Under the pieces are notes generated by a model. The model saw only the letters and a list, made by a program, of their open reading frames with translations. It searched no databases and was not told the DNA's origin. From NCBI GenBank assembly GCA_016929595.1, contig JAFGIN010000101.1:1-64000 (forward strand): DNA of 64,000 nucleotides, read 5' to 3'. Source of the DNA: Chitinispirillaceae bacterium. GTDB taxonomy: Bacteria; Fibrobacterota; Chitinivibrionia; Chitinivibrionales; Chitinispirillaceae. This document shows, in pieces, positions 1 to 64,000 of this stretch (positions are counted from its first letter, which is position 1; each line of letters begins with the position of its first letter). Position numbers and translations under genes: made by a program.

Positions 1-63
1 GTTTATTGTGGGAAAATATGATGATAGGCTGGAAATCGTATGATAAATAATTTGGGAATTTGT

Positions 64-554
64 ATGATGTTAAATAAAAAAATCACAGTTATCGCCTCCT
101 TGTTTATGACGGACTACGACCTCGCCGTTTCCAGAGAATTATGTGGAATCAGGTAAAAGGGACTCCAAATGAAGGGTATGTGGCGAACCCCAATCGAGGT
201 AGTCTTCACAATTACGGCGCAGCAGTGGATCTCACAATCGTTGATTCATCTGGTACAGAACTTGACATGGGGACTTCTTTTGATTGCTTCGATCTCAAAG
301 CACAGCCCCGTTATGAGGCTCTCTTTACTGACTCTATACATATAGCTGGCGCAGTTATAGATTCAGCACTCAAAAATCGTATCAGGGCTGATATCGCGAG
401 ATGTGGGTTACTTTCTTCAACATCGCTCAAAAATCGTAAACTGCTTCGTGACGTAATGATTGAAGCTGGATTTATTACCATTCCTATCGAGTGGTGGCAT
501 TTCAATGCATTCAACAAGGACGAAGTTCGTAAACGATTTACTATAGTCGAATGA
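64..554 (+). pseudogene. Broken D-Ala-D-Ala dipeptidase (VanX/DdpX, M15D family)
   Basis: The frame ending at 554 encodes the C-terminal two thirds of an M15D zinc dipeptidase, which cleaves D-Ala-D-Ala in the periplasm. Zinc-ligand motif SLHNYGAAVD and the catalytic EWWHF are both present. Homology in this frame already starts at about 102, with VYDGLRP, before the first ATG at 141; that Arg is the family's transition-state Arg. A signal-peptide-like start (MMLNKKITVIASLF) lies at 64 but in another frame, and the normal 50-60 residues between signal peptide and VYDG are missing. I read this as an internal deletion with frameshift near 95-101. A product started at ATG 141 would lack the Arg and is unlikely to work. 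The family call is firm; the broken state assumes no sequencing error. Confidence 0.7.
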
Positions 555-670
555 TTCTACCTGCAACGCAACTGTCTTACATTTTGTACAATCTACTACT
601 ACAAAAATCAGGCAATACAAAAATTGCTTTGTGAGTCTATCTCAAAAAAGGATCAGAAGCAATAAAAAAA

Positions 671-695
671 AACCCGTTTGACTGTCAAACGGGTT
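671..695. terminator. Bidirectional rho-independent terminator
   Basis: Perfect 11-bp arms (671-681 and 685-695) with a 3-base loop are flanked by an A-run on the left and a T-run on the right. It sits between the convergent dipeptidase relic and ahcY, so it can stop both transcripts. Confidence 0.85.
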
Positions 696-726
696 TTTCA
701 TTCTTTGACGTACAGTTCTATACTGA

Positions 727-2157
727 CTAGTATCGGTAATGTTCCGGTTTATACGGACCCTCTACCGGTACTCCAATATAGTCAGCCTGTTTCTTTGACA
801 GTTTAGTGAGTTTTGCCCCAAGTTTATCAAGGTGCAGTCGGGCGACTTCTTCATCAAGATGCTTTGGAAGACGATATACGCCAATTTTGTAGTTGTCTTT
901 ATTTTTCCATAGATCAAGCTGTGCCAGTGTCTGATTTGTAAATGAGCTGGACATTACAAATGATGGATGACCAGTGGCGCAGCCGAGATTGACAAGGCGA
1001 CCTTCGGCAAGAAGGTATATGCAGTGACCATCAGGGAAGATGTATTTATCTACCTGTGGTTTGATATTTACCCTTTTGATTCCCGGATAGTTGTTGAGTT
1101 TTTCAATCTGGATCTCATTGTCAAAATGGCCGATGTTGCAGACAATCGCCTGATCCTTCATATGTGCCATATGTTCAGCGGTGATAATTTCACAGTTTCC
1201 TGTTGTCGTGACATAGATATCGGCGTAGGGGAGAGCATCTTCAATTGTAGTGACTGTATAGCCTGCCATACATGCCTGTAGCGCACATATCGGGTCTATC
1301 TCGGTAACTTCAACACGTGCTTTTTGCCCGGCAAGCGAATCTGCTGAACCTTTACCAACATCACCATATCCACATATAACAGCAATTTTACCGGCGAGCA
1401 TCACATCCATCGCGCGCATGATACCATCGACAAGTGAGTGACGGCAGCCGTAAATATTGTCAAATTTTGACTTCGTTACAGAGTCATTGACATTGATAGC
1501 CGGAACAAGCAGTTTTCCAGACTGCTGCATCTGGTACAAACGATTGACTCCTGTAGTTGTTTCTTCTGAAACACCTTTCCATTCGGCGACAACCGCATGC
1601 CAGTGATTTGGGTTTTTCTGATAGACGGATCGCAAGAGATCCTTAATCACTTTTTCTTCATGACTTTCTGATGGAGTATCGATCCAGCGGTCGCCATTTT
1701 CGAGCTCGTATCCTTTATGAATAAGCAGCGTTGCGTCACCACCATCATCGACTATTAACTGAGGGCCTTTATTGCCGTCAAAAGACAATGCCTGAAATGT
1801 GCATGCCCAGTAATCTTCAAGGCTTTCACCTTTCCAGGCGAACACAGGGGTGCCGGTTTGTGCAATTGCTGCTGCAGCATGATCCTGTGTAGAGAAAATA
1901 TTGCATGATGCCCACCGGACTGTTGCGCCAAGCTTTACGAGTGTTTCGATGAGTACTGCAGTTTGAATTGTCATGTGAAGAGAACCGGTGATCCGTACAC
2001 CTTCAAGAGGTCTGGACGGGGCATGTTTCTCACGGATTGCCATCAATCCCGGCATCTCTTTTTCTGCAATTTCAATCTCCTTGCGGCCCCAGTCTGCAAG
2101 TTGTATATCGGCTATACTATGCGGCAAATTTGCCCAGAGGTCAATTTTTTGTGACAT
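727..2157 (-). CDS. ahcY: S-adenosylhomocysteine hydrolase
   Basis: Hydrolyses S-adenosylhomocysteine to adenosine and homocysteine, removing the inhibitory product of methylation. It is a cytosolic NAD-dependent homotetramer in characterised family members. The 476-residue product is full length: an N-terminal substrate domain ([13 protein letters not shown] near residue 62), the catalytic segment [11 protein letters not shown], the NAD-binding [10 protein letters not shown] and the typical C-terminal tail KPEHYRY. An AGGAG ribosome site lies about 6 bases before the ATG at 2157. It is apparently monocistronic and ends at the terminator at 671-695. I looked in the short leader for a SAH riboswitch and could not recognise one. 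Confidence 0.97.
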
Positions 2158-2283
2158 TTAGAACTCCTGATTCTGGAAGTAGGTATGAAAGATCAAAATC
2201 CTTAATATAATTTATTGTTGAATCCCGGAGGAACTCCCACTCTTGAATTTTATACAGGAAGTGCGAATATGGTAAATAATGGT

Positions 2284-3759
2284 CTATGTTGGGGGCAACG
2301 GTTTTTTCAGCGGGGAAATTTTTTTAATTGGCTCAACTAATGAAAACTGATCGTTTTCGGACTTTAATTCGGAAATGGTTACTGACTGGTATCCCCGGTT
2401 TTGAAGGCTGTCCAGTAATATCGGGAGCATTGCTATTGTGTTGTCGACTCTCTGGCCATTTCTGTTTTCCAGGTGGTCGTGAAGAAGGATTATCGAGCCT
2501 GGTTTAAGATCATCAAGAATTTTTCGAAGCATCAATTGTGGTGAGGGATTCTGCCAGTCTTTTGAATCGATACTCCATAGCACTACAGTCATGCCCGTTT
2601 CATCGCAGGCATGCAATGACCAGGGGTTTTGCCATCCTTGAGGAGGTCTGAAGAGGAAGGTGTGTTTTCCGGTTATTTTTTCGATAATCCTGTCGGTTTC
2701 TTGTATTTCGTATATCTGCTGGGATAAGTTGTCAATCATTGGCTCAAACGGGTGGGAATAGGTGTGATTGCCTATTTCGTGGCCTGACTGATCTATTTTG
2801 CGAACGATTTCAGGGTAAACTCGGGCATTTTTACCTGTCAGAAAAAAGGTTGCATGTGCGTTGCGACTTTGTAGAATTTTCAAAATGGTATCAGTCTGTT
2901 CTCCTGGTCCGTCCTCAAATGTTAACGCTACAGATTTTATTGCACTGCCATTGAACATTGAGTTTTCAAGAAGGTGACTGGTTGGGTTTTGGATTATCCA
3001 TCCGAAAAAGAAAAGGATCAGAAGGGCTGAGATTGCAGTACGGGAAAAGGTACTTTTGACTGAATCAAGCGAGTCGAGTCGATAGTCTTTAAAGCTGTGA
3101 AAGAGAGGTTTGCCCGCAGTAAGAAGGCAGAGATCATTGACATAATATCTGAAAATAGTTTCAAAAAATGCTGCCTGAAACCGTCTGGATGAGGTCGCTG
3201 TAGTAATTTTTCGATCGATGACAACGGTACCGATTTTTCTTAGCCGGCGATCCAGGTCAACATCAGCACCTTGGTTTACATCGGAAGAAAATCCGCCAGT
3301 TTTCCGGTATGCAGACTTTCTGACAGCCATGTTGGCACCTGCGATGTGGTAATTGCATCTTCCAAACTCACCAATAATTCGAAGCCAGAGGGGACCATCA
3401 GCGAATCGAAATACACCTCCGCATCCAACGACATCAGGATTTTCAAAATGTTTAACCAGTTTAGTAAGCCAGTCCTTCGGAACACTGCTATCTGCATCAG
3501 TACAGGCGATGATCTCGCCGCTGGCTTCATCAAAGCCTCTTTTTATCGCGAAATTATATCCGCGCTGCGCTTCATAGATAACATTTGCAGAAAATGATTT
3601 CGCAATTGAAGCCGTTGCATCAGAGGATGCATTGTCGATCACAACGATTTCGAAATTACCTCTATAGTCCTGATTATTTAATGACTCAAGACAGGCACGT
3701 ATTGACAGCTCTTCGTTGTATGCCGGGATAATAACAGTTACAGTCGGTTTATATGTCAC
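2284..3759 (-). CDS. Fusion of family 2 glycosyltransferase and NodB-type polysaccharide deacetylase
   Basis: Residues about 5-230 are a GT2 glycosyltransferase: VTVIIPAYNEE at the start, DADSS as the DxD-like motif and GADVDLDRRLR as the acceptor-side motif. One hydrophobic segment (ISALLILFFFGWII) follows. Residues about 275-465 form a NodB deacetylase: TFEDGP, the metal-binding HTYSH, FRPPQG, WSIDSKDW and ILLHDH. The usual first Asp of TFDDGP, the proposed general base, is Glu here. One polypeptide may thus add and then N-deacetylate an amino sugar at the inner membrane; this is inference. An open frame extends to a TTG at 3780. I prefer the GTG at 3759, which has GAGAG upstream and starts right before the first GT2 strand. 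Confidence 0.85.
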   Translation of the reverse strand: MTYKPTVTVIIPAYNEELSIRACLESLNNQDYRGNFEIVVIDNASSDATASIAKSFSANVIYEAQRGYNFAIKRGFDEASGEIIACTDADSSVPKDWLTKLVKHFENPDVVGCGGVFRFADGPLWLRIIGEFGRCNYHIAGANMAVRKSAYRKTGGFSSDVNQGADVDLDRRLRKIGTVVIDRKITTATSSRRFQAAFFETIFRYYVNDLCLLTAGKPLFHSFKDYRLDSLDSVKSTFSRTAISALLILFFFGWIIQNPTSHLLENSMFNGSAIKSVALTFEDGPGEQTDTILKILQSRNAHATFFLTGKNARVYPEIVRKIDQSGHEIGNHTYSHPFEPMIDNLSQQIYEIQETDRIIEKITGKHTFLFRPPQGWQNPWSLHACDETGMTVVLWSIDSKDWQNPSPQLMLRKILDDLKPGSIILLHDHLENRNGQRVDNTIAMLPILLDSLQNRGYQSVTISELKSENDQFSLVEPIKKISPLKKPLPPT

Positions 3760-3900
3760 AATTCTTACTCTCAAAGTCAAATTTAGATCCGATAAATATA
3801 AACAAAAATTATTGAAAATACCAATTTTACATACAGCTGCAGACTTCCAGACAAAATTCTAATTTTCAATCAGGTACAAGCTTTTCCGGAAATAAGAGTA

Positions 3901-4431
3901 GTGAAGTATGTTACTCCAAAGTTCAGACCAAGTGCCCTCTGCAGAATACCATATTTTGGATTTATGCGGTTGCCCGGTGAGGGGTCAAAGTACTATTTTC
4001 TTCTCATAAAGAAAATGTCAGATATTTCAGGGGATATATCCGAAGTTCAGTTTGACACGCTTTGTTTTTTTCGTGTTATCGGCGATATTGAAATTCCTGA
4101 AGGAAAAACAGTATACATGCCTGGAGGAACAGTTCTTTTATTTGAGAGCGAAAAAGTTATGTTTATAAGAGGGGGATGTCATTTTGATGGGACACCAGAC
4201 CGAAAAATAATTATATCTTTTTTGCAGGGTATGGGGAAGCGTTGTAAATCAATGGTTGATGTATTGCGAAACCTTTGTATGAGAAATTCATTTGCTGATG
4301 TAATAATCAGATTTCATCGGGCGATAAATCCGTCAGGTCCAGATATCTTCATAATGTATATACCCTCAGAAATTCCGAAGTCCCGAAGAGCCGCAGAACC
4401 TTTTTTTGCAGGTATTTTTTGCAAAAGCTGA
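3901..4431 (+). CDS. Possible fragment of a right-handed beta-helix surface protein
   Basis: A GTG-started 176-codon frame. About residues 50-105 read like the first coils of secreted beta-helix proteins: GDIEIPEGKTVYMPGG, a hydrophobic strand, then FDGTPDRKIII, matching the family's pattern of gd-v-vP-G-tv-i-pGt...GT-d-pI-f. There is no signal peptide, and the last 40 codons lie antisense to the end of the lyase gene, so the frame probably decays into noise after about 4230. Best read as a remnant of an exported beta-helix protein; it could also be a chance frame. Confidence 0.35.
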   Translation: MKYVTPKFRPSALCRIPYFGFMRLPGEGSKYYFLLIKKMSDISGDISEVQFDTLCFFRVIGDIEIPEGKTVYMPGGTVLLFESEKVMFIRGGCHFDGTPDRKIIISFLQGMGKRCKSMVDVLRNLCMRNSFADVIIRFHRAINPSGPDIFIMYIPSEIPKSRRAAEPFFAGIFCKS

Positions 4432-6395
4432 CCAGAAAGATCATAAACCGTGATACTGCTATTATCTCCGCCGGAAATAGTAAATGCTTGACTGGAATTA
4501 ATTTTCTTCAGAGCTGTTTGTGTTGAGGTAATGCTGTTATTTACCGATTTTTGGGCAGTGGTTTGACCGCCAGCTAGAAAAATGTCGGGTTTTGGAGCCT
4601 TATCAGCGCCAGCGCCAAGGAAAAACCCGACATGAGGGGGCTGGTTATATGAGGATTGTTCAGATGCGATTGCTGCCCGATATGTCGGATCATGCATCAG
4701 TGTGTATAACCGACTGGCTGTGAGAGTTGTTGTGGTGTAAAGGAAGAGTTTTGATGCTCCATCATGAAGTATCACCTCTTCGCGCCAGTCACCAAGAAGA
4801 TCTGCGGTAAGATTTGGTGTGGATTTTGTTCCGTTGCAGGAGTTTCCATTAAGAGTGGCAAGGCGTGTCGTTCCATTGCCATTCCACTTATCTATCTTAT
4901 TCCCATCCAGAAGTTCGTCCAGAAGGTCGCCGTCCCAATAGATGCGGAAGTTACAGTTGCCCTTATTTGAACTTATTTTTTTCCCGGAACAGCTATAGGT
5001 TCCATCTGTAGCGCTGGACCACATCTCATAGCCGTTACTTGATGCATCAATATCAGCGGCCAATCCTCTTCCGACATCAGTTTTTTTGGTGACTTTATGT
5101 GACCAGATCGTTTTACCGGTAAGCGCGTCGGCGAGATATGATCCTGCACTGTTTGCTGCTGCACCTTCTCGTACAAGCCAGAGTTCCATTCCAGGACGAG
5201 CGGGATCAAGGTCACCAATATGATTTGCATCACCATGCCCCATGCCATTTGCAAAGAGTAACTTACCATCATCATCGAGGCCGCTTGATCCAAAAAAAAC
5301 TTCATCTTTACCATCATTATCACAATCGGCAACCATGATACTGTGATTACCCTGATCGTTCATGCTGCTGTACCCTGATGTTTTGCGTGAATCGACAAAC
5401 CATCGCTTTATCAGTTTACCATCGCGCCAGTCCCATGCCGCACAGGTCAGACGATAATAGTATCCTCGTTGAAATATCATGCTGGGGCGTTTACCATCAA
5501 GCCACGCTGTGGTTGCATTGAAACGGTCAACCCGGTTACCGTAAGCGTCGCCCCAGTCACTCTGGAGCGATGTTCCGCGAACCGGGGTATACTCTACCGT
5601 TACCATTTCAGCTCCGGTTTTTCCATTGAAAACAGAAAGGTATTCCGGACCTTTCAAAATATATCCGCTTTCATTCCGATAGTCTGCGGCATCATTATCG
5701 TTTGCAGCGGGCCCCATTTTGAGGAATGAACCTGTTCCGTCTTTTGTTCCCGGAGCTGTTTTGCATGCGACTTCAGCAAACCCGTCACCATCGTAATCAA
5801 AAACCTGATGCTGAGTGTAATGCGCGCCGCCGCGTATATTGATACCAAGATCGATTTTCCATAGACATTTTCCGTTCAATTTATATGCATGCAAAAAAAC
5901 TTTGTCAACAGTACCGGACTGAGAGTTATCTTTTGTATTGTTCGGTTCATATTTTACCACCAGTTCATATTCACCATCACCATCAAGATCGCCGACGTTG
6001 ATGTCATTAGGTGCATAAATACTTGATGGACGTTCGAGGTTGATTGTCAGGCAGTTGGTTTTCCAGACTGATACCGGCTGTGACGGTGACTGTTCGCTGC
6101 CGTTTATTACAGCCCTGACAGTGTAGCTTGCTGTTGCGCTGCCTGATTTATCAATTATATTTGTTGCGCCGGAGATTGGTGTAGAGTTAACTTGTACATT
6201 TCCCCGATAGATATTGAATGTACAACCAGCCGGATCAGTACCGAGAAGTCTCCAGCTTAGAAAAACATTGCTGCCACTTGTTGCAACGGCGACCAGTCCT
6301 CGATCGAGTGCCTCCATCTGCCGCTGAGCACTTGAAGTGGAGTATAGAGTAATCAGACTTAAAACGATAAGAATATATCTTGTAGGAAAATTCAT
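4314..6395 (-). CDS. Secreted rhamnogalacturonan lyase (PL11) with C-terminal sorting tail
   Basis: Cleaves the rhamnose-galacturonate backbone of pectin rhamnogalacturonan I by beta-elimination, outside the cell. The chosen ATG at 6395 begins a clean signal peptide (MNFPTRYILIVLSL to SAQ); the open frame runs 45 codons further upstream without one. Mature protein starts with the PL11 hallmark RQMEALDRGLVAV and a fibronectin-like module. An eight-bladed propeller follows, with several Asp-rich calcium loops (DLDGDGEYELV, DYDGDGFAEV, DCDNDGKDEVFF). The last 60-70 residues (ITVYDLSGQLLQKI to GIYIMKISGPDG) look like a type-A sorting domain, which suggests type IX secretion given the PorV-like gene at 60614. 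The GH5 gene lies upstream on the same strand, separated by its own terminator. Confidence 0.93.
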   Translation of the reverse strand: MNFPTRYILIVLSLITLYSTSSAQRQMEALDRGLVAVATSGSNVFLSWRLLGTDPAGCTFNIYRGNVQVNSTPISGATNIIDKSGSATASYTVRAVINGSEQSPSQPVSVWKTNCLTINLERPSSIYAPNDINVGDLDGDGEYELVVKYEPNNTKDNSQSGTVDKVFLHAYKLNGKCLWKIDLGINIRGGAHYTQHQVFDYDGDGFAEVACKTAPGTKDGTGSFLKMGPAANDNDAADYRNESGYILKGPEYLSVFNGKTGAEMVTVEYTPVRGTSLQSDWGDAYGNRVDRFNATTAWLDGKRPSMIFQRGYYYRLTCAAWDWRDGKLIKRWFVDSRKTSGYSSMNDQGNHSIMVADCDNDGKDEVFFGSSGLDDDGKLLFANGMGHGDANHIGDLDPARPGMELWLVREGAAANSAGSYLADALTGKTIWSHKVTKKTDVGRGLAADIDASSNGYEMWSSATDGTYSCSGKKISSNKGNCNFRIYWDGDLLDELLDGNKIDKWNGNGTTRLATLNGNSCNGTKSTPNLTADLLGDWREEVILHDGASKLFLYTTTTLTASRLYTLMHDPTYRAAIASEQSSYNQPPHVGFFLGAGADKAPKPDIFLAGGQTTAQKSVNNSITSTQTALKKINSSQAFTISGGDNSSITVYDLSGQLLQKIPAKKGSAALRDFGISEGIYIMKISGPDGFIAR

Positions 6396-6740
6396 AGTTA
6401 GTGACCTGTTTAAGGTTATCGAAGGTATCAGGACTAATATAAGGGATAATATCCCATGACGATCAAAAAAGTTAATTGCACTAAAATATCTGTACCAATA
6501 TGAGTACATTAGTGCAATTTTAAAATTCAATGTAATTTTAAATAATATAATGACTTAAATAAACAGCATACAAATTAAATTGTTCAAATTAAATTGTGAA
6601 TTAAAGAAATAGAGGTACACAATCCAGCTCTCAGCCGCTCTGCTGACTTTATCAGTGACCTTCTTGTCTCCGCAAACGATACATGTCGAAGTTGCCTGAA
6701 TGTGACTGCAGTTATTCATAAATGGGATTAATGGAAAACA
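6396..6740. other. Intergenic region upstream of the lyase
   Basis: AT-rich, non-coding. It should hold the promoter of the PL11 gene on the minus strand; I see no convincing -35/-10 pair, operator or RNA. Confidence 0.4.
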
Positions 6741-6745
6741 AAAAA

Positions 6746-6770
6746 GCTGGACAAAATGTCCAGCCTTTTT
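6746..6770 (-). terminator. Rho-independent terminator of the GH5 gene
   Basis: Arms GCTGGAC (6746-6752) and GTCCAGC (6758-6764). Read on the minus strand, the hairpin is followed by a run of six T. It lies about 30 bases after the GH5 stop codon. Confidence 0.85.
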
Positions 6771-6799
6771 GTTGAAACCTGCATAGTAGATGCTGTTTG

Positions 6800-8569
6800 C
6801 TATTTTGTTAAACAGACCATCTGCTTCTGAGAATGTTTTCCTGCTTTGAACAGAACAATGTAGGAGCCTGTAGCAACCGGCATCTGCCGTTGAGCTATGG
6901 AATATGCTCCGGCTACCTGGTGTTTGTTAAGAATTTCTGAATGAAAACGGCCATTCACACCATAGAGTTTTACTGAAACATGTTCAGCTTCAGGTAATGT
7001 GTAGGTAATTGATCCTGAACTTGAAAGATTGCAGGAGAAAGCATTTGGGACACTGATCTGTTTGTCCGGTGCAACTGGTGCATGGCCTGGTTTGTCAACC
7101 TCAATGGCGTTCCAGAGCTTATTTAATAGAGTCGTCTTTCTTGTGTCAACACCAGACCAGGTACCCCAACCAGATTTATTTGAAATGGGATCGAAAGGAG
7201 AGGTGAAAATACCGTATGTATCACTGGATTCCGGATTGATTGACCAATAAAAAGAATCATAAATACCTTCTTTCATCAGGTATTCAACAAAGGCATTCTG
7301 CCACTCTTCATCACTTTTCGTGTTTGTCAAATAGCTGTAGCGATTCTGGTGACGCGACTCAGATTTTTTTGGCCAATCCATGTTTCCACCAAACTCACCG
7401 ATGCAAATGGCATAACCCTGTGCTTTGAGATAACCGAAGTGTTCATGCCATCCCGGTATGAGTTTTTCCAGTTTGATTACGATCTGGCACTTTTTGTTAC
7501 CAAATTCATCTTCGACAAGACCTGCGCATTCAGGTTGTGCGTCAAGGTCTGCGAACATTGGTTGGGTACATACTGAAGGACCGTAGCAATGCGGTGAGAA
7601 AACCAGCTTGCTTTTTGGCATTGTCGGCGGGTTTATACCAGCTTCATAGAGGTTTTCACCCCAGTTGGGGTTTGTATTGGGATTTCCATGGGGAGTATCC
7701 TCTTTTGTGTCTGGTGTGCCATCCTGGTTACCGTGTGATCCACCAATTCCCTGTGCAAAGATCAGAATGTTTGGATTTACGGAACTGATTGCTGCATAAG
7801 CTTTGTCAATCATCGATCTCCACTCATCCCAACTGTAGTCCCAGGGCTCGTTATAAATGTCAATTCCCATAATATTATCTACGCCGATCTCCTTGCCAAG
7901 TCCGGCAAGTTTCTTAAGGTCTGCTAGCCACATTGTTTCGTTGTATTCCTGAATACGGGTGACGGTGCTTGGATTTCCGGTAGCAGCGCAGGAGCAATCT
8001 TCCCGTTTGTGTTCGTATTCTTCACGTGTGGCATCGACATACGGAGGACGTGCATCAAGGCGGCCGGCTCTCCAGCCCAGATAGTTGGAACAGGCATGCA
8101 TATCAAGAAGAACGTAGAGACCTGCATCTGAACAAGCTTTGACAACCGCTTTAAGGGCCGAATACGCACCCTGAATACGCACCGATTCGGTGTTTTTGAG
8201 GACAGGGTCTTTTCCCTGTGGGTCGTTGTCATCAAGTGTCTGAGGTACAACCGGCATTCTTATGGAGTTGAATCCCAGACTCTTTATTTCTTTAGCGTCT
8301 GATTCAAGTGTACGGTTGCTTGAGTTCCAGAATACGTTGCCCATATACATTTCCATTGGTGCCCCGCCGGGATTTTTCTCATCATTAGCAAGCTCGCTTC
8401 TTCCCTCAAGACCAAACCATGATCCGCCTTTAACACGGAAGACCTGTCCATTGAGTGTTATATTACCTTTGGAATCAACCGCCCACACATTATCTGCCTG
8501 TGTCACGGTTGTGATTGTCAATGCTGAAATCACTCCGATAAAAATTAATCTGAATTTACTGCATACCAT
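6800..8569 (-). CDS. Secreted GH5 glycoside hydrolase (probable endoglucanase) with sorting tail
   Basis: Retaining beta-glycanase of clan GH-A, probably acting on cellulose or another beta-glucan or mannan. Acid/base Glu is in DIYNEPW, nucleophile Glu in CIGEFGG, and the other conserved segments (FNSIRMPV, LDMHA, FSPHCYG) are in order over residues 40-470. The C-terminal 80 residues (VSVKLYGVNGRFHSEIL to GSYIVLFKAG) resemble the type-A sorting domain seen on the lyase. I chose the ATG at 8569: GGAGG lies 10 bases upstream, while the earlier in-frame ATG at 8578 almost touches it. A signal peptide (MVCSKFRLIFIGVISAL) follows. GH5 subfamily and substrate cannot be settled by eye. Confidence 0.93.
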   Translation of the reverse strand: MVCSKFRLIFIGVISALTITTVTQADNVWAVDSKGNITLNGQVFRVKGGSWFGLEGRSELANDEKNPGGAPMEMYMGNVFWNSSNRTLESDAKEIKSLGFNSIRMPVVPQTLDDNDPQGKDPVLKNTESVRIQGAYSALKAVVKACSDAGLYVLLDMHACSNYLGWRAGRLDARPPYVDATREEYEHKREDCSCAATGNPSTVTRIQEYNETMWLADLKKLAGLGKEIGVDNIMGIDIYNEPWDYSWDEWRSMIDKAYAAISSVNPNILIFAQGIGGSHGNQDGTPDTKEDTPHGNPNTNPNWGENLYEAGINPPTMPKSKLVFSPHCYGPSVCTQPMFADLDAQPECAGLVEDEFGNKKCQIVIKLEKLIPGWHEHFGYLKAQGYAICIGEFGGNMDWPKKSESRHQNRYSYLTNTKSDEEWQNAFVEYLMKEGIYDSFYWSINPESSDTYGIFTSPFDPISNKSGWGTWSGVDTRKTTLLNKLWNAIEVDKPGHAPVAPDKQISVPNAFSCNLSSSGSITYTLPEAEHVSVKLYGVNGRFHSEILNKHQVAGAYSIAQRQMPVATGSYIVLFKAGKHSQKQMVCLTK

Positions 8570-9560
8570 AATGCACATACCTCCAACTATGACGTTTAAA
8601 TTAAACGTTTAAACTGATGAACTGTAACCACGCAAATAACATGTGTATAGATGTCATTTTACTTTATATAACCGAAAACCTAAAAGCTGCAACTTTCAAA
8701 CTATTTTAGTGCCAGTTATTTGAAATAGGTTCAAATTGCTAAGGTTGACAAGTAATTTGTGTTATTGTGTGTTAAATTTAACAAATGTAAGTTGTTGGTT
8801 TTTGTTTCGCAGTGTAAAAAATGCGTGAAACCAACTGATTTTAGAGCGAAATGTCAGTTTGATACATCTTGTATGACTAATGTGTTTATTTTAATTTGGG
8901 GGTTACAGATTAACGTGTAATGAAAATATATACATTTTTTTTTATCTTTTCTCAAATTTTTTTACATCAGAAAAATCATCTCAATGAAACTGTTTTACGA
9001 CTAATTATATGACTTTAAATACTTGTGAGAAGAGGTTAATGTGATGATCGTAAGTAAAATTTTTCTGATAACTATTGAAAGAATCAAACAATTGTAATGA
9101 ACAGGAACTTATCGTATATGGGTATGCACCTGGCTGGTGCTGGCAGTAACATCGGCTCAATATGTTCCATTTTGGTTGAAATTGCAGATCGCCCTCTCAA
9201 CTTCGTGCTTAGCGACCGCCTGAGCACTTCGTCGCTCAGGGAGTCGATGAGGAGGAGTGTAGTGTCACTTCATCATATTCCATTTTTTATGGAGAGGGGG
9301 ATCGAGGCGGTGCACTGAGCACGCCGAATGTGAAGTAAGTCGATCTATGAAAGTTGCATAGCCACACTAATAAAGTAAATATCTAAATTATTGTATTCTA
9401 CCGCGAAATTTGAGAAATAGTACGCATTGCAGAACATATATTAGATCCGCTGTCAGAAATCAGGGGTTTCAATTCATTCAGGAGCGGACGTGCAATTCTA
9501 TTGTAACAGGCATACCTTAATCCAGGTCACAGTCTTAATTATTCTCAGAAATAGAATCCT
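8570..9560. other. Long intergenic region between GH5 and cobU
   Basis: About 1 kb without a credible gene, containing the divergent promoters. 8600-9090 is very AT-rich. 9120-9340 is noticeably GC-richer and contains the hairpin listed separately. I searched for a cobalamin riboswitch (B12-box) ahead of cobU and did not find one. Confidence 0.5.
9213..9246. repeat. Extended hairpin in a GC-richer island
   Basis: CGAC (9213-9216) pairs with GTCG (9243-9246). Inside a 2x2 internal loop, CCTGAGC (9219-9225) pairs with GCTCAGG (9234-9240) around an 8-base loop. There is no T-run. It could be part of a small RNA or a repeat remnant. Confidence 0.45.
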
Positions 9561-10097
9561 ATGAGTACTATTATTCTTGTCACCGGTGGTGCACGAAGTG
9601 GAAAAAGCAGTTACGTACAAAAAAGGGCTGAAGAGTTATCATTTTCTAGAAAACGACTGTTTATTGCAACTGCTGTGCCTCTGGATGATGAAATGTGTCA
9701 GAGAATAGAGAAACATCAGCAGGACAGGGACAGCAGTTGGACTACCATCGAAGCGCCCTATGATCTGGAAGAGCCTGTCAGAGCCATAAGTAATGATACC
9801 GTCGTCTGTATCGATTGTCTCACTGTATGGTTGGGGAATATCTGGTACCGGAACAATGGGAATGAAGAAAAACTGAAAATGTGCACAGAATCACTGACCA
9901 ATACACTGAAAAAATGGAAAATGACTGCACGTAATGAACTGTTAATTGTTACAAACGAGGTCGGGTGGGGGATTGTGCCGGAGAGCCCTGAAGTTCGCGT
10001 GTTTCGCGATATGGCTGGTTTTTTAAATAAAAGCATTGCAGATATTGCCGATGAACTGATTTTAACCGTTTGCGGTGTACCGCTGAGGATTAAATAA
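9561..10097 (+). CDS. cobU: Adenosylcobinamide kinase / adenosylcobinamide-phosphate guanylyltransferase
   Basis: Phosphorylates adenosylcobinamide and then transfers GMP to it, the first step of nucleotide-loop assembly in cobalamin synthesis. P-loop GGARSGKSSYVQ near the N-terminus, the guanylylation-site region RIEKHQQDR with its His, CLTVWLGN and NEVGWGIVPESP are all present. 178 residues is the normal size. First gene of cobU-cobT-cobS. No clear Shine-Dalgarno sequence precedes the ATG. Confidence 0.96.
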   Translation: MSTIILVTGGARSGKSSYVQKRAEELSFSRKRLFIATAVPLDDEMCQRIEKHQQDRDSSWTTIEAPYDLEEPVRAISNDTVVCIDCLTVWLGNIWYRNNGNEEKLKMCTESLTNTLKKWKMTARNELLIVTNEVGWGIVPESPEVRVFRDMAGFLNKSIADIADELILTVCGVPLRIK

Positions 10098-10241
10098 AAG
10101 GTTACATTAACGATTTTGTTTTTAATTCTCATATTTTTCCACTGCGCGCTTATCTTCGGGATCACCGCTGTTTCATTACGCCCCTGTAAGAAATCAGCAA
10201 ATTATATCAGGGATAGTACATGAAAATCTAAAAAGGAGAGT

Positions 10242-11288
10242 ATGTTGGACTTTACAACTGGAATCGCAACTGAAACAAACCCGGAACTTATACAATCAGT
10301 AAAGGCTAAACTGGATGACCTGACGAAGCCGACCGGGAGCCTGGGGACACTGGAGAATATTGTCATGCAGTATTGTTCGTGCTGCGGCGATGCAAATGCC
10401 TCTATTTCTTCGGCGCATATTTACGTTTTTGCAGCAGACCATGGTATAACAGCTGAAGGGGTTTCACTTTATCCCAAAGAAGTAACCACACAAATGGTCA
10501 TAAACATGCTGGAGGGGGGGGCTGCAATCAATGTACTCACCAGAAATGCTGCACTAGGGTGTACTGTCGTTGATGTGGGAGTTGATTTTGATTTTGAAGA
10601 GCATCCGGGATTATTAAGAAGAAAAGTTGCACGGGGAAGTGGTAATTTTTTACATGGTGCAGCAATGACAAATGAACAATGCATGAAGGCGATTGAGGTC
10701 GGCTACGAGATTGGTGCTCAAACTGAATCTTCACTCTTTGGTATTGGTGAAATGGGAATAGGAAATACAACCGCTGCCGCCGCCCTCTCTGCCCTGCTTC
10801 TGGGCAGAACTGCAGAAGAGACTACCGGTATGGGCACAGGTGCTGTTGGTTCTGTTTACGAGAGAAAATGCCGGGTGATCGATGCGGCGTTGGAACTGCA
10901 TCGCAAAGAGTGGGATGGTTCACCTGTTGATGCGCTGCGAAGAGTGGGAGGATTGGAGATTGCCGCGATGACCGGGAGTATCTTTGGTGCAGCATCACAA
11001 CGAAAACCTGTAGTCGTTGATGGGTATATCGCAACTGCTGCAGCTTTGACAGCAGTGACAATGTTTCCATCTGTAAAGAAATACCTTTTCTACGGTCATG
11101 TTTCAAATGAATTCTTTCATCGGGCATTGCTTTCCGAGATTGATGGCGAACCGATTCTTGACCTCGGCATGCGGCTTGGTGAAGGAAGCGGTGCTGCTCT
11201 TGCACTTGGGATAATCATGCAGGCGATGAACTGTTACCACCAGATGGCAACATTCTCTTCTGCCAGAGTGAGTAATAAAGATGATTAA
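10242..11288 (+). CDS. cobT: Nicotinate-nucleotide-dimethylbenzimidazole phosphoribosyltransferase
   Basis: Makes alpha-ribazole phosphate, the lower-ligand nucleotide of cobalamin. The product has the family's LTKPTGSLGTLE start, FAADHGITAEGVS, GIGEMGIGNTTAAAA and the catalytic-Glu loop RLGEGSGAAL. 348 residues is full length. GGAGAG sits just upstream of the ATG. It follows cobU after 144 bases and overlaps cobS by 8 bases, implying translational coupling. Confidence 0.97.
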   Translation: MLDFTTGIATETNPELIQSVKAKLDDLTKPTGSLGTLENIVMQYCSCCGDANASISSAHIYVFAADHGITAEGVSLYPKEVTTQMVINMLEGGAAINVLTRNAALGCTVVDVGVDFDFEEHPGLLRRKVARGSGNFLHGAAMTNEQCMKAIEVGYEIGAQTESSLFGIGEMGIGNTTAAAALSALLLGRTAEETTGMGTGAVGSVYERKCRVIDAALELHRKEWDGSPVDALRRVGGLEIAAMTGSIFGAASQRKPVVVDGYIATAAALTAVTMFPSVKKYLFYGHVSNEFFHRALLSEIDGEPILDLGMRLGEGSGAALALGIIMQAMNCYHQMATFSSARVSNKDD

Positions 11289-12036
11289 TGCTCTGGTGAC
11301 TGCTTTACGTACACTGACAATCGTTCCTCTTCCCGGCCGGGATACTGATGATTACTCAAAAAGTCTTCTTTTTTTTCCTCTTGCAGGCGGTGTAATTGCA
11401 CTGTTGCTCTATCCTTTTTTCTGGATCTGTCAGCAGATTCCCGAAATTTTTCACCAGATTCAGGGACTGGTCTTTACTTTCATCGCGATTGTAATTACCG
11501 GAGGACTCCACATCGATGGTATTGCGGATGTGGCCGATGGCTTTATAGGTGGTAAAGACAAAGAGATGATTCTTAAAATTATGAAAGATTCGAGGATCGG
11601 GACATTCGGTGGAGTTGCAATCGGGTTTGACCTGCTGTTTCGTTTTGTAATTTATGGATATGTAATCAGTAATCTGAATTTTCTTCCCGTGGTGTGTGCG
11701 ATAGTCAATTCCAGGATTGCTCAGGCGATCGTGTTAACATCATGCAGATACGCGCGGGGACCCGAAGGGACTGCGGCCCCATTTTCCGGCAGCAGAAAGA
11801 ACATACCTTTTCTTGCAGGTATGACCGTTGTTATAAATGCTTTGATATATTATTTTTCCCCTGCGGTTACAGTACCGCTTTCTCTGGCAATCACTACTGT
11901 TGCGGTTGCGGGTACGGTGTGGTATTTTATCAGGAGAATTGGTGGGATCACCGGAGACTGTATCGGCTGTATCAACGAAATTGCTGAAATTGTTCTTCTG
12001 CTCTCTTGGTGTATTGTGTCAAGCTATTCTGGATGA
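11281..12036 (+). CDS. cobS: Adenosylcobinamide-GDP ribazoletransferase (cobalamin synthase)
   Basis: Inner-membrane enzyme joining adenosylcobinamide-GDP and alpha-ribazole (phosphate), the last assembly step. The signature GGLHIDGIADVADG, then DSRIGTFGG, and near the C-terminus GGITGDCIGCINE fit the family; several hydrophobic helices span the rest. 251 residues, with its ATG inside the end of cobT. With only cobU, cobT and cobS here, the locus supports salvage or late synthesis; the corrin-ring genes would have to be elsewhere or absent. Confidence 0.96.
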   Translation: MINALVTALRTLTIVPLPGRDTDDYSKSLLFFPLAGGVIALLLYPFFWICQQIPEIFHQIQGLVFTFIAIVITGGLHIDGIADVADGFIGGKDKEMILKIMKDSRIGTFGGVAIGFDLLFRFVIYGYVISNLNFLPVVCAIVNSRIAQAIVLTSCRYARGPEGTAAPFSGSRKNIPFLAGMTVVINALIYYFSPAVTVPLSLAITTVAVAGTVWYFIRRIGGITGDCIGCINEIAEIVLLLSWCIVSSYSG

Positions 12037-12181
12037 TTGATGGGGTCCCGCCTGAGAAAAAAACGTTGCTTATAATGATTGCGCGGTTCGTATCAAGCCG
12101 GATTGCATAAATCCATTGTGCTGATCGGGTATGCGACAAAAATCATTCAGCTGCAAATTTTTATCTGATGGAGAATTAATC

Positions 12182-14278
12182 ATGGCGCGAATAGTGTCAG
12201 CTCTATTTCTTTTACTCGTTTACAATAATATGATCTATAGTGATCCCGGAACTGCCATTTCCGGCAGTGATAAACTGAAGCGGATTATCATAAAAGAGGT
12301 CTCTGGTGAGCTACCTGGGGAAAAAACGGTTTGTTTTATTGCTGATACCACGAAGGTTGTTCCCTGTGTCATCTTCTGTCATGCGTTTGCTGAAGATTAC
12401 CAGAGCTATCAGGAACTGATAACGCACTGTGTCAATAAGGGAACCGCATTAATCTACGCACCTGCCCGAAGGGTTTCATTTACCAGAAATAAGATACGTA
12501 ATTATGATTTTGGAATGAAAACCATTTCTGATGCTATACGATCATTCAATTTGATCGATACATCGCGGGTGATGATCATAGGACACGGGTTTGGCGCAGG
12601 GGCCGTCCCGTCACTGATGAAAGGGTTGCGCGAAAAAGGATGGGGTAATCGCGGGGCTGCAATGTACCTGATGTCGCCATGGTATCTGTATTCAATTAAT
12701 GAACGCGAAATGAGTTCATATCCCGACAGTGTTTCGATGATTGTAGAGGTTTTTCAAAATGATAATTACAATGATCCGATGATTGCTGCAGATCTTTTTT
12801 CAAAAATAGGTATACCTCTAAACCGTAAAGCATTTCTTATGGTGAGAAGTGATAATGTGGGCACGCGAAAAGCCGTTGCTGATTACACACTTCCATTTGG
12901 AGATGAAGCGTTCAGCGGGAAGTGTAACTATCTGGACACTCTTGCAGTTTTCGATATAATCGATTCACTCTTTTTTTATGGATTCGATACAACCGGACAA
13001 TCCGACAGTTCACTTTTAAAACTAAGTACAACTGATAATGTATTCGTAAGAAAAACGGCTGATGGCGATAGCGTTCCGCCGATTCTGGTCACCGATAGTC
13101 CATTTGTCCATATTCCAAACGGACCATATATCAACCATTGGAAGAGTGTTCGAAATCCACGGACTGAGGTGAGCCATTTCAGAAAATTCAGGAAATTGCG
13201 AACCCGGTATAAAGTGAACAAAGTCAATCAGGTATCCAGATATCTTGTTCGCATGGTTGCTTCTGAAATCGGAGAAAACTCTACAGAAGATATTTCCAAT
13301 CCGGTTGACAGTGGATTTGGGGCTGATGGCTCCCTGCTCACAAAAGAACTGGTCTTTGGCAATTCCTCCTTTCCAGAGCAGAATGTGTATGTTTTCCTTC
13401 CGGAATCGGTACAGACACCTGTTCCGATGCTGCTGTTTCTACATGGTTACAATGGGGGAAATCCAGACTATTTTTCACATTTCATACCGCATATTGTAAG
13501 TAATGGAACCGCAGTGATCTTTCCAACCTATTCAGCTGTGCCAACAGTCAATAGTGAAAATGTCGTTATGGAAAAATACCAGATGCTCGCCTCCGGTATC
13601 AATGAAGCATTCCGTAAATATGGAGATCTCTTCGATACAACCAGGGTTGGAATTTTCGGACATTCATTCGGCGGTGGTGCAGTCCCGTGGATAGCACTGA
13701 AATATTTATCTGAAAGAGGATGGGGACAAAAATCATCATTTATGTTCGTATCTGCGCCCTGGTATGTTTTCGGTATGAATGATTCTACTTATAGTAAATT
13801 GCCATCAAATTTAAAAGTAAACATAGTGACCTACTGCGATGATGCTTTCAATGATCACCAGATGGCAGTCAGCATGTTTAATCATCTGAATGTTCCATTG
13901 TCGGAAAAAAGGTATTTTACCTTTTTCAGCGATACACTGGACAGTATGATACAACCTGCAAACCACTTTGTTCCCTACGGAATTGAAAATATTAATGGCT
14001 TGCAGGATAATCTTGATTATTTTGGAATTTTCAAACTGTATGATGCACTTCAATCGTATAGTTTCAATGGTACTACAGAGGGGAAAGCATGTGCACTGGG
14101 TAAACACTCCCGGATCCAGAACTGGGCTGGTGTCTGGCCTGATGGAACAGCTGTAAAACCGATTAGATCGACAGACAACCCCAAAGCAAAGCGTTCAGAG
14201 AACAGATATGTTTTCGGATGGGACAGCTCTTTGAATCCATGGTATAATGCAAAATTGCCATCACGGGAGAGACGGTAA
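12182..14278 (+). CDS. Exported protein with two tandem alpha/beta-hydrolase domains, the first lacking its nucleophile
   Basis: A signal peptide (MARIVSALFLLLVYN) follows GGAGA; the open frame starts 17 codons earlier at 12131 with no ribosome site. Two homologous hydrolase domains follow, residues about 35-270 and 410-640. Both have an oxyanion-loop region (VIFCHAF; LLFLHGYNGG), a nucleophile elbow, then a shared segment ending in (S/A)PWY. The elbow is GHGFGAG in domain 1, with Gly where Ser should be (residue 136), and GHSFGGG in domain 2 (Ser about residue 495). So only domain 2 can be a serine hydrolase. The fold resembles chlorophyllase/acetylxylan-esterase/dienelactone-hydrolase relatives; substrate unknown. 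Gene stands alone. Confidence 0.8.
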   Translation: MARIVSALFLLLVYNNMIYSDPGTAISGSDKLKRIIIKEVSGELPGEKTVCFIADTTKVVPCVIFCHAFAEDYQSYQELITHCVNKGTALIYAPARRVSFTRNKIRNYDFGMKTISDAIRSFNLIDTSRVMIIGHGFGAGAVPSLMKGLREKGWGNRGAAMYLMSPWYLYSINEREMSSYPDSVSMIVEVFQNDNYNDPMIAADLFSKIGIPLNRKAFLMVRSDNVGTRKAVADYTLPFGDEAFSGKCNYLDTLAVFDIIDSLFFYGFDTTGQSDSSLLKLSTTDNVFVRKTADGDSVPPILVTDSPFVHIPNGPYINHWKSVRNPRTEVSHFRKFRKLRTRYKVNKVNQVSRYLVRMVASEIGENSTEDISNPVDSGFGADGSLLTKELVFGNSSFPEQNVYVFLPESVQTPVPMLLFLHGYNGGNPDYFSHFIPHIVSNGTAVIFPTYSAVPTVNSENVVMEKYQMLASGINEAFRKYGDLFDTTRVGIFGHSFGGGAVPWIALKYLSERGWGQKSSFMFVSAPWYVFGMNDSTYSKLPSNLKVNIVTYCDDAFNDHQMAVSMFNHLNVPLSEKRYFTFFSDTLDSMIQPANHFVPYGIENINGLQDNLDYFGIFKLYDALQSYSFNGTTEGKACALGKHSRIQNWAGVWPDGTAVKPIRSTDNPKAKRSENRYVFGWDSSLNPWYNAKLPSRERR

Positions 14279-14346
14279 CAAGAAGACCTACGGCAGTATT
14301 AAACAGTGGTGTTCGGAAGGTAATTAAAAACAAGCCTGTAACCGTG

Positions 14347-14386
14347 GGAGAACCCGTACTCGTTAGTACAATTATCTCGGTTCTCC
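14347..14386. repeat. Inverted repeat, 8-bp arms
   Basis: GGAGAACC (14347-14354) and GGTTCTCC (14379-14386), with a smaller GTAC/GTAC hairpin in the 24-base loop. Function unknown. Confidence 0.5.
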
Positions 14387-14407
14387 GTTAATGTGCTCTT
14401 CACTTTT

Positions 14408-14452
14408 CCGTTCTTTTTGCAACTACAATTATAGCAAGTGCAAAAAGAACGG
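14408..14452. repeat. Perfect 14-bp inverted repeat
   Basis: 14408-14421 and 14439-14452 are exact reverse complements around a 17-base loop, giving a stem that includes CCGTTCTTTTTGCA. The arms end in GG/CC but no T-run follows, so it need not be a terminator. It could be the pair of ends of a lost small element. Confidence 0.55.
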
Positions 14453-14567
14453 GCTATTTACCTGTTTTTTTCTCCTTTGATCCACGAAAAAAAGGAATCC
14501 AGGGTTTCATCAGAAGGTCGTTTTTTTCCAAAAAGATTTGCTGTTTTTATATAATTTGATTTATGTA

Positions 14568-14599
14568 AAAAAGCCTCCAGGATTTCCTGGAGGCTTTTT
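14568..14599. terminator. Strong bidirectional terminator
   Basis: GCCTCCAGG (14573-14581) and CCTGGAGGC (14586-14594) close a 4-base loop, with A-run on the left and T-run on the right. Probably ends the tandem-hydrolase transcript on plus and the lipoprotein transcript on minus. Confidence 0.8.
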
Positions 14600-14671
14600 A
14601 AATACAATAGAAAGCCATACATTTCAACTGATAGTAACTGCCTCATAATACAATGAACAGGTTAGCATTTT

Positions 14672-14756
14672 GGGGTCGCAATCGGTATTGAACCGTAGAG
14701 ACATCCGGCCGGACGTCTCTACGTTCGGTCCCGATCCCGATGTCGACAGCGACCCC
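14672..14756. repeat. REP/MITE-like long palindromic element
   Basis: An 85-base imperfect palindrome. GGGGTCGC (14672-14679) pairs with GCGACCCC (14749-14756), ATCGG-type arms pair inside, and GTAGAGAC (14695-14702) pairs with GTCTCTAC (14714-14721) around a TCCGGCCGGA centre. It is GC-rich compared with its surroundings. Such elements usually occur as many dispersed copies; I see only one in this window. Confidence 0.6.
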
Positions 14757-14815
14757 GATAACTACTATGCCCATAAATACGAGATCGTTGCTAAAACAGC
14801 CGCTGGAAAAGCAGA

Positions 14816-15415
14816 TTACATACCATCTTCTTTTGGCGGTTTAAGAGCATCTGTAATTTTTTTGATATATAACTGTACTTCAGATAGATCGTCAGCAGCT
14901 TTGAGAGCATCACCTGCAGCAAAATTTGCGTGTGCGCGTGCAGCTGCGCTGTCTGCCATGCTCAAATCTCCTTTTAAAGATTCAATAATTGCTTTACTTT
15001 TTGAACGAGAAGCTTTTTTAATGTCGTTAGCTGTTTCTGATAGAAGTCCCTTTACAAGACCAAGGTTTTCCTTAACCTGTGATTCCGTCTGCTCTCTGAT
15101 TTTGGGAGCTTCTTCTTTAATTTCATTGGCAAGCTTTGTGGTTTTTTCAAGCAGGTCTTTAGCTCTTTTGTATTTCTGGTTAAGAATGAATTTACCCTTT
15201 TGCTTTGCGATCTCCATCTCTGTTGTTTCCATAGCTTTCTGCAGGTTCTGGTAATTTTTATTCATATATTTTTCAGCACCCGCATCCTGTGCTGCTTTAA
15301 ATGCTGCTCGTGCAGCTTCCAGTTCTGCATCAGGTGCTTTTGCACATCCAGTAAGAAATGAAAATACACATGTTCCGGCGATAATGAGGTTTACATTACG
15401 TCTAAAAAAGCCCAT
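14816..15415 (-). CDS. Coiled-coil lipoprotein, DUF4398-like
   Basis: A basic start and hydrophobic helix lead to lipobox LTGC at about residue 24, so this is a lipoprotein. The rest is almost entirely Ala/Glu/Lys-rich helix with a repeated AxxA pattern, consistent with DUF4398-type periplasmic coiled-coil proteins, some of which resemble OmpA-associated tails. 199 residues. The gene is alone between the palindromic element and the pentapeptide-repeat gene. The family name is a guess from composition; export and coiled coil are clear. Confidence 0.7.
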   Translation of the reverse strand: MGFFRRNVNLIIAGTCVFSFLTGCAKAPDAELEAARAAFKAAQDAGAEKYMNKNYQNLQKAMETTEMEIAKQKGKFILNQKYKRAKDLLEKTTKLANEIKEEAPKIREQTESQVKENLGLVKGLLSETANDIKKASRSKSKAIIESLKGDLSMADSAAARAHANFAAGDALKAADDLSEVQLYIKKITDALKPPKEDGM

Positions 15416-15549
15416 ACGATACTCCTCTGAAGGTTGATATTTAAACGGTTAAAATACCAAAAGGTTATGTTTTTAATGAAATTTAATATACCCCAAAACG
15501 CCTTGGGTTCGCAACTATTTATTGATGTTTTGAAGTTGTTTGAGCTGCA

Positions 15550-16122
15550 TCATTCAATTATAATATCGTATTTATTTAACAGACCGGCCAGTCCTGCCGA
15601 TGAGAATCTGGCTTTTTTGAGCTTGTTGATTTCGGGATTAATTGAAAAATGGTGAGCAGTTCTCAGATCTGTTTTTTCAAGATTTGTATGATCAAACGTG
15701 GCATTAAGCAAATTACATTCGTCGAATTTCGAGCCGCTCAGATCGCATTCGGTAAAGTCTGCGTCCTGAAGTTTTGTGTTTTTAAAGAGTGTTTTTCTGA
15801 TTATGGTTTTGTAGAACGAGGAGTGGTCAAGAATACAGCCTTCAAATTGAAATGATAAGCCGAATTCATTGCAATCCTCGAAATGAAGCCCCAGCATTTT
15901 ACAGTTTTTAAATACTGTGTCCTGAAATGAGGTCATTCTGGTTTTAACGAGGCTGATGTTACACTGAATAAATGTACAATCGCTGAATATAAGCCCGGAG
16001 AATTCTGTTTCAGAAAAATCACAGTCCTGAAATGTGCACTGCTCATATTCCCCCTTTTCTAGGGATTTTTCTTTATAGTTAGTGTTGCTGAATTTTTTAT
16101 TGGATAGATAAATGGAGCTCAT
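15550..16122 (-). CDS. Pentapeptide-repeat protein (Qnr/McbG-like shape)
   Basis: About 28 consecutive A(D/N)LXX-type pentapeptides fill residues 10-160, with Phe/Cys at the central positions (CTFQDCDFSETEF, DADFTECDLSGSKF). This builds a right-handed quadrilateral helix that in Qnr and MfpA mimics DNA. A C-terminal segment (LAGLLNKYDIIIE) resembles the dimerising tail of these proteins. 190 residues, no signal peptide. Protection of DNA gyrase is possible but only an analogy. Confidence 0.85.
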   Translation of the reverse strand: MSSIYLSNKKFSNTNYKEKSLEKGEYEQCTFQDCDFSETEFSGLIFSDCTFIQCNISLVKTRMTSFQDTVFKNCKMLGLHFEDCNEFGLSFQFEGCILDHSSFYKTIIRKTLFKNTKLQDADFTECDLSGSKFDECNLLNATFDHTNLEKTDLRTAHHFSINPEINKLKKARFSSAGLAGLLNKYDIIIE

Positions 16123-16279
16123 GAATCTGATTGCTATTCTTATTTGAGATGGATACTGGTTTTTAGTTAATATAATTTTTTCAGGATGTTGTTTCTATTC
16201 ATTTATGATACTAGTTTAATGTTGCTTAAGCGATATTGACGATAAAATGGACATTTTTAATCGATTTGAAAAATTTCTT

Positions 16280-16308
16280 TTGACATCCAGCATCAATAAA
16301 TGTACCCT
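16280..16308 (+). promoter_or_regulatory. Possible sigma-70 promoter of the large secreted protein
   Basis: A perfect TTGACA at 16280-16285, a 17-base spacer, then TG-TACCCT (-10 at 16303-16308). The -35 is ideal but the -10 matches only half. It lies about 80 bases before the ATG at 16391. Confidence 0.3.
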
Positions 16309-16390
16309 ATTCTTCCTATGAATGCAAAATAGGTAACATTGTCCAAGTCATCATTACATCATCTGTCTGTTTTATTGAAGGAGGAATCTG

Positions 16391-19300
16391 ATGCTGAAAA
16401 TGAAATTGTTTATAAATAAGTCAGGCATTTTGTTTACTGTAGCTGTGTCAGCATTCTTTACTGCTAACATTTATGCCACCGAGACGGTTATTTATTCGGA
16501 AGGTTTCGAAAGTAATAATGGTATGTACACCCATACAGGAACATTCGATACCTGGGAGTGGGGGATACCATCAGCTAATTTTGTCCAAGGTCCGCGAAGT
16601 GCTCACTCGGGAACAAAATGCTGGGGAACAGACCTTGATGGCTCGGTACCACTCAACAGTAATGCATATCTAACTTCTCCGGCAATCACACTTCCCTCAA
16701 TTGGAACAGATTCTGTATTGCGGGTACGGTTTTTTGGATGGGTTGCTGTTGATCTGATGTCGGATCGTGGTGAATTTCAGGTTTCATCAAATGCAGTAGA
16801 CTGGGTAACCAAAGCCAAACTCCTTTGTGTCATGCAGGAGGGATGGAACGAGTATGCATTTGATATTTCAAATTATGCCGGTGGTGCTATCTACCTTCGC
16901 TTCCGCTGTATGGCAGATGGAGAACATACGTTCAGTCCACCTGAAGTACCGCAAAACATGGCAGGGTACTACATTGATGACATTGCGATAACACTTACCA
17001 GATCACCTGCAACAAAAAAGAAACTGACCTTTGAAGGGAGCGAATCGCAGAACACCATTGCATCCTGCCCGTGGATCTGTATTCCAAAAAAATCACCTGG
17101 AAATTCTCAGCATGGAAATAGTCCGGATTTTATCGAAGAAAATGATATTTACTCCACAGCACGAGGGAGTGAAAAAGAGTACACTGACTATTATCAGTTA
17201 GTCAATAGCTTGCCTGTGGATGATGATAGTACTTGCGTGGTAAAGCTCAAAGAGACCGAACAGGAAGAGTCGTTTACTGATCTACTTCATCTCATTGTGA
17301 TCGAACATCAGCCTGATGTTGAGATTGCCTGTGATGATTCGGGAAATGTATTTACTTACAAAAAAAATAAAACCAGTCTGCCAACAGCGGCTATTGATAA
17401 AAATGGTGTTAGCGTTTTAAATATGATAGAAAGTCCAGAAGAGTATGGGTATAAGGCATTTAATGAAGATTATGTCGAACTTACATTTACCTGGAGTGGG
17501 AATGTACCACATCCGATTCTGCTTTTGAAAGCTCAGGGTTTTATGGCTGATGGCTTGATAGGTACTCATACACAGGTTACGCCCAAAATTGAGGTACAAA
17601 CGCAGAATTCAAGTGGTCAGTGGGTCACACGACATCTCTTTTATCCACGATGGAAACCTGCGCAGTGTGGATATGATCTGGCTGGACATTTACCTTATTC
17701 TAAAAAAGTACGCCTGCTTTCATCTTCCTGTCATACCGGTAAATATAACTATATCGATTGGGTTGCGCTCTCAACAGAATCGCAAAAAACGGTTACGATT
17801 ACCGATTTAGCTCCAGTCTCTGCAATTCGTTCTGATGGAATTGATGTTACTTCAGATTTGCAGATGATTGATAACCAGTATCTGCATCTTATTACTAATG
17901 AAGAGGTACTCTTACTTTTTAAATTACAATCAAAAGTTAAAGACAACAAGTTTGATTTTATTATAAAGTCAAAAGGATATTACAATCCGACAGGTACTTA
18001 CTTTTTTTATACATGGAACGGGTCTGCATGGACACAGCGTGATGGATGGACTATCCCGTTGGATGGAGACCAGACCAGGCAGTTTGATTTCAGTTTGTGG
18101 CTTCCGGATCCAACCGGGCAGAATCGTGTGCGTATCTGGCAGGATTTCATTTTTGATGAGGCCGCTATTGACTACGTGGGGTTACGAAGAGATAGTATTG
18201 ATCTGATTATGAGTTATGCAACTGATCTGCGTAATAATAATTCTATTTTAAATCAACTTAATCTTTCTGATAATCAACGGTTGTTCTGGGATTATGGCGA
18301 GGATTGGCCACACAGAATTCGATGGGTGGAAGTTGGCTGGTCTGATACATTCGTTAACACACCGCCATCGGCTGATCCTGTGTTTGTAACAAATACAGGT
18401 GTATCATTACCGACAATAAACTGGACCTATTTCGATTTAGATGGTAACGCTCAGAATATGTACGAAGTTGAAGTCTGGACAGGAGCTGGTGGTACCGGTA
18501 ATAATATCTGGGATCCTCAACCATGGCAGGGATGTGCACAATCAGTGGGTTATTCCGGTGTTACACTAACTTCTGGACAGAAATACTATGCACGGGTCAA
18601 AGTCTTTGATGGTAAGAACTGGGGTGGCTGGTCTGAGAGTTATTTTATTATTTCGGCAAACCGTCCACCGGTTGCTAATGCTGGAAACGATACTGTTGTT
18701 ATCGCTTTGCCATCATGTATTACTACTGTAGCACTTAACGGTAGCAGATCCTATGATCCGGATGGGGATACACTCCAATATGTATGGAGTGGTCCTTTCG
18801 GAATTGCAAATGGCGCGTGGGTTGCCGTTGCTTTATTTCCTGATACTGCCAGAATTCATCTGATTGTATTTGATGGTAAGGGTGGCAGTGGTGTTGATTC
18901 AGTGACAGTGATCGTCAAAGATACCGTTTCACCTATTCCTGATTTGCCACAGCTATCCACCATAACCGGAGACTGCCTTGTTGCGATCAGTAATCCTCCG
19001 ACTGCAACCGATAACTGTGCTGGAACAATTGTTGGTGTAACCCCTGACCCGTTATCCTATTCACAGGCAGGAAACTATACGATTGTCTGGTATTATAGAG
19101 ATCTTTTCGGAAATACTACAACGCAGACCCAGATGGTACGAGTTCTGGATACGCAAGCTCCTGTACCGAATGTATCACAACTGCCTGGGTTGCAGGGTAG
19201 CTGCTCGTTTTCTGTGACTACATTTCCAACTGCTACAGATAACTGCAGAGGATTGGTTGCAGGTACGACTACAGATCCTTTAACGTACAGTAATAAAGGT

Positions 19301-19618
19301 ACCTATACTATTCATTGGTCATATGAAGATGGTAATGGAAATACTTCATTACAATCACAAACAGTTACTGTAATCGACAATACTGCGCCTGTTCCTGCTA
19401 TAACCCCGCTGCCTGCAATAAATGGTATAATTTCTACTAATAGATGCTATACAGTAAGAACGTATCCAACTGCAAACGATAACTGCAAAGGCAGAGTGGT
19501 TGCAACAACGTCAAGTCCGCTTAGGTATTGCTATCGGGGTAAATTTACCATTGTTTGGAAATATTCGGATGGAAATGGTAACATAACCACCCAGAATCAG
19601 ACGGTAAATATACGATAG
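16391..19618 (+). CDS. Large secreted multidomain protein with Fn3/PKD and three HYR-like repeats
   Basis: A signal peptide (MLKMKLFINKSGILFTVAVSA) follows GGAGG. Residues about 30-200 form a jelly-roll module with the YSEGFES start and YYIDDIAIT end typical of MAM/carbohydrate-binding-like domains. A long unrecognised middle follows (200-640), then an Fn3-like section with the NRPPVANAGND start of a PKD-type module near 765-860. Three repeats of about 75 residues then end the protein, each with AP(V/I)P, a first Cys, PTA(T/N)DNC and W-Y-D-G-N: HYR-like Ig modules. No sorting tail or anchor is visible. Probably an extracellular adhesin or carbohydrate-interacting protein; no catalytic motif recognised. 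Confidence 0.75.
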   Translation: MLKMKLFINKSGILFTVAVSAFFTANIYATETVIYSEGFESNNGMYTHTGTFDTWEWGIPSANFVQGPRSAHSGTKCWGTDLDGSVPLNSNAYLTSPAITLPSIGTDSVLRVRFFGWVAVDLMSDRGEFQVSSNAVDWVTKAKLLCVMQEGWNEYAFDISNYAGGAIYLRFRCMADGEHTFSPPEVPQNMAGYYIDDIAITLTRSPATKKKLTFEGSESQNTIASCPWICIPKKSPGNSQHGNSPDFIEENDIYSTARGSEKEYTDYYQLVNSLPVDDDSTCVVKLKETEQEESFTDLLHLIVIEHQPDVEIACDDSGNVFTYKKNKTSLPTAAIDKNGVSVLNMIESPEEYGYKAFNEDYVELTFTWSGNVPHPILLLKAQGFMADGLIGTHTQVTPKIEVQTQNSSGQWVTRHLFYPRWKPAQCGYDLAGHLPYSKKVRLLSSSCHTGKYNYIDWVALSTESQKTVTITDLAPVSAIRSDGIDVTSDLQMIDNQYLHLITNEEVLLLFKLQSKVKDNKFDFIIKSKGYYNPTGTYFFYTWNGSAWTQRDGWTIPLDGDQTRQFDFSLWLPDPTGQNRVRIWQDFIFDEAAIDYVGLRRDSIDLIMSYATDLRNNNSILNQLNLSDNQRLFWDYGEDWPHRIRWVEVGWSDTFVNTPPSADPVFVTNTGVSLPTINWTYFDLDGNAQNMYEVEVWTGAGGTGNNIWDPQPWQGCAQSVGYSGVTLTSGQKYYARVKVFDGKNWGGWSESYFIISANRPPVANAGNDTVVIALPSCITTVALNGSRSYDPDGDTLQYVWSGPFGIANGAWVAVALFPDTARIHLIVFDGKGGSGVDSVTVIVKDTVSPIPDLPQLSTITGDCLVAISNPPTATDNCAGTIVGVTPDPLSYSQAGNYTIVWYYRDLFGNTTTQTQMVRVLDTQAPVPNVSQLPGLQGSCSFSVTTFPTATDNCRGLVAGTTTDPLTYSNKGTYTIHWSYEDGNGNTSLQSQTVTVIDNTAPVPAITPLPAINGIISTNRCYTVRTYPTANDNCKGRVVATTSSPLRYCYRGKFTIVWKYSDGNGNITTQNQTVNIR

Positions 19619-19695
19619 GGAATCAGTCTTAAGTGTCTGATGGTAATTTCAGTTTGATAGAAAAAACAGTAAATGAAAAACGGGACATGCTTGAT

Positions 19696-19724
19696 TTGAC
19701 AAAATCATCGGAGTCTGGTATATT
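19696..19724 (+). promoter_or_regulatory. Strong sigma-70-type promoter
   Basis: TTGACA (19696-19701), exactly 17 bases, TATATT (19719-19724). This near-consensus promoter predicts a start near 19731, giving a leader of about 190 bases before the ATG at 19922. Confidence 0.75.
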
Positions 19725-19730
19725 GTATGA

Positions 19731-19921
19731 AGGCGATTCCTTTAGGCGATCTGCTTTGCATCCTTGGTCTCGACAGCTTTAAGCAGCTCAAGATGCTGCG
19801 TATCTCATCGTTAATGAATCGTCCGAATCAGGTTAAAATTATTCGTTGGTACAATCAAGTTTGTCCTACTAAGAAAAATATGGTCACAGTATTTTTTTAC
19901 ATCTTTCAAGGGAGGTTTGAT
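19731..19921 (+). other. Long 5' leader of the PEP-CTERM-like gene
   Basis: The stretch is predicted transcribed from the promoter at 19696-19724. It contains short stems, for example GCAGC (19783-19787) with GCTGC (19795-19799). I compared it mentally with c-di-GMP, cobalamin and other riboswitch cores and recognise none. It ends in GGGAGG, 6 bases before the start codon. Confidence 0.4.
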
Positions 19922-20647
19922 ATGGTAAAAAAAATCTCTGTTCTGTGTTGCATTGTGTCATTTTGGTATGTAACAGTTGGGGCAGTACCAATTGCAGTTA
20001 TAACACTTGCAGCAGATCTGTCAAAGGTTGGTGTTGTTATTAATGGAGAAAATTATTTATCTGATCCCGAGTATGAAGAGCCGCTGTTGAGTTATATTTT
20101 GGATCAATCTGGTGTTCAGTCTGATGCTTCAGTTACCCAGCAATTTGAAGAAGGAATCAGCAAAAATATGGCACATGCAACTGTAGCTGATGGATATGCT
20201 CATGCAGTTTCTAATGTTGGTTCATATAGAATATTTAGCGTTGAGGATGTATCCTCGATATCCCTTACGCTGGATATAAATGCAATAGTTGATTTAACCA
20301 CAGAGTCTTTGGGGGACTATGCTTCTGCACTTTGGTTCTCATCAATTGATCTGGCCATGTTGTCTGGTGAAGAGTACATACCTCTTGTGAGTAATACCTA
20401 TGACTCATTTCAATATGATTCTTTTGACGGCGATCTCCTCAGATTAGTTGATGAACAAACACTTGATGTCTCATATCATTTTAAAGAAAAATTCAACGGA
20501 AAATTGAGACTTCAGAGTACATTAACAGCAGATGCTTATGCCGATTTTGTAGCGCCAATCAATGTACCGGAACCCGCTGCTGCAAGTATGATGATTATTG
20601 GTTTAACTGTATTGCTGCCGCTGGTAAAATTTCGTAGGAAAAAGTAA
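19922..20647 (+). CDS. Exported PEP-CTERM-like protein
   Basis: N-terminal signal peptide (MVKKISVLCCIVSFWYV) and C-terminus VPEPAAASMMIIGLTVLLPL followed by KFRRKK: the VPEP motif, one membrane helix and a basic end that define PEP-CTERM proteins, which exosortase/EpsH systems anchor or release. The 150-residue middle is acidic and unrecognised. The open frame starts at 19727, but GGGAGG and the signal peptide fix the start at 19922. No exosortase gene lies in the window, so the sorting enzyme would have to be elsewhere. Confidence 0.75.
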   Translation: MVKKISVLCCIVSFWYVTVGAVPIAVITLAADLSKVGVVINGENYLSDPEYEEPLLSYILDQSGVQSDASVTQQFEEGISKNMAHATVADGYAHAVSNVGSYRIFSVEDVSSISLTLDINAIVDLTTESLGDYASALWFSSIDLAMLSGEEYIPLVSNTYDSFQYDSFDGDLLRLVDEQTLDVSYHFKEKFNGKLRLQSTLTADAYADFVAPINVPEPAAASMMIIGLTVLLPLVKFRRKK

Positions 20648-20661
20648 TTTGGATTCATCAT

Positions 20662-20690
20662 GGTGACTGCTAATAAAGAGCGCAGTCGCC
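20662..20690. terminator. Terminator-like hairpin between convergent genes
   Basis: GGTGACTGC (20662-20670) pairs with GCAGTCGCC (20682-20690) with one G-T pair and an 11-base loop. The T-content after it is modest. Confidence 0.4.
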
Positions 20691-20705
20691 AAATAATTGT
20701 TTCAT

Positions 20706-21773
20706 TCAGTTTAATTCTCGCCATGAGACAACATTTACGGTTCTTCTTCCGGTAGTCGGAATCAGTTTCATGACTTTTGCAAGCATTTGGGAGCTATAGT
20801 GGATTCGGGCTGCCCCGTTTCCGAAACAATTTCCACCAATGGTTTTTCCCAGCATAAAAACCGCTCCCAGTACAGATGATCCACCATTAAAATGTTTAAC
20901 TTCATCTGCAATTATCAATCCCTTAAAATGACCATGATAATTTCCAAGTGATGCTGTACCGGATGAATTATGAAGTATCATTATTCCGCCGGCAAAATCG
21001 TAAGGAGTCTCAGAATACACAATACCGACATAATCAGATGGTGGAGATTTTGTCCATTTGTAAGCTGCAAGTTGCGCCGATGTCATTCCGAGTAAATCTT
21101 CGGGTGTTTGGGGATAATCAGTTGTATCAATATTTTGCTCGACAGTTTCTCCGTTTATGACTGTTTCTTGTGGCTCTGTAAAATTACCACCGATTCTTGA
21201 TGCTCCTCCTGCAGATACCGACCCCCCGGCAGCGACACCAACAACGCCACCATTCTCCATACATGTACCATAAATGCTGCTCGTATCATAATCTCTGCCA
21301 TCAATTTCAATCTTTCCAAGAGTGTTAACACTGGTTCTTGCAGTTACCGCACCTTTGACCCAGCGATGCCATGAGTCGGGATCAATATATGCAACAACTT
21401 CAATTTTTGATGTATCTTTACCCTTGTAACCGGTCGAAAAAATCACCACAGTATCCATAGTGGTAGTCGAACACGTTACGGTGAATGCACCTCCACCAAA
21501 TGATTCGTTATTGTAGCAGTAAATCTTCTTGTTATGTTGCAGATTCAATGTTCTTTCACGTAAATCTGCGATTACTTGTTCTTTACCTGCTTCTGCGATA
21601 TTCAAGGATGCAACTTTTGATAGTTTTCTCCCACTGGCTTTCAATGTGGTACGGGTTGAATATGCGAGAGACTGAAGTATCATTGCTGCGAATATCGCTA
21701 TCACCATGACTGCAATAAGTGTGCTCCCATTATTCTGGTTAAGGATTGTTCGAATTGAATAATGTTTATTCAC
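20706..21773 (-). CDS. PilX-like pilus-associated prepilin protein
   Basis: The N-terminus has Gly-STLIAVMVIAIFAAMILQSLAY: a type III prepilin cleavage site (G before S) and a long hydrophobic helix without Glu at +5, as in PilX/GspK-type minor pseudopilins. The remaining 300 residues contain Gly/Ser-rich segments (GGVVGVAAGGSVSAGGASRIGGN) and a beta-rich region. Probably a minor pilin or pseudopilin processed by a prepilin peptidase. No other pilus gene is adjacent. Confidence 0.7.
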   Translation of the reverse strand: MNKHYSIRTILNQNNGSTLIAVMVIAIFAAMILQSLAYSTRTTLKASGRKLSKVASLNIAEAGKEQVIADLRERTLNLQHNKKIYCYNNESFGGGAFTVTCSTTTMDTVVIFSTGYKGKDTSKIEVVAYIDPDSWHRWVKGAVTARTSVNTLGKIEIDGRDYDTSSIYGTCMENGGVVGVAAGGSVSAGGASRIGGNFTEPQETVINGETVEQNIDTTDYPQTPEDLLGMTSAQLAAYKWTKSPPSDYVGIVYSETPYDFAGGIMILHNSSGTASLGNYHGHFKGLIIADEVKHFNGGSSVLGAVFMLGKTIGGNCFGNGAARIHYSSQMLAKVMKLIPTTGRRTVNVVSWRELN

Positions 21774-22269
21774 ACAGAATACTCCTGTTATTTAAAGTGA
21801 TGAATCTATTCATATCGTAGCTATGGGAATACATAGAAAAACGGAATGGAGATTTCCGTTTTCAACTTCTACAGCCTACGACGGTGAAGAAAGAGAAGGG
21901 AAGAGCTAAAAACGTTAACATCGATGATAAGCATTACCACGTTGATTTGAGATGCGCATTGAAAAGAATAGTTGTGTTAACCTATATGGGGATCATTGTT
22001 TCCAGTGTCGCGTCCTTACCAGGAATCGTCACCGATAAGTTCGACAGAGCTATTGCACGGTTTCGGCCCCGTTTTTTCTGTAATATTCAGCTTTAGAGAG
22101 TGAACTCATCTTTGAGTGATAAAAAAAGTGTCCTGCTTTCCGAAACCTTTTTTTATTCCTTCCAAGCTCGGGATGTCTCCTGAATTATGGATACCTGAGT
22201 AGTAGCAAAAAAAGTATACAAAGCTATTTTATTTTAAATGAAAAAAATATATATTAGAGGCACTTTAAA
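21774..22269. other. Intergenic region between the prepilin gene and tRNA-Pro
   Basis: Contains a hairpin at 21837-21862 (AACGGAA/TTCCGTT) and the upstream region of the tRNA genes. A 70-codon frame at 21884-22096 shows no recognisable protein features and I do not call it. Confidence 0.45.
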
Positions 22270-22343
22270 CGGAGTGTAGCGCAGTCCGGTAGCGCACTTG
22301 GTTTGGGACCAAGGTGTCGGGGGTTCAAATCCCTCCACTCCGA
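22270..22343 (+). tRNA. tRNA-Pro (anticodon TGG)
   Basis: A 74-base cloverleaf. The acceptor stem CGGAGTG/CACTCCG, the TTCAAAT T-loop and anticodon stem CTTGG/CCAAG close a 7-base loop with TGG at 22304-22306. CCA is not encoded. Confidence 0.95.
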
Positions 22344-22416
22344 TTAAATCTTTTTTCACTGAGTGTGCATAATTGAGCTTTTTTTTATCCTGCGGGATGT
22401 ATTGGTAACGAAATAT

Positions 22417-22490
22417 GCGCCCTTAGCTCAGCTGGATAGAGCAACGGATTTCTAATCCGTAGGTCACAGGTTCGAACCCTGTAGGGCGTA
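22417..22490 (+). tRNA. tRNA-Arg (anticodon TCT)
   Basis: A 74-base cloverleaf. The acceptor stem GCGCCCT/AGGGCGT has one G-T pair, the T-loop is TTCGAAC, and anticodon stem ACGGA/TCCGT carries TCT at 22451-22453. CCA is not encoded. It lies 73 bases after tRNA-Pro and is probably cotranscribed. Confidence 0.95.
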
Positions 22491-22510
22491 TTTAAAAAAA
22501 AACGCAAAAT

Positions 22511-22540
22511 TGCTCAAATTTAACAGATTTGGGCATTTTT
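22511..22540 (+). terminator. Terminator after the tRNA pair
   Basis: TGCTCAAATT (22511-22520) pairs with GATTTGGGCA, using G-T pairs, and a T-run follows directly. Confidence 0.7.
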
Positions 22541-22795
22541 TATATCCTGTCTGATTGATTTTTGATACTCCTGAAAATGCTTTATTACCAATATAATTAC
22601 CTCTTCAGGTGCAATTTAGAACTCCATGGTTTTATATTTATTCAGTACTATAGTTATATTTATCCTGAATCGTCGAATTGAAACAGTTTGGAAGATGGAT
22701 CGTAATCTTCTGAACTCAGATATGATTTAAACTATACACTTTCGGTTTTACGTCGGTATATATCTATTAATTGTGGTGGAAGGGTTCGATCGCTT
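22541..22795. other. Intergenic region before the exported protein
   Basis: AT-rich and non-coding; presumably carries the promoter of the next gene. No further structure recognised. Confidence 0.4.
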
Positions 22796-24298
22796 GTGGA
22801 AAAATATGTAAATCTTGCAGTTATTCTTATTCTGTTTAAAATAATCGTTTATTCTCAAGGTATAGATTCTTTGAGTGATGCAGTACCTAACGATATAGAT
22901 GCTGATATGAATGTTGTGGCATTTCCGGATACAACCATTGATATGGATGCTGCAGATACCGTTGAGAGCGTATTGAGCAACACAGAGGAATTGTCAATTA
23001 CAGTGCAGGACTCATCAGGGGTGATAAGTGATTCTGTGTTTGTCAATGATACGATTCTTATCAGAACAAAGCTTGACAGTCTTGGAAGATCTGTTCTAAA
23101 TGATACAAATTGCACTGTTAGTGAATTGTTAAGAGAACCGAGCCGCGACAAAAAAAGAAGAAATGACGATGTACCTGTATATGCAGGCACATCAAAGGAT
23201 ATGGACCAGATCGCCAGTGAAATTGTTCTTGATGCTTACCGTGGCAAATGGAATGATGTAAATAGAGGATTGGAACGTCTGCAAAGGCTTGAAAAACGGC
23301 GGGAACTTGTCAAAATCAGCAAATTACTGAATGTTTCGGTACGGTATTACCGATTGGAGCAGAACGAGTTTTTCAATGAATCCGAAAGAATGACAATTGA
23401 AAAAGAACTTGACTCATGCATTACTGATGGGTTTTGCTATACAGATGCACTTAAAAAAAACCGTTTAGCGATTCATGAATTGATCCATTGTGGAATAAAG
23501 GGCTTTCAGGCCTCACGGATGATCGTAAAAAATCCCATTGAAGCTGCGATTGAAGGGTATGCAGTGGTTGTACGCCTCGAAAAGTTGCTTCAGGCTGACA
23601 GCACCATGTACGATGCTTTTATGGGGCTGGGGTTGTTTTACTGTTCGGTTGCAGGCGCGCCATCAGTCATCCGCGCGGCTCTGGCGCTTACCGGAAGACA
23701 GGTTACATTAGAAAAAGGGCTTTCATACCTGCGTATCAGTGCACAGAAAGGACATTATGTCAATATTCCCTCACTTGTATACCTTACGCAGTTTCTTTCT
23801 CCTTATCTGGGGCATCATGTCATGGAAAAAGATTCAATTTTTACAGTCTTACAGAAAAAATGTCACCCGAATCCACGATACCTTTTTGAACAGATTGACG
23901 AACATATCTGTTTTCATCCGGAAAAATTTACCCTGGAATATATTGCAGATCTTAGAAAAGCTATTGCAGAATACAAAAACACGCCGCTGTTGTTGCGTTC
24001 ATATTTTGAATTGATGAAATATCAATATTGTGATTATATAGATACACTGAATTGTCCATTTAAAAAAGATCCCGATGTAAAACTTAAAGAATTTCTTTTT
24101 TATCCATTGTTTATGACTGGATTGCGAACTAAAGAATTATGTATGATTAACAGTATAGGAAATTTCGCCAGAATCCGTTCAAGAGATTGTGAGAAGTATA
24201 ATTTGTCAGTTATTTCCATGCTGGAAAAATCATCAATGGCTTCGACAAAGAGAGATGTTTACAAATGGCGTATTCGTGACGCGTTCAGGTTACGATGA
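22796..24298 (+). CDS. Exported helical protein of unknown function
   Basis: A GTG start preceded by GGAAGGG begins a short signal peptide (EKYVNLAVILILFKIIVYSQ). An acidic Asp/Ser-rich linker follows to about residue 120, then a helical domain. Its HELIHCGIKGFQASRMIVKNP and EGYAVVVRLEKLLQADS resemble the helix pairs of periplasmic TPR-like scaffolds, without a clear canonical TPR. Eight or so scattered Cys. I do not recognise a family. It seems to be a single gene and ends in the short tandem repeat before the convergent fusion gene. Confidence 0.6.
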   Translation: MEKYVNLAVILILFKIIVYSQGIDSLSDAVPNDIDADMNVVAFPDTTIDMDAADTVESVLSNTEELSITVQDSSGVISDSVFVNDTILIRTKLDSLGRSVLNDTNCTVSELLREPSRDKKRRNDDVPVYAGTSKDMDQIASEIVLDAYRGKWNDVNRGLERLQRLEKRRELVKISKLLNVSVRYYRLEQNEFFNESERMTIEKELDSCITDGFCYTDALKKNRLAIHELIHCGIKGFQASRMIVKNPIEAAIEGYAVVVRLEKLLQADSTMYDAFMGLGLFYCSVAGAPSVIRAALALTGRQVTLEKGLSYLRISAQKGHYVNIPSLVYLTQFLSPYLGHHVMEKDSIFTVLQKKCHPNPRYLFEQIDEHICFHPEKFTLEYIADLRKAIAEYKNTPLLLRSYFELMKYQYCDYIDTLNCPFKKDPDVKLKEFLFYPLFMTGLRTKELCMINSIGNFARIRSRDCEKYNLSVISMLEKSSMASTKRDVYKWRIRDAFRLR

Positions 24299-24310
24299 CC
24301 AAGTGACCGA

Positions 24311-24347
24311 TCACTCAGTCACTCAGTCACTTAGTCACTTAGTCACT
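24311..24347. repeat. Short tandem repeat, 8-base unit
   Basis: About four and a half copies of the unit CAGTCACT/TAGTCACT lie between two convergent genes. The unit is itself partly self-complementary to GTGAC just upstream. Confidence 0.8.
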
Positions 24348-24350
24348 ATC

Positions 24351-26402
24351 TTACCCGCCTTCTTTATGCTTTTTTATAGCTTTAAGTATGGAGCTTGCTA
24401 CTGGTGGACAACCGCTGACATAAATTGTGTGATCGCGGAATTTTCTTGTGCAGTTACCGATACAGAGCGAGTTTGCCGGAATCTCCTTATGCCCTTTACC
24501 GATTGCTGCACAAACCTTACTGTCCGGGAAATATTCGTTGAGCTCTGTCCCGTGCCGTTTGAGAAACATAAGTAGCGTTGACTGACAGGCACTGCATGAA
24601 TTTTCATCGAGAATTGTGACGTTGGGATATTCTATCGAGAGATTTTGCGGCAGAGGTGCGAATGGATCGATGTAGGTACGCCACTCTGGAGGTCTGATAT
24701 TGATCTGTGCAGTATCGATTATTCCAACCCCTCTTTCCTGTAAAATGCGAAGGTGTGCAATATCGCGTGGTGATACACCCATAACTTCACATGCTACAGA
24801 GTCGGCAGAGAGTGCATCGGTACTGACAACAATAACTCCGGTTGGTTTGGGAGTGCCGGCACTTGGCCCCAATCCTTCCATACCGGTTGTTCCGTCAATA
24901 ATAGAAATATGCGGATAAAGTATTGATGCCATATCTGCAATGGCCACATTGAGCGATTTATCATCACAATAGGGGACCGGGGGCAGCATGTGGAGATATA
25001 CTTTGCTTCTTGCCCACAGGCATCCTTTCATGTTCTTGATGGAAAGGGTAACTCCGGTGTGCATATGCATCTTCATAACTGGTATTGAAACCAGAATGTC
25101 AAAATCAAAAACATCTGCACAGACACTGATATTCTCAAGTGCCACAGAGTTGGGGAGAGTAATCTCTACCGGTTGACGAATATCCATATCAATTATCGGG
25201 ACGTTCCGTTCTCTGCACACTTCTGCAATTCCGGATACATTGAATGATTCCATTACATCGATGCCGGTAATGGGGCTTTCTCCAACAGCGCAGAAAGATG
25301 CACCGGCATCTCTGAAGAAATCTATTGCTGCAGCAACAACCTGAGGATTTGTTACGATACCGCTTTCAGGGGTACCTATTCTGCCGATATTTGGTTTAAA
25401 CAGAACCCGTTTTCCTTTGACAGGTCTCATGTCGATGTTTTTAAGTGCTCTAATTGTGTTGAGGTAGGGATTATTCCCTTTTGTCACATAAACCACTGGT
25501 CTGTCAGACGAACTTCTCCAGGGACTTTCAGGAATTTTTTTTTTAGCGGTGTCTTCAGAATCTATCGTAACAGACTGAACCGCGTTTGGAAATGATCCGA
25601 TAAGTTTGACAAAGCCACATTTACGGACATCGGTGAGAGCTTCCTGTATGATTGTATCACGGGCGTATCCGTCAATGTCGATGAAAAAATGGTATTTTCC
25701 CATTGACTCTTTTGTTGGACGGGAGATAATGGAAACAAGGTTGATATTTCGTTGTGCAAATGCGGAGAGTATGTCACTGAGCATTCCGGGGCGTTCAGCA
25801 CCTTCAAGGATGGCAATTGACGTTTTGTAAGAAAGATCTTCTCTGTAGGGCTGCTCCTGCTCGGCAACAACAATAAATCTGGTTTTATTTTCGATGTCAT
25901 CATTGATATTGTTGACAACGTAGGAGAATTTATGTGATTTCAGCGCGTGTGAGGGAATTACCGCTCCATCTCCGGGCTTTCCATCAAGAATACGTTCAAG
26001 TGACTCACCATTGCTTTCGGTTGTAATAATTTCCACCTGAGGCGGCAATTGATCGATAAAATCGCTGCATTGTCCTTGTGAGACAAACTGTACAAAAACC
26101 CGATTGATCGCATCAATTGATGAACCGTTTGCGGCAAAGGAAAAATGGACCGGGACAAGGAGCTCATCAATGACAGTAAGCCGGCTGTGAAGAAGCATGT
26201 CCAGAACCTGTGGTATGTACCCGTCAAGCATGTTTTCGATAGGCAGTACGCCGATTTCACATGTTTTACCGACAGCAGAAAAGACCCGCTTTATCGTAGG
26301 GAATAATTCTATAGTAGCTTCCGATGCATTTTTTGCGAGATACATTTGTGCTGCGATTTCGGAAAAGGTGCTGGCTGGTCCCAACGCTGCAATTAACTTC
26401 AT
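24351..26402 (-). CDS. Fusion of prephenate dehydratase, ACT domain and DUF362
   Basis: Residues 1-180 are prephenate dehydratase: LGPASTFSEIAA, LPIENMLDG (usually ENSxxG), DGAVIPSHAL and the catalytic ENKTRF. Residues 190-270 are an ACT domain (RPGMLSDILSAF, SRPTKESMGKYHFF), the phenylalanine-binding regulator in PheA. After a 30-residue linker, residues about 300-560 are DUF362 (VLFKPNIG, AAAIDFFRDAG, VSIPVMKMH, SIKNMKGCLW). The last 80 residues hold Cys groups CSAC and CIGNC/SGCPP that could bind a metal. I start at ATG 26402, where the dehydratase begins; the open frame's TTG at 26462 adds an unrelated 20 residues. The dehydratase may make phenylpyruvate or serve as a sensor; the DUF362 role is unknown. 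Confidence 0.88.
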   Translation of the reverse strand: MKLIAALGPASTFSEIAAQMYLAKNASEATIELFPTIKRVFSAVGKTCEIGVLPIENMLDGYIPQVLDMLLHSRLTVIDELLVPVHFSFAANGSSIDAINRVFVQFVSQGQCSDFIDQLPPQVEIITTESNGESLERILDGKPGDGAVIPSHALKSHKFSYVVNNINDDIENKTRFIVVAEQEQPYREDLSYKTSIAILEGAERPGMLSDILSAFAQRNINLVSIISRPTKESMGKYHFFIDIDGYARDTIIQEALTDVRKCGFVKLIGSFPNAVQSVTIDSEDTAKKKIPESPWRSSSDRPVVYVTKGNNPYLNTIRALKNIDMRPVKGKRVLFKPNIGRIGTPESGIVTNPQVVAAAIDFFRDAGASFCAVGESPITGIDVMESFNVSGIAEVCRERNVPIIDMDIRQPVEITLPNSVALENISVCADVFDFDILVSIPVMKMHMHTGVTLSIKNMKGCLWARSKVYLHMLPPVPYCDDKSLNVAIADMASILYPHISIIDGTTGMEGLGPSAGTPKPTGVIVVSTDALSADSVACEVMGVSPRDIAHLRILQERGVGIIDTAQINIRPPEWRTYIDPFAPLPQNLSIEYPNVTILDENSCSACQSTLLMFLKRHGTELNEYFPDSKVCAAIGKGHKEIPANSLCIGNCTRKFRDHTIYVSGCPPVASSILKAIKKHKEGG

Positions 26403-26550
26403 AGCGATTTGTACTTCTTTGTCGAGATGTCCTGAACTAAATTTGTATAAAAATACTTTCAATTATATTATGCATGTGATTATTTTATAAAATAATCAGC
26501 TGCTACTGAGGCTTCAATACAAATTTTAATCACAAAAAGAGGTTTCGGAA

Positions 26551-29457
26551 TTGAAACGAATGATTTGTTTGGCTAACGCACGCAAGCGGGATGCATTTTG
26601 CATCGCCGGAGTTGAGCCCTCAACAGGGATCTGGATTCGTCCTGTATCCACTCTTGGGGATGGGAGGGTGGAACGGTCTCAAATGATGATCAGGGGAGAG
26701 GTACCAAAACCGGGTGATCTCATAGACATTCCCCTGTCCGATACCGGCCCGGATTTTGGTTACGAGCAGGAGAATCGAACTATTCTCGATGGTGAGTGGG
26801 TTCATTGTGGTACGCTGAAACCTCTGGCTCTCACAGCATATGTATCGTCAGAAAAGTACATTCTTCACAACTGTGAACCTTTTGTGACAAAAGAGTATCT
26901 TGTTAATTTACCTGCTGAAATGCGGACGACACTTCAATTGGTTGAGGCTTTTGAATTTGAGGCTTTCCAGACACAAAACAGTGCTGGCGTTATAAAATGG
27001 AATGCTGGATTTGTCAATCCATACGGTGAAAGGTTGACCAGTCGGATAGTTGATCCATTTCTTATGGAAAAAATGGAGCAGGGTTATCGTCCAGCAAGGC
27101 ACTGTCTGGTGACAGTTACGCTTTCAGAACCGTTTCGTCCGAAAAGCTGGGAGAGTGATGAAACTCCATGCTGGAAGTTAGTTGCCGGAGTTATCGAGCT
27201 TGAACAGGGGAAGTGGTCAGCCTCTTTAAAACCGGCGTCATCAGGGCAGAAGACTGAACATAAAAAATCTGAAACTTCAGACACGGCTGCAGAGCGCAGG
27301 ATGTATGCGGCATTGAAAGAGATTTTCGGCTTTACCAGTTTCAGACCAAATCAGCAGAGTATTATCAGGGCTGTAATGGATGGAAAGGATTGTCTTGCGA
27401 TTATGCCTACCGGTGGTGGAAAGTCGCTCTGTTATCAGCTGCCGGCTCATCTTCTTGATGGAACCTGCGTCGTCATAAGTCCGCTTATCTCATTAATGAA
27501 AGATCAGGTTGATTCTGCAACAGATAACGGGCTTGCTGCAGCATCGATAAGCAGCGCTCAATGCGAGAAGGAGCGTGCTGATGCGTGGCGTCGTTTGATA
27601 TCCGGTCAACTGGAACTTGTCTATGTTTCTCCTGAACGATTTGCAATGGATAGCTTTATAAACGCACTTAAACAGATCAAAGTGTGCTTGTTTGCAATTG
27701 ATGAGGCACATTGTATCAGTGAATGGGGACATGATTTCCGGCCGGATTATTTGAGCCTTTCATCGATAAGCAGGAACTTTGAGGGGGTTGCCATAGCAGC
27801 ATTTACCGCTACAGCGACCCATCGGGTGGCACAGGACATTGCAGAACGTTTACGGCTGAGGTCACCGGATGTCGTAAGGGCATCATTTGACAGGCCAAAT
27901 CTTTTTTATGAAGTGCTTCCCAAGGGGAAGGTCGAGTCACAAATCATACAATTCATCAATGAGCACAAGGGGGAGGCCGGGATCGTATACCGGATGAGCA
28001 GACGGGGTGTTGATGAAACCGTTGAGGTGCTCTGTGATGCCGGAATAAAAGCGCTTCCGTATCATGCTGGTATGAACGATGGCGCGCGGCATCATAATCA
28101 GGAAGCGTTCAACCGTGATGAGGTGGATGTAATTGTCGCGACGATCGCTTTCGGTATGGGAATAGATAAACCAAATGTGCGCTATGTAATTCATGGTGAC
28201 CTTCCCAAGAATATGGAGTCTTATTATCAGGAGACCGGACGGGCCGGACGGGATGGCGAACCGTCAAGGTGTGTGCTGTATTTCAGCTATGGGGATATAC
28301 CCAGAATCAAATATTTCATCGATCAGGTGCTTGATCAGAACGAAAGACGCCGCTTGAATGCATCTCTCAATGAGATGGTTGCATATGCTTCAGCAGGATC
28401 ATCATGCCGCAGAAAACGCATATTGAGCTATTTCGGGGAGAATTATACAAAGAAGAGTTGTGACACCTGTGATATCTGTGTTAATGAAATGGAGATGGTT
28501 GATATTACCAGTGATGCCTGTATAGTGCTCAACGCAATTGCTGCTACAGGGCAGCGTTTTGGTGCCGGGCATATCATTGATGTGATCAGGGGGTCTGAGA
28601 AAAAACGGGTTCTTGAGCTTGGGCATAATCAACTTGAAATTTACGGGAAGGGGAAGCATCTTGTAAATGATCGGGTCAGAGCGCTTTTTGACAACCTTTT
28701 TTATAATGATCTGATCGTGCGTACCGATGATGAATTTTCAGTGCTCAAGCTGACACATCAATCAAAAGCGGTTTTAAATGGTGAAAGGAAGGTTGAAGCC
28801 CGTGCTCAGAAAATTATTCAGAAAACCGGCAAACAGAAGGTGGTGAATGCGGGAGAGGACGAGGCGCTGTTTTTGAAATTGAAAGCACTTCGAAGAAAAC
28901 TGGCTGATGAGCGTGGGGTACCGCCATTTGTAATCTTTGCCGATCGGTCACTTCATGAAATGGCGATACAGCGACCGGTAACACGTTTTAAAATGTTTGA
29001 TGTACATGGCGTTGGTGAAGTCAAAATGGAGTCATACGGGGATTTTTTTCTTGCTGAAATAAGAGAACATCTCGGGGTAATCGCAGATGTGTCAAGTGAT
29101 AGTGAACCCCACGCACGAAAATCAGTTAAGTCCAGGTCAGAAAAAAGCGAAACTGTCAATGAAACCTGGGGTCTTGTGAGTCAGGGGCACACCATTGCCC
29201 AGATCGCACAGATACGTTCACTTGCAGAAGGGACCATTTCAGAACATATAGAAAGGTGCATTCTTGATGGCAGAGATGTTCCTGTTGAAAAACTTATTCC
29301 ACAGGATGTTCTGGAGTATCTAAGCAAACTCGTTCCAACTGTTGAATCCGGAAAATTAAAGGAGATAATGGAGGCTTCAGAGGTTGAAGTGACCTATGAG
29401 CAGATAAAGGTCGTAAGAGCATGGTTAACCCGTCGATATGCTGAAATGAAAATATAA
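26551..29457 (+). CDS. RecQ-family DNA helicase with extra N-terminal domain
   Basis: Residues about 250-570 are an ATP-dependent 3'-5' helicase core: FRPNQQSII, PTGGGKSLCYQLP, DEAHCISEWGHDFRP, TATAT and QETGRAGRDG. Next come the RecQ zinc site (CRRKRILSYFGE, CDTCDIC), a winged-helix RQC region, an HRDC domain (about 745-830) and a C-terminal helix-turn-helix stretch (SQGHTIAQIAQIRSLAEGTI). The first 235 residues are not standard RecQ. Their beta-rich KRMICLANARKRDAFCIAG start matches what I remember as a dual-OB domain, which would bind nucleic acid. TTG start with AGAGG upstream; divergent from the dehydratase fusion. Likely works in recombination or replication-fork repair. Confidence 0.92.
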   Translation: MKRMICLANARKRDAFCIAGVEPSTGIWIRPVSTLGDGRVERSQMMIRGEVPKPGDLIDIPLSDTGPDFGYEQENRTILDGEWVHCGTLKPLALTAYVSSEKYILHNCEPFVTKEYLVNLPAEMRTTLQLVEAFEFEAFQTQNSAGVIKWNAGFVNPYGERLTSRIVDPFLMEKMEQGYRPARHCLVTVTLSEPFRPKSWESDETPCWKLVAGVIELEQGKWSASLKPASSGQKTEHKKSETSDTAAERRMYAALKEIFGFTSFRPNQQSIIRAVMDGKDCLAIMPTGGGKSLCYQLPAHLLDGTCVVISPLISLMKDQVDSATDNGLAAASISSAQCEKERADAWRRLISGQLELVYVSPERFAMDSFINALKQIKVCLFAIDEAHCISEWGHDFRPDYLSLSSISRNFEGVAIAAFTATATHRVAQDIAERLRLRSPDVVRASFDRPNLFYEVLPKGKVESQIIQFINEHKGEAGIVYRMSRRGVDETVEVLCDAGIKALPYHAGMNDGARHHNQEAFNRDEVDVIVATIAFGMGIDKPNVRYVIHGDLPKNMESYYQETGRAGRDGEPSRCVLYFSYGDIPRIKYFIDQVLDQNERRRLNASLNEMVAYASAGSSCRRKRILSYFGENYTKKSCDTCDICVNEMEMVDITSDACIVLNAIAATGQRFGAGHIIDVIRGSEKKRVLELGHNQLEIYGKGKHLVNDRVRALFDNLFYNDLIVRTDDEFSVLKLTHQSKAVLNGERKVEARAQKIIQKTGKQKVVNAGEDEALFLKLKALRRKLADERGVPPFVIFADRSLHEMAIQRPVTRFKMFDVHGVGEVKMESYGDFFLAEIREHLGVIADVSSDSEPHARKSVKSRSEKSETVNETWGLVSQGHTIAQIAQIRSLAEGTISEHIERCILDGRDVPVEKLIPQDVLEYLSKLVPTVESGKLKEIMEASEVEVTYEQIKVVRAWLTRRYAEMKI

Positions 29458-29580
29458 TCATTCAGACATTATAATTTGATTATCCAAAGGTTATATTTTA
29501 TAAGGGATGGTTGCGCCGGGATGGCGGATTGCAATCTTGAGGGTGCTTTTTCAAAAAAGGTTTAATTCAGAGGAGCCATT

Positions 29581-30690
29581 ATGGGACTTTTTGATAAAAT
29601 AAAAGGTGAATTTGTCGATATTATCGACTGGCAGGATAGCAGTAATGATACTCTGATCTGGCGTTTTCCCCGCTATCAGAACGAGATCAAGATGGGTGCG
29701 AGGCTGACTGTTCGTGAATCGCAGGCTGCCGTTTTCATGAACGAGGGGAAGATAGCGGATGTGTTTAATCCCGGAATGCACACCCTTCAAACTCAAAACA
29801 TGCCGATTCTTACTACGCTCAAGGGGTGGGCCTATGGTTTTAACAGCCCCTTCAAGGCGGATATCTATTTTGCATCGACAAGACAGTTTACCGACCAGAA
29901 ATGGGGGACAAAAAGTCCGATCATTGTAGATGATCAGCGTTTTGGAATGATAGAACTCCGCGCTTTTGGAACATATGCATTTCAGGTTGTCGATCCAGGT
30001 CTTTTTGTAAAGGAAATCGCAGGAACGGATTCTCATTTTGTTGCAGAGGATATCAACGGGCAGTTGAGAAGTCTTATTGTGACAAAATTTACTGATGCTG
30101 TGGGGGAAGGAAATATTCCTGTTGAAAAATTCGCGGCTAATCTTGAAGAACTTTCAGAGTTGGGATTAAATAAACTCAATCTGGATTTTCAAAGTTATGG
30201 ACTGAAAATAACACGTTTCCTGGTTGAAAATGTATCGATGCCTGAAGAGCTTAAAAAAGAGATTTTTGAATACAGCCGGCTCAATAAAATTGATATGGCT
30301 AAGCTTACACAGTTCAAAGCTGCAAAAAGTATCGAGCAGGCCGCAAGCTCTTCCAATAGTACCATGGGAATGGGTATGGGAATGGGTATGGGATTCGGAA
30401 TGGGTAATGTCATGACAAATACATTTGGTCAGATGATGGGGCAGAATGCATCTGCCCAACCTCCGCAGGTTCCACCACCGCTGCCGGCAGCAGCATTTTA
30501 TGTAGCGTTGAACGGACAGCAGAGTGGCCCATTTACATGTGAACAGCTTTCACAGATGGTTACGCAGGGAACATTGAAACAGGATTCTCTTGTTTGGAAG
30601 CAGGGAATGGCATCCTGGGTGCAGGCTTCAGGGGTTACCGATCTTGCTGAGCTTTTTGCGAATCTGCCGCCGCCATTGCCACCTGTGTGA
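29581..30690 (+). CDS. SPFH-domain protein with C-terminal GYF_2 domain (YdjI-like)
   Basis: Residues 1-245 are a Band7/SPFH domain of the YdjI type (MGLFDKIKGEFVDIIDW, MNEGKIADVFNPGMHTL, GTYAFQVVDP), which scaffolds membrane microdomains. A Gly/Met-rich linker, with MG repeated five times, leads to a GYF_2 domain (FYVALNGQQSGPFTCEQL to WVQASG). In Bacillus subtilis, YdjI is made with the PspA-like YdjF and zinc-ribbon YdjG and responds to envelope stress. Here the YdjG-like gene follows after 15 bases, but no PspA gene lies next to them. Confidence 0.88.
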   Translation: MGLFDKIKGEFVDIIDWQDSSNDTLIWRFPRYQNEIKMGARLTVRESQAAVFMNEGKIADVFNPGMHTLQTQNMPILTTLKGWAYGFNSPFKADIYFASTRQFTDQKWGTKSPIIVDDQRFGMIELRAFGTYAFQVVDPGLFVKEIAGTDSHFVAEDINGQLRSLIVTKFTDAVGEGNIPVEKFAANLEELSELGLNKLNLDFQSYGLKITRFLVENVSMPEELKKEIFEYSRLNKIDMAKLTQFKAAKSIEQAASSSNSTMGMGMGMGMGFGMGNVMTNTFGQMMGQNASAQPPQVPPPLPAAAFYVALNGQQSGPFTCEQLSQMVTQGTLKQDSLVWKQGMASWVQASGVTDLAELFANLPPPLPPV

Positions 30691-30705
30691 AGGAAAAGTT
30701 GATTT

Positions 30706-31815
30706 ATGAGCGATGAAGCTACCGATCCAATATCGGTGAAACATTACAAATGTGAAAACTGCGGTGCCGACTTGACATATGCTCCCGGTACGGCAAATCT
30801 GAAATGTGATTACTGTGGAACCGAAATGGTAATCACTGATGATTCTGCCGGGGGGAGAGTTGAAGAAACTGATTTCTTGAACTATCTCTCAGAGAACAAC
30901 ATTGATGATGAGCAGAAAACGGTCATTCACACTGTAAAATGCAATAGCTGTGGGGCATTGACAACTCTTGCTGTGCATGTTACCTCTGGGGATTGTGCGT
31001 TCTGCAGTACGCCGCTTGTGGTAGAGAATTCACAAACCTGTACTGTAATAAAGCCGCGATATCTTCTTCCATTCAAAATAATCCAGAAAGATGCATTGAG
31101 TGCTTATAAACAGTGGATTAAAAAACTATGGTTTGCACCCAATAAGATCAAAAAATACGGAAGCACTGCAGATAAATTATCGGGTGTGTATATCCCTTAC
31201 TGGACTTATGATGCACAGACCGGGACTGATTATCGCGGGGAAAGAGGTACCAATCATACTGAAACCTACACGGTAACAGTCAATGGTAAACGCGAAACCC
31301 GGACAAGAACCGTGGTTCACTGGAGACCGGTAAGCGGGTATGTTGAGAAATTCTTTGACGATGTTCTGGTACTTGCAAGTACATCACTTCCCAATAAGTA
31401 TACCGAGAAACTTGAGCCCTGGGATCTTGAAAATCTTGTTCAGTTTAATGAGCAATATCTAAGTGGATTCCGATCGGAATGTTACCAGATCAATCTCCGT
31501 AACGGGTTTGAAACTGCAAAATCGGTGATGGACAATGCTATCCGGGTTTTGGTCCGACAAAATATCGGCGGGGACCATCAGAGAATCCATTCGTTATTGA
31601 CATCTCATTCCGATATTAAATTTAAACATATACTCCTTCCGATCTGGATCAGTGCCTACCGTTTCAATAATAATGTTTACCGGTTTATGATTAATGGACG
31701 AACCGGTGAAGTACAGGGGGAGCGTCCCTGGAGCTGGGTGAAGATTACACTGGCTTCACTGTCTGCTGTAGCACTTGCAGGCATTATTTATTATTACTGG
31801 AGAATGTATAGTTAG
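30706..31815 (+). CDS. Zinc-ribbon membrane protein (YdjG-like)
   Basis: Two N-terminal zinc ribbons: CENCGADL with CDYCGTEM, and CNSCGAL with CAFCSTPL. A 230-residue domain follows with YIPYWTYDAQT and several charged beta-strands, then one C-terminal membrane helix (ITLASLSAVALAGIIYYYW). This matches the TFIIB-type zinc-ribbon proteins paired with SPFH proteins in ydjFGHI-like operons. Coupled to the preceding gene by a 15-base gap; the two products probably act together at the inner membrane. Confidence 0.82.
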   Translation: MSDEATDPISVKHYKCENCGADLTYAPGTANLKCDYCGTEMVITDDSAGGRVEETDFLNYLSENNIDDEQKTVIHTVKCNSCGALTTLAVHVTSGDCAFCSTPLVVENSQTCTVIKPRYLLPFKIIQKDALSAYKQWIKKLWFAPNKIKKYGSTADKLSGVYIPYWTYDAQTGTDYRGERGTNHTETYTVTVNGKRETRTRTVVHWRPVSGYVEKFFDDVLVLASTSLPNKYTEKLEPWDLENLVQFNEQYLSGFRSECYQINLRNGFETAKSVMDNAIRVLVRQNIGGDHQRIHSLLTSHSDIKFKHILLPIWISAYRFNNNVYRFMINGRTGEVQGERPWSWVKITLASLSAVALAGIIYYYWRMYS

Positions 31816-31839
31816 AAATTACATGTAAAGGCTTTCATA

Positions 31840-32766
31840 ATGGTATCGTTATTTTTTATTCTTCTGGGATTTGTTTTATTGTACTTCGGAGCTGAGTGGC
31901 TTGTTAAGGGTAGTGCGTCACTGGCACTAAAAGCTGGTATCAGTCCTCTTATTGTGGGATTAACTATTGTTGCGATGGGGACAAGTGCTCCTGAGCTGGT
32001 TGTGAGCACGCTTTCATCACTGAGAAATGCCGGAGATCTGGCATTGGGTAATGTAATCGGTTCCAATATTTTTAACATCGCAGTGATTCTGGGTTTTGCA
32101 TCACTTTTTTCTCCAATTAAAATTCACAAACAGATTTTGAAATTTGATCTTCCGGTAATGATTATTGCTACTGCAGTGCTACTCTTCTTTATTGTAGATC
32201 GCAATATTTCCAGAGTGGAAGGTTGTATCTTAGCTTGTGGTATCGTTGCTTATTTGATAAAAAGTGTATTTCTTGCACGGAAAGATAAACAGAAGGTTGA
32301 TTTTCAGGAATCTGCGAATTCGAAATTCTGGCTCGATCTGTTGCTTCTTATTTCAGGAATAGCCCTGTTGGTTTTAGGATCACATTTTCTTGTTGAAGGT
32401 GCAGTGAAGCTGGCGCGGTTCTGGGGGGTCAGTGAAGCGATCATTGGACTTACCATTGTTGCGACCGGGACAAGCCTTCCTGAACTTGCGACATCCATAG
32501 TTGCAGGTGTAAAAAAAGAGGCTGATATAGCGATTGGCAATATTGTAGGATCCAACATTTTCAATATACTTTCAATCCTGGGAATCGCCTCAATAATTGC
32601 ACCTATGCAGTCGAAGGGAATTGGTTTTTACGACCTGTTATTTATGGTATTGTCGGTTGCTTTCATGACACTGTTTATTCTTACAGGTCGCTCAATTCGT
32701 CGCTGGCATGGGGCGATACTACTTTGTTTATACGGGACGTATCTGGTAATTATCTGGCCGAAGTGA
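31840..32766 (+). CDS. Calcium/sodium antiporter, CaCA family (YrbG-like)
   Basis: Integral membrane exchanger with about ten helices. Two inverted alpha-repeats carry the ion-binding GTSAPE (near residue 48) and GTSLPE (near residue 210), each with a following GNVIGSN/GNIVGSN. 308 residues is the usual size of bacterial K+-independent members. It follows the YdjG-like gene by 24 bases and may share its transcript. Confidence 0.94.
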   Translation: MVSLFFILLGFVLLYFGAEWLVKGSASLALKAGISPLIVGLTIVAMGTSAPELVVSTLSSLRNAGDLALGNVIGSNIFNIAVILGFASLFSPIKIHKQILKFDLPVMIIATAVLLFFIVDRNISRVEGCILACGIVAYLIKSVFLARKDKQKVDFQESANSKFWLDLLLLISGIALLVLGSHFLVEGAVKLARFWGVSEAIIGLTIVATGTSLPELATSIVAGVKKEADIAIGNIVGSNIFNILSILGIASIIAPMQSKGIGFYDLLFMVLSVAFMTLFILTGRSIRRWHGAILLCLYGTYLVIIWPK

Positions 32767-32774
32767 CAGGGAGT

Positions 32775-32804
32775 CCATCGAGATCCTGAAGGTAGTCTCG
32801 ATGG
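32775..32804. terminator. Hairpin between convergent genes, probable terminator
   Basis: CCATCGAGA (32775-32783) and TCTCGATGG (32796-32804) are perfect 9-bp arms with a 12-base loop. The tract after it is only moderately T-rich. Confidence 0.5.
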
Positions 32805-32887
32805 AAATTGTAAACTATCGGAAGTCTCGAATTTGCCTGGGGCTCTTAACAAGATTTCCGATAATCTCAAATCGCTTTTGTCGCAGA

Positions 32888-34060
32888 TCAGGGTTTAATG
32901 TTCGGAGACTTTGTTTTTAACAATAAGAGCCGCTCTGCCGCTTCTCGCAATGTATCCTCTCTTTTGGCAAAGTGAAAGCGGATATAACGGTGCTGTGGTT
33001 CCCTGAAAAAAATGGATCCGGGTACCGCCGCAACACCAATCTCACGAGCCAGCCATTCACAAAAAACGGTATCATTGCCTGCTCCATACGATGAAATGTC
33101 AACCATTACATAGTAGGCTCCCTGTGGGGTAGTGTATGAAAGGCCGGCTGCATCAAGGGCCGAAAGAAAGTACGCACGTTTAGCTGCGTATGTTTCAGCA
33201 AGGCCGGTGTAATAGCTGTCGGGAAATGACAGCGCTGTTACTGCAGCCTGCTGCAACGGAGCGGCTGCCCCCACAGTAAGAAAATCATGTACTTTACGGA
33301 TTGCATCACTTACCTCGCGCGGGGCTGCTACATATCCCAGTCTCCATCCGGTAATCGAGTATGTTTTCGAAAGAGAACTGCATGAAATCGTACGTTCAAA
33401 CATACCCGGAAGTGATGCGAAATAGCAGTGGCGGTGGGGATGATAGACGATATGCTCATATACTTCATCGGTAATGATAAAGGTGTCATATCGTTCTGCC
33501 AGATCGGCAATGTAAAGTAGCTCCTCCCGGGAGAACACTTTGCCTGTCGGGTTACCCGGATTACAAAGAATCAGAGCTTTGGGGCGATGTTCAAATGCCT
33601 GTCTCAGTTCGCGGGGATCAAAGGAGAATTCAGGGGCATGTAGTTTGACAAATATTGGATCAGCTCCTGAGAGAATTGTGTCTGCAGTGTAATTTTCATA
33701 AAAAGGCGAGAAGACGATAACTTTATCACCCGGATCGGTAACCGCCATCATTGATGCCATCATCGCTTCAGTACTGCCACAGGTGACCGTTATATGTTCA
33801 TCAGGATCTATGGGAATACCCATAAAATACTGAAGTTTCTTTGCCAGTGCTTCTCTGAAATTGCGCGCACCCCAGGTAATCGCATACTGGTGCGGCCCGT
33901 TTATGGCTGCTTTTTCAAGTGCCGTCAGAAGTTCCGAAGGTGGATCGAAATCCGGAAATCCCTGCGAGAGGTTGATTGCGCCAGTCTGCTGGGCGACACG
34001 GGTCATATACCGTATGACTGATTCAGAAAAAGGTTTCGTTCGATTGCTGATACGAGGCAT
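32888..34060 (-). CDS. Class I/II aminotransferase (methionine/kynurenine aminotransferase-like)
   Basis: PLP-dependent aminotransferase of fold type I, transferring an amino group from methionine, an aromatic or a similar amino acid to a keto acid. INLSQGFPDFDPP near residue 30, CNPGNPTGKV, ITDEVYEH and the PLP lysine in SSLSKTYSITGWRLGY identify the subgroup containing YbdL and kynurenine aminotransferases. 390 residues, full length. A decayed copy of its 5' third lies at 59812-60097, next to a relic of a MetS-type transporter subunit, which hints at an original link with methionine. Confidence 0.92.
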   Translation of the reverse strand: MPRISNRTKPFSESVIRYMTRVAQQTGAINLSQGFPDFDPPSELLTALEKAAINGPHQYAITWGARNFREALAKKLQYFMGIPIDPDEHITVTCGSTEAMMASMMAVTDPGDKVIVFSPFYENYTADTILSGADPIFVKLHAPEFSFDPRELRQAFEHRPKALILCNPGNPTGKVFSREELLYIADLAERYDTFIITDEVYEHIVYHPHRHCYFASLPGMFERTISCSSLSKTYSITGWRLGYVAAPREVSDAIRKVHDFLTVGAAAPLQQAAVTALSFPDSYYTGLAETYAAKRAYFLSALDAAGLSYTTPQGAYYVMVDISSYGAGNDTVFCEWLAREIGVAAVPGSIFFREPQHRYIRFHFAKREDTLREAAERLLLLKTKSPNIKP

Positions 34061-34113
34061 ATGGTACCTTTATAATATAGATATGTTAAAGAAATTAGAA
34101 TAGGTAAATATAA

Positions 34114-34629
34114 TTGATTGAGGGCCTGATAAGTGATATGGGTTTTAAAGCTGCTGCATATGCATGTATTGCTCAATTTGACAATGTGATACCAGTCTGG
34201 GGTGTGCAGCGGGAATGGGAACTTGATGAATTTATTGGCTATAGTGACGATCCACCAATCCTCAATCAGAAAATGAGAGAGCCGATTGAACGTGACCTTA
34301 ACGAACTGGGCAAAGAGTTCTGCAGGGGTTGTGGATACTGTCTGCCATGTCCGGCTGGAATCGATATCCCTAATGCAGTCAGAATGTCTCTGATGATACG
34401 ACGCGCACCGGTATTGGTATATCTCAATGATGACTGTATGGAAAAGATGAATAATGTTGACCGATGTGTTCAGTGCAACCAGTGTAAATCGCGCTGTCCC
34501 TATGGTCTGGACACGCCAGTGCTGCTAATGGTTTCCTGGATAGATTATAAAACTGTCGTCCCCCCCCTACATGCGCACGACCCAATAAAAACGTTCGTTT
34601 TATTCTGCCCAATATTTTCAAATGCGTAG
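34114..34629 (+). pseudogene. C-terminal remnant of an iron-sulfur aldo/keto reductase
   Basis: The frame matches only the last third of ferredoxin-tailed aldo/keto reductases. It has ELGKEFCRGCGYCLPCPAGIDIP (C-x2-C-x2-C-x2-C) and CVQCNQCKSRCPYGLDTP (C-x2-C-x2-C-x3-C), each able to hold a 4Fe-4S cluster. The TIM-barrel part is missing and no ribosome site precedes TTG 34114 or ATG 34138. After IDYK near 34551 the sequence departs from its copy at 60290-60561, so the 3' end is altered too. A small ferredoxin-like protein is conceivable, but a remnant is more likely. Confidence 0.65.
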
Positions 34630-35000
34630 ATTAATCGCGTAATGTGGTATTAAAAAATATTGTTGAATATTTTACATTTTTTCGATACCTTTTCTTCTTA
34701 TTGTACAAGATGCAATATTGCTGAATTTAAACCGGTTAATTGATATTTAAAGATTCATTTTTCAAAAATTAAGGCTGGTATACGATTTAAATCTATTCTC
34801 ATTGGCCTGATTTTTGGATGTTAATGATTCATGCAAAGTTAATTTAACCAAAGGCAATTACATGTAATGTTCATCGAAACTCATTGTTGTTTTTAGAATG
34901 ATAGCTTTACCAGAATAATATAAACGACTGAAACATCAGCAAATCCGCATCTCACCATTTGTCTTAAGATATTTAACTTTATTAGTAAAGGATTTTGGCA
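34630..35000. other. AT-rich intergenic region upstream of the synthetase
   Basis: Very AT-rich, no gene seen. It must contain the promoter for the following giant gene; no clear consensus recognised. Confidence 0.45.
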
Positions 35001-38000
35001 ATGGAATCCCGATTTACAGCTTCTGATTTATCTAAAATTCCTCCGAGTCCCGGCGCTATTATTGATGATATTGTAATACCGGATGATCTGGTCAAAAAGT
35101 TAGAGAACATCGAGTTAACCTCTGATATTCCGATTCAGGTAAAACTGATCTCAACGTTGGTATCTCTCCTGTACAGGTATCAGGAGGAGGATGAAACTGA
35201 GATTAATGTCTCGCTATCTGGTACTTCAACGGATCATCCGGAACCTGTTGAACTTACGCTTACTGTAAATGAAAAAACAATTATAACTGAATTGTTTACT
35301 GAAATTAAAGAAATGATGGAAAGTAATCTCTCTTGGAAAAACTGGTTCGAATCGCAACCGATGAACTCATTTATCTGTTCGAATCTGTCCAGTTACGAAA
35401 GTACAGTAAAAATCTCGCTTTTATTTGAGATGTCACTTAAAGGAAGCCTGGTAATCAGCGCGCAGTTTCTGACAAACAGTTATGACATTGCGCTAAAGTG
35501 GGGCCAGCATTTTCAGATAATTACAGAGGGAATACTAAATGACAGAAACATTCCGGTAGGTAAGCTGCCGATACTATCCGATGAAGAAATAAGAATGATT
35601 CGGGAGTTAAGCACAACACTCATAGATACTGAGATTTCCAAACCTGAGTGTTTGCAGGTACTTTTTAAAAATACTGTAGATAAATATTCTGAACAACCAG
35701 CATTACGTTGCAGAGAAATCGAGACTAGTTACAGAGCTTTTAATGAAAAAGCTGACAGTTTGGCCTTTTACCTGCAGTTGAGAAATGTAAATCGGGGAGA
35801 TCATATTGCGATTCTGTTACCACGATCGGAAGAAATTTTCATCGCTATTATGGCTGTTCTGAAAGCTGGAGCAGCATACGTTCCCATAGATCCAAGGTCG
35901 CCGGAAGATCGTATAAAATTTATACTGAGTGACTCGCACTCTGTATTACTTATAACAGATTCAGCTTTGTACAAACAGAATAATATAACAATAGACAATC
36001 TTCTGATAGATGAGTTTGACCGGATATTCAGTACATATAAGTGTATTGGTCCTTCACAATGTGGTGCTACTCCCGATGATACCGCGTATATAATTTACAC
36101 ATCAGGTACCACTGGAAAACCAAAAGGGGTTGTTATTCCTCATTGTTCAGTATGCAATCTGATTCGGGCTGAACACCATCTTTTTAATGTTAACAGTACC
36201 GATAGGGTTTACCAGGGCTTTTCGGTATCCTTTGATGCATCAGTTGAAGAGATGTGGTTAGCGTGGTTTTCGGGAGCTCTTTTAGTGGCTGCGACAAAAT
36301 CGGAAGCGTTGTCAGGTCCCGATCTGTCAAACTTTCTGCAAAAAGAGAAAATAACTGTTTTTTCGACGGTCCCGACTCAAATAGCAATGATGCATAAGCC
36401 GGTGGATTCAGTCAGAATTCTTATTCTTGGTGGGGAAGAGTGTCATCTTAAGTCTATTGAACCATGGTTGAATGACTCAAGAAATGTGTTCAATACATAT
36501 GGACCTACCGAGACTACAGTGATCGCCACATCCACTTACTGTAAAAAGGATATTAAACCATCTATAGGGAAACCTGTTCCAAATTATGCAATTTTTCTTC
36601 TCGATAAAAATCTCCAGCTTGTTCCTCCTGGTTTACCTGGAGAACTATGCATCGGTGGGCATTGCCTCGCAAGGGAATATTTGAAAAGATCTGAATTAAC
36701 TGCGCAGAAATTTATTCAGTCTCCTTTTACCTTAGGTCATGGCTTTCCCGACAGATTATATCGATCCGGTGATCGTGCCCGATTCAGGAGTGATGGGAAT
36801 ATTGAATTTGGAGGGCGCATTGATAATCAGGTCAAACTACGTGGACAGAGAATTGAACTTGGGGAGATAGAATCATCAATCATAAAAGCAACCAATGCCT
36901 GCCAGGTTGCAGTTGCAGTGGTTACTAACGCGCAGCAGATACAATCACTGGTTGCCTATATTGTTTTACAACCTGATACAGTATTTGATGAAAATGGTGT
37001 AAGAAAAATGTTGCAGAACTTTCTACCATCATATATGATTCCAAATCAATTCCTGCTTTTCAATGAATTACCACAATTACAAAGTGGTAAAGTAGATCGT
37101 AAAAAATTACCATCGCTCTATGATGGAAGATTGTCAATAAGTAAAGACGTTATTGATCCACGTACACCAGCAGAGAGGTTGGTCCTTGATATATGGAAGA
37201 AATACTTTGATAAACAGGATATTTCTGTTACAGATGATTTTTTTGATATTGGTGGACACTCATTACTGGCAGCTACTATTATTTCGGAACTGCGGTCAAT
37301 ACCGGGGTTGCAGGATCTTCCGTTGCAATATATTTATCAGTTCCGGACCGTCGAATCGTTTGCTGCCGATTGTGAAAAGAAGATAAAGAGTACAGAGAGC
37401 ACTTTAAGTCAATCCGGCAGCATCAAAAAAAATGAGCTGAAAACCACATTAAAACGCATTTTCTGCGGTTTCTTTCAGGCAATAGCGCTCTATCCGATCT
37501 TTCTTCTTTTTTCTACACCACTGCTTATTCCATTTATTTTTGACTGGTGCAATCCAGATGTAGATTTAGGTGTATGGCTTCTGACATCATGCAGTGCAAT
37601 GATTGCATTATTCCCCGCTGTTATTGTAGTGTCGATTGCATCTAAGTGGATTATTATCGGGAAATTTAAAGCCGGAACATATCCGTTATGGGGATTGTAT
37701 TATCTGAGATTCTGGTTTGTATGCAGGGTATTGGATCTGGTGCCGGTGCGTTTGATGCGTGGTACCCCAATTCTTTGCTGGTATTACAGACTATTAGGGG
37801 CGCGCATAGGAAAAAATGTACATCTGGGAACAGATCGGCTTCGGGTATCTGATATGATTTCCATTGGTGATAACAGCAGTATAAATGCTGATGTACATTG
37901 TATGGCATACACTGTTTCAGATGGAATGCTCCATATAGCTCCAATACAGATTGGAAACTTTTGCACTATCGGGACGCGCTCAGTAGTAAGTGAAGATACA

Positions 38001-39566
38001 AAAATGGAAGATAATTCTGAGCTTGGCGAATTATCATTATTACCTTCAGGTACTACAGTTTTAAAAAATGAGTACTGGGAAGGTTCTCCGGCTAAATTAA
38101 AAACGAAGCAATCTGTTATCATTGAGCCTGAAAATTACTTTGAAAGAAAAGTTCCTTTCTTTTACAATGTCGCATTCTTCTCTGCATTTATTTTCGTGAT
38201 ACTGGTACCATTGGTATTGCTTGTTCCATGGATAACTGCTGCATTTGAATTATATGTAAATTACGGTTTACTATACACATTACCATTTACAGTACTGATG
38301 GCAGCATTTTATACTGTTTCTTATTGTCTAACGATAGTTGTGATAAAAAAAATAGTTGATCCTCCAAATAAAAAATCCGAACAGTATCCAATTTACAGCT
38401 ATGATTACATAAGAAAGTGGATAGTTGACACATTAGTTCAACTAAGTTTAACTACAGTACAACCGATATATGCAACAATTTTTCTTCCTCCATGGTTACG
38501 TCTTCTCGGCGCAAAAATCGGAAAATTGACAGAAATTTCAACGGTTGACCATATTTCTGCAGATTTATTGACCATTGATGATGGTAGTTTTATCGCTGAT
38601 TCAGCCAGTGTTGGTCCCGCTGTAGTCAAAAATGGTGTTATGCATGTAGGAAAAACATCCGTTGGTAAAAAATCATTTGTTGGAAACAGTGCATTAGTTC
38701 CAATTGGTGTGACCATTGGTGATAATTGTCTTATTGGTGTACTTTCCAAACCGCCTCTTGAATGTGGATACTCCATAATTCACAATTCAGACTGGCTGGG
38801 TTCCCCTCCGATAAGTCTGCCAAAAAGACAGCAAAATCAGAACTTCGCTAATCACCAGACATTTAATCCCCCTCGTCATATGATTTTTTTGCGTGGTTTT
38901 TTTGAGTTTTTCAAAATTACACTTCCTCCGGCATTGACTAGTTGTTGTTTTATTTTTTCATACTGGTTTCTGTCCGAAATATTAGGACCGGTTGCGACAT
39001 TGAAATCATACATACTGCTTTGTCCTGTTGTCATATTTGCGGGTACTCTGGTAATTTCCACGATGACAATACTTTCCAAGTGGCTTCTTGTTGGCAGGTA
39101 TCGGCAGAATCAAAAACCATTATGGTGCACATTTATCTGGCGAAACGAATTTATCAATTCATTGTGTGAAAATCTTGTTTTCCCGCTACTTTTACAAATG
39201 ATACAAGGAACTCCCTTTCTGCCGTGGTTTTTCAGATGTCTGGGATCCAGAATTGGTAAAAATGTTTATATGGATACAACAGAAATAACCGAATTCGATT
39301 TAGTAAGAATAGATGATAATGCATCACTGAATTACGGCTGCACGATACAGACACATCTGTTTGAAGACAGAGTAATGAAAATGTCAAGTTTGCATATTGG
39401 CAGAAACTCAACTGTTGGTCCAATGTCCGTGGTCCTGTATGACTCTACATTGAAACAGGGTGCAGAACTTGATGGACTCTCTTTGTTAATGAAGGGTGAG
39501 ACACTACCTTCCTCTTCATCGTGGTTTGGAATTCCGGCACGTTCAAAATCTACTGCGGTAAATTAA
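35001..39566 (+). CDS. Membrane-bound NRPS-like synthetase with poly-lysine-synthetase (Pls) architecture
   Basis: Residues about 1-200 are a degenerate condensation-like remnant. An adenylation domain follows (YIIYTSGTTGKPKGV near 365, NTYGPTETT, GELCIGG, YRSGDRARF, GRIDNQVKLRGQRIELGE, SGKVDRK), then a carrier domain with phosphopantetheine serine in DIGGHSLLAA near 750. The rest alternates membrane helices (about six) with three left-handed beta-helix/acyltransferase-like modules, each starting like RLLGARIGKNVHL (near 930, 1165 and 1415). This is the NRPS terminal-domain family TIGR02353, which includes Streptomyces epsilon-poly-L-lysine synthetase. Aligned to GrsA, the pocket reads DAESIGTVIK, close to the bacitracin lysine code DAESIGSVCK as I recall it. 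It may therefore make a basic homopolymer or short peptide at the inner membrane. ATG 35001 has AAAGGA 8 bases upstream. Confidence 0.88.
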   Translation: MESRFTASDLSKIPPSPGAIIDDIVIPDDLVKKLENIELTSDIPIQVKLISTLVSLLYRYQEEDETEINVSLSGTSTDHPEPVELTLTVNEKTIITELFTEIKEMMESNLSWKNWFESQPMNSFICSNLSSYESTVKISLLFEMSLKGSLVISAQFLTNSYDIALKWGQHFQIITEGILNDRNIPVGKLPILSDEEIRMIRELSTTLIDTEISKPECLQVLFKNTVDKYSEQPALRCREIETSYRAFNEKADSLAFYLQLRNVNRGDHIAILLPRSEEIFIAIMAVLKAGAAYVPIDPRSPEDRIKFILSDSHSVLLITDSALYKQNNITIDNLLIDEFDRIFSTYKCIGPSQCGATPDDTAYIIYTSGTTGKPKGVVIPHCSVCNLIRAEHHLFNVNSTDRVYQGFSVSFDASVEEMWLAWFSGALLVAATKSEALSGPDLSNFLQKEKITVFSTVPTQIAMMHKPVDSVRILILGGEECHLKSIEPWLNDSRNVFNTYGPTETTVIATSTYCKKDIKPSIGKPVPNYAIFLLDKNLQLVPPGLPGELCIGGHCLAREYLKRSELTAQKFIQSPFTLGHGFPDRLYRSGDRARFRSDGNIEFGGRIDNQVKLRGQRIELGEIESSIIKATNACQVAVAVVTNAQQIQSLVAYIVLQPDTVFDENGVRKMLQNFLPSYMIPNQFLLFNELPQLQSGKVDRKKLPSLYDGRLSISKDVIDPRTPAERLVLDIWKKYFDKQDISVTDDFFDIGGHSLLAATIISELRSIPGLQDLPLQYIYQFRTVESFAADCEKKIKSTESTLSQSGSIKKNELKTTLKRIFCGFFQAIALYPIFLLFSTPLLIPFIFDWCNPDVDLGVWLLTSCSAMIALFPAVIVVSIASKWIIIGKFKAGTYPLWGLYYLRFWFVCRVLDLVPVRLMRGTPILCWYYRLLGARIGKNVHLGTDRLRVSDMISIGDNSSINADVHCMAYTVSDGMLHIAPIQIGNFCTIGTRSVVSEDTKMEDNSELGELSLLPSGTTVLKNEYWEGSPAKLKTKQSVIIEPENYFERKVPFFYNVAFFSAFIFVILVPLVLLVPWITAAFELYVNYGLLYTLPFTVLMAAFYTVSYCLTIVVIKKIVDPPNKKSEQYPIYSYDYIRKWIVDTLVQLSLTTVQPIYATIFLPPWLRLLGAKIGKLTEISTVDHISADLLTIDDGSFIADSASVGPAVVKNGVMHVGKTSVGKKSFVGNSALVPIGVTIGDNCLIGVLSKPPLECGYSIIHNSDWLGSPPISLPKRQQNQNFANHQTFNPPRHMIFLRGFFEFFKITLPPALTSCCFIFSYWFLSEILGPVATLKSYILLCPVVIFAGTLVISTMTILSKWLLVGRYRQNQKPLWCTFIWRNEFINSLCENLVFPLLLQMIQGTPFLPWFFRCLGSRIGKNVYMDTTEITEFDLVRIDDNASLNYGCTIQTHLFEDRVMKMSSLHIGRNSTVGPMSVVLYDSTLKQGAELDGLSLLMKGETLPSSSSWFGIPARSKSTAVN

Positions 39567-39657
39567 TGTACTGCCTCGGTTGAATGGTTGCCAGGTGGCT
39601 GGGGCGGATGAATGCTTATGAATGCGTCTGAGGTGTAAAAAATAAGGATGTAAAGTT

Positions 39658-40413
39658 GTGAAAATATTAAAAGTAATTCTTATATGCTTAGGGACGGCTG
39701 TTACAGCAGCTTCTTATGAATGGTTAGCAGATGCCCGAAAAAATGGACTATTTGCACATATGGAAACAGGTATTGAAAGTATGCGTTCGCAACAGTGGAA
39801 CATCAATGGAAAAGTAACTGGTGGAAAATGGTTTAATGAATATTTCAATATTTACATGGGTGTTCAACATTCTTTCAGCAGATCATCAATAGGTTCATTT
39901 TCAGGGTTCCATATTGGTACAGATCTTGTTTTTTATGATTCGGATAAGTTCAATTTGTGTTTTAACCTGGAATCACAGATGGGTTCCTATAAGGCTTTGT
40001 ATTTCTCGCCTGGCGTTGAGGCTGTCTTAAATGTTAACTCATATTCGCCGAGGGGAGTATTTTTATCCTTGAATGAGATATTGAGCAAAAGTGATACATC
40101 ATGGGCCGAAGATGATACTGAGACTGTTGTTATAGAGTCAAAAGCAAAAAAAATCTACACTCTTCTGACTGAGTTGAAAATCGGATACTTCAGGCAGCTA
40201 GTACAAAACCAGTATCTTCAGTTATCTGTAAATCCGCATTTCCGTCACCATGCAGTTCAAGGTGACAAGCGGGTTGATCTGGGTTTTATCGCACTCGGGC
40301 ACAAAATACTTTTAAATAGACATATGAAAGTAGATACAGAATTCAGTGTAGAAATTCCTCAATCAGGCGAGAGAACTACATTAGGATTAAAAATCTCTCT
40401 ATCAACATATTAA
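39658..40413 (+). CDS. Exported, probably outer-membrane beta-barrel protein
   Basis: GTG start with AAGGATG upstream and a signal peptide (KILKVILICLGTAVTAASYEW). The body is made of alternating aromatic/hydrophobic strands (WFNEYFNIYMGVQHSF, FHIGTDLVFYD, KVDTEFSVEIPQ) and ends in LGLKISLSTY, consistent with a 10-12-strand barrel with a C-terminal aromatic residue. No family recognised. It lies 91 bases after the synthetase gene on the same strand and may serve in export of its product; that is inference. Confidence 0.6.
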   Translation: MKILKVILICLGTAVTAASYEWLADARKNGLFAHMETGIESMRSQQWNINGKVTGGKWFNEYFNIYMGVQHSFSRSSIGSFSGFHIGTDLVFYDSDKFNLCFNLESQMGSYKALYFSPGVEAVLNVNSYSPRGVFLSLNEILSKSDTSWAEDDTETVVIESKAKKIYTLLTELKIGYFRQLVQNQYLQLSVNPHFRHHAVQGDKRVDLGFIALGHKILLNRHMKVDTEFSVEIPQSGERTTLGLKISLSTY

Positions 40414-40451
40414 GTTCATACTATTTCACCTATTGTTAAAGAAAGGGTATT

Positions 40452-41867
40452 ATGTATCACGATTTTAAAATTTCCGGATGTATCACTGCTCTTGCAGGTT
40501 TATTCCTTGCAGTTTTTCCGATCAAAGCACAGAATAATGAATCAATAAACGTAAGCAAATACTTTGGAAAAAAAACAACCAAAAATATCACCATTGAAGA
40601 AACCTGGAATGGATCGCAATGGATGAATTACACAAAAAAAATAATCAGTTATGACCCTGGATCCAATTGTCTGGACGAGGTGAATCAGAAATGGAGCAGG
40701 TCCAGTTGGATAAATGATACAAGAACCCTTACCAGTTATGACAGGTTACTGTTAGAAAACGCAAAAGTAACCTTTAAATGGAAAAAAAAAGGGTGGGAAG
40801 TTATTGAGGGTGTTCGCTTATATGTTGATACTGTAATGAATAATGGCTGCCGGCTTGTACTTCATAACTGCGAATGGGAACCGCAAAAAAAGATCTGGAT
40901 TGCTGAAGACAGTATTTTTTACGATGTTCAGGGTCGAATAAAACGACATGTTTCAAATGATTATGATAGTCCGGAACAGTTAAGAAATGATATCAGTGCT
41001 GTCACCACAAGTGAATATATCTATCAGGGTGATGATATGTGGATGGAAACCAAAATAACAAACCATTCTGACAAAAAGAGAATTGAAAAAGAACTGTTCC
41101 GCTACCGAAAAATAGCCGAAGCACCACTTACCATTTTCATGATTGATTGCTGGGATGAAAGAATTAACCGATGGATACAAAATACTGCCAGATTGTATAG
41201 AAAAAATAAAAATCGATTTTCTGTTTATGACAGTATTGAGGAATCGATTAATGATCAATCTGTTCCTGTATATGTTGAAGACGAGAATCGGGATTTTTCC
41301 GGTAACCTGATATCACAAAGAATCATTGTGAAAAAGTATGATGAAAGTAAAAAAAATTGGAGTGGTACCTATTATAAATGGGAGAGAGTTCCGAGTAACT
41401 CAGAAAATGAATACAACGCGGCAGAGTCAACTTTTACATTGAATGCTTCCGATGGGAACTGGATTTTAACCAGTTATGAAAAAAAACAATGTCGGCATCC
41501 ATTGGCAGGGGGGTATGAGGAGTGTGGTTTTTATGATGAAAATTTAAAAACCTGGGAATACTACCAGACAATTGATACACTTCATTCCAGCGGTATAATT
41601 CTGAGTAAGGAAACCTTTTTTGATCTTAGAAGAAAACAATGGGTTCCATTAACTGACTATTCATATTTCAGGGCAGGAGACAGCATTTCGGTTCTGAAGA
41701 CCTGGTTTGATACCGATAACAATAACTGGTCTAATGATTCCCTTTTTACCATTCGAACTGATGCTTCAGGCGCAGCGATTTCAAGGACCAATCTGGTATG
41801 GAAACAGAGCGGGTTATTTAATGAACGATGGGATAAAGTAAGGAAAATTACCTATACCCGGGAGTAG
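40452..41867 (+). CDS. Exported protein with degenerate W-x-G-S-x-W repeats
   Basis: A signal peptide (ISGCITALAGLFLAVFPIKA) precedes a protein built from loose repeats of the form W-N/D-G-S-x-W-x-N then Y-D: ETWNGSQWMNYTKKIISYD and QKWSRSSWINDTRTLTSYD are the clearest. Similar repeats are common in surface proteins of Bacteroidota-like bacteria. 471 residues, many charged. Third gene after the synthetase (38-base gap to the preceding one), so possibly one transcript. Function unknown. Confidence 0.6.
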   Translation: MYHDFKISGCITALAGLFLAVFPIKAQNNESINVSKYFGKKTTKNITIEETWNGSQWMNYTKKIISYDPGSNCLDEVNQKWSRSSWINDTRTLTSYDRLLLENAKVTFKWKKKGWEVIEGVRLYVDTVMNNGCRLVLHNCEWEPQKKIWIAEDSIFYDVQGRIKRHVSNDYDSPEQLRNDISAVTTSEYIYQGDDMWMETKITNHSDKKRIEKELFRYRKIAEAPLTIFMIDCWDERINRWIQNTARLYRKNKNRFSVYDSIEESINDQSVPVYVEDENRDFSGNLISQRIIVKKYDESKKNWSGTYYKWERVPSNSENEYNAAESTFTLNASDGNWILTSYEKKQCRHPLAGGYEECGFYDENLKTWEYYQTIDTLHSSGIILSKETFFDLRRKQWVPLTDYSYFRAGDSISVLKTWFDTDNNNWSNDSLFTIRTDASGAAISRTNLVWKQSGLFNERWDKVRKITYTRE

Positions 41868-41924
41868 GTTGTACTGTTATCCACGTAAATTTACTGCTCA
41901 GGTGCATAATAGCGTAGTTTCATT

Positions 41925-42052
41925 CGTCCTGTTCCACTGCAGTCCCGAGAGGAAATGATCGGGACGCAAGGGACGGGAACCTTGGAAAACACCGCTAATT
42001 TGAATTTTTTAGAGGATAAGTCAGGGCGGCATGCACTTTCCTGACATGCCGC
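41925..42052. ncRNA. Candidate structured RNA with interleaved stems
   Basis: Between two convergent genes lie two A-B-A'-B' arrangements. First: CGTCC 41925-41929 with GGACG 41971-41975, and GTTCC 41931-41935 with GGAAC 41976-41980, around a hairpin GTCCCGA/TCGGGAC (41942-41948, 41959-41965). Second: TCAGG 42021-42025 with CCTGA 42040-42044, and GCGGCATG 42026-42033 with CATGCCGC 42045-42052. In each, the two stems cross, as pseudoknots or mutually exclusive folds would. Some linkers are zero-length, so exclusive folding is more likely. Strand and expression unknown. Confidence 0.35.
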
Positions 42053-42145
42053 AGCTTTAAGATAGGTAGTACAGGATTCACGAATAGTAGCTATGGAGTG
42101 TTTAATACCAGAATAATATCCCTTTCCGCTGTTACCTGAAAAAAA

Positions 42146-42802
42146 TTATTTAGTGTCAACTCCTGTGATAGCCCTTGCAAAATATTTATTGTATTTGTTT
42201 TTAAATGAAAACCCTTTTTTTGAAGATGTAATTTTGCGAAATGAGATCTCTTTTTGTCCATACATGTTTGTATTTACAATAAAACCGTTATCGTTATATC
42301 CCACTATAAGTACAAAATGATCAAGAAACCATCGAGGATGTTTATCTGGATACGTTTTAATTCCGCACAGGACCGGATATCTCAAATCCAGCATCTCTTT
42401 TATCCATGAAACAAACATCTTGATATTCCTGTTGGATGGATTCCAGGTAATGTACCTGACAGAAAGTTGATTAAGTGCAGGATCAATATCATCCATATAT
42501 AGATCTGAATGTTCAGGTTTTCCTGCCTTGTTAATCTCACTTTGAGATATATGGTGTCCATAGAATGTCATTGCCATCTGGATACACGCTTCAGCACACC
42601 ATCCGACTCTTCTATCAGGTCGCGTACTATCCCATTCCCGGTCCGGAATATTTAAATTTATTTCTGTTTTCATCGAAGGAATTGATTGCACCATAGTTAT
42701 CAGTAACACCAGTGAACAAGTATAAAAGATACCGGTTTTAACTTGTCTGCGAATGATCAGGTTACTTCTTTTGGATAAATCAAAAAAATCAAAGTGTTTC
42801 AT
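42146..42802 (-). CDS. C39-like (papain-fold) cysteine peptidase domain protein
   Basis: An N-terminal hydrophobic segment (TGIFYTCSLVLLITMVQS) exports or anchors the protein. The catalytic-type Cys is in VGWCAEACIQMAM, His in LDHFVLIVGYND and Asn in VNTNMYGQ, in the order of peptidase C39-like/BtrH-type papain folds. It is not next to an ABC exporter or double-glycine peptide, so bacteriocin maturation is not implied. 218 residues; weak ribosome site. Substrate unknown. Confidence 0.7.
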   Translation of the reverse strand: MKHFDFFDLSKRSNLIIRRQVKTGIFYTCSLVLLITMVQSIPSMKTEINLNIPDREWDSTRPDRRVGWCAEACIQMAMTFYGHHISQSEINKAGKPEHSDLYMDDIDPALNQLSVRYITWNPSNRNIKMFVSWIKEMLDLRYPVLCGIKTYPDKHPRWFLDHFVLIVGYNDNGFIVNTNMYGQKEISFRKITSSKKGFSFKNKYNKYFARAITGVDTK

Positions 42803-42866
42803 AGCTTTTTAAATAATCAAAAACCTATCAATAACTGTACCTGAATTATCAGCCTTTATATCCAGA

Positions 42867-42889
42867 GATATCTCGTGATACGAGATATC
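42867..42889. promoter_or_regulatory. Perfect 10-bp palindrome, operator or terminator
   Basis: GATATCTCGT (42867-42876) and ACGAGATATC (42880-42889) around GAT. It lies 65 bases upstream of the C39-like gene, in the space shared with divergent zupT. The position suits an operator; the CTTTTC after it gives only a weak terminator. Confidence 0.4.
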
Positions 42890-43069
42890 CTTTTCAAAAG
42901 CACTAAGAATTCATTGTAGCAGTAACGTTTTAGTATATTCAGTTGGAATATAAAATAGTGTCTGTTCAAAAACCGGGGCAAAAAGAGTACTCATAGTCCG
43001 ACCCGGGTCCGGGATGACGGATAGTACACACGAAGTTTTTGTACAGGACTAGCTACTCTGGAGGAAGAG

Positions 43070-43879
43070 ATGGATCAAGGTAAAATATTTTTTGCATTTG
43101 GATTAACGCTGTTTGCCGGCCTGTCCACAGGAATAGGTAGTGCTCTTGGTTTTTTTTCAAAGGGGTTTAATCCGCGTTTTCTGTCCGGTTCTTTAGGATT
43201 TTCGGCTGGAGTTATGATTTATGTCTCTCTTATAGAGATATTTGTGAAAGCGAAAAATTCATTGACAGTACACCTCGGTGCTGCTAACGGCTATCGAGTT
43301 ACGGTAGTGGCGTTTTTTGCAGGTATTGCTTTCATTGCTCTTATTGATAAACTTATTCCGTCATTTGAAAATCCACATGAAATAAGTCATCTTAAGAAAA
43401 ACAAAGATAAACCAGATGTTTCCGATCGCAAGTTGATGCGAATGGGGTTGTTCTCTGCGCTGGCAATTGGCATTCATAATTTTCCTGAGGGATTGGCAAC
43501 ATTTATGGCTGCTCTTACTGATCCAACTCTGGGAATCAGTATTGCAGTTGCAATCGCGATACATAACATACCTGAGGGGGTTGCGGTTTCGGTCCCGATC
43601 TATTATGCCACTAAAAGCAGAAGTAAAGCATTCTGGTATTCATTTGCATCTGGTATCGCTGAACCTGTGGGTGCTCTTGCAGGTTTCTTTTTGTTAAGAA
43701 CACTGTTCAATGATCTTTTTTTCGGGCTGATTTTTGCTGCAGTCGCCGGTATTATGGTGTATATATCACTTGATGAATTGCTGCCGACTGCAGAAGAATA
43801 CGGTGAACATCATGTCGCTATTGGTGGATTAATAGGAGGCATGATGGTCATGGCGGTGAGTCTGCTGTTATTTAGTTGA
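43070..43879 (+). CDS. zupT: ZIP-family divalent metal importer
   Basis: Eight-helix membrane transporter for zinc and other divalent metals. The two binding motifs HNFPEG (helix 4) and HNIPEG (helix 5) are intact, and a charged cytoplasmic loop lies between helices 3 and 4 (SHLKKNKDKPDVS). 269 residues is typical of ZupT. GGAGG-type site upstream. Its stop overlaps the convergent encapsulin gene by 8 bases. Iron or zinc uptake beside an iron-storing compartment is suggestive only. Confidence 0.94.
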   Translation: MDQGKIFFAFGLTLFAGLSTGIGSALGFFSKGFNPRFLSGSLGFSAGVMIYVSLIEIFVKAKNSLTVHLGAANGYRVTVVAFFAGIAFIALIDKLIPSFENPHEISHLKKNKDKPDVSDRKLMRMGLFSALAIGIHNFPEGLATFMAALTDPTLGISIAVAIAIHNIPEGVAVSVPIYYATKSRSKAFWYSFASGIAEPVGALAGFFLLRTLFNDLFFGLIFAAVAGIMVYISLDELLPTAEEYGEHHVAIGGLIGGMMVMAVSLLLFS

Positions 43880-44690
43880 ATCCTTCCAGGACACAAACCG
43901 ATCCCGGGGTGTTTATACGTAATGCCAATGTCTCAGAAAGTGTAAAAATGTAATCTCTTGCCGATGGCCCCTCAAAACCAGCCATAAGATCCTGACCAAG
44001 AACAATTGACACGTACTCTGCTCCACCTGTAATAATCACTCCACCGGAAACAATTGCAGCTGATTTTATTATTCCACCGGTTATTACTTTTTTAAGATGA
44101 TCTATTTCAAGAATGTCTGTATCGGGATATCGCCGCTGTAGCTTATTGTAGAGCGAAACCGATAAGCCGAGACTGTATGGTCCATGGAATCCACCATTGT
44201 CAAGGATCTCTATTGCCTGTAATATCGATTCAACTGAGTCGCCGGGTTTATTCCAGGGTGATAGTTTTATTCTCCTGGTATCAGGGTGAGTGAGCAAGCC
44301 GTTTATACCTGATGCAGCAGCTCCATAAAAAAGCAGTTTATCTTCTAGTGAGGTAATTTTCAACAGGCAGGAGACCAGATCCTCAAAGTTGGGTTTTAAA
44401 CCGGCATTTCTGGATACTTCGATATTTCTTCCCGAAATAGAAAAAAGCTCACATAACTGTACAAGTGGTAATTCATGTGATAAGGACAGTGTCGCATCTC
44501 CTTCAGGGAACTCTATCTGCCGCTCATTACCAGGGACAAATTGAAGTCCTAACCCTGCGGGGCCCTCAGTAAAAATTAGTTTTCTCGCGCTCAGCTGGAT
44601 TTCCGCGACTGATTTTACTGTCAGATCGAGTGTGTCCCAGAACTCCTGCTCAAATGGTGCATCACCTCTGTTTAGTAGATCCAATGACAT
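43872..44690 (-). CDS. Encapsulin shell protein (family 1)
   Basis: HK97-fold protein that self-assembles into a protein nanocompartment. Start MSLDLLNRGDAPF, then WDTLDLTVKS, RKLIFTEGPAGLG and the C-terminal half (YIFTLSETLALRINTPGSVCVLEGF) match encapsulins once annotated as linocin/bacteriocin. 272 residues, full length. The preceding gene, 11 bases upstream, encodes a ferritin-like cargo with a loading peptide, so the compartment very probably stores or oxidises iron. Confidence 0.94.
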   Translation of the reverse strand: MSLDLLNRGDAPFEQEFWDTLDLTVKSVAEIQLSARKLIFTEGPAGLGLQFVPGNERQIEFPEGDATLSLSHELPLVQLCELFSISGRNIEVSRNAGLKPNFEDLVSCLLKITSLEDKLLFYGAAASGINGLLTHPDTRRIKLSPWNKPGDSVESILQAIEILDNGGFHGPYSLGLSVSLYNKLQRRYPDTDILEIDHLKKVITGGIIKSAAIVSGGVIITGGAEYVSIVLGQDLMAGFEGPSARDYIFTLSETLALRINTPGSVCVLEGFN

Positions 44691-44701
44691 TGTTTGTCCT
44701 C

Positions 44702-45076
44702 CTATTCCTGACTTTTTTTAAGGTTCCCAACAGTTGGAATTGCCACAGACGGGTATTCTTTGACCTCACCACTTTGATTCAGTTTTTCCCTCATTTCATC
44801 AACTTCTGAAGCACCTTTCGCCATAAAATCAACCTCCTGTGGTGAGAGAATTTCAATGAGCCGCTGAAACTCCCCTTTGTGAACACGCTCCTCTTCTGCG
44901 ATATCCCTGAGGACTGCCTTTGCAAGTTCGTTTGATGTAGCATCTGCAATTGCAAGATAAATGTGAGTCGCTTCTTCTTCAGCTGCCAGAGAAAGACGTA
45001 AGGCTCTGAGAAGCTCTTCTGGAGTCATTTTATTGCCGGGCGCCATGCCGACGAATGGATTGACAAATTCTGGCAT
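44702..45076 (-). CDS. Encapsulated ferritin-like protein with cargo-loading peptide
   Basis: Helices with LAAEEEATHIYLAI and IAEEERVHKGEFQRLIE carry the Glu/His diiron ligands of encapsulin-associated ferritin-like proteins. The start MPEFVNPFVGMAPGNKMT is typical of this group. After a flexible linker the C-terminus VAIPTVGNLKKSQE matches the TVGSL-type peptide that docks cargo inside the shell. 124 residues. AGGAGG lies upstream of ATG 45076. First gene of the cargo-shell operon; ferroxidase activity is inferred from the family. Confidence 0.93.
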   Translation of the reverse strand: MPEFVNPFVGMAPGNKMTPEELLRALRLSLAAEEEATHIYLAIADATSNELAKAVLRDIAEEERVHKGEFQRLIEILSPQEVDFMAKGASEVDEMREKLNQSGEVKEYPSVAIPTVGNLKKSQE

Positions 45077-45358
45077 CGATTCCTCCTGTCCAAATTGAAC
45101 AAAAAATAGAATAGATTATTGTGCTCAAGATTCATGCCACATACCGTGATACGTTAAAGCGTTGTTTTCCTGTAAAGAATTAATTTTTTAATTTGAGTCA
45201 GAATTAATCGGGTTGGGGTTTGCGATACACGCTTTTAATGCTCTTCAAGAAAATACCGGTACAGACGAGTCAGTAAACACTACGTTTTATTACCAGTGCA
45301 ATCAGAGGATATTTCAAACATTTTCTGAGCTACTTGAATGAGCCATGAATTAACTCAG

Positions 45359-45991
45359 TCAATAAGGTACCATTTTTAACTCGTCAACAATTGCAGGATC
45401 AATATAGTTGATTTTTTTTCCTGAGAGGGTTGCAAGATAAAACATCCGGCAGTATTTCTCCATAATTTCAAGGATCGAAAAGGCTGTTTCGATAGTTGTG
45501 CCACAGGTAAAGCTTCCGTGTCTATCAATTATAATTGCATCACTGTCTGAGCACACCTCACCAACAACTCTGGCCCCTTCTGTGGTTGATGGTTTAGCGA
45601 AACGAGCGAGTGTTACATTTTTTAAAAACATTGCAGCTTCGGAGATGAAAACGTTATCAAAGGGTTTTAATCCCAGTACAGTAACCAGGACCGTGTAAAC
45701 CGGATGCGCATGAACGATTGATTGTATGTCTGGTCTTTTTTTGTATATTTCGCAATGTGTAAACCGCTCTGAAGTAGCTTTCCGTGTTCCTGTGATCTGG
45801 TTACCATCAGGGTCGATTATAACCAGGTCGTCCTCTGTTATAAAATCTTTTATTATTTTAGTTGGAGTAATAAGGATGGTACCATCATCAAGGCGGGCAC
45901 TGATATTGCCCTCTGATGCTACCGTGTATCCGCGTGACTGGGTTAGTTTTGTGTAACTGACTATCTTTTGCTTCAATTCAATAATTTTCAT
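45359..45991 (-). CDS. Class II aldolase/adducin family protein (fuculose-phosphate aldolase-like)
   Basis: Zinc-dependent aldolase fold. EGNISARLDDGTILITPT near the N-terminus, the metal-binding HAHP, and a later His in DRHGSFTCG fit L-fuculose-1-phosphate or L-ribulose-5-phosphate-type enzymes. 210 residues, cytosolic. Single gene, 280 bases from the cargo-shell operon. Substrate (fuculose phosphate, methylthioribulose phosphate or other) cannot be read from the sequence. Confidence 0.9.
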   Translation of the reverse strand: MKIIELKQKIVSYTKLTQSRGYTVASEGNISARLDDGTILITPTKIIKDFITEDDLVIIDPDGNQITGTRKATSERFTHCEIYKKRPDIQSIVHAHPVYTVLVTVLGLKPFDNVFISEAAMFLKNVTLARFAKPSTTEGARVVGEVCSDSDAIIIDRHGSFTCGTTIETAFSILEIMEKYCRMFYLATLSGKKINYIDPAIVDELKMVPY

Positions 45992-46215
45992 AATATCTCC
46001 ATTCAGAAGCCTCGAGGAATACGCAAAGATCTTATATTGAAAAAGATCCAGCGGACGATCGGTTAAACCAGGAAAATAGTTTCTGGAAGTAGATTACCAA
46101 TCTTTAGAGAAATGATAACTGAACTTTTAGTACTGGAGTGATATTGGTTTTTTATGGTATATTTGGCAATACACGTATGATTCTACAAACAAGTTTTGTG
46201 TAATGGGGAATATTA

Positions 46216-46677
46216 ATGGCTGAGACTAAAACAATCAAGCACCAACTTTTCAAACATTGTGCTGACTATATAGCCCGTACTATTGATATCAACAATCAGG
46301 CTGTTACTGCGGCACAATCAGCAGCGGCAGGTGAGGAAAAAAATACCGCAGGTGATAAGTATGAAACTGAAAGGGCTATGAAACAGCGGGAAACGGAGAT
46401 GTTTGCTCAGCGTTTAGCAGAATCGCAAAAACAGCGTGAGCTCCTGAGAACAATCGATATATCTAAAAAGTATGATTCTGTGCAGCCCGGTGCACTCGTT
46501 TCTACATCGATCGGAATTTTTTTTATAGCTGTAAGCGTCGATGAAATCAGCATTGACGGGGAAGTGTATGATATTATTTCCCCGCAGGCACCGCTGGCAG
46601 TCGCTATGGCTGATCGTAAAAAGGGTGCCGCTTTCACTTTTCGAAATAAGACGGTAACGATACTGGATATCTGCTGA
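46216..46677 (+). CDS. GreA/GreB-like protein
   Basis: An N-terminal helical hairpin (AAGEEKNTAGDKYETERAM, a conserved stretch in this group) and a C-terminal FKBP-like domain (ISPQAPLAVAMADRKKGAAF) resemble short GreA/B relatives common in Bacteroidota, often mislabelled 3-oxoacyl-ACP synthase. 153 residues. True Gre factors cleave backtracked RNA with acidic tip residues; I cannot say whether this one does. GGGGAAT site before the ATG. Confidence 0.75.
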   Translation: MAETKTIKHQLFKHCADYIARTIDINNQAVTAAQSAAAGEEKNTAGDKYETERAMKQRETEMFAQRLAESQKQRELLRTIDISKKYDSVQPGALVSTSIGIFFIAVSVDEISIDGEVYDIISPQAPLAVAMADRKKGAAFTFRNKTVTILDIC

Positions 46678-46712
46678 ATCGATTACTGCGCATTGCTTAT
46701 CGGGACTGGTGA

Positions 46713-46751
46713 GACCCGTTATGAACGAACTGTGTCAAGACATAGCGGGTC
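46713..46751. repeat. Inverted repeat after the GreA-like gene
   Basis: GACCCGTTATG (46713-46723) and CATAGCGGGTC (46741-46751) pair with one G-T, around a 17-base loop, 36 bases after the stop. No T-run; weak terminator candidate. Confidence 0.4.
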
Positions 46752-46879
46752 GCATCTGAGAGGTTGCTTCTGTTAAAGGAAAGTTCCCCCTATTATAAAG
46801 ACAGCATCTTCCCCATATCTGATCACCATTTCATCCATAAGTCGCCTCATTTCTGAAAAAATGTGTTCTTGAACAAATT

Positions 46880-48793
46880 TTATTTAAAACTGAGTACTTC
46901 TTCCTGAGCAAGTATTTTACATTTTTTTACCAACTCGATAAACTCGTATCTTTCGTGGGAATAGGGGCCGCCAGCGGCTGAACGTGCCAGATCTATCACC
47001 GCATTGTAGGTACATGTTCCTTTGTAGGAAGAGTTCAGCAACAGCAACCCAAAACCGGCGACTGCAGTTGCGAAGCGGTAATCAGACGAAGACATTTCGA
47101 TCTGTTTGTTACGGTCGTAGACATTTGATGTCATAAGCCTGCTTTCGCTTTCATCACCATTTTTATACCGTATATTTACAGTACAAAAAAGTCGTGAATA
47201 ATCAGGCTGCCGTATTGGAACGATCTCATAGAGTGCAGTTACAGTCTGCTCCGCCCCGATTTCACCGGCATCTTTTGTATCATCAGAAAATTCACTGCTT
47301 TGAAGCATTCTGTTTTCATAGCCGATAAGTCTATAAGCTTCAACACTTTCAGGATTGAACTGTACCTGAATTTTTACATCTTTTGCAACAGTAAAAAAAG
47401 TCTCACCCGTTGAAGACAGCACTCTCTGTAAGTCAAATGCATTATAAACCGAGGCAAAAGTTCCATCGCCGTTATTCGCAAGTTGTTCCATAGTCTTTTC
47501 ATCCTGTTCATGGTCTATATTCATTCCAATAACAGTTAAAAAGATTCCATTACCCCGTTTTTTTTCAATCAGTCTGACGAGATCTTTTTCGTTTGACTCT
47601 CCGACATTGAAATTTCCATCAGTAACAAGGATTATCCGGTTATTACCATTACTTATAAAATTATTGTTTGCAAGACGATATGCAAGCTGTATACCTTCAC
47701 ATCCGGCAGTTGAACCTCCGGATTTCAATCTGTCGATTGCATCATTAATGAGTTCTCTTCTGTTTCCCGGAGTTGATGCAAGGTGTAAACCTGCCTCACC
47801 GGCATAGGTAATTATTGAAATCCTGTCCCGTTTTTGAAGACTGGAAGCAAATGAACGCAGGCCCTGTTTAAAAAGCGGAAGCCTTCCGTGAAGAGCCATT
47901 GATCCTGATACGTCAATAAGGAACACAAAATTTGACGGGGGCGGACCTTGCGGGGGTAAACTTCTTCCTTTAATTCCTATGCGGAAAATACGATGCGTTA
48001 ATTCCCAGGGGCATCCTGAAACTTCTGTAACAACACTGAGAGGATGTGAGCCGGAGGGCACAGGATAATCATAGGAAAAATTATTGATCATCTCTTCGAT
48101 TCTGATATTTGATGGTGGTGGCAGCATCTTGAGCCGGACATGGTAAAGAATATTATTGTAAGATGCATTGTCAACATCAATGGAAAATGTAGATAAAGGT
48201 TCTGAATCCGTGTTAATGAAAGGGTTTTCTCCTGCAGCTGATTCCAGTTTTGCAGTACTGAATTTTGGTGAATATGTTATTGATGGTTTATCATATTTAT
48301 TACCGCCAAAGCCGTTTCCACTTCCTTTACCGACACCTATACCTTCTAAGTTTTTCTTTATGATACCTCCGCGCCCACCGGTTTTCAAACCTTGAGCACC
48401 ATTAAGAATAGCATCAATATCGGTAGCAAATCCCCCAAACCCGGCGGGATTTGAAAATGCGACGCTTTGAGCTTTAATTTGATTGTTAATCATACCAAGC
48501 ACACCTTTCCGGGTGACCCGATGCTTTGAGTCTCCGCCCCCCAGAAGATCATCCGGTTTTTTTTCGTGCCCTTTTTTATTCCCAAACTCCAGGCCGCAGT
48601 CGAAGGATGATTTTACAAGTTTAGCAGTTCTTTCCTCTGGAATAGCTTCAAAAAAGTCAGTTGCAATAGATGAAATCTCTAATGTACTGAGAAATAAACC
48701 GGTTATTACAGCACAAATCAGAGAAATAAACTCTATAAGTTTTAAGGGCTCAAATTCTTTTTTAGTTAACTTATTTAATAGATCTGTATTCAT
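46880..48793 (-). CDS. Membrane-anchored VWA-domain protein (YfbK-like)
   Basis: The chosen start, ATG 48793, gives a cytoplasmic MNTDLLNKLTKKEFEP, one membrane helix (IEFISLICAVITGLFL) and a periplasmic Gly-rich section (GLKTGGRGGIIKKNLEGIG). The section resembles gliding-protein AgmX-type GG linkers. Then come a VWF-N-terminal module (FSIDVDNASYNNI), the VWA domain with MIDAS DVSGS, VTDGNFN and GGSTAG, and the C-terminal DUF3520-like region (VQFNPESVEAYRLIGYENR). The 36 codons upstream of 48793 are without support. Divergent, 149 bases, from the three-paralogue operon. Likely a metal-dependent protein-binding scaffold. Confidence 0.87.
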   Translation of the reverse strand: MNTDLLNKLTKKEFEPLKLIEFISLICAVITGLFLSTLEISSIATDFFEAIPEERTAKLVKSSFDCGLEFGNKKGHEKKPDDLLGGGDSKHRVTRKGVLGMINNQIKAQSVAFSNPAGFGGFATDIDAILNGAQGLKTGGRGGIIKKNLEGIGVGKGSGNGFGGNKYDKPSITYSPKFSTAKLESAAGENPFINTDSEPLSTFSIDVDNASYNNILYHVRLKMLPPPSNIRIEEMINNFSYDYPVPSGSHPLSVVTEVSGCPWELTHRIFRIGIKGRSLPPQGPPPSNFVFLIDVSGSMALHGRLPLFKQGLRSFASSLQKRDRISIITYAGEAGLHLASTPGNRRELINDAIDRLKSGGSTAGCEGIQLAYRLANNNFISNGNNRIILVTDGNFNVGESNEKDLVRLIEKKRGNGIFLTVIGMNIDHEQDEKTMEQLANNGDGTFASVYNAFDLQRVLSSTGETFFTVAKDVKIQVQFNPESVEAYRLIGYENRMLQSSEFSDDTKDAGEIGAEQTVTALYEIVPIRQPDYSRLFCTVNIRYKNGDESESRLMTSNVYDRNKQIEMSSSDYRFATAVAGFGLLLLNSSYKGTCTYNAVIDLARSAAGGPYSHERYEFIELVKKCKILAQEEVLSFK

Positions 48794-48942
48794 GACTATA
48801 ACAGTTTCAGTAAAATAACAGGTTAGAGTTATTACAGAATATATAACGTACATTAAACTTTCTATGTAACAAAAAAATAGTATATTTGTAACATTATTCA
48901 CCGTAAAATCGTCAGTTAATTAAATTCAACACGGAGCTTTTC

Positions 48943-51081
48943 ATGAAAATTTCAACAATTCTTTTATGCGTGTTTTTATTTGCACTGCCGGCTCATGCGG
49001 AAAGAACAAAGACGATTGATCTTAAAGATACACGGATAGATCTTCCCTGGAAAGAATTTAAAGAAATCCTTAACAAAGCTTCTGAACCGGTAAATAAACC
49101 TCTGCCGGATACACTATTTTCATCGACTGATTATCTGATCAGTAATGCTGTTATAAACGGAAAAGTACTGAATCGTAATGCCGCAAGGTTTGTTGTTAAA
49201 GTTAGTGTAATTGTACCACTTTCAACAAGTTTAAAACAGAACAATTGGGTAGCAATTCCAATCGGAACAACTCAAAATGACAATTCATCAAAAGGAGTTC
49301 TGGAGAGAGCGGAATTGAACGGAGCTGACATTCCAGTTCATACTACAGAGGATAATCTCCAGGTACTTCTTTCCAAAGCGGGGACTCATACACTCACGTT
49401 AACCTATTACTGCCCGGTAACCAATGAAGAGGGTAATTATAAAATTGCTTTCAGTGTACCGCGTGCAGCAAGTGCCCGGTTGGAATTTATCATACCGAAA
49501 ATGAGGTCAGATGTATGGATAAACGGTATAAAACGGGTAGTTACTATTAAAAACAATAATACCGGTTTCAATTCAGTCATTTCACTTGAGGATGAGCTGT
49601 TAATCAGATATTCTCAAATCGGAGAAGATTTTGCGGATGAGGAGAATGGTAACAGAATAGTGCCGAAGTCATTCGCGACCAGTGGGTTGCTTGTGACTAT
49701 CAAAGAGAATAGAATTAACTACCAGTATAGAGTAGATTACCAGATCTGGCATCAGAAAAGAAAAACGTTTTCGATTCTACTGCCGGATTCACTTCAGATT
49801 GAAAACGTACAGGGGGCCGGAATTTCTGAATGGAAAGTGGAGCATACTGAAAAGGGCATCATTCTTAAAGTTTCGACTACCTTTGCACCTGAGCGAACAT
49901 ACACTATTAATATAGAATTCAATCAAAAACTCAAAACTGCTGAATCAACGGTAGAAATACCTGTTCTCTCAATACTTGACGTAAAACGTCAGAATGGATA
50001 CCTCTCAGTTAATGCATCCGAAGCTATTGAGGTGTTCGCTGATGAGGTGCAGGAGAAATTAACCGATGCGAGTACGGGTGAGTTACCGGAGTGGCTTCAG
50101 ATGCAAAAAGATGTACTGATGACATACAAGTATACCAGCACTCCGTATAAATTATCATTAAAGATCAAAAGGCATAAAGATGTTCCTGTGCTCGTAGCTA
50201 TTGCTGATGAGGGATTGTTTACCGGAATTGTTACAAATGCGGGTTACTCGCTGGTAAAATTCCGGTATTTCATCCGTAATAATCATAAGCAATATCTCAG
50301 AGTCTCCATGCCAGAGGGGTGGGAGCTTTGGAGTGCGCTTATTGATGGTAATGCTGTTATGCCCGCATCCAGCACCAATGGAAATGAGGTTTTGCTGCCT
50401 CTTAAAAAACTTTCAAAAACTGAGGAGGGGGCCGGGTTTGTACTGGAACTTGTTTACTGGAATCAGCAGAAAAAATTTGGATTAAACGGAAATTTCAGGT
50501 TTGAAACACCGGTAGTTGATATAAATTGTCAAAAAGTAAACGGGGAGATGTACTTTCCTGAAAAATATACATTTAAAAGAGTTAAGGGCTCGATTCAGAA
50601 TGTAGAATCGTATAGTAATAAATACCTGAACAGTTCCTGGAAAACAGATGCACCTGTTGCACAAAGGCAATTTCAGAACAGAGTTAAAGGTAACGCCATG
50701 TCGCTTCCGGTGGAAATAGAAATACCCTCTCATGGAATTCCTTTACGATTTACAAAAGGTTTGACAATAGCGGGCGAAAAAAGCGAGGTCTTGTGCACTT
50801 ATAATAAAAAACTTGTCTGGCCACCACTGCTGGCTACGGTTATCGTATCGTTACTTATTTTTGCAATTTCATTTTTTACATCACGTTCACTCTTCATAAC
50901 GAGAACCGTTCGCAATAAAATATTAATATCGATCAGCGGATTGACCGGAATACTTTTTTTGTACATATTTGCTCTGTATTATGCTGTTAATTACTTGTCA
51001 GTTTCCGGTATTGTTATATGTGGTTTGTTATTCGCAGCTCTGAGATACTTCTCCAGAAACAGAAAGGCAGCGGCCGTATGA
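48943..51081 (+). CDS. First of three tandem paralogous membrane-anchored exported proteins
   Basis: Signal peptide (MKISTILLCVFLFALPAHA), then the shared N-terminal motif RIDLPWKEFKEILNK. A long beta-rich periplasmic region follows, with the shared RHKDVPVLVAIAD and WELWSALIDGNAVMP, and three C-terminal membrane helices (about residues 630-705). 712 residues. No database family is evident to me. First gene of a tightly coupled operon: the next ATG overlaps its stop codon. Divergent from the VWA gene, which suggests a joint function. Confidence 0.72.
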   Translation: MKISTILLCVFLFALPAHAERTKTIDLKDTRIDLPWKEFKEILNKASEPVNKPLPDTLFSSTDYLISNAVINGKVLNRNAARFVVKVSVIVPLSTSLKQNNWVAIPIGTTQNDNSSKGVLERAELNGADIPVHTTEDNLQVLLSKAGTHTLTLTYYCPVTNEEGNYKIAFSVPRAASARLEFIIPKMRSDVWINGIKRVVTIKNNNTGFNSVISLEDELLIRYSQIGEDFADEENGNRIVPKSFATSGLLVTIKENRINYQYRVDYQIWHQKRKTFSILLPDSLQIENVQGAGISEWKVEHTEKGIILKVSTTFAPERTYTINIEFNQKLKTAESTVEIPVLSILDVKRQNGYLSVNASEAIEVFADEVQEKLTDASTGELPEWLQMQKDVLMTYKYTSTPYKLSLKIKRHKDVPVLVAIADEGLFTGIVTNAGYSLVKFRYFIRNNHKQYLRVSMPEGWELWSALIDGNAVMPASSTNGNEVLLPLKKLSKTEEGAGFVLELVYWNQQKKFGLNGNFRFETPVVDINCQKVNGEMYFPEKYTFKRVKGSIQNVESYSNKYLNSSWKTDAPVAQRQFQNRVKGNAMSLPVEIEIPSHGIPLRFTKGLTIAGEKSEVLCTYNKKLVWPPLLATVIVSLLIFAISFFTSRSLFITRTVRNKILISISGLTGILFLYIFALYYAVNYLSVSGIVICGLLFAALRYFSRNRKAAAV

Positions 51082-53477
51082 AAAATGGATTACTATTTAA
51101 AAATAATCAGATACTAAAACTGTCAAATATTATCTGCCTTCTTCTGATTACCTCGTTGTATAGTCTCTCTTTTGCTCAGGATGAGGACGATGGAGAAGTT
51201 AGAGGTGCTCAAGAGGCTGGAGATTCAGAATCATTAAACGCAAAAATCTCTCTCCCCTGGGGTGACTTCAAACAATTACTGGATAAGATGAGAAAAGATA
51301 CGGTACAAAATGTCTTACAACAGGAATTGCCGGCTCAATATGTACTATCTGAAGCTACATTTACCGGTAAACCGGAAAATAATCAGGAGTGTGTTTTTTC
51401 AGCTCAACTATCGGTAAATGTATTGGACGCTAAAGCATATATAGAGATTCCTCTTGGACGTGGTTTGTCGATGTATCCCGGTGTAACTGTTAATAATCGG
51501 GCGGGATCGACAGGTCTGCATCAGGATGGGACATCGTATATTTTTCTCCATGGCAAAGGAAAATATCAGATCTCATACAGATTTTTAGCTGTGGTTTCCT
51601 ACAATTCAGGTAAATTTACCACATCATTTCCACTCCCGGGACAGGCGGCTTCACATATTACCATGGATTTAGGTAGTGATCAGTTTAGTGTATGGGCAAA
51701 TGAACGTCCCCTCAGCCTGATCAAAGCCGGTGGCAATCGTTTTGTTTATGAGGGGGGGCTGGGGAGTTCTACAGATGCAATCCTTACATGGCAACAAACA
51801 ATCAATTCACAGGGTACAAAAGATGCTCTGGTATCTTCAACACTCAATACCATTTACTCTATTGCATCAGATGTGATAAAGATTAATTCTCAGATAAATT
51901 TCAATATCGTTCACAACAGTATTCGTCAGTTCAGTTTTTTTGTTCCGTCCGGTGTCGATATAATCGATGTAAGCGGTAATTCAATTGCTACATGGGAGAC
52001 AGTAGATTCTGCGGATAGCAGGTTTGTAACGGCATTTCTCAAATATGATGTGAAGGATAATGTCAGTTTTTTATTGCATGCGGAAATGAACTGCTCAGAT
52101 TCTGTTTCTGTAGTAAATATGCCTGCCATTACGATGCTCAGTGTAATTCGTCAGGAAGGGCTTATCGGTGTTGGTGTACTTAATTCTATAGAGATAAATC
52201 CGCTTGACCATTCTAATAATGTACTTATGAGGGACAAAAGAGAACTGCCGGAATGGTTCAGTGATCAGGGAGAAGTTATACATGTTTATCAATATCTTTC
52301 AGATAGTTACACAATTACTCTTGGCCTGGTACGACACAAAAATATCCCGGTACTCAATGCCCTTATAACGAATGCGGATGTTAAATCGATGATTCGTGAT
52401 GATGGTAAGATGGTCTCGACCATGGTGCTCCAGGTTCGTAACAGAGGTGAGCAATTTCTTCGCATACAGTGGAATAAAGAGTATCAGCTCTGGAGCGTTT
52501 ACAACAATGGAGAACCGTCCCGGCCATCCATTGATTCCCATTCAAATGAGCTCCTTATTCCGCTGCAAAGAGCAAATGATAAGACAATCGAATCATCCAT
52601 ACAGATTACCTGGCTTTCAAAACAGAAACCGTTTAAACGTTTTGGATCACAGGAAATCATATATCCGGAATTTAATATTCCGGTGCAGAACCTTCATGGC
52701 GCACTGTTTTTACCAGAATATACAAAACCACTATATGTCAAGGGTTCTTTATTCAGTGACGTTTCTGAGAGAAAACAGACATGGATATCATCACGCATTC
52801 TGAATAAAAACTATTATGCTGCTGTCAGTGTCAATGGTTTATTTGAAAGAAAGAAGGTTTCAGGTGTTTCGGCAGATGCTTATGCATCTGAGCTTCGCGG
52901 TTCTCAAACCAGGAGCACAATTATTACGAGTGATAAAAAGAAACTGGACGACACATTTAATAACATGGTCAACTCGATGGCTCAGCGGCGTGATTACGAA
53001 ACCGGAATATTATCCATACCGGTACAGATTGATTTTGAAGGAATCTGCGTACCATATTCATCGGTAATGTTTAAAAAAAATGAGACACCATATATTAAAT
53101 TCGTGTACTACCATATATTTCCATCAGTAAAAAACATTGCAGGATCTATTACTTTTTTACTGATGTTTACAGCTGCGATTGCACTCACATCAGGTATATA
53201 TTTAAAATTTTCATGGCAGCTCATTTTGTATGCTATTCTTTTGCCGATTACTATTTCATTACTCCTGAAACGGCTATGTAGTGAACCGCTCGATATTGAT
53301 CTGTTATTTTCAGTCCCGGCTGTCTTTATGTTGTATCTGATAACTAGAAAAGTAATTAACCTGTTTAGAAAAAAAATCACAGCTGAAAAGGATGCTTCAT
53401 TAGCATTAAAAACTGAGGTCGAAGCTGTTTTCAGGGATTCATTTTCTACAGAGGCAGATACGGTAGAGAGGGAATAA
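51078..53477 (+). CDS. Second tandem paralogue
   Basis: Starts at ATG 51078, inside the ATGA that ends the first paralogue; the open frame from 51018 has no ribosome site or signal peptide. Signal peptide (IICLLLITSLYSLSFAQ), acidic linker, then KISLPWGDFKQLLDK, the common periplasmic body with RHKNIPVLNALIT and YQLWSVYNNGEPSRP, and three C-terminal membrane helices followed by a 35-residue acidic cytoplasmic tail. 799 residues, the largest of the three. Function unknown. Confidence 0.72.
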   Translation: MKNGLLFKNNQILKLSNIICLLLITSLYSLSFAQDEDDGEVRGAQEAGDSESLNAKISLPWGDFKQLLDKMRKDTVQNVLQQELPAQYVLSEATFTGKPENNQECVFSAQLSVNVLDAKAYIEIPLGRGLSMYPGVTVNNRAGSTGLHQDGTSYIFLHGKGKYQISYRFLAVVSYNSGKFTTSFPLPGQAASHITMDLGSDQFSVWANERPLSLIKAGGNRFVYEGGLGSSTDAILTWQQTINSQGTKDALVSSTLNTIYSIASDVIKINSQINFNIVHNSIRQFSFFVPSGVDIIDVSGNSIATWETVDSADSRFVTAFLKYDVKDNVSFLLHAEMNCSDSVSVVNMPAITMLSVIRQEGLIGVGVLNSIEINPLDHSNNVLMRDKRELPEWFSDQGEVIHVYQYLSDSYTITLGLVRHKNIPVLNALITNADVKSMIRDDGKMVSTMVLQVRNRGEQFLRIQWNKEYQLWSVYNNGEPSRPSIDSHSNELLIPLQRANDKTIESSIQITWLSKQKPFKRFGSQEIIYPEFNIPVQNLHGALFLPEYTKPLYVKGSLFSDVSERKQTWISSRILNKNYYAAVSVNGLFERKKVSGVSADAYASELRGSQTRSTIITSDKKKLDDTFNNMVNSMAQRRDYETGILSIPVQIDFEGICVPYSSVMFKKNETPYIKFVYYHIFPSVKNIAGSITFLLMFTAAIALTSGIYLKFSWQLILYAILLPITISLLLKRLCSEPLDIDLLFSVPAVFMLYLITRKVINLFRKKITAEKDASLALKTEVEAVFRDSFSTEADTVERE

Positions 53478-55483
53478 TGAGGATCTCTAATCGCGCTTTC
53501 ACTATATCTGTCGTAGTAACTTTATTCATTTGTTTGTTCTTTATGTATAGCATTGTTTCGGCATCTGATAAACCGTATCTTAACAATACAAAAGTTACTA
53601 TCCCGTGGAAAAGTTTCGAGGAACTTCGAAAAATAAAAGTTGATACGATTCTGGTAGACTCTTCAGATAATTCCCCGGTACCTGTTCTTTTTAATAAAGC
53701 GGCATGTTCGGTTACTATAAAAGACTCGGTAGCTTTATGCAGACTAGCGATAGATTATGTCGTTTTAAGCTCCGGAAAATGGGTGAGCAGAGTGTTTATG
53801 CAAGCGAATGACGCTATATCCTTATCTGGTACAGAATGTACAGATGGTGATTTCATTGTTTCAACCGACTCAGGTTTTGTTTTAATATCAGAAAACTGTT
53901 ACCGTGGTAAACAGAAGAGGTTCGCTTGCGAATGGTATATGGTGAGTAATTCTGAAAATGGGGAATATTCACTTTCGATCCCGGTCCCTGAAGTATCACA
54001 ATGTAAAATAACCGCTTCTGTTCCTTCTGATTATTCAGATATTTCATTTGGTGAGTTTACCGTGATATCAGATCAGAAAAATTCAGGTAAGAGAGTTATT
54101 TCCTGTGTTGTACCTGCTGCTGCAAAGGCCGTGGAACTATATTTTGCCCGTCCATTTAAAGACGCAGAAAAAACCGTTTCTGATTCTTCAGATAATGCTG
54201 TATCGATAACAAAATCGTGCTCTAAAATAAGTACCCTTCAGCAGAGCCTTCTGTTTGTTGATAATGGAACAATGTTATGTCTGACAGCATTAACCGTTAA
54301 TCCATTGCATGTAACCCCATCTTCATTTACTGTCACTATACCCGAACACTATACTCTTCTCAGAATTGAGGGTAATGGAATACGTAAATGGACACCCGTA
54401 ACTCAGAATATCTTCCAGGTACAATTAACATTCGCAATTGAGGATTCATATACTGCTGTATTTATTATGGAAACAGAAAATGATACAGCTGGAGCAGTTC
54501 CATTTATCCATTTTGATGGTGCGGCTCATCAAAGCGGTAAATTTTCATTTCTACTAAAGGGATCCGATGAGATAACGTTCGATTCAATGGGGAATTGTAG
54601 TGCGATTTCCGGATCAGAATTTTATCAGGATTTCGAGAAAGATCTTTCACAGACCATAACACGTCTTATGAAAGAGGGTGTACCGTCTGTTAACAATATC
54701 GCTTCACTTTCCGACGGGACAGCTGCTTTTTCCTTTTTAAAAATCCCTCTCAATGCATATTTTAGAATTCGTCATAACAAAACGATTCCAGTAGAGAATG
54801 CAATAGCAGACTCTGCTGAAATAACGACATGCTTAACAGATGACTGGAAACTGATTACACAGGTGACCTGGTCGGTAAGTCAGAGAGATAAAAAATACCT
54901 ATCTGTTTCACTTCCTGACACATGTGAAATATGGCAATTAAATGTTAATGGAAAAGAAAGATCTCCCCTGATGGATGAAAATGAAAATGTCCGTATTTCA
55001 CTTCACCAGTATAGATATAACGGAACAGAAAGCGAACAGGTAAAGATTACTATGGTATATTTCCAGAAAATAGACTCGACAGACCATCTCGTTCTTCCGG
55101 CTCCGATTCCTGATATCCCTGTTTCAAAAATGTCCTGGGTTGTCTTTTACAGCAATAAACATAACATCACCAGAATAAAAGGCGATTTTGCAGTTACATC
55201 AGGAACTCTTTTTAAGCACAGGAACCAGATTCATAAAGAGGACTCAGAGCTTCTCTATAAGTCAATTGCTAATTCAGGCAGAGCCAGAAAAATTCCAATG
55301 CTGCCTGATGCATCACCGAAACATATATATGGTAAAAAGCTGCTTGTTGTCGATGAACAACCGGTTTTTGAATTTATAATAAAGAGGAATAGCAATTTCA
55401 ACTCAGTTTGGATTCTTTCTTTTTGTATTGTATTGCCGGCAATATTTTTATTTTATTATAAATACCACACAAGAAAAAAATGA
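53477..55483 (+). CDS. Third tandem paralogue
   Basis: Its ATG shares one base with the preceding TAA. Signal peptide (TISVVVTLFICLFFMYSIVSA), KVTIPWKSFEELRK, a diverged periplasmic body with RHNKTIPVENAIAD and CEIWQLNVNGKERSP, and a single C-terminal membrane helix (VWILSFCIVLPAIFLFYY) before a basic end. 668 residues. The most divergent member; it lacks the two extra helices of the others. Confidence 0.7.
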   Translation: MRISNRAFTISVVVTLFICLFFMYSIVSASDKPYLNNTKVTIPWKSFEELRKIKVDTILVDSSDNSPVPVLFNKAACSVTIKDSVALCRLAIDYVVLSSGKWVSRVFMQANDAISLSGTECTDGDFIVSTDSGFVLISENCYRGKQKRFACEWYMVSNSENGEYSLSIPVPEVSQCKITASVPSDYSDISFGEFTVISDQKNSGKRVISCVVPAAAKAVELYFARPFKDAEKTVSDSSDNAVSITKSCSKISTLQQSLLFVDNGTMLCLTALTVNPLHVTPSSFTVTIPEHYTLLRIEGNGIRKWTPVTQNIFQVQLTFAIEDSYTAVFIMETENDTAGAVPFIHFDGAAHQSGKFSFLLKGSDEITFDSMGNCSAISGSEFYQDFEKDLSQTITRLMKEGVPSVNNIASLSDGTAAFSFLKIPLNAYFRIRHNKTIPVENAIADSAEITTCLTDDWKLITQVTWSVSQRDKKYLSVSLPDTCEIWQLNVNGKERSPLMDENENVRISLHQYRYNGTESEQVKITMVYFQKIDSTDHLVLPAPIPDIPVSKMSWVVFYSNKHNITRIKGDFAVTSGTLFKHRNQIHKEDSELLYKSIANSGRARKIPMLPDASPKHIYGKKLLVVDEQPVFEFIIKRNSNFNSVWILSFCIVLPAIFLFYYKYHTRKK

Positions 55484-55922
55484 CTTACACATCTATCCTG
55501 AAATATCAAAAAACCCGGCTGAGAACCGGGTCCTTTGCCTATCTATATTTCACTATATATGAGGGAAGGCTAGGTAATGATTTGATACTAATATAATAAT
55601 AAAGACAATATGCTTCTGTAATTATGTGTTAGTTAGTGTTTCAAGACTTTTAAGTCTTTTAATAACTTCTTTTTCTTGATAACAGTAAAGAGATTACCTG
55701 TATTGAAGTATATAAAATAATTAATCTTTGTTGTCATGCTTTCTATACTTTCAATATACACTAACAGGAATGAGTTATACAACTTGTGTACTCAAAAACT
55801 GTATCCAGTTTGAATACAGGGAATAAAAAATATTTACTCACACTATAATTTATAATTAATTGGATTGGTGGAGATACATTTATTTAGAATAAGTGTTGTG
55901 CAGGGACAACAAGTCTGTATTA
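55484..55922. other. AT-rich intergenic region with small hairpins
   Basis: No gene seen. A hairpin ACCCGG/CCGGGT (55513-55518, 55526-55531) follows the operon and is the likely terminator despite a short T-run. AAGACTTTTAAGTCTT near 55643 and CTGTAT/ATACAG (55799-55819) form further small palindromes. Confidence 0.5.
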
Positions 55923-57113
55923 TTATTCTTCCGGGATTTTTTTCCTGGTCTTTTCCCGCTCAGGCTCAAAAGCCTGAATAATCTTAATCGGATCATAATA
56001 AATTGACGTATCGGTATCATACCCAACAAGCTGCGCTCTTGTAAATGGCTTTCGTATAATTCCCAGATGCACATGCGCCCAGTACCCGCCATTCTCGTAA
56101 CTGACAGAATTCCCAATCTGCCCGATTTTCTGGCCCATATAGACACGATTACCTGGCTCCACTGACAGATATCTGGACAGGTGGCCATAAATTATTGTTA
56201 TGGTATCATTCCCGGGAAGGCAGGATTCTACAGCGATAAGTACACCCCAGGATACATCATGGGATATTTTTTTTACAATGCCGTTCGAAATGGAATGAAT
56301 CGGTACTCCATCGTAAAACCATGCGCCATCATAGCCAACATGTGATATAAACCCGTGATTATTGGCAAATGTTCCAGCTTTGGGGGCATGTTTGACTCGC
56401 ATGTAAAATTGTTGTGCTGGAAAAATAAGGTTCGGTGAGGGACTATATTTGCTTAATACTGTGTCAGTTTTTGAATAGACATATTTTTCCAGCCATCCGA
56501 CATCCCTGTTGTAGAAAAAACGAATCTTTTTCGGCTTTCCTTTATAATATTGAGGCAGATATGGTATGTTATTGACATAACCACCTTTTCTGATCGCTTC
56601 GATTGATGCTTTCAGAGTCTCCTGAATGTAGCCGTTCGTCTCATACGCAAGCATCTCACGAAGCACTGGCAGCGTATCGGGGCTGGCGAGAAAACCATAT
56701 GCATTAACCGTACATTCACGTATGATATCATTGTCCGATTTCAGATATGGGGCAATTACATCAAGGTTTTTAGAATCTCCAATCTGCAGTACCGCATTTA
56801 TAAACCATATTTTCATCAGGTCATTGTGAGATGAATCGGCAATGATCTTTTGCCAGAGCGGAATGAAATCAGATGTTCTGTACCGGAAAATCATGTAAAG
56901 ATCTTTTTTGACATTGAGCTTATTTTTTTTGATCTGATCCTCGATGCGGTCGTGTGCCCGAATTCCCTGAGAGCCGACATACTGGGGAGTGTTCTCAAGC
57001 ATGCGGATCGAGGTATCGATGCAGATCTTCTGCTCAAATGACTGGGAGTATAACGAATCTAAAGAAAATGCAACGCATAAAGATACTGCGCTGATAAATT
57101 TTAATTTAAGCAT
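55923..57113 (-). CDS. Exported HEAT-repeat protein with M23 endopeptidase domain
   Basis: Signal peptide (MLKLKFISAVSLCVAFSL), then residues about 40-190 of HEAT-like helical repeats (LMKIWFINAVLQIGDSKNLD, IIRECTVNAYGFLASP). A C-terminal LytM/M23 domain follows: zinc motif HVGYD, later YGHLSRYLSVEPG and the second motif HVHLG. All M23 ligands are present, so it probably cuts peptidoglycan cross-links, with the helical repeats as a docking platform. 396 residues, single gene. Confidence 0.88.
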   Translation of the reverse strand: MLKLKFISAVSLCVAFSLDSLYSQSFEQKICIDTSIRMLENTPQYVGSQGIRAHDRIEDQIKKNKLNVKKDLYMIFRYRTSDFIPLWQKIIADSSHNDLMKIWFINAVLQIGDSKNLDVIAPYLKSDNDIIRECTVNAYGFLASPDTLPVLREMLAYETNGYIQETLKASIEAIRKGGYVNNIPYLPQYYKGKPKKIRFFYNRDVGWLEKYVYSKTDTVLSKYSPSPNLIFPAQQFYMRVKHAPKAGTFANNHGFISHVGYDGAWFYDGVPIHSISNGIVKKISHDVSWGVLIAVESCLPGNDTITIIYGHLSRYLSVEPGNRVYMGQKIGQIGNSVSYENGGYWAHVHLGIIRKPFTRAQLVGYDTDTSIYYDPIKIIQAFEPEREKTRKKIPEE

Positions 57114-57186
57114 GTTTAATTTCTATGGTATGAAAAATATGATATCATCTTTTTTCGGATCTTCCGATGGGAGATGAAAACAGGTT

Positions 57187-57273
57187 TTATCGTCTGGTTG
57201 ATAAAATAATATATAAGAAACTGAGGCCAGTATCCTTTTCTGCAACCTCAGATAGAAAAATATCATATGACAT
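57187..57273 (-). pseudogene. Truncated RelE/ParE-type toxin remnant
   Basis: A 28-codon frame reading MSYDIFLSEVAEKD then decay. This matches the first strand and helix of RelE/ParE toxins (typically KYxVFLTxEAExDL). It follows the antitoxin remnant by 24 bases, in the usual order. Confidence 0.5.
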
Positions 57274-57297
57274 TTTCAAATTTCCTGATTTTCAGTT

Positions 57298-57548
57298 CTA
57301 TACCTTAATGGCATCTTCCGTTTTCTTAATCTTCCCATCCCTGATGTTCTTTGAACTGATGGTCAATATTTTTAGAAGAGCAATCGTTTCCCGCATCTCC
57401 TCACAAGATTTAACATCCTGGATTATAACCTTGGCTTCACCATTCTGCGTGATAATCATTGTTGCGGTTTTTATTAAATATTTTTGATTATTTCAGATGC
57501 ATGTGCTTTCAGAAAACTTATCGGTTTAATAGATTTACTTGGTTTCAT
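57298..57548 (-). pseudogene. Frameshifted Phd/YefM-family antitoxin
   Basis: ATG 57548 has AGGAGG upstream and encodes KPSKSIKPISFLKAHASEII, then stops. In another frame the sequence resumes as MIITQNGEAKVIIQDVKS and continues to ALLKILTISSKNIRDGKI. Together these form a Phd/YefM antitoxin with a frameshift and loss of about ten codons near 57480. The opposite-strand 106-codon frame here is its shadow. Confidence 0.75.
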
Positions 57549-57688
57549 AGTATCCTCCTCGAGCTGAATATAGTCTTTTTAAGAGTCTGTTACAAAAAGT
57601 GTATTAAAAAATGTTCCAGAACACAAGGCCTATAACTATTTTGTTTGCATATCTCTGTTACACTTACCAAAATAGGAGTTATGAAACA

Positions 57689-59458
57689 ATGAAAAAAACA
57701 CAAGAGCGTGTTGTCTCTCTTTTCATCTTACTTCCTGTATTGTTCATTGTAGTATGTACGGCCCCCCCGGTAACGCAGATGCCCGTTACTACAGAATTAC
57801 AGGGAGTTGCTAAAAACATAATAATTCTCATTCCTGATGGCTGTGGGACAGCCCATATGACCCTCACGCGTTGGGTGAAAGGGAGCAGTCTTGCGCAGGA
57901 TGCAATGAATGCCGGATTAGTAAAAACCAACAGTGTCAATTCGATAATTACGGGGTCAGCTGCAGCAGCGACAGCTATTGCCTGCGGGACAAAAACGCGG
58001 GAGCAGGACGGGGGAGTCAAGTGTCTCGGTATTCTACCCGATTCTGCGGCTCTGCCATTAACTTTTAAGGATACAATTATCGGTAAACTTCACGACACTC
58101 TTCAGTGGAAACCAGTCAGCTCGGTACTTGAAGGTGCACGACTGGCTGGTAAAGCTACCGGGCTTGTGGCAACTGCCCGGATTTCCCATGCGACACCTGC
58201 AGGCTTCTCCAGCCACTGGCATGACAGGGATAATGAAAATGTGCTGATGGAACAGCAGGTGTATGGAAATATTGATGTTGTATTTGGCGGTGGGATGCGA
58301 CATCTGCTTCCATCAACACAAACAATCGGAAAACGCAAAGATAATGAGGACTTGAAAAAAGTTCTCCTGGGCAGGGGATATACTATTATCTCTACAAGTG
58401 ATGAGTTGAAAAATCTTCCGGCGCAGACCAGAAAAGTATGGGGCCTGTTCAGTACGAGTCATCTGGCACCTGCTATTGATCGTAAATATACAGGAAAAAA
58501 GGAACCTTCGATTGCAGAGATGACCCGGAAAGCGATTCAAATTCTGTCTAAGAATAAAGAAGGTTTTTTGCTTGTGGTTGAAGGGAGTCAGGTTGACTGG
58601 GCATCACATAACAATGATCCTGCCGGAGTAGTAACGGAATATCTCGCATTTGATTCTGCTGTAGCTGTAGCACTTGCTTTTGCAAGAACCAGTCCTGCAA
58701 CAGAAGTCCTGATTTTTCCTGACCATGATAACGGTGGCATGTCGATTGGTAACAGAAATACCGATGAGACCTATACCGATCTGAAACCAGAACAGGTTGT
58801 GAAACCAATCCGAGATGTTACAATTACTTCTGCAGGTCTGCTTGATTCACTTATACGAATCTCCAAAACCGGTAACACGGTCGATTCGACAATCGTTGTG
58901 CAACATTTGAGTACACTAATGAGTATATCCGACATCTCATCACAAGACACTGCAGATATCCGGGAAATAGTCAAGTCAGTTAAGGACGAAAAGAACAATC
59001 GGGCTGATGTTGCATCTGTCGGCCGGATACTAAGCCGCCGATGTGCAATCGGATGGAGTACCATCGGTCATGCTGCTCACGATGTACCATTCTTTTCACT
59101 CAGGAAAAACTCTCATGAAGTCATTGACAATACTCAGATTGCGCAATACGTGGCAGGTTGGCTCGGGTTCGATCTTGAAAAGGTCAATAAAAGACTTGTC
59201 AATGAAGCACACTCGTTGTTTGCTGAAGCCAAGGATATAACGATTTCTCTCGATACAACCGGGGCGGCTGATGGAAACGGTTCGGTTACAGTAAAAGGAG
59301 CTAAAAAAAGTGTAATGTTTCCGTTTTACAAAAATATCATGATTGATCTGTCAAAACCGGATACTGTTGAGCTCGAAGGTTTAACTATGTATTCGCAGAT
59401 AGGCAACAAAGTATATCTGCCCTGGCAGGCGAAGGTTGCGTTTCAAGCGGTAAAATAA
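57689..59458 (+). CDS. Exported alkaline phosphatase (PhoA superfamily)
   Basis: Phosphomonoesterase with two zinc and one magnesium sites. The nucleophile segment is NSIITGSAAAATAIACG, where the usual Asp before Ser is Gly. Metal motifs are otherwise present: IIILIPDGCG, EGSQVDWASHNND, FPDHDNGGMS and GHAAHDVP. ATG 57689 is chosen: AGGAG lies 10 bases upstream and a hydrophobic signal (VVSLFILLPVLFIVVC) follows. The Cys there may be a non-standard lipobox. 589 residues. Periplasmic or surface-bound; phosphate scavenging likely. Confidence 0.92.
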   Translation: MKKTQERVVSLFILLPVLFIVVCTAPPVTQMPVTTELQGVAKNIIILIPDGCGTAHMTLTRWVKGSSLAQDAMNAGLVKTNSVNSIITGSAAAATAIACGTKTREQDGGVKCLGILPDSAALPLTFKDTIIGKLHDTLQWKPVSSVLEGARLAGKATGLVATARISHATPAGFSSHWHDRDNENVLMEQQVYGNIDVVFGGGMRHLLPSTQTIGKRKDNEDLKKVLLGRGYTIISTSDELKNLPAQTRKVWGLFSTSHLAPAIDRKYTGKKEPSIAEMTRKAIQILSKNKEGFLLVVEGSQVDWASHNNDPAGVVTEYLAFDSAVAVALAFARTSPATEVLIFPDHDNGGMSIGNRNTDETYTDLKPEQVVKPIRDVTITSAGLLDSLIRISKTGNTVDSTIVVQHLSTLMSISDISSQDTADIREIVKSVKDEKNNRADVASVGRILSRRCAIGWSTIGHAAHDVPFFSLRKNSHEVIDNTQIAQYVAGWLGFDLEKVNKRLVNEAHSLFAEAKDITISLDTTGAADGNGSVTVKGAKKSVMFPFYKNIMIDLSKPDTVELEGLTMYSQIGNKVYLPWQAKVAFQAVK

Positions 59459-59667
59459 AGGTGTGTACGATACGCTATTGACATTTTAATTATGGACCGG
59501 AAGAGTGAGCAAGATCCCGAATGAATCCCGATATTTTCCTTTGGGATTCATTCAGGATAGGCACTTCAGTATCGATCTTTATGATATGGATTACGGACAG
59601 AGAATCAAAACTGAAGTAAATATAATGAATTACAACTAATAAAAACATCACCGCGCGCATATCCCTA
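59459..59667. other. Intergenic with an 11-bp inverted repeat
   Basis: GAATGAATCCC (59519-59529) and GGGATTCATTC (59543-59553) form a perfect hairpin 60 bases after the phosphatase stop: a candidate terminator without a T-run. Confidence 0.5.
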
Positions 59668-59789
59668 CTTCCCGTCCGCATCAAGCTCCGGCATCGGACA
59701 GGTATCTCTTCTGTTTTGTCTCTGAAAATTCTGGAAAAACAGAAAACGTTAAGCACTACAATGGCCGTCCATGTAAGTATCATGAACGT
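59668..59789 (-). pseudogene. Relic copy of the MetS-type small transporter subunit
   Basis: By eye about 7 differences over 119 bases relative to 62770-62890, including one lost base that shifts the frame after KTEEIP. The 5' end, with the start codon region, is missing: homology stops at CATGAACGT. Confidence 0.85.
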
Positions 59790-59811
59790 TAGCCATCAGC
59801 AAAAGATACCG

Positions 59812-60097
59812 TTATCTTTTTCTTGCCAATAGCTTCCGGATTGATGGGAATGCCCATAAAATGCTGAAGTTTCTTTGCCTGTGCTCCATGATATTACATG
59901 CCCCCCAGGTAATCGTATACTGGTCGGGGTCGTCGATGGACGCTTTTTTCAGTGCCGACAGGAGTTCCGAAGGCGGATCAAAATCAGGAAATCCCTGAGA
60001 GAGGTTGATTGCACCTGTCTGCTGAGCGAGGCGGGTCATGCAGAGTATAAACGATTCAGAAAATGGACTGGTTCTGTTATTGATCCGGGGCATATGG
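59812..60097 (-). pseudogene. Relic of the aminotransferase 5' third
   Basis: Encodes MPRINNRTSPFSES and INLSQGFPDFDPPSELLSAL, nearly the N-terminus of the enzyme at 32888-34060, up to about residue 60. The frame is then disrupted (AWGARN region replaced), the homology runs out of frame to 59838 or so and ends. The rest of the gene is absent. Confidence 0.85.
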
Positions 60098-60561
60098 ATA
60101 CCTGCGTTATCAATGTGTAAAAAATTGAACAGGTGAATATAATTGTTTGGGAGCCCGATAAGTGATATAGGATTTAAGGGTTGCAATCATTTCGGGATAA
60201 AGGTATTTTGTTATTACAAGTTAAAATGAAAACAGCTGGAAAAACGAGAGGCCTGAATTGTTTGTTAGTATGGCTGAATACGTAGTACCGGGCAAGGGGT
60301 TCTGCAGAGATTGTGGATACAGTCTGCCATGTCCGGCCGGATATAGGATAGATATACCTGATGCAGCCAGAATGTTTCTGATGATACGGCGCGCACCACT
60401 ATCTGTATATCTTAATGATGACTAGAAGGAAAAGATGAAGAAGGTTGACGGGTGTATCCATTGCAACCAGTGCAAATCGCCCTGCCCATATGAATTGGAT
60501 ACGCCGGCGCGACTGATGGAAAATCGTATAGATTACAAAAAATTCACATAAAATGCCGCCT
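60098..60561 (+). pseudogene. Relic of the iron-sulfur aldo/keto reductase tail
   Basis: 60098-60190 matches the spacer and first codons of the copy at 34061-34160, with its ATG changed to ATA. From about 60290 it matches again: FCRDCGYSLPCPAG with one cluster Cys changed to Ser, an inserted YR, an in-frame TAG near 60424, then CIHCNQCKSPCPYELDTP and the end IDYKKFT-stop. About 100 bases in between are unlike the other copy. Confidence 0.85.
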
Positions 60562-60613
60562 TGTACAGCAACCGCCGCTGGGGTTTCATCACGAAAGGCA
60601 AAATCTGTATAAT

Positions 60614-61804
60614 ATGTACCCGGTTTATAAAAAAATCAGTTTAGCAGTTGCATTATTTTCATTAATCTGTTCAAATGTATTCGCAGGGGTCGGAGAATCT
60701 GCGGTGATTACATTGATATTCCCTTATGGTGCCCGGTCGTGTGGGATGGGCGAGGTTGGTACTGCGCTTGCCGATGATGAATCTGCGCTGTATTTCAACC
60801 CTGCAGGTTTGGGTATTCGCAATCCACGGTGGCAATGGGGATCGGTCAGCAATTTTTATGAACCATTACTGCCTGCGCTTGGTATTACCGATTTATGGCA
60901 TACTACCGCTGCAGGATATATCCAGCCCCTGTCCAGAAGTAACCTGGGTGGTTTTGGATTTTACTACAATCATATTGATATGGGTGAGAATGTCATAACC
61001 GATCCAATCGGACGTCAAATCACGAAAACGAAAAGCTGGGAGGGGGTTGTGGCGCTAGGGTGGGGATTTAATTTGGCAGAGCTCATTGGTGATACGAGTC
61101 GTAACTATGGAATCGCAATAAAGCATTTTACTTCCGCACTTGCGCCTGGTTTGGGAGAAAATGATGAGGGGGTTGGCCGTGGCCTTGCATTTGATATTGG
61201 ATTGTTGCGGGTATTCAATAATGGTCTGCGATTTGGGTTCACCATGATGAATATGGGGGCAAACGTATTTTATGTCAGCAGGTTGCAGGCTGATCCCCTC
61301 CCCTTTACGGTCAATTGTGCACTTGCATATAAGAAGTCTTTTTTTAAGGACAATATTCGAATGGTTGATCTGGCAGCAGAGTTGCGTCTTGATAAAGAAC
61401 TGGTTATTAACAATTACAGTGGCAACCCGGATCCTTTTTTTAAAGGGATGTTCAAGGACCTTTCTAACGAATCACTCTCCTATGAGATTCAGGAGATCGT
61501 CTATCATGCAGGCGTCGAAGTTGGTATTTTAAATACCGTATTTTATCGACAGGGCTTTTTATTTGATTATATCGGCGAACGGTATGAATTGACAATGGGT
61601 GCAGGAATCCGTCTGTTCGGACATCTTGATGCTGATTTGTCAATAATTCACTCACCGGAAAAATTCCTGAAACCACTGCTGCGGCGTATGAACAGAGAGA
61701 AAGATGGTGCGACTGGTGTTCGTCATATGCAGTGGAGGATGAATTTCGTTTTTACAGGAATCGGGAATTTTAAAATAAAAGATCTGACGTGGTGGGAGGA
61801 GTGA
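60614..61804 (+). CDS. PorV/PorQ-family outer-membrane protein
   Basis: A signal peptide (ISLAVALFSLICSNVFA) leads into the hallmark GARSCGMGEVGTALADDESALYFNPAGLG of PorV-type FadL-fold barrels. 396 residues with many amphipathic strands. In type IX secretion, PorV shuttles sorting-tail proteins to the attachment complex. The lyase and GH5 in this window carry such tails, so a type IX-like pathway is likely; no other secretion gene is present here. Confidence 0.85.
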   Translation: MYPVYKKISLAVALFSLICSNVFAGVGESAVITLIFPYGARSCGMGEVGTALADDESALYFNPAGLGIRNPRWQWGSVSNFYEPLLPALGITDLWHTTAAGYIQPLSRSNLGGFGFYYNHIDMGENVITDPIGRQITKTKSWEGVVALGWGFNLAELIGDTSRNYGIAIKHFTSALAPGLGENDEGVGRGLAFDIGLLRVFNNGLRFGFTMMNMGANVFYVSRLQADPLPFTVNCALAYKKSFFKDNIRMVDLAAELRLDKELVINNYSGNPDPFFKGMFKDLSNESLSYEIQEIVYHAGVEVGILNTVFYRQGFLFDYIGERYELTMGAGIRLFGHLDADLSIIHSPEKFLKPLLRRMNREKDGATGVRHMQWRMNFVFTGIGNFKIKDLTWWEE

Positions 61805-62337
61805 TACCATCTGGTACTTTAATTATATTATCTTTCGGAAATTCACTAACCATTCCTGACAGCACACATTTCATGAATCTTTTTATTTTCTCCGGGCTTT
61901 TTGATCGGGTTTCGCTTCAACTCCAGTCAATACATCCACAGCAAAGGGCTGTGTCTGCTCAATTATCGAAAAAATATTATCAGGAGTAAGCCCTCCTGCC
62001 AATATAACAGGCGTGAAGAGAAATATATACCATTTTCAAACTGATAGATTTACCACATTTAGACACCGTTGGCCGCACTGTTTACCGGTGTTTGAATGTA
62101 ACGCGTTTTTTTCCGTCTCTTTCAATTCGATATTCAGATTTTGTTATTCGATGATGATATTTTTTTAGGATTATTTTGGGATCTTCACAGTAGCCGGTCT
62201 GGGAAGGCAGACCAGGAAACCGAACCTGGTTCAACCGGCACGGCTGAGCATGTGTCACAGAGTATAGTGCAGTTTTTTAAAAAGCGCATCAGGGGTAATC
62301 TTTTATAACAGTTAAAATGATTTACACCGCAAAAAAA
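61805..62337. other. Intergenic region with trpF relic
   Basis: Non-coding apart from the relic at 61883-62014. The stretch 62040-62330 shows no recognisable gene or RNA. Confidence 0.5.
61883..62014 (-). pseudogene. C-terminal fragment of phosphoribosylanthranilate isomerase
   Basis: The minus frame ending at TAA 61883 reads TPVILAGGLTPDNI, then QTQPFAVDVLTGVEAKPDQK: the last 43 residues of TrpF, including the phosphate-binding AGGL and the GVE loop. No upstream part of the enzyme is found. Confidence 0.75.
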
Positions 62338-62364
62338 GGCCCCGATCCAGATGGGACCGGGGCC
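62338..62364 (-). terminator. Very strong terminator on the minus strand
   Basis: GGCCCCGATCC (62338-62348) pairs with GGACCGGGGCC (62354-62364) with one mismatch, and on the minus strand seven T follow. It starts 9 bases after the stop codon of the small frame at 62373-62459. Confidence 0.9.
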
Positions 62365-62372
62365 GTTAATTG

Positions 62373-62459
62373 TTACGTTTTTTCCGGAAAATCGGAAAAA
62401 AAACTATATACAAACCTCTCTCCGGAGGTCTCTTTCAGTATTGTTATACTAATACTCAC
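62373..62459 (-). CDS. Candidate 28-residue small protein
   Basis: A textbook AAAGGAGGTGA Shine-Dalgarno sequence overlaps GTG 62459, and an ATT codon lies at 62453, 5 bases after GGAGG. The frame reads SISITILKETSGERF then VYSFFSDFPEKT and stops at 62373, right before the terminator. GTG is too close to the site to be a normal start; ATT would be a rare, infC-like one. A promoter-like pair is listed separately. It could be a leader or attenuator rather than a protein. Confidence 0.35.
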   Translation of the reverse strand: MSISITILKETSGERFVYSFFSDFPEKT

Positions 62460-62483
62460 CTCCTTTCCTGGCTAAAATTTTTA

Positions 62484-62511
62484 ACTATAAGTACCCTGTG
62501 GAACCTGTTGA
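62484..62511 (-). promoter_or_regulatory. Possible promoter of the small minus-strand unit
   Basis: On the minus strand TCAACA (62506-62511), 16 bases, TATAGT (62484-62489), about 15 bases before the Shine-Dalgarno sequence. Confidence 0.4.
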
Positions 62512-62765
62512 TATTTTACAAGTGAAAAGTATCACACACGGACCCAATAAAACAACAAACACATTTGAAAGACCCATAATTTTTGAATTTATGTATATAA
62601 GCCTCCTTTGATGGTGATTACTGTTTTTACTCTAACCATTCTTGAGCTCAAGGTTGGTTTAACACTATTAAAATCACTTTCGGTAGTATTTTCGTATTCG
62701 CTATCTGGTTTATTGTAATAAAATGTTTTTTCCGGGCATTTTTACCTGAGAGTGAAAAATTGCTT
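62512..62765. other. Intergenic region after the transporter genes
   Basis: AT-rich. Contains the palindrome CTTGAGCTCAAG (62641-62652) with flanking AACC/GGTT-type arms; possible hairpin ending the transporter transcript. No gene seen. Confidence 0.4.
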
Positions 62766-62921
62766 CTATTTTCCGTCCGCATCAAGCTCCGGCATCGGAT
62801 CAGGTATCTCTTCTGTTTTGTCTCTGAAAATTCTGGAAAAGCAGAAAAAATTAAGCACTACAATGGCAGTCCATGTAAGTACCATGAACGTGAATCCTAC
62901 AGGGGTGAGTGTTTCATTCAT
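62766..62921 (-). CDS. MetS-type small subunit of an NSS transporter
   Basis: A 51-residue product: MNETLTPVGF, one membrane helix (TFMVLTWTAIVVLNFFCF), then a basic stretch (SRIFRDK) and acidic tail (TEEIPDPMPELDADG). Tiny one-helix proteins of this form accompany MetP-type sodium symporters and are needed for their transport. It lies 25 bases downstream of the transporter gene; ACAGGA precedes the ATG. Confidence 0.85.
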   Translation of the reverse strand: MNETLTPVGFTFMVLTWTAIVVLNFFCFSRIFRDKTEEIPDPMPELDADGK

Positions 62922-62945
62922 ACGATAAATCCTGTTTAAAAAGAT

Positions 62946-64000
62946 CTATTTTACAAGAGGTTTCAGAGGCCTTTTTTTCCAGACCTTAAAAATAATAACG
63001 TTGGCGGCTATTAACAGCGCCAGTAAGAATAGTCTAAACGATGTAATAAAGACAACTTTCTTTATTGTTAAAGATAGAATGGTGACTGTGTCGGAAGGGT
63101 TGACGCCTTTGAGAACGATAAAACCCCATCCGTCGGTTATCATCCATGCGATCAGTATAATAATAAGATATACAGGTGTTACATATTTAAGAACAAACCT
63201 GAATATACGCGGAATCCTGATATGCGAACCGGTGTTCAGCTCTTCCCATCCCTTGTCTATTCCAAGGACCCAGGCAAATAGTATCGCTTCGATGGTGCCA
63301 AACACCACAAGTGAGAATGTACCACCCCAGAAGTCAAGCTCATCGATGGATCCTCCCGACAAGCCAAACACTGCGACTAAACATACTACAAGAGAGAGGC
63401 CGGCGATGGTCAGTACCGATTTGCCATGTTTCCACCCGACTTCGTCTTCAAGGAAACTGACTGCCGGCTGGATTATTGAGATCGAAGAGGTGATTCCGGC
63501 GAAAAACAGCAGTGTAAACCAGATGAATTGCAGAAGCGAACCAAGCGGCATCTTGCCGAAGAGGGCCGGCATGGTGTTGAACCCAAGGCCGAATGTCCCA
63601 ACCTTTGCAATCTGTTCGACATTATCAACACCGAAAAGGACTATAGCGAGTGGAATGATAATGGTTCCCCCGATGACTACCTCTGCAAATCCGTTTGCCG
63701 CACATGATGATAAGGAAGAGAGGGCGACATCCTGGTCCTTACGGATATAGGATGCATAAGTCAGTATAGCTCCGATACCCACGCTCATAGTAAAGAAGAT
63801 CTGTCCTGATGCTTCAAGCCAGACTTTTGGTTTAAGAAGTGAACTGAAATCGGGATTCCACATGAATCCAAGGCCCCGGTTGATACCCGGGATTGTCAGC
63901 ACTCTGATAAACAGTAGTATACCAAGGAAAAAAATAAGAGGAAGGGCGATTTTGTTAATCTGTTCGATACCTCGCCTGATACCGAAACCGATTATCCCGA
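62946..64000 (-). CDS. NSS-family sodium-dependent amino acid transporter (MetP-like), partial
   Basis: LeuT-fold sodium symporter, probably for methionine, alanine or a similar amino acid. The frame runs open to the right edge: upstream of Met 63902 it still reads GIEQINKIALPLIFFLGILL, the family's helix 5-6 region, so the true start is outside. Visible are PGINRGLGFMWNPDFSSLL, FFTMSVGIGAILTYASY, the sodium-site helix 8 region (FAGITSSISIIQP) and later helices to the C-terminus RPLKPLVK. Cotranscribed with the small subunit. Confidence 0.92.
   Translation of the reverse strand, partial: GIIGFGIRRGIEQINKIALPLIFFLGILLFIRVLTIPGINRGLGFMWNPDFSSLLKPKVWLEASGQIFFTMSVGIGAILTYASYIRKDQDVALSSLSSCAANGFAEVVIGGTIIIPLAIVLFGVDNVEQIAKVGTFGLGFNTMPALFGKMPLGSLLQFIWFTLLFFAGITSSISIIQPAVSFLEDEVGWKHGKSVLTIAGLSLVVCLVAVFGLSGGSIDELDFWGGTFSLVVFGTIEAILFAWVLGIDKGWEELNTGSHIRIPRIFRFVLKYVTPVYLIIILIAWMITDGWGFIVLKGVNPSDTVTILSLTIKKVVFITSFRLFLLALLIAANVIIFKVWKKRPLKPLVK

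Follow-up and report, generated by a model that had tools for sequence, protein, structure and literature searches.

A Chitinivibrionales (Fibrobacterota) bacterium encodes a probable epsilon-poly-L-lysine synthetase of the Pls/PosA type

Introduction

Poly-lysine is an antimicrobial polymer. Does the large adenylation-domain protein encoded at positions 35001–39566 of the window (the whole 64,000-nucleotide stretch of contig JAFGIN010000101.1 that we analysed) make such a polymer, and do the exported proteins encoded behind it belong to the same system? By computation we establish its family membership, its substrate pocket, a half condensation domain at its N-terminus and a conserved gene block around it. 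In our assessment the protein, from a Chitinivibrionales bacterium of the Fibrobacterota, is most likely a Pls/PosA-family synthetase that makes epsilon-poly-L-lysine.

Results

Domain layout of the synthetase

The synthetase gene and its parts are as follows.

35001..39566, + strand: 1521-aa synthetase of the Pls/PosA family, predicted to make epsilon-poly-L-lysine (TIGR02353, 617.6 bits)
35001..35663, + strand: C-terminal condensation-domain lobe of NRPS type, with linker, aa 1–221, without HHxxxDG (hhalign, AlphaFold, Foldseek)
35664..37116, + strand: adenylation domain, aa 222–705, pocket DAESIGTVIK (PF00501/PF13193; pocket via alignment)
37182..37367, + strand: carrier (thiolation) domain, aa 728–789, phosphopantetheine serine in GGHSLL (PF00550, 29.4 bits)
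37443..39563, + strand: terminal polymerisation domain, three times a membrane-helix pair plus a left-handed beta-helix (TIGR02353, hexapeptide matches, hydropathy)

The reading frame opens with an ATG at 35001 and its stop codon ends at 39566; an alternative TTG start lies two codons upstream at 34995, and the AAAGGA ribosome-binding site suits the ATG. Pfam places AMP-binding at aa 222–561, AMP-binding_C at 622–697 and PP-binding at 728–789, followed by Hexapep matches, so that one adenylation and one carrier domain precede the terminal domain. That domain (aa 825–1513) covers positions 2–695 of the 695-position TIGR02353 profile with an E value of 2.8e-185 and a score far above the curated cut-off of 423.1 bits, and it is the sole copy above this cut-off in its genome, which also encodes a phosphopantetheinyl transferase. 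A profile of the terminal domain has three separate stretches that match hexapeptide transferases and gamma-carbonic anhydrases (profile positions ~132–227, 378–462 and 588–701), and hydropathy places the membrane helices in three clusters (~820–886, ~1057–1115 and ~1338–1356), the fifth helix falling under the threshold used. Together the two analyses give three units, each made up of a membrane-helix pair and a beta-helix module. The protein thus belongs to the Pls/PosA family (TIGR02353), and both this assignment and the layout of adenylation domain, carrier, membrane helices and three beta-helix modules in one polypeptide, as proposed in a first-pass annotation, are confirmed.

The adenylation and carrier domains also resemble those of ordinary NRPSs, many of which occur in this genome, and an ordinary single-module NRPS or a reductase-type NRPS-like enzyme with a small-molecule product might be considered. 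We regard this as highly improbable, because the terminal domain matches TIGR02353 over its full length and the TIGR02353 and Pfam searches turned up neither a reductase nor a thioesterase, nor a condensation domain that is complete. The reductase-type reading, which the first-pass annotation had named as an outcome that would count against it, was accordingly rejected: where a reductase would stand, the protein ends in a TIGR02353 domain.

The substrate pocket points to lysine

The pocket residues (aa 412, 413, 416, 455, 475, 477, 499, 507, 508 and 697) were read from an alignment of 80-odd homologues and against the structures 7WEW and 8G95. They spell DAESIGTVIK, exactly as had been read by hand. 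In this alignment the pocket of 7WEW, the adenylation domain of Streptomyces albulus Pls, is DAESIGTVV(K); eight of the nine positions read agree and the ninth is changed from Val to Ile, a closer match than the bacitracin lysine code on which the lysine-like call had first been based. The Asp at position 1 (D412) and the Glu at position 3 (E416), both indicative of a diamino acid, are shared with the pocket of the ornithine enzyme PosA, where they are essential (PMC10522769). The pocket is of the basic type, and the non-basic specificity that was to speak against the proposal did not appear. The form DAESIGT[VI][VI]K is carried by the clade of the synthetase and by many other homologues from six or more phyla.

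Position 2 is Met in the ornithine enzyme and Phe in enzymes for diaminopropionate and diaminobutyrate, and the M218A substitution in PosA raised the use of lysine nearly tenfold (PMC10522769). The residue here is Ala, which, judged from sequence, marks lysine. The earlier proposal of lysine or a similar cationic amino acid can therefore be narrowed: lysine stands, while ornithine and diaminobutyrate become less likely because position 2 is neither Met nor Phe. One observation stands against the preferred assignment, namely the Ile in place of Val at position 9, where the PosA residue contacts the side-chain amine.

That the enzyme is a cationic homopolymer synthetase of this family but acts on L-ornithine, D-lysine or beta-lysine appears improbable. 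Enzymes of the family are known to differ in the diamino acid they use (PMC10522769), PosA accepts more than one such substrate and the Ile at position 9 departs from Pls, all of which would suit this reading. However, pockets close to the ornithine type DMEHNGTVSK and the beta-lysine type DGESISVVNK occur in other Fibrobacterota and are clearly unlike DAESIGTVIK, and no LAM_C match to a lysine 2,3-aminomutase was detected in the genome, an absence that is not absolute since the assembly consists of 224 contigs at 95% completeness. With neither the DGESISVVNK pocket nor a LAM_C match, the beta-lysine reading was rejected. In two other Fibrobacterota that have the beta-lysine pocket the aminomutase gene adjoins the synthetase gene. 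Such pairing of pocket type with aminomutase presence within one phylum provides an independent check on substrate prediction in a family with few known products. Of the candidate substrates, L-lysine has the best support.

A half condensation domain at the N-terminus

The region ahead of the adenylation domain had been overlooked, and its ~200 residues are not an ordinary linker. They match the C-terminal half of a condensation domain (template residues 231–440) with an hhalign E value of 7.5e-10, or 2.8e-7 without the linker, as compared to values of at least 0.33 for reversed and shuffled controls. The AlphaFold model of this half domain has a pLDDT of 80.9, and all 47 Foldseek matches to the model at E ≤ 1e-3 are NRPS condensation-type structures. 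The HHxxxDG motif is absent from aa 1–221, and the protein is thus not a canonical NRPS elongation module.

The Bacteroidota Pls-like enzymes and two Fibrobacterota copies form one supported clade (19 rows, SH-aLRT 99). Within it the half domain is kept in both Fibrobacterota copies and in nearly all intact Bacteroidota copies, with strong drift in sequence (16–23% identity), and two members, L035 and L051, carry only 60–72 residues ahead of the adenylation domain, which suggests that it is dispensable. The half domain cannot catalyse condensation and is probably left over from a C-A-T ancestor as a structural or docking element. It could instead be functional, docking a partner or bringing the carrier domain or the next lysine into position, in a mode that differs from that of three-part Pls. 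Its retention across Fibrobacterota and Bacteroidota despite drift and its confidently predicted fold would fit such a role, but the missing catalytic lobe with HHxxxDG, the low identity and the short N-termini of L035 and L051 all argue against it, and we consider a function possible though doubtful. Whichever holds, the half domain makes the synthetase a variant of the layout of Pls proper and gives a clue to how that layout arose from ordinary NRPS modules. In the literature covered, which takes in few subscription journals, no condensation-domain remnant has been described for the Pls/PosA family.

Exported neighbours and a conserved block

Three genes adjoin the synthetase gene downstream.

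39658..40413, + strand: exported 251-aa protein, GTG start, probable outer-membrane beta-barrel (signal-peptide-like N-terminus, C-terminal Tyr, strand alternation)
40452..41867, + strand: exported 471-aa tryptophan-rich repeat protein (38% identical orthologue in genome G018)
42146..42802, − strand: exported C39-like cysteine peptidase, in convergent orientation to the cassette (PF13529, 31.6 bits)

In one other genus (G018) the two exported proteins and the convergent peptidase are encoded in the same order. The orthologue of the 251-aa protein lies directly downstream of the G018 synthetase gene (25% identical, ending in Trp rather than Tyr), that of the 471-aa protein is next in line, and the peptidase orthologue (60% local identity) has the same convergent position. 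The earlier suggestion that two exported proteins may belong to the system is thereby supported. Among 168 Fibrobacterota genomes full-length matches to the 251-aa protein were itself and the G018 orthologue only, and the 471-aa protein likewise had no other full-length match, all others being short and weak. The 251-aa protein is probably an outer-membrane barrel, as suggested by its termini and by strand-alternation z values, a crude score and weak evidence, of 2.3 (3.6 for the orthologue and 2.1 for a Porin_O_P control); its AlphaFold model, from a two-sequence alignment, is uninformative (pLDDT 29).

The three genes may also be unrelated neighbours, held together only by the close kinship of the two genera. 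The block occurs in just two genomes of one family and the barrel candidate is merely 25% identical between them, as would be expected on this account. Yet outside the block the two genomes have different neighbouring genes, 39 other relatives lack full-length orthologues of either exported protein or of the peptidase, and the wider search of the phylum added none for the exported proteins; chance neighbourhood is therefore a minority reading, though not a negligible one. That the cassette link comes from two genera stands as a point against the preferred explanation.

Exported strand-rich proteins recur beside other Pls genes. Since profile comparisons found no homology of the 251-aa protein to the exported proteins beside L030, L039, L060, L101, L113 and L112, nor of the 471-aa protein to the repeat protein beside the G033 synthetase, these partners represent analogy and not shared descent. 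The same literature, with few subscription journals, gave no outer-membrane partner of the Pls/PosA family.

Discussion

By analogy with characterised relatives, from which the polymerisation chemistry and the isopeptide linkage are taken, the adenylation domain would activate L-lysine with ATP and load it onto the carrier domain, and the membrane-embedded terminal domain would link lysines singly, side-chain amine to carboxyl, into a cationic isopeptide polymer. Somewhat more tentatively, the terminal domain might release the polymer across the inner membrane, and the two exported proteins may help it out of the two-membrane cell, aiding its passage across the outer membrane or the tolerance of it there. 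The polymer might serve surface charge, defence or killing, as the first-pass annotation proposed. A more elaborate and rather unlikely picture is that this Gram-negative clade makes poly-lysine with a dedicated outer-membrane route, in which the barrel would form the channel or protect the producing cell, the repeat protein would carry or display the polymer, the peptidase would trim it or confer self-tolerance and the half condensation domain would act as a docking or gating element. The block offers concrete genes for the question of how a Gram-negative cell transports a cationic, membrane-active polymer and withstands it. To our knowledge no enzyme of the synthetase's own clade has been assayed, and it counts against the lysine reading that the nearest characterised synthetases, S. 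albulus Pls and PosA, come from other phyla.

The first-pass annotation held occurrence outside Streptomyces to be notable. It is unsurprising, because the family is already reported from many bacterial phyla, cyanobacteria, archaea, fungi and protists (PMC10522769). S. albulus Pls shares with the synthetase the adenylation domain, the carrier and the six-helix, three-beta-helix terminal domain as well as the lysine pocket, but is described as beginning at the adenylation domain without a condensation remnant, a direct start that is described for characterised enzymes and may not be essential. PosA, the delta-poly-L-ornithine synthetase of Acinetobacter baumannii (PDB 8G95–8G98), has the same layout and a Gram-negative source (PMC10522769); it differs in its pocket, in being a single-gene operon without obvious partner genes and in having no half condensation domain described. 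The epsilon-poly-beta-lysine synthetase of Streptoalloteichus hindustanus (PMC10522769), also of this family, combines the DGESISVVNK pocket with a lysine 2,3-aminomutase partner, neither of which was found here. The uncharacterised Bacteroidota Pls-like enzymes (Pedobacter, Hymenobacter and others; L030–L049, L059 and L060) share the half condensation domain and have the pocket DAESIG[TS]V[VI]K. Several of their genes, unlike 35001–39566, are directly followed by their own phosphopantetheinyl transferase gene, and their neighbourhoods yielded no orthologues of either exported protein. What the locus adds to the published layout is the half condensation domain and the conserved cassette with two exported proteins and a peptidase.

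Domain organization and family of the synthetase

The synthetase and the genes that lie behind it are arranged as follows.

35001-39566 (+): synthetase, 1521 aa; its ATG start at 35001 is preceded by a good ribosome-binding site
39658-40413 (+): exported protein, 251 aa
40452-41867 (+): exported repeat protein, 471 aa
42146-42802 (-): C39-like peptidase
43872-45076 (-): Family 1 encapsulin shell gene

Over their whole length, the C-terminal 690 residues of the synthetase align with TIGR02353, the model for non-ribosomal peptide synthetases of the Pls/PosA family, from end to end (617.6 bits, cut-off 423.1 bits). The first-pass annotation had presented the enzyme as a find outside Streptomyces; its family membership holds, and both that membership and the spread of the family beyond Streptomyces are already known. 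It is the only protein above the cut-off in its 6.6 Mb genome, and TIGR02353 proteins are present in 5 of the 168 phylum genomes searched. Pfam matches are to adenylation, carrier and hexapeptide domains. A profile of the terminal domain hits hexapeptide transferases and γ-carbonic anhydrases in three separate regions, which bears out the three β-helix modules annotated earlier.

The substrate pocket

In the homologue alignment the pocket reads DAESIGTVIK, exactly as previously read by hand. Short pocket queries align with the segments FDASCEEMW, TVVSTVPT, LIVGGE and NTYGPTETTVV of the S. albulus Pls adenylation domain (7WEW), from which its pocket reads DAESIGTVV plus the invariant Lys; the window pocket therefore differs from this lysine enzyme at one position, conservatively. 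The same approach gives DMEHNGTVS for PosA (8G95), in agreement with the published DMEHNGTVSK (PMC10522769). At pocket position 2, Ala marks lysine, Met ornithine and Phe diaminopropionate/diaminobutyrate enzymes, and M218A in PosA raised lysine use nearly tenfold (PMC10522769). Rows L088, L098, L064, L067, L053 and L061 of the homologue set have pockets that depart from all characterised types: DVEANGTGSK (Caulobacterales), DFE[SG]IGTITK (Brasilonema) and DMETNGTITK (Lentisphaerae and another bacterium).

Two further Fibrobacterota genomes, G033, of the same order (Chitinivibrionales) as the window's genome, and G019, carry the pocket DGES[IV]SVVNK; the published epsilon-poly-beta-lysine code is exact in G033 and one position off in G019. 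Directly upstream of both synthetases lies a lysine 2,3-aminomutase gene, its product in G019 matching radical SAM and LAM_C in Pfam and that in G033 being 63% identical to it. The G033 synthetase and adjoining proteins are identical to those of JANQEN010000253.1 (Chitinivibrionales bacterium). Aminomutase and pocket together mark candidate epsilon-poly-beta-lysine loci:

L112:3258-8424 (G019)
L113:8843-14013 (G033, whose named copy is L104)

LAM_C has no match in the genome of the window itself. G002, another Fibrobacterota genome, has the ornithine-like pocket DMEHNGSVTK, so three pocket types occur in one phylum, and where a check is possible the pocket type is matched by the partner gene.

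A half condensation domain

Residues 1–221 lie ahead of the adenylation domain. Fifteen such N-terminal regions, aligned together, match the C-terminal lobe of NRPS condensation domains in the window's genome and its relatives colinearly (E 7.5e-10). The linker that borders the adenylation domain could alone carry this signal; with it removed the comparison gave E 2.8e-7, and reversed or column-shuffled alignments gave 0.33 or worse. The AlphaFold model of the region has a pLDDT of 80.9. Foldseek matches it at E ≤ 1e-3 to 47 structures, every one of them an NRPS condensation, heterocyclization or X-domain. The HHxxxDG lobe is missing from the synthetase, and the DNA upstream of it contains no open frame for this lobe. 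A terminal-domain tree places the window and G018 (same family, another genus) in a clade of 19 rows with Bacteroidota (SH-aLRT 99). The N-terminal region is present in nearly every intact member of this clade; L035 and L051, with short N-termini, are the exceptions. Outside the clade, L057 (Holophagaceae) also has a long N-terminal region of ~215 aa.

The downstream gene block

Both exported-protein genes, each with a plausible ribosome-binding site, follow the synthetase at spacings of 91 and 38 bp. In G018 their orthologues stand in the same order behind its synthetase, with a C39-like peptidase orthologue in the same convergent position; beyond the block the genes differ. The G018 synthetase is split over two contig ends that overlap by ~17 residues and is thus a single gene interrupted by the assembly. 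Among 168 phylum genomes, profile searches found no full-length match to either exported protein beyond the window and G018, the remaining hits being short and weak; the peptidase search covered 41 genomes. Block G+C is 0.35–0.39 and that of the flanks 0.40–0.45, which is weakly compatible with transfer. A small ferritin-like (rubrerythrin-type) gene adjoins the encapsulin gene, and the pair probably forms an iron-storing nanocompartment.

The N-terminus of the 251-aa protein is signal-like and its C-terminal residue is aromatic in both copies, whose strand alternation exceeds random (z 2.3 and 3.6) by a home-made score that gives 2.1 for Porin_O_P and ≤ 0.7 for non-barrel controls. Given such a score and an uninformative AlphaFold model, we consider a barrel no more than probable. 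At L101 (Oligoflexia) the synthetase is followed, at a distance of 5 bp, by a Porin_O_P protein, and L030, L039 and L060 have exported strand-rich proteins behind the synthetase region; homology of these four to the 251-aa protein was not detectable.

Phosphopantetheinyl transferases and other NRPS genes

In Holophagaceae a phosphopantetheinyl transferase domain (PF01648, 54–67 bits) is fused to the synthetase C-terminus, which may allow self-activation of the carrier domain. In Bacteroidota and Verrucomicrobia a separate transferase gene lies directly or closely 3' of the synthetase.

Fused domains: L046:8050-8697, L062:6833-7483, L057:6662-7297
Separate genes: L030:5851-6534, L037:8098-8781, L039:8067-8789, L043:5836-6456, L044:8435-9151

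The window's genome also contains an open frame of 8715 aa made up of many NRPS modules (G000:C182:67831-91773) and further NRPS genes on contigs C134 and C199.

Proposed function and comparison with known systems

By analogy, the window synthetase is best read as an enzyme that would adenylate lysine and load it on the carrier domain, after which polymerisation via the side-chain amine would take place at the inner membrane, catalysed by the terminal domain. Adenylation, carrier loading and polymerisation of this kind have been shown for Pls and PosA. In relatives, poly-lysine is reported to be antibacterial and poly-ornithine antifungal (PMC10522769). As far as the literature searched shows, two features are new, the variant layout and the conservation of the gene block. 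Publications divide Pls and PosA into three parts, none of them a condensation domain, whereas the window synthetase adds half of one.
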